IMG/VR virus record: IMGVR_UViG_3300009183_000433 | Span: 1-20,746 of that record | Strand: one strand, 5' to 3' | Source: a virus | Length of the DNA: 20,746 bases | In this document: positions 1-20,746 of the stretch, in pieces | Numbering within the stretch: the first letter of the stretch is position 1 | Layout of the letters: each line of letters begins with the position of its first letter | The notes under the pieces: generated by a model | Told to the model about the DNA's origin: nothing | The model's database searches: none | The model's input: the letters and a program-made list of their open reading frames with translations, nothing else | Translations under genes and position numbers: made by a program

Positions 1-65
1 CGCAGATGTTGGGTTTGCCTCTCCCGCCACCCCCCACTTTCCGCTCTAGCGGGAAACTACAACGG

Positions 66-95
66 CTCCCTCCTCTGCCGAAAGGTACGAGGGAG
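66..95 (+). promoter_or_regulatory. 5' leader hairpin with GNRA-type tetraloop before helicase
   Basis: Seen: CTCCCTC (66-72) pairs with GAGGGAG (89-95). Inside it, TGCC (76-79) and GGTA (84-87) close a GAAA tetraloop with one G-U pair. The only purine-rich SD-like stretch upstream of the helicase, GAGGGAG, is buried in the 3' arm and lies 14 bases from ATG 110, farther than usual. Inference: it could stabilise the leader or control access to the start. A smaller hairpin (CCGC 41-44 with GCGG 49-52) lies upstream. No convincing promoter was found in 1-109, and the true upstream gene lies outside the window. Confidence 0.4.
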
Positions 96-109
96 TCTTC
101 CCTTTCACT

Positions 110-1765
110 ATGAAGCTCCGACCTAGGCAGGTGGACTTCGTTCACAAGGTTAACTACGCCCTCAAGGAAAAGGGCAACACGCTAGGCGTCGCACCCACCG
201 GCGCCGGCAAGACTGTAATGCTGTCATCTGTCATCAAGCATGCGGGCAAGGGAAAGACCATCGTCCTCCAGCATCGAGACGAACTGGTCGCCCAGAACCG
301 TGCCACCTACCGGAGGATCGATGCCGATACCCCGACCGACATCTTCGCCGCCGACCGCAAACGCTGGTCCGACGGCGTTACCTTTGCTATGGTTCAGACC
401 CTGTCGAGGGATGAGAACCTAGCCACCATGCCACCTGTGGACCTGCTTGTCATCGACGAGGCCCACCATGTGGCCGCCGATTCTTATCTCCGTATCATCG
501 ATCGGGCCAGGGAGATTAACCCATCGGTACACATCTTCGGCGTCACGGCTACCCCACAGCGCGCCGACAAGAAAGCCCTCGCCGCCGTCTTCTCCAATGT
601 CGCCGACGTCATCTCCATCAAAGAGCTGATCGACGCCGGAAACCTAGTCCGCCCAAGGGTGTTCGTCATCGACTGCGGGCTACGGTCCGAACTGGCAGGC
701 GTTAAGCGTACCGTCTCCGACTTCGACATGGCCGAGGTGGAGGCGATCATGGACAAGTCAGCCGTCACGGAGAGGGTGATTGCCGAGTGGCGTGAGAAGG
801 CAGGAAGCCGGAAGACCATAGCTTTCTGCTCCACAGTCGAGCATGCGGAGCATGTCACCCAGGCTTTCTGCGACGCCGGCATCAAGGCAGATATCGTCCA
901 CGGCAACCTATCAGACGGCGACAGACGTCGCGCACTCATCGATTTTGAGAAGGACCGCACCCAGGTGCTGGTCAACGTGGCCGTGCTTACCGAAGGATAT
1001 GACTGCCAGACGGTTAGCTGTGTCATCTTACTGCGTCCATGCTCATTCAAATCTACGATGATCCAGATGATTGGTCGTGGCCTACGCAAGGTAGACCCAG
1101 AGAAGCACCCCGGAGCTATCAAGTCTGACTGCGTGGTGCTGGACTTTGGTTACTCAATCCTCACCCACGGCGGGCTAGACACGGACGTCGTGCTGGAGCC
1201 TGTCAAAGGGTCAGCCAGGACCAAGGTCTGCCCATCATGTAAGATGGAGGTACCCCTGGGGGTAGCCGTATGCCCTGCATGCGAGCATATCTTCGACGGC
1301 GTCGAGCGTCGCCAGAAGGAAGCCGAGGAGAGGGGCGACCTAGTCAACTTCACCCTCACCGAGGTTGAGATCATGGACATGTCCCCCTTCCGTTGGGAGT
1401 CTTTCTGGGACGGCATGGTGACCATCGCATCGGCCATGACCGCATGGGTATGTGTCGTCCAGCATGACGGCAAGCAGTACGCCATCGGCGGCAAGGACGG
1501 AGCCACCGGCGCCAGCCTCATCGCCGTCACCGATGATCGACTCCAGGCCGTCGCATCCGCAGACGACTACCTCCGAGAGCATGGCGACAAGGACGCCGCC
1601 CGGAAGAGCAAGCGATGGCTGACCGAGCCTCCCTCCGACAAGCAATTAATCCAGCTTGGGCTTGATGTATTCTCCGCTGCTGGCATGACCAAGTACCGTG
1701 CTACATGTGCTTTAACATGGAAGTGGCGCGAGCGTTTTATTAAAGCCAAAGTACTTTCGATTTAA
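110..1765 (+). CDS. Superfamily II DEAH-box DNA helicase with zinc ribbon
   Basis: This 551-residue protein has the classical SF2 motifs. A Q-like LRPRQ lies at residues 3-7, Walker A APTGAGKT at 28-35, DEAH at 116-119, TAT at 146-148, a motif V-like segment (LTEGYDCQ) at 293-300, and motif VI QMIGRGLR at 319-326 with the expected arginines. Two CxxC pairs (C374/C377 and C388/C391) form a zinc-ribbon insert before a C-terminal region of about 150 residues that I do not recognise. Phages commonly use such ATP-driven helicases of the type III restriction Res/RecQ-like class in replication or recombination; the substrate is not deducible here. It is the first gene of a plus-strand series and is followed seven bases later by a Cas4-like nuclease, so a helicase-nuclease partnership is plausible. 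There is no well-placed SD. The start is supported by the complete Q motif right at the N terminus. Confidence 0.93.
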   Translation: MKLRPRQVDFVHKVNYALKEKGNTLGVAPTGAGKTVMLSSVIKHAGKGKTIVLQHRDELVAQNRATYRRIDADTPTDIFAADRKRWSDGVTFAMVQTLSRDENLATMPPVDLLVIDEAHHVAADSYLRIIDRAREINPSVHIFGVTATPQRADKKALAAVFSNVADVISIKELIDAGNLVRPRVFVIDCGLRSELAGVKRTVSDFDMAEVEAIMDKSAVTERVIAEWREKAGSRKTIAFCSTVEHAEHVTQAFCDAGIKADIVHGNLSDGDRRRALIDFEKDRTQVLVNVAVLTEGYDCQTVSCVILLRPCSFKSTMIQMIGRGLRKVDPEKHPGAIKSDCVVLDFGYSILTHGGLDTDVVLEPVKGSARTKVCPSCKMEVPLGVAVCPACEHIFDGVERRQKEAEERGDLVNFTLTEVEIMDMSPFRWESFWDGMVTIASAMTAWVCVVQHDGKQYAIGGKDGATGASLIAVTDDRLQAVASADDYLREHGDKDAARKSKRWLTEPPSDKQLIQLGLDVFSAAGMTKYRATCALTWKWRERFIKAKVLSI

Positions 1766-1772
1766 TCCCAAC

Positions 1773-2552
1773 ATGTTCAAACCAGAAACTAAACCCTGCG
1801 AGATTGCCGAAGGCATCAAAGCCTTGATCGACGCAGCAACCAAGGCGAACCGGGGCAAGCAAGCCCCACGCCAGTACCTAGGGGCGTCACGCATCGGCGA
1901 CGAATGCGAGCGACGACTAGCCTATGAATTCCACATGACGCCGAAGGACGATGGCGCAGAATTCAAGGCAAACACCCTACGCATCTTCGACATGGGACAT
2001 GACGGCGAAAGCCGAGTCGCCGAGTATCTTATTATGGCCGGCTTCGATCTTCAGACCCATCAACTTGACGGCAAACAGTTCGGTATCTCCGACGCCGGCG
2101 ATAAGTTTAAGGGACATCTGGACGGCATCATCAACGACGGACCCGCACTAGCCGGCGTGTTCTACCCATGCCTGTGGGAGAGCAAAGCCCTGGGCGAGAA
2201 GAGCTGGAGCGACGTCGTGAAGAAGGGTCTGAAAGATTCCAAGCCTGTGTACTACGCCCAGGTCCAGATCTACATGGCCTATAAAGACCTGCTTTCGTGC
2301 CTATTCACGGCCATCAACCGAGACACCGGCGAAATCCATGTCGAGATGGTTCCATTCAATGCCAGAGACGCCCAGACCTACATCGACAGGGCCGTGCGGA
2401 TTGTAAAGACCGACAACCCAGAGCAGCTTGGCCGCATCGGTCGAGGCGTCGATGACTTCAAGTGCAAGTGGTGCGACTACAAGAAGCGTTGCCACGGCGT
2501 GGCCGAACAGGTCGCCACCCCAGTCGAGCCGCCCAAGACTTGGTCTTGGTAA
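1773..2552 (+). CDS. Cas4/AddB-type PD-(D/E)XK exonuclease with Fe-S cysteines
   Basis: 259 residues. Seen: H77 in MGHDGE, D117 in GHLDG, E136-x-K138 in WESKAL, and the QxxxY-type helix Q163-Y167 (AQVQIY). These follow the RecB-family nuclease order. One cysteine near the N terminus (C45) and three near the C terminus (C231-x2-C234-x5-C240) match the 4Fe-4S arrangement known from Cas4 and AddB. Family knowledge: these are metal-dependent single-strand DNA exonucleases that process ends. No cas1, cas2 or repeat array is nearby, so this is a stand-alone phage Cas4-like enzyme, probably working with the helicase just upstream in recombination or end resection. Start: CCCAAC abuts ATG at 1767-1772 and no SD is present; the next internal ATG would lose C45. 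An exact cellular role is not established. Confidence 0.87.
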   Translation: MFKPETKPCEIAEGIKALIDAATKANRGKQAPRQYLGASRIGDECERRLAYEFHMTPKDDGAEFKANTLRIFDMGHDGESRVAEYLIMAGFDLQTHQLDGKQFGISDAGDKFKGHLDGIINDGPALAGVFYPCLWESKALGEKSWSDVVKKGLKDSKPVYYAQVQIYMAYKDLLSCLFTAINRDTGEIHVEMVPFNARDAQTYIDRAVRIVKTDNPEQLGRIGRGVDDFKCKWCDYKKRCHGVAEQVATPVEPPKTWSW

Positions 2553-2573
2553 TTCCCCAACCCAACACCGAAC

Positions 2574-3185
2574 ATGAAAGTACTAATTGCATGCGAGTAT
2601 TCTGGCACAGTCCGAGACGCATTTATCAAGGCCGGACATGAAGCCATGTCTTGTGACCTTCTACCAACGGACGTCCCAGGTCCGCACTACCAAGGCGACG
2701 TGTTCGACATCATGGACCAAGGCTGGGACATGATGATCGGCCACCCGCCTTGCACGCACCTAGCCGTCAGCGGAGCTGCTCACTTTGCGAAAAAGATCGC
2801 AGACGGAAGGCAAGATGAGGCGCTTAATTTTGTTAGGAGAATGATGGACGTAGACATTAAGATGATCGCCATCGAGAACCCCATTTCAATCATCAGTTCT
2901 AGGATTAGGAAGCCAGACCAAGTCATCAACCCTTGGCAGTACGGACATAGCACGACCAAGGCGACATGCCTTTGGCTGAAGAATCTCCCCTTGCTCAAGC
3001 CAACCAACATCGTGGACAAAGGCGGCTACAAGATGTGGGTAAGCCCGAAGACAGGTAAAACCAAGAAGATGAGCGATTGGTTCTACGAAACCTCATGCCT
3101 CCCGCAATCCCAGCGGGCTAAAGCCAGGTCCAAGACATTCCAGGGCATCGCCGATGCTATGGCTACGCAATGGGGAAGCCTTTGA
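2574..3185 (+). CDS. Small C5-cytosine-methyltransferase-like protein
   Basis: 203 residues. A Rossmann-like start (KVLIACEYSG, residues 2-11) leads to an acidic strand end (CDLLP, 27-31), GDVFDI (41-46), the PPC motif at 58-60 (the catalytic cysteine position of C5 methylases) and ENP at 101-103. Then come the conserved-looking KATCLWLK (129-136) and a C-terminal RSKTFQGIADAMA segment. Similar proteins are widespread in phages and are usually annotated as DNA methyltransferase-like. At 203 residues it lacks room for a normal target recognition domain, so it may be non-specific, need a partner, or act on another substrate. It follows the Cas4-like gene after a 21-base gap containing CCCAAC at 2561-2566 and precedes another small gene. 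Methyltransferase fold is likely; activity and target are inference. Confidence 0.72.
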   Translation: MKVLIACEYSGTVRDAFIKAGHEAMSCDLLPTDVPGPHYQGDVFDIMDQGWDMMIGHPPCTHLAVSGAAHFAKKIADGRQDEALNFVRRMMDVDIKMIAIENPISIISSRIRKPDQVINPWQYGHSTTKATCLWLKNLPLLKPTNIVDKGGYKMWVSPKTGKTKKMSDWFYETSCLPQSQRAKARSKTFQGIADAMATQWGSL

Positions 3186-3191
3186 AATAAC

Positions 3192-3491
3192 ATGAAAATC
3201 CACAAAACCGAGAAGGCCATGCTCAAGCAGCAGGCCAAAGACAACCGAAAGAACCTAGAGCAGTACGTCGAGGACGCAGACATTGGGACGCTGACGGCAG
3301 ACGGATTCGACGCAGCCATCGTTGGCTTGACCGACTCCGGAGACGTGCGAGTGGTCTACGACTACGAGACTTGCGTCCGTGTTCTGATGGCAGAAGGCAT
3401 GTCAGAAGAAGACGCTATCGAACACATGAGCTTTAATGTCATGGGTTCGTATGTTGGAGAGCAGACGCCCATCTTTATCCGCACGCTGTGA
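3192..3491 (+). CDS. Conserved phage hypothetical protein
   Basis: 99 residues with a charged helical N terminus (1-25), then a segment reading GFDAAIVGLTDSGDVRVVYD (38-57), a helix with SEEDAIEHM (71-79), and the ending FNVMGSYVGEQTPIFI (81-96). I recognise this last pattern (EDAIE, F-N-V-G-Y-V-GE-TPI) as typical of a small uncharacterised protein found in many tailed phages, usually in the replication region. No catalytic motif is visible and no function should be assigned. It starts six bases after the methyltransferase-like stop and its last four bases overlap the GTG start of the next gene, so the two are probably translationally coupled. No SD was found upstream. Confidence 0.85.
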   Translation: MKIHKTEKAMLKQQAKDNRKNLEQYVEDADIGTLTADGFDAAIVGLTDSGDVRVVYDYETCVRVLMAEGMSEEDAIEHMSFNVMGSYVGEQTPIFIRTL

Positions 3492-4054
3492 AGATCCGCA
3501 TCAAGCTGGACGATATCACCATGACCCAGGCCGAGGCTGAAAGCCTCGCCAGGCATGAGTCGAGTCGAGCCGCCGGCGTACCAGACCAGCACGTCGGTAA
3601 GCAATCCGGGGCAGTCATGGACTTGGTAGGGCTGCTGGGTGAGATCGCCTTCTCCAAGTTATTCAGCATGGAGCGTGACGATACAGTCTCACCCCGGTCT
3701 GGAACCGTGGACTTCATGGCCGCCAACGGACAGTCCGTTGAGGTCAAGTCCAGCCACCACGTCAACCCCCACTTGCTGGTTCCGTCTTACGAGATTAACG
3801 GAGAGATTACCACCAAAGAATTGGTGGATATCTACGCACTCATGCGTGTCGAATACAACGACAGGGCCGTCACATTCATGGGCTGGGCTAACCGGGCCGA
3901 GGTGATCAGACCAGACCGGCTCCAACACTTCCGAGGCGCCGGCAGGCTGTCGTTTGTGGTGCCACCGGATGAGATGCAACAGCTCGACGATGTGACAGCC
4001 ACATGGCTGGCACTAGCACTCAAGGCCAAGGGTGAGATTGTGGAGTTGACCTAG
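3488..4054 (+). CDS. Second PD-(D/E)XK nuclease-like protein
   Basis: 188 residues starting with GTG that overlaps the previous stop as GTGA. Motifs visible: an N-terminal helix GLLGEIAFSKLF (48-59) with E52, D75 in VDFM, and E85-x-K87 in VEVKSS. This order (helical E, D, then ExK) is characteristic of restriction-endonuclease-like folds. The C-terminal half has ADIYAL-like (VDIYALMRVEY) and GWANRAEVI segments seen in phage nucleases of this type, followed by VVPPDEMQQLDD. Family knowledge supports a metal-dependent nuclease; the substrate is unknown. Candidate jobs include replication intermediate processing or host DNA degradation. Its place between a conserved hypothetical and the primase-helicase argues for a role in DNA metabolism. 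Confidence 0.72.
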   Translation: MKIRIKLDDITMTQAEAESLARHESSRAAGVPDQHVGKQSGAVMDLVGLLGEIAFSKLFSMERDDTVSPRSGTVDFMAANGQSVEVKSSHHVNPHLLVPSYEINGEITTKELVDIYALMRVEYNDRAVTFMGWANRAEVIRPDRLQHFRGAGRLSFVVPPDEMQQLDDVTATWLALALKAKGEIVELT

Positions 4055-4086
4055 CACGACCAACGCCCAGGAATACCCGACCCAAC

Positions 4087-6351
4087 ATGACAGACATGAT
4101 CCCAATCGACAATGACGCCGTATCCACGCACGTCGAAATGCTCTTTGGCAAGGAAGCCAAGGGCTTCGTTTGCCTCCGTGGCATAGGTGAAAAGGGGACG
4201 TCCCGGGAAGGGGTGTTCCGAGAAGACATCTTCCTGGAGCCGGAGCGTATGGGCTGGGACAGGTTCGTGTCAGCCGTGATCTTCCACGCCACACGGTGGG
4301 GACAGCACGACGTCGCCACGTTCATCGTACCTTGCACTTTGAAGGAAGACCGAGGTACCGCCGAGAACTGCGACGTGTTCCGTACCGTGTGTGCCGACTT
4401 TGACACCGGCGACACAGATGCAAAGCTGGCCTTCGTCGAGCAGCACTTCGGGCCGACAGCAATGGTGGTGCTGTCCGGAGGTATGACCGAGGATGGGAAG
4501 GCCAAGCGTCATGCCTACTGGCAGGTTGCAGGTATGACAGTTGCCGAAGTCGTCGCTGCCAGAGACGCCATCGCCCGCAAGGCAGGAGCGGATATCCAAT
4601 TCGGACTGGGCGTGGATGGCAACCCTTACGGACGTGCGCATCAGCCTATCCGTGTGGCCGGCTCAATCCACGGCAAGTCCGGCGTTAAGCGACTCGTCGT
4701 CATCGAGCGTCACGCATCACACGCTTTTATTACCACGCCCTGCTCTTTGGCGTCGATGATGCCGGAGTCGGAGTGGGCAATCAAGGAAGCACCTATCGAT
4801 CCGCTCATGCCCAAGTCGCATACCCCTGCCGTCCAGATGTTGACCGCAGACGTTGCCGCCGGCGGAGAAGGCACCACTCGGTGGTCCGCATTTAATGGCG
4901 TCGCCGGCCATTACATCCACACCGCACGCATCGGCAAGATGACACTCGATGCCGCCAGGCTTGCGACCTATGGGTGGATGCAAGCGCACATGAATCCGCC
5001 CTGGCCGGAGAATCGATTTGATACCGAGTGGCTGGGACTGCTCCGTAATGACATCCACAACAACGGACCCATGCCCGAACCAGAGAAGCCGATCCTAGAC
5101 GACGGCAAGGGGCTTGCTGTGTGGGCCGCCCACAGGTGGAGCCTGTCGCCCAGACCGGAGCGTCAATTCCTAGTACAAAATTGGCTACAGGCCGCCAAGC
5201 ACCAGCTGCTGGTCGCCGAAGGGGGAGCCGGCAAGACCTTCATGGTCCTAGATCTAGCCTTGAAGATTACGGCCCGACGAGACGGCGACACATGGTGTGG
5301 CATGCCGGTCATGCGCAAGGGAGCGGTGGTCATCCTCACGACCGAGGACGATAAGGACGAACTGCATATCCGCTTGGCCGACATGGACCCGGATGGAAGC
5401 CGTCGTCGTGAAGCCGGAGATGATCTAATCATCCTGCCATCAATTAACTCTGGCGGTGCATTCGCACTCGTCGAGAAAGACCCCAAGACCCAGGAGTCTA
5501 GGCCGTCCCGCAAGTGGCTGGAATTCTTCGCACTACTGCGGCAGATTCCCAACCTCCAGCTAGTGGTCATCGACACCCTTAACAGCGTGTTGCATGGCGA
5601 GGAGAACAGCGCGACTGTCATCAATGAATTCATCCGAGTAGCCAGCCAAGTCGGCGGTGAGCTAGGTGCGGCATTGATCGTCATACACCACATCAAGAAG
5701 CAGGGCGACGAACCGATCCGGAATGCCGAGCAGATGGCATCCCAAGTCCGTGGGTCTTCGGCCCTACTGGGTGCATTCCGAGGTGCCATCGGGGTGTGGC
5801 ATGCATCAGACTATGACCGACGCATGAAGGGCATGGGTCTGGTACCCCGCCGCAAGCACCTGTGGAAGGCCGCAATCATCAAGGCAAACAACCCCGAGAT
5901 GCTCGACACCGAGCGTACGCTATTGCGTACCGAGATTGGCACACTCATAGACGTCACCGACAAGGACAAGTTTAACGACGTCAACTTCCTGGAGCGGCAG
6001 GCATGGCTGGTGGCAGCCGTCACATTGGCCGCCAGGGCCGGCCATCCCTACTCCATCGAGGGCAAGAATGCCAAGTCGGGCCTGTACCGCCGGCGAGGCG
6101 AGCTTCCCTCCATCCTCCGGTCCATCGGACCGGGCGAATTCGCCCACCTTGTGGACGACATGCTCCTCCAGAAGGTACTGGCCGCTGCTGCTGCCAAGGG
6201 AGGCAAGGAAAAGAAGTGGTTGGATTTACCCAATGGACCTATCGCATCCGACGAGGTTGGTGCCGAGATTAACTCCGGCGCCTATGACCCAGCCGAGTGG
6301 GAAGAGTTTGAATATGACAAAGACTCTCGTACAGTTATCCGAAAGCCATGA
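4087..6351 (+). CDS. Fused RepB-type primase and RepA-type AAA helicase
   Basis: 754 residues with two modules. Residues about 60-210 resemble RepB/archaeo-eukaryotic-type primases: ADFD (103-106) supplies acidic metal ligands, RHAYW (141-145) follows, and PIRVAGSIHGKSG (187-199) matches the usual basic nucleotide-binding segment. Residues about 355-580 form a RecA/DnaB-like hexameric helicase core: Walker A GGAGKT (379-384), TTEDDKDEL (418-426), Walker B VVIDT with D496, and VIHHIKK (532-538), as in plasmid RepA helicases. The last 130 residues are unassigned. Such fusions prime and unwind DNA at plasmid and phage origins. CCCAAC directly abuts the ATG (4081-4086). A weak promoter-like pair TTGACC (4046-4051) and AGGAAT (4069-4074) sits upstream. 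The stop overlaps the next start as ATGA. Helicase call is firm, primase call good. Confidence 0.88.
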   Translation: MTDMIPIDNDAVSTHVEMLFGKEAKGFVCLRGIGEKGTSREGVFREDIFLEPERMGWDRFVSAVIFHATRWGQHDVATFIVPCTLKEDRGTAENCDVFRTVCADFDTGDTDAKLAFVEQHFGPTAMVVLSGGMTEDGKAKRHAYWQVAGMTVAEVVAARDAIARKAGADIQFGLGVDGNPYGRAHQPIRVAGSIHGKSGVKRLVVIERHASHAFITTPCSLASMMPESEWAIKEAPIDPLMPKSHTPAVQMLTADVAAGGEGTTRWSAFNGVAGHYIHTARIGKMTLDAARLATYGWMQAHMNPPWPENRFDTEWLGLLRNDIHNNGPMPEPEKPILDDGKGLAVWAAHRWSLSPRPERQFLVQNWLQAAKHQLLVAEGGAGKTFMVLDLALKITARRDGDTWCGMPVMRKGAVVILTTEDDKDELHIRLADMDPDGSRRREAGDDLIILPSINSGGAFALVEKDPKTQESRPSRKWLEFFALLRQIPNLQLVVIDTLNSVLHGEENSATVINEFIRVASQVGGELGAALIVIHHIKKQGDEPIRNAEQMASQVRGSSALLGAFRGAIGVWHASDYDRRMKGMGLVPRRKHLWKAAIIKANNPEMLDTERTLLRTEIGTLIDVTDKDKFNDVNFLERQAWLVAAVTLAARAGHPYSIEGKNAKSGLYRRRGELPSILRSIGPGEFAHLVDDMLLQKVLAAAAAKGGKEKKWLDLPNGPIASDEVGAEINSGAYDPAEWEEFEYDKDSRTVIRKP

Positions 6352-6536
6352 GCCGCAACATCATACGACAAGCAGACGACGGACGTGATAACGTATCCCT
6401 GTGGGACCGTTGTCGCATGATCGTCGAGAATGGAATTAAGAAGTACGGAGACGCAGGCGGCCTGCCTATCTCCGGTACAGGTCGGGCCAGGAAAAAGAAA
6501 GACGTTGAAAAAAAGAAGGTTGCCAAGCGTAAGTGA
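6348..6536 (+). CDS. Small basic protein, unknown function
   Basis: 62 residues, overlapping the primase-helicase stop by four bases (ATGA), which is the main support for it being real. The sequence has an amphipathic centre (SLWDRCRMIVENGIKKYGD, 17-35), a glycine-rich link and a strongly lysine/arginine-rich tail (GRARKKKDVEKKKVAKRK at the end). The tail would suit nucleic acid binding or an accessory role to the helicase, but no family is recognised. No SD is visible at the start. A GAGGAG stretch lies at its 3' end, too far from the next start to act as its ribosome site. Confidence 0.65.
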   Translation: MSRNIIRQADDGRDNVSLWDRCRMIVENGIKKYGDAGGLPISGTGRARKKKDVEKKKVAKRK

Positions 6537-6564
6537 GGAGTCACGGTCGGTTTCCCAACCCGAC

Positions 6565-7005
6565 ATGACATCAACACTAATGACCCTGGCCGCCTTCGTG
6601 GCGCCGTCTGTACCCGAGAAGTGGGTAGACGCCGTAGAAATAATTGAATCCGGAGGAAGAGGTGCCAACACCCCACCCGGTGATCTTGGATGCGCCATCG
6701 GCCCGTTCCAATTCTGGAAGAGGGCGTGGGAAGATACCACCCTCCTGCGACAGGGCATGAAGGTCCAGACCTACCCCTACTGGCGTGCCAATGAGCCGGC
6801 CATCGCTCGAATGTACGCCAAGACATGGCTGTCCCATCTGATGATGAGGTTGACCGATAAGCTTCAGAGGAATCCAACAGCCGGCGAAACTTGGCTTGCT
6901 TATAACATGGGCATGACCGGATTCGGCCTGTACGATTATAACATCAACAAGGTGCCGAAGCATAAGCGTACGAAAGCACTAGCAATTAATGCCGCAGTCA
7001 AATGA
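6565..7005 (+). CDS. Lysozyme-fold transglycosylase-like protein
   Basis: 146 residues. The segment VEIIESGGRG (24-33) contains the putative catalytic glutamate E28 in the ESGG setting, followed by AIGPFQFWKRAW (44-55) and LAYNMGMTGFG (111-121). This succession (ESGG, GPfQ, AYN-G) is that of soluble lytic transglycosylase/lysozyme-like enzymes, which cleave the glycan strand of peptidoglycan. It could be the endolysin or a virion-associated wall hydrolase. The N terminus is mildly hydrophobic (TLMTLAAFVAPSV) but I do not see a convincing signal peptide. No holin is adjacent. Start chosen at 6565 because CCCAAC (6554-6559) and CCGAC precede ATG as at other genes here; an upstream in-frame ATG at 6430 would run through the preceding gene. 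The stop overlaps the next start as ATGA. Confidence 0.77.
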   Translation: MTSTLMTLAAFVAPSVPEKWVDAVEIIESGGRGANTPPGDLGCAIGPFQFWKRAWEDTTLLRQGMKVQTYPYWRANEPAIARMYAKTWLSHLMMRLTDKLQRNPTAGETWLAYNMGMTGFGLYDYNINKVPKHKRTKALAINAAVK

Positions 7006-7439
7006 GCGAACTAATCACCAACAAAGACGCACCCATCCTGCGGTTCCAAAACCGGGGAGCCGTGTCATTCCGGGGCAGGCTGATGTTCGCATCGAGGGCC
7101 GCACGCATTTGCGAGTACCGTGCGGATTTACGCAGGCTGGCCGAAGCAGGCCATTGCATGCCAGTCGTCGCCCGGAAGATGGGATTCTCCATCACCACGA
7201 TCAAAAGCTGGGCCGAGATTCTGGGCATCGGATTCAAAAAGGTCCGAGCCAGGAAGTGCCGCAGGTACGACAAATCAAAGTGGGAGAGTGTGATTGTCCG
7301 GGCTGCCGGCGAGGGTAAGACCCAAGGCGACGTCGCATTCATGCTCGGCGTGCCTCATGTCAATGTCCACAGGTGGTGCATTGAGAATGGCTTTAACTGG
7401 AAACAGACCAAACAAGATGCCAAAACAAAACGATCGTGA
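7002..7439 (+). CDS. Double helix-turn-helix DNA-binding protein
   Basis: 145 residues, basic. Two helix-turn-helix-like stretches are visible: PVVARKMGFSITTIKSWAEILGI (about 54-76) and GDVAFMLGVPHVNVHRWCIENGF (about 109-131). Both have the alternating A/V-x3-G-x5-I/V pattern of HTH motifs, separated by a basic linker (KKVRARKCRRYDKSKW). Such paired HTH domains occur in transposase-like and terminase small-subunit-like proteins and in phage regulators. The gene sits between the lysozyme-like gene (ATGA overlap) and a probable small terminase, with which it overlaps by 23 bases. It might therefore assist packaging-site recognition or late gene control. No specific family is claimed. Confidence 0.72.
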   Translation: MSELITNKDAPILRFQNRGAVSFRGRLMFASRAARICEYRADLRRLAEAGHCMPVVARKMGFSITTIKSWAEILGIGFKKVRARKCRRYDKSKWESVIVRAAGEGKTQGDVAFMLGVPHVNVHRWCIENGFNWKQTKQDAKTKRS

Positions 7440-7953
7440 CCAATGGAAGGGCGGCCTGGTCATCCGCCACGACGTCGAGCCTGTGCTGACCCAGCAACAG
7501 GAGGCTTTCGTCAATGCCTACCTGGCTAACGGCGGGAATGCCGTCCTGGCCGGCAAGGCCGCAGGCTTTGCCGATGGTAACTCACAGTTGTCATCCCACA
7601 AGGTCCGAGAGGCTATCGAATTGAAGAGGGACATGGACATCAAGACCGGCGGCGCAACGCAAGCCTGGCAGGTCATGCAGTCCCTGCTGACTGATCCGTC
7701 AGCACCACCGCAGGTCCGGTTCCAGGCCGCACGATGGACGCTGGAAGCGAGCGGTCATGGCCTGTCTGCTATTGCGGCGGCCATACATCTTGGTAACAAA
7801 GGAAAGAAGGACCAACATGAAATGTCCGTTTCCGAGCTGATCGACCTAGTCGATAAGGGCCGGAAGCAATTGGAATCCATGAAACAGGTAGCCAACGAAC
7901 TAAAGAGCGTCGAAGACGCAATCATTCTCCCACCCAATAAAACCGATGAATAA
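7417..7953 (+). CDS. Probable terminase small subunit
   Basis: 178 residues from ATG 7417. The segment LTQQQEAFVNAYLANGGNAVLAGKAAGF (about 24-51) followed by SSHKVREAIELKRD is the HTH arrangement found at the N terminus of many terminase small subunits (LT-x-Q-x-F-x-x-Y, gNa-x-A-A-x-AG, V-x-x-I). The middle QVRFQAARWTLEASGHG and a coiled-coil-like C terminus (VSELIDLVDKGRKQLESMKQVANEL) fit an oligomer-forming packaging protein. In the family it recognises pac/cos DNA and recruits the large subunit. It is unusual that the large subunit lies more than 9 kb downstream. An in-frame ATG at 7294 is rejected because the extension reads as antisense-like filler over the HTH gene. The stop overlaps the next start by eight bases. 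Confidence 0.75.
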   Translation: MPKQNDRDQWKGGLVIRHDVEPVLTQQQEAFVNAYLANGGNAVLAGKAAGFADGNSQLSSHKVREAIELKRDMDIKTGGATQAWQVMQSLLTDPSAPPQVRFQAARWTLEASGHGLSAIAAAIHLGNKGKKDQHEMSVSELIDLVDKGRKQLESMKQVANELKSVEDAIILPPNKTDE

Positions 7954-8257
7954 CGAACAATCCCACGACCCAACAGTCACGCTCCGCCTGGAGCTTGGCC
8001 GAGTCACCGATCAGCGCAACGCATACGAAGCCGCACTCCGCAAGGAAGTGCTGATCGTCATCCGAGAAGCCGCATCCGAAAACGCCTACCTAAAGGCCGA
8101 GGTTATTCGTCTAAAGAATAACTGTGAATACCTTGACCAGAAGCTGGACGAGGAGATTGAACGCTCGGCTTCATTCGCCGGCGAGGTATCCAGGCTGAAC
8201 GACGCCATTATGACCGGCAACGCCATCACCCCGGACGCTAGGGAGGTGCAATCGTGA
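7946..8257 (+). CDS. Small coiled-coil protein, unknown function
   Basis: 103 residues, highly charged and predicted by eye to be mainly helical, with heptad-like spacing across residues about 15-85 (LELGRVTDQRNAYEAALRKE, then LKAEVIRLKNNCEYLDQKLDEEIERS). No transmembrane segment or signal peptide is visible, so a spanin role is not supported. It overlaps the terminase-like gene by eight bases and ends in a GTGA overlap with the next coding region. The last codons carry a strong SD for that gene. Function unknown; scaffolding or assembly help is conceivable from position only. Confidence 0.72.
   Translation: MNNEQSHDPTVTLRLELGRVTDQRNAYEAALRKEVLIVIREAASENAYLKAEVIRLKNNCEYLDQKLDEEIERSASFAGEVSRLNDAIMTGNAITPDAREVQS
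8242..8247 (+). promoter_or_regulatory. Strong Shine-Dalgarno GGAGGT deciding a GTG start
   Basis: GGAGGT lies six bases before GTG 8254. Further SD-like sites support the next starts: GGAG (8424-8427) before GTG 8439, a GGGAGG-type run just before ATG 8645, and GGAGGG (8790-8795) seven bases before ATG 8803. This block shows that the host ribosome can use SD pairing, in contrast to most other genes in the window. Confidence 0.75.
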
Positions 8258-8442
8258 GGTTCCTGTCTAGGGTTAAGATGAACATGCGTGAGATCAGTAA
8301 CCTCAAGCAAGCAATCGAGGTGAACCAGAAGATCGCCGAAGACCAGAGCCGGTCCGGCGAAGACCGGGCAGAGGCGGAGCAACACATCGCCGAGATTAAC
8401 CTCCGGCTGTCCATCCTGCGACTGGAGAATAACAAGCTGTGA
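8254..8442 (+). CDS. Small helical protein, unknown function
   Basis: 62 residues starting at GTG, which overlaps the preceding stop (GTGA) and has GGAGGT six bases upstream. The whole chain after residue 10 looks helical and charged (REISNLKQAIEVNQKIAEDQ, then EQHIAEINLRLSILRLENN), with leucine/isoleucine spacing typical of a coiled coil. It may form hetero-oligomers with the coiled-coil protein just upstream, but that is only inferred from proximity. No family is recognised. The stop overlaps the next GTG start in the same way. Confidence 0.72.
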   Translation: MRFLSRVKMNMREISNLKQAIEVNQKIAEDQSRSGEDRAEAEQHIAEINLRLSILRLENNKL

Positions 8443-8648
8443 TCCACGAATTCCGCAACCCCATCCTGGTCGAGACTCCGCTCGGCTATGGCATGCTGAT
8501 CTATGTCCGGGACGGCGGCAGTTTCTCAAACGATGTCTTCGCCGTTGTCTTGGACCATGACGGCGTCATCCGGCACATGACGACCGACCAATTCAAGCTG
8601 GTACGCAATGACACATTCGGAATCCGGGACAGGGAGGGAGACAAATGA
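8439..8648 (+). CDS. Small beta-rich protein, unknown function
   Basis: 69 residues from a GTG start overlapping the previous stop; GGAG lies 11 bases upstream. The sequence alternates hydrophobic and polar residues (PILVETPLGYGMLIYVRDGG, FSNDVFAVVLDHDGVIRHMT), suggesting a small beta barrel or SH3-like fold. The ending TTDQFKLVRNDTFGI resembles small phage proteins in which a short beta domain closes with a QFKLv-type strand. No catalytic residues are apparent. It is part of a chain of four coupled small genes between the probable small terminase and the noncoding region at 9067. Confidence 0.72.
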   Translation: MIHEFRNPILVETPLGYGMLIYVRDGGSFSNDVFAVVLDHDGVIRHMTTDQFKLVRNDTFGIRDREGDK

Positions 8649-8806
8649 AGACAGCCAAGACACCCAAGGAAGCCAGGGCTAGGCCGGGGCTGAAGCTAAT
8701 CACACCCTGGGAGAAGGAGGTGATTGATTACAAGGTCCAGCAACATCGGGAAAGGTGGGTCGCCTTGTTCGACGCCGTCCGCAATAAATGGAGGGCCATC
8801 AAATGA
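8645..8806 (+). CDS. Very small basic protein, unknown function
   Basis: 53 residues, coded by 54 codons between two ATGA overlaps (8645-8648 and 8803-8806). A purine-rich GGGAGGGAG-type SD precedes the ATG at a normal distance. The protein begins MKTAKTPKEARARPGLKL and continues with a tryptophan-containing amphipathic helix (PWEKEVIDYKVQQHRERWVA, then NKWRAIK). It is basic and lacks a membrane segment. Coupling on both sides and the SD make it a convincing gene in spite of its size. Function not recognised. Confidence 0.7.
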   Translation: MKTAKTPKEARARPGLKLITPWEKEVIDYKVQQHRERWVALFDAVRNKWRAIK

Positions 8807-9066
8807 GAGAGGTAGACTTTACAGTAACCCATGCCGGCCATGAATACCTCGTCGAGCTAGAGGTAGAGGTTCAATGGGTAGACGATAGCTTCGACCATGA
8901 GTTTGGGACAGAGGAGTGTGGGCATTGGGAGCTGGATTGGGACGAGACGAATGTACTTTCTTGCGCTGGGCCAGACGACGACGATATCGACCCAGACGGC
9001 GTACCCGGTCTGATGCGTGCGATCCAGCGTAAGGCTGAAGGGCTAGACTTCTCGGACTGGGATTAG
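8803..9066 (+). CDS. Small acidic protein, unknown function
   Basis: 87 residues from ATG 8803, rich in Asp and Glu. The first half is beta-like (VDFTVTHAGHEYLVELEVEVQW); the second contains GPDDDDIDPDGVPGL and a short helix (MRAIQRKAEGLDF). The start is decided by GGAGGG at 8790-8795 and by the ATGA overlap with the previous stop; the upstream in-frame ATG at 8788 would place the SD inside the gene. Strong negative charge is a feature of DNA mimics and of several phage inhibitors, but many harmless small phage proteins share it. No function is assigned. It is the last gene of the plus-strand chain. Confidence 0.75.
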   Translation: MREVDFTVTHAGHEYLVELEVEVQWVDDSFDHEFGTEECGHWELDWDETNVLSCAGPDDDDIDPDGVPGLMRAIQRKAEGLDFSDWD

Positions 9067-9305
9067 TTTCATGCTTGCCCTGTACCTCGGCCAAGGCGGG
9101 GCGGGGCAAGCTATGGCACGAAGTGCCAGGATCTAAATACCCTCCGGCATGTGGGAGAAAAGCGGAAATGAGGAAGGCTGTTTTACCCCCACCTTCCCCG
9201 CTTCCTTTCGGCGTCGAGGATACTAGGTTAAGTCGTTGTTTGATATAGGGTTAACCCTGTTTACACCCCCCTTCCTCGCCTGTTTCTAGAAATTAGCTAC
9301 CCCCC

Positions 9306-9356
9306 TTCCTCGTCCATAAGTGACGAAAGGCCAGTCACTTATAGACTGACGAGGAA
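9306..9356. repeat. Nested inverted repeat, possible cruciform
   Basis: TTCCTCGTC (9306-9314) pairs with GACGAGGAA (9348-9356), and inside it ATAAGTGAC (9316-9324) pairs with GTCACTTAT (9334-9342) around a nine-base loop. One base on the left arm and five on the right arm interrupt the two nine-base stems, giving 18 pairs in total. The left outer arm is also part of the 14-base direct repeat. It could be a cruciform, a replication-initiator site or an RNA hairpin. Confidence 0.8.
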
Positions 9357-9477
9357 GCGAGGATACCCCTTATATCAAGATAGATAGTCCATCCTCGGGC
9401 TTTGGCCCTATCCCTATGGGGAAGGGCGTCGCCTGGCGTCTACTATTCAATCGATACCAAACCCCAAGGCCATGCAC

Positions 9478-9506
9478 TTGACCCAAGCTAAAACCCCGCT
9501 CACATT
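9478..9506 (+). promoter_or_regulatory. Candidate promoter for the RusA-like gene, possibly leaderless
   Basis: TTGACC (9478-9483), 17 bases, then CACATT (9501-9506), with only six bases before ATG 9513. If this is the promoter, transcription would begin at or next to the start codon. No SD or CCCAAC leader is present. The tail fibre gene has the same geometry (TTGCAT, 17, CACTAT, six bases, ATG). The -10 box is poor, so confidence is low. Confidence 0.4.
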
Positions 9507-9512
9507 CCAGGC

Positions 9513-9962
9513 ATGGACATCGTACTGCTTAACATCGAAGGCACACCCAGGCCGCAACCCAGGCCGAGGTTCGTGGGTGGCAGGGTGGTATCGACAGCCG
9601 ACGCCAATGCACGCATGTGGAAGGATCTAGTGACGAAGGCCGGCAAGATGGCCGCAGACGCACATGGTCAGATCCAGGCGCCGGCTGTCGCAGTCGTCAT
9701 GCGTTTCGATATGCCCACGACCAAGGCAGACCGGCACGGCCTACCCCATACCTTCCGCCCAGACGCAGACAACCTAGCCAAGCTTGCACTCGATGCAGTC
9801 ATGGACGCCGGCCTGCTCAAGGATGATGCCGCAGTCTCGACCCTAGTGGTGACCAAGACATGGGCAGACAAGGGCGGTCTGGTGATGACCCTGCACTTGG
9901 ATGAACGCACCCCCACCCCCACCCCACCCCCATCGTCTAGGTTCCCGGGCTGGATACAGTAG
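9513..9962 (+). CDS. rusA: RusA-family Holliday junction resolvase
   Basis: 149 residues. The N terminus IEGTPRPQPRPRF (8-20) is the RusA G-x-P-x-P-K/R-P-R signature. The catalytic region FRPDADNLAKLALDAVMDAG (81-100) supplies D84 and D86, with further acidic residues D104/D105 in KDD and K115 in VVTKTW. This matches the family order (PD-x-DN-x-x-K, then DD, then K). RusA dimers cut four-way junctions; in phages they resolve recombination or replication branches before packaging. The last 20 residues are an unusual Pro/Thr tail (TPTPTPPPSS) encoded by a C-tract. The gene stands alone between the repeat-rich noncoding region and a convergent minus-strand cluster, with a terminator hairpin just past its stop. 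Confidence 0.9.
   Translation: MDIVLLNIEGTPRPQPRPRFVGGRVVSTADANARMWKDLVTKAGKMAADAHGQIQAPAVAVVMRFDMPTTKADRHGLPHTFRPDADNLAKLALDAVMDAGLLKDDAAVSTLVVTKTWADKGGLVMTLHLDERTPTPTPPPSSRFPGWIQ
9910..9931 (-). other. G-quadruplex motif on the minus strand (C-tract on plus)
   Basis: The plus strand reads C5-A-C5-A-C4-A-C5, so the minus strand holds four runs of at least four guanines separated by single T bases. Single-base loops favour a stable parallel quadruplex, and the plus strand could form an i-motif. It lies in the last codons of the RusA-like gene, just before the terminator, where two transcripts converge. Confidence 0.75.
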
Positions 9963-9971
9963 GAACAAGAA

Positions 9972-9993
9972 GGCCAGCCGGTGAGGGCTGGCC
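9972..9993. terminator. Hairpin terminator at convergent junction
   Basis: GGCCAGCC (9972-9979) pairs with GGCTGGCC (9986-9993) around a six-base loop, ten bases past the RusA-like stop, followed by GTTT on plus and by TTCTTGTT on minus. A second hairpin, AGGGCC/GGCCCT (10011-10016, 10022-10027), lies just beyond the minus-strand stop. The T tracts are short, so efficiency is uncertain, but position between converging genes supports a two-way terminator. Confidence 0.6.
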
Positions 9994-10031
9994 GTTTAGA
10001 TCTATCCAGGAGGGCCGTGGCGGCCCTTGGG

Positions 10032-10550
10032 CTATGCGAACCAAGTGGTGGTGCCGGTACCCCCAAGCCGCTGGCGTGCGTCGTCGTAACGCTTGGCCCA
10101 ACACTCAAACTCCATTCGGTCAAGGGCGTCTGCCCAACCCTCAAGGGCGTAGCCGGCGACCTGCTCGATGATGTCGAGGTGGTCTGCCGCCTCGGCCTGG
10201 GATAGGGTGACCTGGCCGGCTGTGGCAAAGGACATGGCAAACGCATACTCGTCTTTCCCGATATAGGTCTGCACCATATCGACCTTGCGGCACCAGCATT
10301 CGTATCCGGTGAGGGAGCGAAGCTTGGCGAGGCAGGCGAGGGCGGCCTTCTCATGCATGGCCGCCGTGTCCAGGCCGTGGTCCAGGGACAGGGTGACAGA
10401 GGCGGGGCGGTGCGACATGTCGTCGGTCAGCCAAGCCTTGACCCTGGCGCCCCGGGCAGGGGTGGGCGGGAGGAAGCGGGTGCGGATCGCTCGGGCGGAA
10501 CGGCGGACAGTAGTGAGGCCGTCCGGGGTGATGGTGGTATTGTCGGGCAT
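10032..10550 (-). CDS. Minus-cassette protein 1, unknown function
   Basis: 172 residues. It opens with MPDNTTITPDGLTT, almost the same start as the neighbouring 111-residue protein. After a basic stretch (VRRSARAIRTRFLPP) I see by eye a strand (ASVTLSLDHG), a helix (AAMHEKAALACLAKLRSL), two strands (KVDMVQTYIG, YAFAMSFATAG) and a long helix (SQAEAADHLDIIEQVAGYALEGW), i.e. a beta-alpha-beta-beta-alpha order. No known family is recognised. The leader contains AACCCAATACCCACACCC directly before ATG and no SD. It is the last gene of the minus-strand series and is followed by two hairpins. Confidence 0.72.
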   Translation of the reverse strand: MPDNTTITPDGLTTVRRSARAIRTRFLPPTPARGARVKAWLTDDMSHRPASVTLSLDHGLDTAAMHEKAALACLAKLRSLTGYECWCRKVDMVQTYIGKDEYAFAMSFATAGQVTLSQAEAADHLDIIEQVAGYALEGWADALDRMEFECWAKRYDDARQRLGGTGTTTWFA

Positions 10551-10579
10551 GGGTGTGGGTATTGGGTTAGGGTGAAAGG

Positions 10580-10915
10580 TTAGGCGATAGTCACCTCAAG
10601 TTTGGAGACGCATAGGAAGTCCGGCATGTAGAGGATGCCGGCGTTGTTAGCCTCAAGGCACAGGGCGGCAGGGGACATGTCGTCGCCCTCGTAAGGTTCG
10701 ACCTCGACCTCAAACTCCACGACGATGGTGGTGCCAATGATGTCCGGGGTAGACCAGCGGATGTCGCCCACGATGAAGCGACCGCCCTCAAGGGACAGGC
10801 AATCGCCGTCGTCGCCGAGGTGGTCGTCGAGCATGAGCAGGTCGTCGCAGGTGCAGGGCTTGCCGTCGTCTCGGGTGACATAGAAGACGAGGGCGATGGT
10901 GGTGGTGTCGGGCAT
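10580..10915 (-). CDS. Minus-cassette protein 2, acidic, two beta-alpha-beta units
   Basis: 111 residues, strongly acidic. By eye the order is strand (TTTIALVFYVTRDDG), helix (CDDLLMLDDHLG), strand (GRFIVGDIRW), strand (GTTIVVEFEVEVEPYEG), helix (MSPAALCLEANNAG), strand (SKLEVTI). This beta-alpha-beta-beta-alpha-beta order is that of a ferredoxin-like fold, though short sequence alone cannot prove it. Cysteines at CTC near residue 21-23 and two later ones are not arranged as a known metal site. The start region (CCCAATACC, ATG, CCCGAC) nearly copies that of the 172-residue protein. Function unknown. Confidence 0.74.
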   Translation of the reverse strand: MPDTTTIALVFYVTRDDGKPCTCDDLLMLDDHLGDDGDCLSLEGGRFIVGDIRWSTPDIIGTTIVVEFEVEVEPYEGDDMSPAALCLEANNAGILYMPDFLCVSKLEVTIA

Positions 10916-10934
10916 GGTATTGGGTGGTGAGGGT

Positions 10935-11285
10935 TTAGGAAAGCTTGGAAAGGATGACCGGCATGGCGGCCCTAGCGAGGGCTTCCTCGTCAGCGGTGTC
11001 GAAGGCAGGAGGATCTACAGGGTCGGCCAATTCGGCGGCGGCCTGCTCGACTGCGTCGAATAGGGATTCGCCTCGGTTCATGTGCATGACAATCCTGGCC
11101 TTGCCGCCCCAATACTGGACGACCAGCGTACGCTCGGCGTCGATGCGGGGAGCGTCGAAGTTGCGCAAAATATCGACGGCGTCGGGATCGTCGAGCAGGC
11201 GGTGAACCATCGGGGCTTTGTCTCGCCACTCGCCGGCGTATTCGATGCCGACGAGGATGGCGTTGGGGAGGTGTTCGATATTCAT
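10935..11285 (-). CDS. Minus-cassette protein 3, unknown function
   Basis: 116 residues, acidic. Visible features: a strand (NAILVGIEYAGEW), a helix (APMVHRLLDDPDAVDILRNF), two strands (RTLVVQYWGG, KARIVMHMNRG), a helix (SLFDAVEQAAAELAD) and a final helix (TADEEALARAAMPVILSKL). No motif of a known family is seen. The leader differs from its neighbours (TATCCCATCCT before ATG) and is short. The repeated TTGACA-containing element (11307-11329) lies about 21 bases upstream of the start, so a new transcript may begin here within the cassette. Confidence 0.72.
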   Translation of the reverse strand: MNIEHLPNAILVGIEYAGEWRDKAPMVHRLLDDPDAVDILRNFDAPRIDAERTLVVQYWGGKARIVMHMNRGESLFDAVEQAAAELADPVDPPAFDTADEEALARAAMPVILSKLS

Positions 11286-11306
11286 AGGATGGGATAGGAA
11301 GGGATG

Positions 11307-11329
11307 CCTACAGATTGGAGGGTGTCAAG
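11307..11329 (-). promoter_or_regulatory. Repeated TTGACA element, copy A
   Basis: On the minus strand this reads CTTGACACCCTCCA, then two variable bases, then CTGTAGG. Copy B (12748-12770) matches it at 21 of 23 positions. Each copy lies 20-35 bases upstream of a minus-strand start codon. TTGACA is the consensus -35 hexamer, but TAGGCA (TAGGAC in copy B) follows after only 12 bases, short for a standard sigma-70 promoter. It may be a promoter, an operator, or both. Confidence 0.5.
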
Positions 11330-11449
11330 TTAGAGTTTGGGGTTGTCGATAATTTCCAGCAGGCTAGGCCCGGTCGCAAACGCCCAGAGGACGAAGGCGA
11401 TGAGGGCGGCCAGCATGAGGGCGATGGCGATGGTGCGGAGGGTGGACAT
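11330..11449 (-). CDS. 39-residue single-pass membrane protein
   Basis: 39 residues, MSTLRTIAIALMLAALIAF followed by VLWAFATG and a short polar tail (PSLLEIIDNPKL). Residues about 6-25 form one clear transmembrane helix with a single Arg before it, suggesting the N terminus stays in the cytoplasm. There is no SD; the leader is AAGCTTTTCTCCCT before ATG. Its stop lies directly next to repeat copy A. Possible roles include a holin-like or superinfection-related membrane peptide, but no evidence favours one. The clean hydrophobic segment and its place within a regular gene array make chance unlikely. Confidence 0.6.
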   Translation of the reverse strand: MSTLRTIAIALMLAALIAFVLWAFATGPSLLEIIDNPKL

Positions 11450-11477
11450 AGGGAGAAAAGCTTGGGCTTGGTTTAGA

Positions 11478-11885
11478 TCAGATGCCGGCGGCCTTGAGGC
11501 CGATGGCAACCTTGCCGGTGATGAGGGTCATGGCCTGGCCTGCCTTGGCATAAACCTTGCGGGCGGCGGCGTACTCCTTTGCGTACTGCTCGCAGTCCTC
11601 GGGCGAATGGTCGCAGTCCTCGCCGTGGTCGGCACGCTCGGCCTCGCCGGCGTAGTGTTCGGTCATCTCTTCCATGTCCCCCTCTGCGGCGTCGCAGACA
11701 TGGCGACCCAGCAGGGCCAGCATGCGGACGAGGTCGCCGGCGTGGCGTGCCTCGCAACCGCTGTCGTGGTAAGCCTCCAGGGCGGCGTCGGCCAGGATGG
11801 CCTCGGTCTTGGGGTGGTTAAGCACCTCCACCAGTAGGGTGGCGAGGCGGCCCGAAAGGGCGTTGACTGACTTGGGTTTGCTCAT
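11478..11885 (-). CDS. Minus-cassette protein 5, helical, unknown function
   Basis: 135 residues from ATG 11885, which is directly preceded by CCCAACACC. A longer in-frame reading upstream (to 12095) crosses the next gene in another frame and is rejected. The protein looks all-helical: VNALSGRLATLLVEVL, TEAILADAALEAYHD, AGDLVRMLALLGRHVCDAAEGD, EDCEQYAKEYAAARKVYAKAG. The stretch HGEDCDHSPEDCEQ (88-101) clusters His, Asp and two Cys (C91, C98) and could bind metal, but this is speculative. The leader contains the palindromic element 11897-11913. Family not recognised. Confidence 0.74.
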   Translation of the reverse strand: MSKPKSVNALSGRLATLLVEVLNHPKTEAILADAALEAYHDSGCEARHAGDLVRMLALLGRHVCDAAEGDMEEMTEHYAGEAERADHGEDCDHSPEDCEQYAKEYAAARKVYAKAGQAMTLITGKVAIGLKAAGI

Positions 11886-11896
11886 GGTGTTGGGAT

Positions 11897-11913
11897 AAAG
11901 TTTGCGCAAAGTT
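11897..11913. promoter_or_regulatory. Palindromic leader element TTTGCGCAAA, copy 1
   Basis: AAAGTTTGCGCAAAGTT with the perfect palindrome TTTGCGCAAA at 11901-11910. The same 17 bases recur exactly at 13330-13346. Both copies lie in leaders of minus-strand genes, 11-24 bases before ATG, between the preceding stop and the CCCAACACC start motif. A dimeric repressor site or a conserved RNA element are both possible. Confidence 0.55.
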
Positions 11914-11916
11914 TGG

Positions 11917-12240
11917 TTAGATTCGGACATGGGTGACAGGCACCATGCGGATGGTGCGGAGGTTGAATGCGACGAGGCATGCCATCGCCTCCTGCCGGCA
12001 ACCCTCGGCCTCTTCACGCTGGGCGATAGATCCGTACCGGTCAGCGTCCAGCACCCGACGCTGGCACAGGGTGACATGGGCCTGGAGCATGGCACGCTCG
12101 GCGGCGTTGGACTGGGCGATGGAGCGGGCGATGCCGTCGGCGGTGGCGTTGGCCGCCGGCGTACCGATGGCCCGGAGGGCGGCGACTTCCGCCTTGGCGG
12201 CGGCGTGCTGGTGGGGGGACATGATGGTGGGGTCGGACAT
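11917..12240 (-). CDS. Minus-cassette protein 6, alanine-rich, unknown function
   Basis: 107 residues from ATG 12240. It is alanine-rich and mostly helical (QHAAAKAEVAALRAIG, TADGIARSIAQSNAAERAML, then RYGSIAQREEAEGCRQEAMA), ending with a short strand (LRTIRMVPVTHVRI). An in-frame ATG at 12315 would overlap the next gene's coding end. The start at 12240 is preferred because its leader AACCCTTCACCACATCACC resembles the others. No SD and no recognised family. Confidence 0.68.
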   Translation of the reverse strand: MSDPTIMSPHQHAAAKAEVAALRAIGTPAANATADGIARSIAQSNAAERAMLQAHVTLCQRRVLDADRYGSIAQREEAEGCRQEAMACLVAFNLRTIRMVPVTHVRI

Positions 12241-12260
12241 GGTGGTGATGTGGTGAAGGG

Positions 12261-12716
12261 TTACTTGAGGATGTCGCAAGACATGTTGCATGCGTACTCC
12301 TCGATGCTCCCGCACATGGCGTCTTCCATGAGGGACTCGATGTCATCCATGACCGACTTCTCGGCGGCCTGGCGGGTGGTGGCATCGACGATGAATGCGG
12401 CCATCAGTTTGAACGACACAGTCCAACGGCCCTCGTCGTCGCCGTCGGACTCGGGGCCATTGTCATCGACGCTGATGTCCCGGATGGTGATGCAGTTTGC
12501 CATAGCGGCGATGCTCTTGTCGAGCGTGCCGTCTCGGCGTTTGTCGGTGGCCGGTGCGTCGAGCAGGGACTCCAGGTGCGTGCGGCAGGAGCGGAGAGCC
12601 TCGGCGTCGGTCATGTAGCCCTTGCCGGTGTCCTCATACCTGTCGATATGAATGCGGACGATGACGGCGTAGGTGTTGGTGTTGCTGGTGCTGGTGCTGG
12701 CTTTGGTTTTTTTCAT
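12261..12716 (-). CDS. Minus-cassette protein 7, two beta-alpha units, unknown function
   Basis: 151 residues. After a Ser/Thr/Lys-rich start (MKKTKASTSTSNTNT) there is a strand (YAVIVRIHIDRY), a helix (DAEALRSCRTHLESLLD), a strand (NCITIRDISVDD), an acidic loop (NGPESDGDDEG), a strand (RWTVSFKLMAAFIVDA) and a helix (RQAAEKSVMDDIESLMEDA). The two halves look like repeats of one beta-alpha-beta unit, most clearly ...HLESLLDA against ...DIESLMEDA. Leader: ACCCAACACCCAGCACC directly before ATG, with repeat copy B about 31 bases upstream. Function unknown. Confidence 0.75.
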   Translation of the reverse strand: MKKTKASTSTSNTNTYAVIVRIHIDRYEDTGKGYMTDAEALRSCRTHLESLLDAPATDKRRDGTLDKSIAAMANCITIRDISVDDNGPESDGDDEGRWTVSFKLMAAFIVDATTRQAAEKSVMDDIESLMEDAMCGSIEEYACNMSCDILK

Positions 12717-12747
12717 GGTGCTGGGTGTTGGGTGAGAGGAGTGATGT

Positions 12748-12770
12748 CCTACAGGGTGGAGGGTGTCAAG
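12748..12770 (-). promoter_or_regulatory. Repeated TTGACA element, copy B
   Basis: Second copy of the element at 11307-11329, with GG (plus strand) in place of AT at the two variable positions. The minus-strand TTGACA is at 12764-12769 and TAGGAC follows 12 bases later. It lies in an 87-base gap (12717-12803), the largest space inside the cassette, consistent with an internal transcription start. Confidence 0.5.
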
Positions 12771-12803
12771 GGTTGACTTTGGGGGCGAGCTAAAACGGAT
12801 CGG

Positions 12804-13082
12804 TTAGACGATGTGACCAGCGGCGTCGAGGGCTTGCTTACCGGCGTCGATGGTGTCGCACAGGTCGCCAGGCAGGAAGGTGTCCTGCTGGCCCCGAGCG
12901 GTGAAGTAGCGGACGGCGTCCTCGCCCTGGAGCGGGCGGGTCATGGGGTTGCCGTCGTTTTCGAGCAGGCCGATGGCGGTCAATTCCTGGAGGGCTGCGG
13001 TGGCGGCCTTCTGGTGCCGGAGGAAGGCGGCGACGGCACGCCGAGCGGCGGCCTGCTGTTGGCGGTGAGTGAGCATGGTCAT
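12804..13082 (-). CDS. Minus-cassette protein 8, unknown function
   Basis: 92 residues. The N-terminal half is a long basic helix (THRQQQAAARRAVAAFLRHQ, then KAATAALQELTAIGLL), and the second half contains PMTRPLQGEDAVRYFTARGQ and a final helix (DTIDAGKQALDAAGHIV). The shape suggests a small winged or helical-bundle protein, but no DNA-binding motif is convincing. The leader is AACCCCCACCACACCCGCACC before ATG in essence, C/A-rich without SD. Two ATGs six bases apart begin the protein (MTM); either could be used. Confidence 0.68.
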   Translation of the reverse strand: MTMLTHRQQQAAARRAVAAFLRHQKAATAALQELTAIGLLENDGNPMTRPLQGEDAVRYFTARGQQDTFLPGDLCDTIDAGKQALDAAGHIV

Positions 13083-13111
13083 GGTGCGGGTGTGGTGGGG
13101 GTTGGTTTAGA

Positions 13112-13306
13112 TCAGAGGGTGGTGGTGGTGGTGTTGTCCAGGTCGGCGTCGAAGCGGATGCGGGTGACGCCGGCGGTGGCGTCGGTCAAGGCACGGCGGG
13201 TGCCACGCTCGGCGGCGACGAGCAGGTCGTCGAGGGCCACCATCGGGTCAACGCTGGGGGCGGTGTCGATGGTGAGGGTGATGGTGATGGTGGTGCGGGT
13301 GGTCAT
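13112..13306 (-). CDS. Minus-cassette protein 9, single beta-alpha-beta unit
   Basis: 64 residues from ATG 13306, preceded exactly by CACCCAACACC. Layout by eye: a Thr/Ile strand (TTITITLTIDTAP), a helix (DPMVALDDLLVAAERGTRRA), a strand (GVTRIRFDADLD) and a Thr tail (NTTTTTL). It looks like half of the 111- and 151-residue cassette proteins, which seem to contain this unit twice. It may dimerise to complete the fold. A longer in-frame start upstream (13597) crosses the neighbouring gene and lacks the leader motif. Function unknown. Confidence 0.66.
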   Translation of the reverse strand: MTTRTTITITLTIDTAPSVDPMVALDDLLVAAERGTRRALTDATAGVTRIRFDADLDNTTTTTL

Positions 13307-13329
13307 GGTGTTGGGTGCTGGGTGGGTGA

Positions 13330-13346
13330 AAAGTTTGCGCAAAGTT
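13330..13346. promoter_or_regulatory. Palindromic leader element TTTGCGCAAA, copy 2
   Basis: Exact second copy of the 17-base element at 11897-11913, palindrome at 13334-13343. It begins within the stop codon of the upstream minus gene (13345-13347 on plus) and sits 24-40 bases before ATG 13306. Exact identity over 17 bases in two separate leaders, while the neighbouring coding regions differ, argues for function. Confidence 0.55.
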
Positions 13347-13677
13347 AGGCGGTCAAGGCTGGCTTGCCCTTGATGGCCCGATGGGCCTGGCCCATTGCAA
13401 AGCCAGCCACCACGAACATCTCGCCCATAGCGTCGCCCTTGTCGTCGTCGTGGTCGAACACCCCGGACTCGGCGAGAGTGCCGAGGCGGTGTTCCATGTC
13501 GCCCGCGACATCGAGCAGGAGGGTGAGGGCGGCGGCCTGCTGGCGGTGGTGGGCGAGCAGGATGTTGACGGCGGCCAGGTCGGCCTCGCCGAGGCACCCG
13601 AGGGCGGGGTCGGTGAGGGAGCCAGGGCCGGTGAGGAGCCGCAGGGCGGCCTTGATGGTGGTGGGGGTGGTGGTCAT
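13345..13677 (-). CDS. Minus-cassette protein 10, helical, unknown function
   Basis: 110 residues from ATG 13677, with CCCAGCACCACC directly upstream. It begins MTTTPTTIKAALRLL. Helices are visible at EADLAAVNILLAHHRQQAAA, LTLLLDVAGDMEHRLGTLAE, and MGEMFVVAGFAMGQAHRAIKG; between them is an acidic SGVFDHDDDKGD loop. The GDME and D/H-rich loop order faintly resembles the 135-residue cassette protein (EGDMEEM, then HGEDCDHS), so distant relation is possible. A 244-residue reading that extends to 14079 in the same frame fuses antisense-like sequence and is rejected. Confidence 0.72.
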   Translation of the reverse strand: MTTTPTTIKAALRLLTGPGSLTDPALGCLGEADLAAVNILLAHHRQQAAALTLLLDVAGDMEHRLGTLAESGVFDHDDDKGDAMGEMFVVAGFAMGQAHRAIKGKPALTA

Positions 13678-13738
13678 GGTGGTGCTGGGTTTTTGGTGGT
13701 GGAAAAGATCGAGCCGGGGCGTGCTGGTGCTGGTAGGT

Positions 13739-14107
13739 TTAGCGGTTGAGCAGGGCGGCCAGGTTGCGGAGTTTGCTGGAGTGGCTGGCGGGGCGAATCG
13801 CCTGGCGACGCTCCGCAGGCGTCGACCTACGCTCCGCCGGCAGGGTGCGGGCCATGTCGTCGAGCAGGGTGACGGCGGCGTTGAGGTCGGCGAGGGCGGC
13901 GTCGTCGAGGCCGAAGGCCGGTGCGGCGTCATTACGCTCGGCGTGGCCGAGCAGGGCGAGCCGGAGGTCGAAGGCCAGGACAGCCTGGCGTGCGGCCTTG
14001 AGGGCGGCCTCGTTTGCCGGCGTGCGGCTGAAGTGGTACCTGTTGCGGGCGTCGTGGTAGGCGGCGGCGAGCGTGGCACGGTGGGCGGTGTTGTCGGTGG
14101 TGGTCAT
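13739..14107 (-). CDS. Minus-cassette protein 11, helical, unknown function
   Basis: 122 residues from ATG 14107, preceded by CCCAGCACCACCCAGCACC, a doubled copy of the start motif. The chain is helical and alanine-rich: TAHRATLAAAYHDARNRYHF, NEAALKAARQAVLAFDLRLA, DAALADLNAAVTLLDDMART, then a basic end (PAERRSTPAERRQAIRPASH and SSKLRNLAALLNR). The repeat PAERR appears twice within this end. No family is recognised. A 61-base leader separates its stop from the next gene downstream. Confidence 0.72.
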   Translation of the reverse strand: MTTTDNTAHRATLAAAYHDARNRYHFSRTPANEAALKAARQAVLAFDLRLALLGHAERNDAAPAFGLDDAALADLNAAVTLLDDMARTLPAERRSTPAERRQAIRPASHSSKLRNLAALLNR

Positions 14108-14143
14108 GGTGCTGGGTGGTGCTGGGTGGTGGATGGGAAAGGG

Positions 14144-14578
14144 TTAAGCCTTGGGGTGGTGGATGCCGGGGATGTCGATGGACAGCAGGCCGCACCGAGA
14201 GCAATGTTCCAGGTCATCGAGGATGTCCTCCAGGGCGTCGAAGCCAGAGCAGCCCGGAGTGGACATGAAGTCGCCGTCCTCGTCCTGGGTGTCGTCGTCG
14301 GCGTCGTCGGCGACAAACCAGCCCATGACCGCCTCGGTGCGGAGGACGGCGTCCCGGGTGTCCGGCGTCATGCTGGTGAACCAAGCCTTGGCGGCGTCGA
14401 GGGTGACGAAGCAGGCCGTGGGGCCGAAGTCGAAGTCCTTGAGGCAGGCGTCGTCGGGATACTGGGCGGCCCACTTGCGGGCCAGGTGCTGGCCCATGCG
14501 GAGGCCGACGATGTCGGGGGTGGAGCCGAACCGAGCCTGGAGGGCGGCGGTGATGGCGTTGAGGTGTTCGTTGGTCAT
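14144..14578 (-). CDS. Minus-cassette protein 12, possible zinc site, first gene of the series
   Basis: 144 residues. Helical start (NEHLNAITAALQARFG), PDIVGLRMGQHLARKWAAQY, then a segment CFVTLDAAKAWFTSMTPDTR, an Asp-rich linker (DDADDDTQDEDGD, 91-103), and a C-terminal HCSRCG (125-130) followed by HH at 140-141. C126, C129, H140 and H141 could bind zinc, though a single CxxC is weak evidence. As the first gene of the minus series it should be nearest the main promoter. Its leader is AACCCAATAAACACCGCACC then AAAAACGCC before ATG, with no SD. Function unknown. Confidence 0.74.
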   Translation of the reverse strand: MTNEHLNAITAALQARFGSTPDIVGLRMGQHLARKWAAQYPDDACLKDFDFGPTACFVTLDAAKAWFTSMTPDTRDAVLRTEAVMGWFVADDADDDTQDEDGDFMSTPGCSGFDALEDILDDLEHCSRCGLLSIDIPGIHHPKA

Positions 14579-14909
14579 GGCGTTTTTGGTGCGGTGTTTA
14601 TTGGGTTATGTCGGTTAGGACATCACCCAACATGCACACCTAGTCGCCCGGCACAAGGATATATTTACAAAAACTTTTCTGCCCCACCCAGCCCCGCCTC
14701 GCTCCCAACGGTTACGCATGCGAGAGCATGGCGTCGTCGTGGCGTCCAGGCTGGGCGTGTCGGCGTCGCACCCGGGCGGAGCGGCGTCACCCCTCGTCGG
14801 CGACGGCGACAGGCCAGGCGGTCAGCCAGGCGGCGAGCATGGCCGGCGTCGGGTGCCAAGGCCGGAGTGATGACGCAGGTGCATGCGTCCTAGTCGCACG
14901 CATGACGAT

Positions 14910-14936
14910 CACGCACGCACGCACATGTGCGTACGC
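14910..14936. repeat. Alternating purine-pyrimidine tract with 14-base palindrome
   Basis: Every base from 14910 to 14936 alternates purine and pyrimidine (mostly CG and CA steps), the pattern that favours Z-DNA under negative supercoiling. It contains the perfect palindrome ACGCACATGTGCGT at 14919-14932. Confidence 0.7.
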
Positions 14937-15051
14937 CACCCACGCACACGCCCACCCCCGCCCACGCACCCGCTCGCTCGCGAGAATTCCTATCCTCCCC
15001 CGCTCGGAAAAATCCGTGTATGCAAAAAACTTTCTCCTACATCGCCATCTC

Positions 15052-15080
15052 TTGCATCTATAGCCGGACTGGTACACTAT
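15052..15080 (+). promoter_or_regulatory. Candidate promoter for the tail-terminase-portal series, possibly leaderless
   Basis: TTGCAT (15052-15057), a 17-base spacer, then CACTAT (15075-15080), six bases before ATG 15087; alternatively TACACT (15073-15078) with a 15-base spacer. No SD or CCCAAC motif precedes the ATG. The geometry matches the RusA-like gene. A start of transcription at or near the A of ATG would give a leaderless message. Confidence 0.45.
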
Positions 15081-15086
15081 CCGCAT

Positions 15087-17246
15087 ATGAGTCAGCCTCC
15101 TGCTCCTTTCGACCGCACCTGGTCCTTCACGGATTTTAGCCAAAGCAACCCTACTACGCCCCACCAGGGGCAGAAAATCGACCAGGAGTTGAACAATGCC
15201 CGCACGGCAATCAACGCCACCATCTCCCGGCTGGGTGAAATCCAGGCAGACGATGGCAAGATCCGCACGACTGCTCTGAATCTGGCTGTTATTGCCGAGG
15301 AGGTTGAACCGTTGCTCACGGACGCTCCTGTACAAGCCGTTGAGGCTGCCGGCGCAGCCCAGATTGGACTGGTTAACGACGCTGGTGACGCCAAGGTAGC
15401 TGAACTGGAGGCTGTTCTTACCTCCCAGAACGCACTTGATGCGATTGCCGCGCGAGACGCTGCACAGTCTGCCGCAGATTCTGCTGCTATCGCCAATAGT
15501 CAGTCAAATAACTTTGCGATGTTGGCGCAAGGCTACTCGATTACCGCCGTACAGGCGAAGAATTCAGCCCTAGTCCACGCCAACACGGCAGAAGCTGCCG
15601 TTGCTACGATCCAGGCGGCTAATTACGCCAACGCATCACACACCCACTCAATCAGCAACGTAACTGGACTACAGTCGGCGTTGGACGGTAAGTATTCGGT
15701 CAACAATCCTGCCGGATACATCACCAGTTCTGCGCTGACAGGCTACCTCACCGACGCTCCCAGCGACGGATCTTCCTATGGCCGCAAGGACGGAGCGTGG
15801 GAAGTTATTGGTAGTGGTTCTTACCTGCCGCTGGCAGGTGGTACGATGACTGGCAACATCACCTTCGATGGTACGTCCGGCCAGTTCATCGGCAAGGGTC
15901 AGTTCGACACGTCTCGCGGCGGAAACTACGGCATCAGCCTGGTTTGCTCCATCGGCTACGAATTCAACTGGCAGGCAGGATGGCTGACGACGACCAACCA
16001 AGGTAGCTCCACTCCTCGTCCGCTCTACCTTGACTCCCTGGCAGGAACGACTCTCCGCAGCTGGGACAGCGCCAACGACAGGGGTGTGGAGGTTGCACAT
16101 ACTGGAATCAATGTAGCCAACATCGCACCAGAGTACGTTAATATCACGCCTCCTCTGATTAAGGTCTTCGAGAACATCAACGAACTGGGCGTCTCTATCG
16201 CCCACGACTCGATTGCCATCCAGCACATCGACACTCCGAACGTCACGGCGTACATGACGAACGAATACATCGGCTTTGAGGATATGGGTGGGACGCCTCA
16301 CTCCGCGTGGATCGAGCATGACGTCATCACGGTCCAGGATGAGACAAGGAACACCCAGATGCGGGCGAGTGGTGTCATCGCAACTGGCCCAGAAGGACAG
16401 GTATCCTATTCAAATACTGCCGTCGATATTGCTGGACCAGTTGACCCATTGCACGATCCTGCCGTTGCTCACTTGAAGGTTGACGGTCTTGAGTTTCGAT
16501 TGATGGACGATGTCCCTGCCGCAACCTACGCCGCTTCCGGCATCACCTTCCCGGACGGTTCAATCCAGACTACGGCAACTCTCACAGGTCCGCAAGGCGA
16601 CCAAGGTCCGCAGGGCAACGATGGCCCTCAAGGTCCGCCTGGAAGCAACGGCAACGATGGCGGTTCTTTTTCAGATGCAATGTACGACGGCACTCCATAC
16701 GTCCGCATCAATCAGTCTTGGCAACCCCTGTCGAACTACGACCAGCAAGGTGGCGGTGGCATTGGTGATGCACCTGCTAATGGAACTGCGTATGTTCGTT
16801 ACAACAACGACTGGCAACCGTTCTCCAATTTTGACCAAAACAGCGGTGGCGGTGGTGGTTGGAGTTATGACTTTTCTGCAATTGTTTCAAGTCTGACCAA
16901 TGGTGCGACATCTTCTATCAACGGAAGTCAGCCAAGTAGTGGACAGGTTTTAAAGTATGACGGTGGGCAGCTTATTTGGAGTTGGGACAATGAAGGTATG
17001 GGCGGTAGCCAAGGTCCGCAGGGCGACCAAGGTCCGCAAGGTCCGCAAGGCGAACAAGGTCCAAGTGGCGGAAATTTTGGCGATGCTCCTAACGACGGTA
17101 CATCCTATGTCCGCATGAACGGTAGTTGGTATCAAACCTTTAGGGACTTCACCCCTTACAACGCCAGCGGCGACCCATTCTATCCCTACGAGGTTAAGAT
17201 AACCGTCAACGGCACGGACTACTGGATGCCTGTCCGCCAGGCGTAA
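15087..17246 (+). CDS. Collagen-like phage tail fibre protein
   Basis: 719 residues from ATG 15087. The N terminus ([20 protein letters not shown], 8-27) with [15 protein letters not shown] (28-42) is a virion-attachment type head seen in phage tail proteins. An Ala-rich helical region (80-180) and tail-fibre repeats [20 protein letters not shown] (184-203) and [12 protein letters not shown] (486-497) follow. Two collagen-like Gly-x-y stretches lie at 501-526 and 643-662. A tryptophan motif (DAPxDGxxYxRxxxxW) occurs four times near 223-238, 530-545, 561-576 and 666-681. These shafts and knobs suit trimeric receptor-binding fibres. An in-frame start at 14883 would add proline-rich, antisense-like sequence and is rejected. 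The stop overlaps the terminase start as TAATG. Confidence 0.88.
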
Positions 17247-18847
17247 TGGCTCGCAAGGCACCCAACGCCGAAGAGAAACGAAGGCAGGCCGAGATTGCCG
17301 AAGTAGAGGCGCAGCTATCTGCCGCCCAGCGGCTGCTCCGCGTCAAGATGGCAAGGGAGTCGCTCATCTCTTTCACCGGCATGACCATGCCAGACCCGGA
17401 AGATCCGGACAACGTAGACAAGTCAAGATACCAGCCGGTCAAGCACCACGAAACTATATGTGCGGCCCTGGAGCAGGTTGAGAAGGGTATGTACCAGCGT
17501 CTGATTATCTCCATGCCACCTCGACATGGTAAGTCCGAACTGGCGTCGCGTCGTTTCCCTGCCTGGTTCTTGGGCAAAGACCCATACCGACAGGTCATCT
17601 TCGCCACCTACAACGCGGACGTGGCGCAAGACTTTGGCAGATCCGTGCGTGAGATTATGCGTTCTCCTGCATACAAGCAGGTCTTCCCTGGCTGTAAGCT
17701 GCGTACCGGCAGCCAGTCATCGGACAAGCTCCAGACCGAGGAAGGCGGACTAGCCAACTTCGTTGGCGTGGGTGGCGGTCTTACTGGCCGTGGTGCTGAC
17801 CTACTGGTCATCGATGACCCGATCAAGGACCGCGAGGAGGCAGACTCCAAGCGAGAGCGTGACAAGCTATGGGAGTGGTTCACTCAAGTGGCTATGACCC
17901 GACTGATGGCCGGCGCCAGGGTGGTAATCATTATGACCCGGTGGCATGAGGATGACCTAGTGGGTCGCCTCACCGACCCAAAGAATCCCTGCTACAACGA
18001 CGAGAACGCACAGGCTTGGCGTATCCTGGCATTGCCGGCGATCGCCGTGGAGAACGACCCTATGGACCGACCAGTCGGTCAAGCCCTATGGCCGGAACGC
18101 TACGGATTGGACTTCCTTAACGAGATTCGCCGGCTGAACGCCAAAGGCTTTTCGGCCTTGTACCAAGGCAAGCCTACACCCGACGACGGTGACTTCTTCC
18201 GCCGCGACTGGTTAAAGCCCTACCCTCACGAACTGCCCAAGAACCTCCGATACTACTGCGTATCAGACCATGCCGTGTCTACCGCCCAGACGGCTGACAA
18301 GACCGTGCTGATGCCATTCGGCCTAGACGAGGAAGACAACGTGTCGATTTTGCCGGACGTGTGGTGGCGTCGAGCGTCTACCGACCAGGTCATCGACGGC
18401 ATGATCGACTTGATGTCCCGGCATAAGCCTGCCAAGTGGGGTGCAGAACGCGGTCATATCTCCCAGTCCATCGGTCCGTTCCTCCGTAAAGTCCAGCAAG
18501 AGCGGGGCATCTGGACGGTCGTTGAGGAGATTACCCCTGTGAAGGACAAGCAAACACGCGCACAGGCGATCCGTGGACGCATGGCAATGGGCAAGGTATT
18601 CTTCCCCAAGTTCGCCCCCTGGTGGGCAGACGCTGAAACCGAAATGCTCAAGTTCCCATCTGCCAGACACGATGACTTCGTGGACGCTATGGGTCTGGTC
18701 GGCCTGCTGTTAAGTAGCATGGTAAGTGCAGCCAGAACCTACGAAAAGCCATCAGATATCCCCAAGAGCGGAACCCTAGCCTGGGTCAAGCTATCCGGCA
18801 AGTGGGACGAGGCACGACGCAATCTCTTGCAGATGGGCGGCTTCTGA
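17246..18847 (+). CDS. terL: Terminase large subunit
   Basis: 533 residues. The ATPase domain has Walker A PPRHGKSE (91-98), Walker B LLVIDD (186-191), and the coupling motif MTRWHEDDL (230-238). The nuclease half carries D341 in VSDHAV and the HDDFVDA cluster (475-481), fitting the RNase H-like active site of packaging terminases. Together they translocate DNA into the prohead through the portal and cut the concatemer. An N-terminal coiled-coil-like stretch (AEEKRRQAEIAEVEAQLSAA and beyond) may contact the small subunit. The start overlaps the tail fibre stop by one base (TAATG), so translation is probably coupled. The portal gene begins 15 bases after the stop. Family is certain; packaging type (cos or headful) cannot be read from sequence alone. 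Confidence 0.96.
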   Translation: MARKAPNAEEKRRQAEIAEVEAQLSAAQRLLRVKMARESLISFTGMTMPDPEDPDNVDKSRYQPVKHHETICAALEQVEKGMYQRLIISMPPRHGKSELASRRFPAWFLGKDPYRQVIFATYNADVAQDFGRSVREIMRSPAYKQVFPGCKLRTGSQSSDKLQTEEGGLANFVGVGGGLTGRGADLLVIDDPIKDREEADSKRERDKLWEWFTQVAMTRLMAGARVVIIMTRWHEDDLVGRLTDPKNPCYNDENAQAWRILALPAIAVENDPMDRPVGQALWPERYGLDFLNEIRRLNAKGFSALYQGKPTPDDGDFFRRDWLKPYPHELPKNLRYYCVSDHAVSTAQTADKTVLMPFGLDEEDNVSILPDVWWRRASTDQVIDGMIDLMSRHKPAKWGAERGHISQSIGPFLRKVQQERGIWTVVEEITPVKDKQTRAQAIRGRMAMGKVFFPKFAPWWADAETEMLKFPSARHDDFVDAMGLVGLLLSSMVSAARTYEKPSDIPKSGTLAWVKLSGKWDEARRNLLQMGGF

Positions 18848-18862
18848 ACATAAATACATCAA

Positions 18863-20746
18863 ATGGAAAACGAATACGAGAGCGAGGCAATGCCTGTAGA
18901 TCCGATGCAGCCGGAAGAACCGATGCAGACCGGCATCAAGCGCGACACCGTTGCGCCTGGTCCGTCCCGCGCCTCTCTCGTCAAGTCCCTCATTAAAAAG
19001 GTCGAGAATGCCAAGAAGCATTGGAAGAAGTCTTTCGACCGCATGAAGGAAGACACGGACTTCTACATGGGCAAGCAATGGTCGTCCAACGACAACGATG
19101 ACCGATACGTCGCTAACATTGTCCAGCGTCACGTCGGCCAGAGAGTCTCCGCCCTGTACGCCAAGAATCCCAAGTTCGTCGCCAAGCGACGCGAGACTCT
19201 GGACTTTGCCACATGGGAAGGCGACATGTCTTCATTCCAGGCCGTCCAGACGTCCATGCAGAATTCGATGACCACCGGGCAGCCAATGGATCCAACGATG
19301 ATGCAGACGATCCAGGACGCGCAGCAGGGTTTTGAGCGTCGCCGCATGCTCGACCGAGTAGCGAAGACGATGGAGATTGTCGCTCACCACCAGCTCCAGG
19401 AACAGCAGCCCAGCTTCAAGGGGCAAATGAAACAGCTCGTCCGTCGCACATGCGTGAACGGAATTGGCTACGTCAAGATTGGCTACCACCGGGTCATGGA
19501 GAAGCGACCGGAAGACGTGGAGCGTATCACCGACATCACCGAGCAGTTGTCTACCCTGGAGCGTCTTACCGCTGACCGCATCGACGAGAAGTTCTCTGAA
19601 GACCACGCCAAGATGGAGCAGCTCCGACTGCTATTGGACAGCATCAAGGAAAAGCAGGACGTCATCATCAAGGAAGGCGTTGTCTTTGACTTCCCGATGT
19701 CCCACACGGTCATCGTAGATCCGAAGTGCCGTCAGATGTCCGGCTTCGTCGGCGCTGACTGGATAGCCCAGGAGTTTATCCTCGATGTCGAGGACGTGAA
19801 GGAAATCTACAAGATTGACCTTGGTAAGGAATACACGGCCTATGAAGACAAAAACGAAGGCGAAGAAGACTGCCAGAAGGCCGTGGTGTGGGAAATCTAC
19901 TCCAAGAAGGACGGCATGCTGTATGTCGTGTGCGATGGCTATCACGACTTCATCAAGGAACCAGAACCTCCCCACCTTGAACTAGAACGATTCTGGCCTT
20001 TCTTCCCGCTGATCTTCAATGAGGTTGAATCCGAAAAGGATGTCATCCCTCCATCCGACGTCCGCCTGTTGATGCCAGTCCAGCGGGAATACAACCGCGC
20101 GCGACAGGCTTTGCGTGAGCATCGCTTCGCCAACCGCCCCCTGTACGCGACCTATGAAGGTGCATTGTCCGAGAAGGACATCACCAACCTCCAGTCCCAC
20201 CCGGCCAACGCTGTCATCAAACTACAGAACCTGTCTCCTGGACAGGCCGTCAACTCCATCCTCCAGCCGGTCCAACACAACCCCATCGATCCTAGCCTGT
20301 ACGACACGTCCATGCTACTGGATGACATGATGCGGGTGGTTGGCAGCCAGGAAGCCAACCTAGGCGGTACGTCAGCATCCACAGCCACGGAAGTATCCGT
20401 CGCCGAAGGCAGCCGTATGTCCAGCCTTTCGTCCAATGTAGACGACCTTGAGGACTTCCTAGGCGAGATGGCGCGTACCACCGGCCAGGTGTTGCTTGAG
20501 CAGATGGACCAGCAAACGGTGATGAAGATTGCCGGACCTGGCGCCGTATGGCCGCAGCTTGCTATCAATGAGATTGCCTCCGAGCTGATGCTGGAGGTTG
20601 AAGCCGGCTCCAATGGTCGCCCCAACAAGGCGATCCAGATGCAGAACTTTGAACGCATCGCCCCCATCCTGTTGCAGATCCCTGGCATGAATCCCGAATT
20701 CATGGCGAAGGAAGCACTCAAGCGTATGGACGATGGCATGGACATC
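18863..20746 (+). CDS. Portal protein, partial at window end
   Basis: 628 codons are open from ATG 18863 to the last base with no stop, so the gene is truncated by the window. Features: a Met/Pro/Glu-rich start, KKHWKKSFDRMKEDTDFYMG (51-70) followed by KQWSS, typical of portal clip/wing entry; NGIGYVKIGYHR; a charged helical insert (about 215-265); and the segment PVQREYNRARQALREHRFAN with NRPLY, all typical of podovirus-like, P22-type portal proteins by eye. The ring sits at the unique vertex and works with the terminase encoded just upstream. A late SATATEVSVAEGSRMSSLSS segment resembles the portal stem helix region. Start is supported by the 15-base gap and AT-rich leader; no strong SD. 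Confidence 0.87.
   Translation, partial: MENEYESEAMPVDPMQPEEPMQTGIKRDTVAPGPSRASLVKSLIKKVENAKKHWKKSFDRMKEDTDFYMGKQWSSNDNDDRYVANIVQRHVGQRVSALYAKNPKFVAKRRETLDFATWEGDMSSFQAVQTSMQNSMTTGQPMDPTMMQTIQDAQQGFERRRMLDRVAKTMEIVAHHQLQEQQPSFKGQMKQLVRRTCVNGIGYVKIGYHRVMEKRPEDVERITDITEQLSTLERLTADRIDEKFSEDHAKMEQLRLLLDSIKEKQDVIIKEGVVFDFPMSHTVIVDPKCRQMSGFVGADWIAQEFILDVEDVKEIYKIDLGKEYTAYEDKNEGEEDCQKAVVWEIYSKKDGMLYVVCDGYHDFIKEPEPPHLELERFWPFFPLIFNEVESEKDVIPPSDVRLLMPVQREYNRARQALREHRFANRPLYATYEGALSEKDITNLQSHPANAVIKLQNLSPGQAVNSILQPVQHNPIDPSLYDTSMLLDDMMRVVGSQEANLGGTSASTATEVSVAEGSRMSSLSSNVDDLEDFLGEMARTTGQVLLEQMDQQTVMKIAGPGAVWPQLAINEIASELMLEVEAGSNGRPNKAIQMQNFERIAPILLQIPGMNPEFMAKEALKRMDDGMDI

Follow-up and report, generated by a model that had tools for sequence, protein, structure and literature searches.

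In phage lambda, Cro acts at PL and PR, and ral, gam and kil are anti-defence or takeover genes. Aca proteins act in a comparable position, at acr promoters, and Acr proteins have, to our knowledge, no common sequence. The locus described here is an array in the window, the whole 20,746-nucleotide stretch of a virus record that was analysed, and comprises twelve minus-strand open reading frames between positions 10032 and 14578, coding for 39 to 172 aa and every one starting with ATG. It resembles the lambda PL operon as an apparently early-type operon opposed to a replication operon, with variable accessory content and with promoters carrying the operator of a cro-like gene's promoter. It differs in that no homologue of N, Ral, Gam or Kil was found in the array with Pfam, PHROGs or NCBIfam, no CI-like repressor was recognised, and the operator, CCTMCA-N3-TGTMGG, is placed on two or more internal promoters. 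Because N, Ral, Gam and Kil gave no match, the array was not classed with the lambdoid PL operons.

PMC7648647 describes the clustering of acr-aca anti-CRISPR operons, and PMC11541004 and PMC7648647 deal with plasmid leading regions and mobile-element islands that carry anti-defence genes. The array shares with the acr-aca operons small unrelated phage proteins, a promoter-overlapping inverted repeat and an HTH protein as presumed off-switch. However, no HTH gene was matched among g1 to g12 with Pfam or PHROGs, the candidate regulator belongs to another operon and no Acr homologue was recognised. With the islands and leading regions the array shares a bounded, fast-changing cluster of small genes, in a fixed place and presumably early, the differences being that it belongs to a phage and not to a plasmid and lacks known counter-defence homology. 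The anti-restriction gene ardA of A. tumefaciens is flanked by three hammerheads in a triple arrangement (PMC3088659). Candidate type II hammerhead ribozymes were identified in the array gaps of five relatives (G008, G009, G010, L036 and L056), with a permuted CUGANGA/GAAA core, a UH cleavage site and three paired stems that covary among the five sequences; two of them scored 28.4 and 25.4 bits in Rfam against a gathering threshold of 37. This likeness is confined to the relatives' gaps, since the hammerhead pattern search identified none in the window and Rfam gave no match of any kind there.

The array is probably an early, Cro-repressed accessory operon of lambda-leftward or acr-aca kind, likely to serve host takeover or counter-defence. 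The new element is the inverted-repeat operator shared by the array gaps. New proteins for anti-defence and host control come to a large extent from small unknown early genes, which usually cannot be grouped; here such genes are marked by a signature, TTGACA plus CCTMCA-N3-TGTMGG followed by a G-poor start site. As this signature is confined to array gaps in the island segments scanned, it allows further members to be gathered from uncultured phages and examined together.

Composition and boundaries of the array

All twelve minus-strand frames of the sequence-only reading are present, with the outer coordinates it gave, and its statement that many products are acidic agrees with the pI of 5.3 or less of seven of them. 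From its first gene onwards the array comprises g1 (14144-14578, 144 aa, acidic with pI 4.3, family F2, motif GWF..D.DGDFxSTPG..EHCSRxGLL), g2 (13739-14107, 122 aa, basic with pI 10.3, F11), g3 (13345-13677, 110 aa, F1), g4 (13112-13306, 64 aa, acidic and Thr-rich, F25), g5 (12804-13082, 92 aa), g6 (12261-12716, 151 aa, acidic with pI 4.6, F3), g7 (11917-12240, 107 aa, F8), g8 (11478-11885, 135 aa, F7), g9 (11330-11449, 39 aa, F4), g10 (10935-11285, 116 aa, acidic), g11 (10580-10915, 111 aa, very acidic with pI 4.1, F6) and g12 (10032-10550, 172 aa, F0). Families F3, F4 and F0 were identified in 8, 6 and 11 records, counts that are approximate because simple gene calling fused or broke up certain array genes of the relatives (such as GP88 in G005). 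For two genes, g5 and g10, the array genes called here include no relative. The palindromic motif TTTGCGCAAAC is present on the minus strand at 11900-11910, in the g7-g8 gap, and at 13333-13343, in the g3-g4 gap.

The array ends at an intrinsic terminator (9972-9993, minus strand) formed by GGCCAGCC-CTCACC-GGCTGGCC and a T-rich tail. By pattern count alone this terminator shows no excess over shuffles; the hairpin claimed at minus-strand 9993-9972 is nevertheless present, and an equivalent array-ending hairpin, usually followed by a T-run, was identified in the 14 records checked. Convergent with the array is the conserved left flank, a RusA-like endonuclease gene (9513-9962, plus strand; PF05866, E 2.2e-14; phrog_140, E 5.7e-21). 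At the other end, g1 is separated from the right flank, a plus-strand tail-fibre-like gene with a fibritin C-terminal part and collagen repeats (15087-17246), by the divergent noncoding region at 14579-15086, whose extent stands as first reported if ATG 15087, the start set here for the tail-fibre-like gene, is the right one. Upstream of g1 this region presents a conserved A/T-rich tract and a TTGNNN box.

None of the products had been recognised from the sequence. This stands for function, none being assigned in the window's array, and falls for g12, where residues 20-104 match PHROG 3199 (function unknown, E 1.2e-5). Besides this match, Pfam, PHROGs and NCBIfam gave only a weak one of g8 to an unknown family and, below cut-off, one of g9 to Pfam Mycobacteriophage_TM; no known anti-defence or takeover family was matched among the array products. 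The architecture of g12 is a PHROG 3199-like N-terminal domain plus a helical C-terminal domain; homologues are found in phages, and relatives of the N-terminal domain lie in small-gene arrays of unrelated phages. Its AF2 model reached a pLDDT of only 60 and a best PDB Z of 3.5, and the structural matches were set aside as too weak. The g1 model (pLDDT 78) gave no Z of 2 or more against 96 PDB chains, and Foldseek identified two homologues, both from uncultured phages. Single-protein scans with g1, g8 and g12 returned few loci, partly in records already in the set.

Relatives and gene turnover

The opposite-strand array was identified at the same locus, between the RusA-like gene and the tail-fibre/terminase genes, in at least 15 other virus records; these belong to a group of tailed phages of about 45 kb, uncultured and mostly from freshwater. 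Two candidate carriers, G012 and G013, were dropped from this count because their two minus-strand genes resemble, by eye, a small terminase gene and a lysozyme-like gene. The window matched no phage record by Megablast. The closest annotated phages by terminase are Microcystis phage Mae-Yong1326-1 (50%) and Rhizobium phage RHph_N65 (45%), both with a layout that differs from that of the window. A first genome scan by terminase found no host, and the terminase profile scan of genomes gave distant best loci only (52% or less), mostly alphaproteobacterial and nearest in Devosia and Rhizobiales; no host is named because these matches are so distant.

G002 shares 14 of the 17 plus-strand genes of the window and one of the 12 array genes, g7 (Fisher p 1.2e-4, or 1.5e-3 when compared with the small plus-strand genes only), and G014 shares 15 of 17 and 4 of 12. 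The array is a gene-by-gene mosaic between relatives: g2 is 98% identical to its counterpart in G001 and 53% to that in G003, g3 is 78% and 91% identical, respectively, and g4 is 98% identical to G001 and was identified in no other relative. The comparison of content that the sequence-only reading had proposed gives fast gene turnover at a fixed locus, and the variable small-gene content between conserved flanking genes is that of a tailed-phage opposite-strand accessory region.

Host takeover and counter-defence would be the likeliest jobs of the products because the array content turns over quickly and the flanking genes do not. It is rather unlikely that the region is a general accessory one whose products have various ordinary roles, as helpers of DNA metabolism or as small proteins that are structural or injected, and whose early expression is incidental, even though the products have no assigned function and the Pfam matches in relatives' arrays (DUF7227, GP88 and DUF1281_C) are neutral. 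No structural, replication or packaging family was found in the window's array or in 70 family-representing array proteins of relatives; clear structural or replication matches had been named in advance as refuting evidence.

The shared operator and the cro-like regulator

In array gaps the inverted repeat CCTMCA-N3-TGTMGG lies directly 3' of a TTGACA box. The window contains two such sites on the minus strand: CCTCCA-CCC-TGTAGG at 12748-12762 in the g5-g6 gap (box at 12769-12764), with g6 immediately downstream, and CCTCCA-ATC-TGTAGG at 11307-11321 in the g9-g10 gap (box at 11328-11323), upstream of g10. In 17 array segments 19 exact sites were identified, all of them in gaps and at 11-50 bp from the start of an array gene; the coding DNA, about 100 kb, contains none. 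Shuffled segments gave a mean of 0.04 and a maximum of 1. A matrix trained without the window recovers exactly the window's two array sites (17.6 and 17.2, the next score being 6.5). The divergent region upstream of g1 has a perfect operator in G002, G004, L040 and G010, and none at this main promoter in the window. Exceptions are G011 and L056, where the array is present but lacks an exact operator and has another motif repeated on the promoter side. A scan with the sigma-70 consensus identified nothing, and the -10 boxes are unrecognisable by an E. coli-type consensus.

In the relatives a small, putative Cro/YdaS-like HTH regulator heads the replication operon, which is directed oppositely to the array; a homologue was found in 14 of 23 records, and in L117 it occupies 8980-9261 and has 94 aa. 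The link between cro and array comes from these relatives because the cro-like gene lies beyond the end of the window record, and the relatives that supply it match the window at about 87-99% identity in terminase, portal, helicase and primase. Profile matches of the regulator are all weak, to YdaS in 5 of 11 members and to P22_Cro in 2 of 11, with HTH scores of 0.0032 (YdaS), 0.029 (P22_Cro) and E 0.03 (PDB HigA-2). With a matrix built from array sites only, the array promoters rank first in three complete genomes and the cro-like promoter ranks 4th, 4th and 2nd (scores of at least 12.9). The array promoters and the cro-like promoter share an operator, the cro side being observed in relatives, and this repeat provides a testable regulator-target pair. 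The operator is also present at the divergent integrase promoter in G009, G010 and G016.

TTGACA promoters overlapped by an operator that also marks the cro-like and integrase promoters of relatives have the look expected of an early, repressible operon. The opposite strand, the rapid content swaps and the operator shared with a Cro-like regulator make the array look early and able to be switched off. Promoter and shared operator suggest early timing, and the putative Cro-like protein may repress the array. The early takeover or anti-defence role first proposed gains support in its transcriptional part, from the bounded transcription unit, the fast turnover and the overlapped promoters, and stays presumptive as to timing and function. 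Host RNA polymerase would start in the divergent region and at two or more promoters inside the array and read as far as the terminator before the RusA-like gene. The operator would lie 3' of the TTGACA box and ahead of the presumed -10 region, where the Cro-like regulator would most likely bind and turn the array off once the replication genes are on.

Three relatives encode an integrase, so array regulation could concern lysogeny. A lysogenic-conversion (moron) operon, read in the prophage under immunity control and giving the lysogen fitness or superinfection immunity, would present the opposite strand, own terminator and variable cargo seen here, together with the integrase genes of G009, G010 and G016 under the same repeat; g9, with one membrane-spanning stretch predicted by eye, resembles the small membrane proteins to which many exclusion proteins belong. 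This explanation is unlikely, however, as no integrase was found in G002, G003, G005, G006 and G014, all with the same array type, morons usually comprise one or a few genes against 11-17 in the arrays, and a lysogen repressor would silence the array too, the repeat being common to cro and integrase promoters.

It is quite unlikely that a host regulator of stress or SOS type binds the repeat and makes the array, cro and int promoters respond to host state. The repeat is spread regulon-like over several phage promoters, its binding protein is a candidate only, and the cro-promoter site is imperfect in G007, G009 and G016. Against this, the repeat goes together with the cro-like gene. Near cro, a good site is lacking in G012, G013 and G020, whose homologues are more distant, and the array of G011, where no cro-like homologue was found, contains no exact site. 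In addition, the recognition-helix region of the cro-like protein is nearly invariant, and a phage HTH regulator that controls its own gene usually does so by binding at that gene's promoter. Repression of an early array by the Cro-like protein is the preferred reading.

Start regions and coding character

The start regions, which had been called similar, are more uniform than was stated: an SD-like motif was identified in none of the 12 genes, and G accounts for 4.6% of the 20-nt leader, 7.9% of codons 2-8 and 28% of the rest. They are C/A-rich, G-poor and unstructured (MFE -1.2 versus -17.9 kcal/mol mid-gene, p 4e-5), with CCCAGCACC-ATG as a native leader, and the array products would be made from such sites. 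These uniform SD-less starts are a natural system for studying phage mRNA initiation without Shine-Dalgarno pairing. By eye, the start site of the cro-like gene is of the same C/A-rich, SD-less kind. It is doubtful that the array and its regulator make up a takeover programme marked by a start signal of its own; in such a programme the C/A-rich, G-free, SD-less sites would keep early mRNAs translated during a block of Shine-Dalgarno-dependent initiation, coming from phage or host, and in the relatives the polycistronic transcript would be cleaved by the hammerheads into parts under separate regulation.

The array frames are more than chance: they are kept in relatives and their codon usage is beyond chance. 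Chance long frames on both strands are expected in GC-rich DNA and a 238-aa antisense frame is likewise open in relatives, yet it is hardly credible that the array frames are mere by-products of high GC, an explanation already contradicted by the position conserved in 15 records and also by codon usage, a dN/dS below 1 in most genes and the strict start-site design. That 238-aa frame is antisense to well-conserved minus genes, and a 509-aa antisense frame is broken by stops in relatives, where the g frames tested stay unbroken. Compared with plus-strand genes of known frame, GC3 is 0.75-0.94 versus 0.59-0.78 and C3 is 0.53-0.82 versus 0.28-0.53. Against G003, dN and dS are 0.042 and 0.435 for g12, 0.094 and 0.386 for g8, and 0.060 and 0.375 for g9.

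Array genes and their turnover

The array comprises twelve minus-strand ORFs (g1 to g12, 10032-14578), at exactly the positions given in the sequence-only reading, in a 20,746-base IMG/VR virus record of linear class that is probably a fragment. Their codon usage is unlike that of the plus-strand genes (GC3 0.75-0.94). Purifying selection was identified against relatives in g12, g8, g9, g11 and g7; for g1 and g3 dN/dS is about 0.8, with dS compressed through codon bias. An antisense ORF of 509 aa is broken in relatives.

Relatives were collected by searching viral contigs with the terminase gene (17246-18847) as query, which gave 80 loci. Fifteen other records in which the interval from the RusA-like gene to the tail-fibre/terminase genes is present carry there an array of small opposite-strand genes. 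The census of relatives' arrays, predicted with a simple codon-usage caller, comprises 197 proteins in 45 multi-member families and 40 singletons, including a few minus-strand genes of two related records, G012 and G013, afterwards set aside as non-array. The loci of these two (L110 and L112) are without the array; their two minus-strand genes beside RusA resemble by eye a small terminase subunit and a lysozyme-like protein, genes that lie on the plus strand in the window.

The turnover that had been suggested for this locus is confirmed by the contrast in sharing between plus-strand and array genes and by gene-by-gene exchange. The related record G002, with terminase and portal about 99% identical to those of the window, has 14 of the 17 plus-strand genes in common with it versus 1 of the 12 array genes (p 1.2e-4; p 1.5e-3 when limited to plus-strand genes under 200 aa). 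G014 has 15/17 and 4/12 in common, and G003, the nearest complete relative, 17/17 and 9/12, a difference that is not significant. The identity of g2 is 98% to G001 and 53% to G003; that of g3 is 78% and 91%, respectively. Exchange in the array proceeds gene by gene.

Operator, regulator and array boundaries

Reading the gaps of all arrays yielded a recurring element, TTGACAC-CCTCCANNCTGTAGG. Its core, the inverted repeat CCTMCA-N3-TGTMGG (the operator), has 19 copies in the array islands, all in gaps (19/19) and each followed 11-50 bp later by an array start; the roughly 100 kb of coding DNA in these islands contain none, and the shuffled-sequence expectation is a mean of 0.04. The window contains exactly two cores, 11307-11321 and 12748-12762, which are its only strong sites for a matrix trained without it. 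In the aligned promoters TTGAC(A/G) precedes the repeat, and either CATACC or CACAAC often follows it.

In G003 one more opposite-strand gene is preceded by the same core, and the oppositely oriented cro-like gene (for a small putative Cro/YdaS-like HTH regulator) by a variant of it. When sites across three complete genomes were ranked with a matrix from array sites alone, array sites came first and the cro-like promoter fourth, fourth and second; random DNA yields scores of that height at a rate of roughly one to three per megabase. More strong operator-like sites, outside the array and this promoter, are present in G002 (L115 3129) and G003 (L118 4764), possibly other regulon members.

The cro-like gene is the head of the replication operon (Sak4-like, DUF669-like, helicase, Cas4-like exonuclease), with homologues in 14 of 23 records. 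It is off the left end of the window record; in G003, the helicase that opens the window is situated about 2 kb downstream of it. Its HTH matches are weak (YdaS in 5/11 members, P22_Cro in 2/11, HigA-2 in the PDB at E 0.03) and its KTIEKW recognition-helix region is invariant. An integrase is divergent at the cro-like promoter in G009, G010 and G016 (family match beside cro; N-terminus by eye). Where those three have an integrase, G003 (L117 9396-9605) and G015 have an opposite-strand gene for a 69-aa protein, also preceded by the operator; by eye alone its product resembles a small histone-fold protein, and it had no family match.

Both boundaries proposed earlier, a terminator and a divergent noncoding region, are present. 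An intrinsic-terminator-like hairpin at 9993-9972 closes the array; in the 14 records inspected the array likewise ends in a hairpin, which in most cases has a T-run. The 508-nt divergent region upstream of g1 contains a conserved A/T tract, then a TTGNNN box; its operator is perfect in G002, G004, L040 and G010 and degenerate in the window. Positions 14690-15060 are GC-rich, noncoding and crowded with hairpins and with repeats of GCGTACGC/GCGTGCGT. Relatives show a similar character there, and the stretch could be the site of an origin or packaging signal.

In the simplest reading, the array would be an accessory operon, presumably early, that runs counter to the replication and structural genes. 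The Cro-like regulator would shut it off, and would also control its own promoter and the integrase promoter. Its proposed mode of action is that of the lambda PL operon or of an acr-aca operon, but the content that defines each of these was not recognised in the array, which is therefore filed under neither.

Start sites

The claim of similar start regions extends to all twelve genes: SD-like motifs were identified in 0/12, and G content is 4.6% in the 20-nt leaders and 7.9% in codons 2-8 versus 28% in the rest. Folding at array starts (+-30 nt) is -1.2 kcal/mol versus -17.9 mid-gene (p 4e-5), the window's plus-strand genes being intermediate (-8.6 versus -14.3). This SD-less, G-poor design, seen again in most relatives, accounts for the similar start regions and also for the Thr-rich N-termini. 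The cro-like genes share by eye the same CCCAACACC or CCCAACGCC leader. Translation in enteric bacteria is enhanced by ACA motifs, and SD-less initiation is promoted by ACAA repeats (PMC3879156); by analogy, we infer that initiation of this ACA/ACAA type may operate at array starts in the phage's host. Overlapping plus-strand genes of the window at 8254, 8439 and 8645 have SD-like leaders (e.g. GGGAGG), and its gapped genes tend toward CCCAAC-ATG leaders. The genome thus reads as containing two start signals.

Array products and elements in the gaps

No function was assigned to any g protein by Pfam, PHROGs or NCBIfam, and we infer those of the array products from turnover, context and size. 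g12 matched PHROG 3199 (E 1.2e-5), a family of unknown function; its N-terminal part has relatives that stand as single small genes amid runs of small hypothetical ones, in the Rhizobium autographivirus RHph_I20, more weakly in the E. coli vequintavirus A73 and, by fold, in further phages. The 70 family-representative array proteins of relatives matched nine PHROGs, none with a description in the table, and a few Pfam families, with DUF7227, GP88 and DUF1281_C as the clear matches. g9 (39 aa) is membrane-spanning in appearance and retained in six records. The predicted model of g1 is fairly confident and matched none of the PDB chains it was compared with.

In five relatives, gaps of the array contain type II hammerhead ribozyme sequences on the same strand as its genes: L107 4461-4519 (G009), L108 4664-4717 (G010) and the array gaps of L106 (G008), L056 and L036. 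All have an intact core, with stems altered on both sides; Rfam Hammerhead_II scores were 28.4 and 25.4 bits for two of them, under the gathering score of 37. None was identified in the window.

The exact palindrome TTTGCGCAAAC occurs twice in the window's array gaps (11900-11910 and 13333-13343), a count reached in 0/100 shuffles, and the arrays of G011 and L056 have a repeated TTTGCGCTTGCAACCC before array genes in place of the exact operator; either is possibly the site of a second regulator. GATCTAAA is present on the window's minus strand at 10002, 11479 and 13113, twice at or just after the stop of an array gene and once ahead of the terminator, and again in gaps of G001 and G003.
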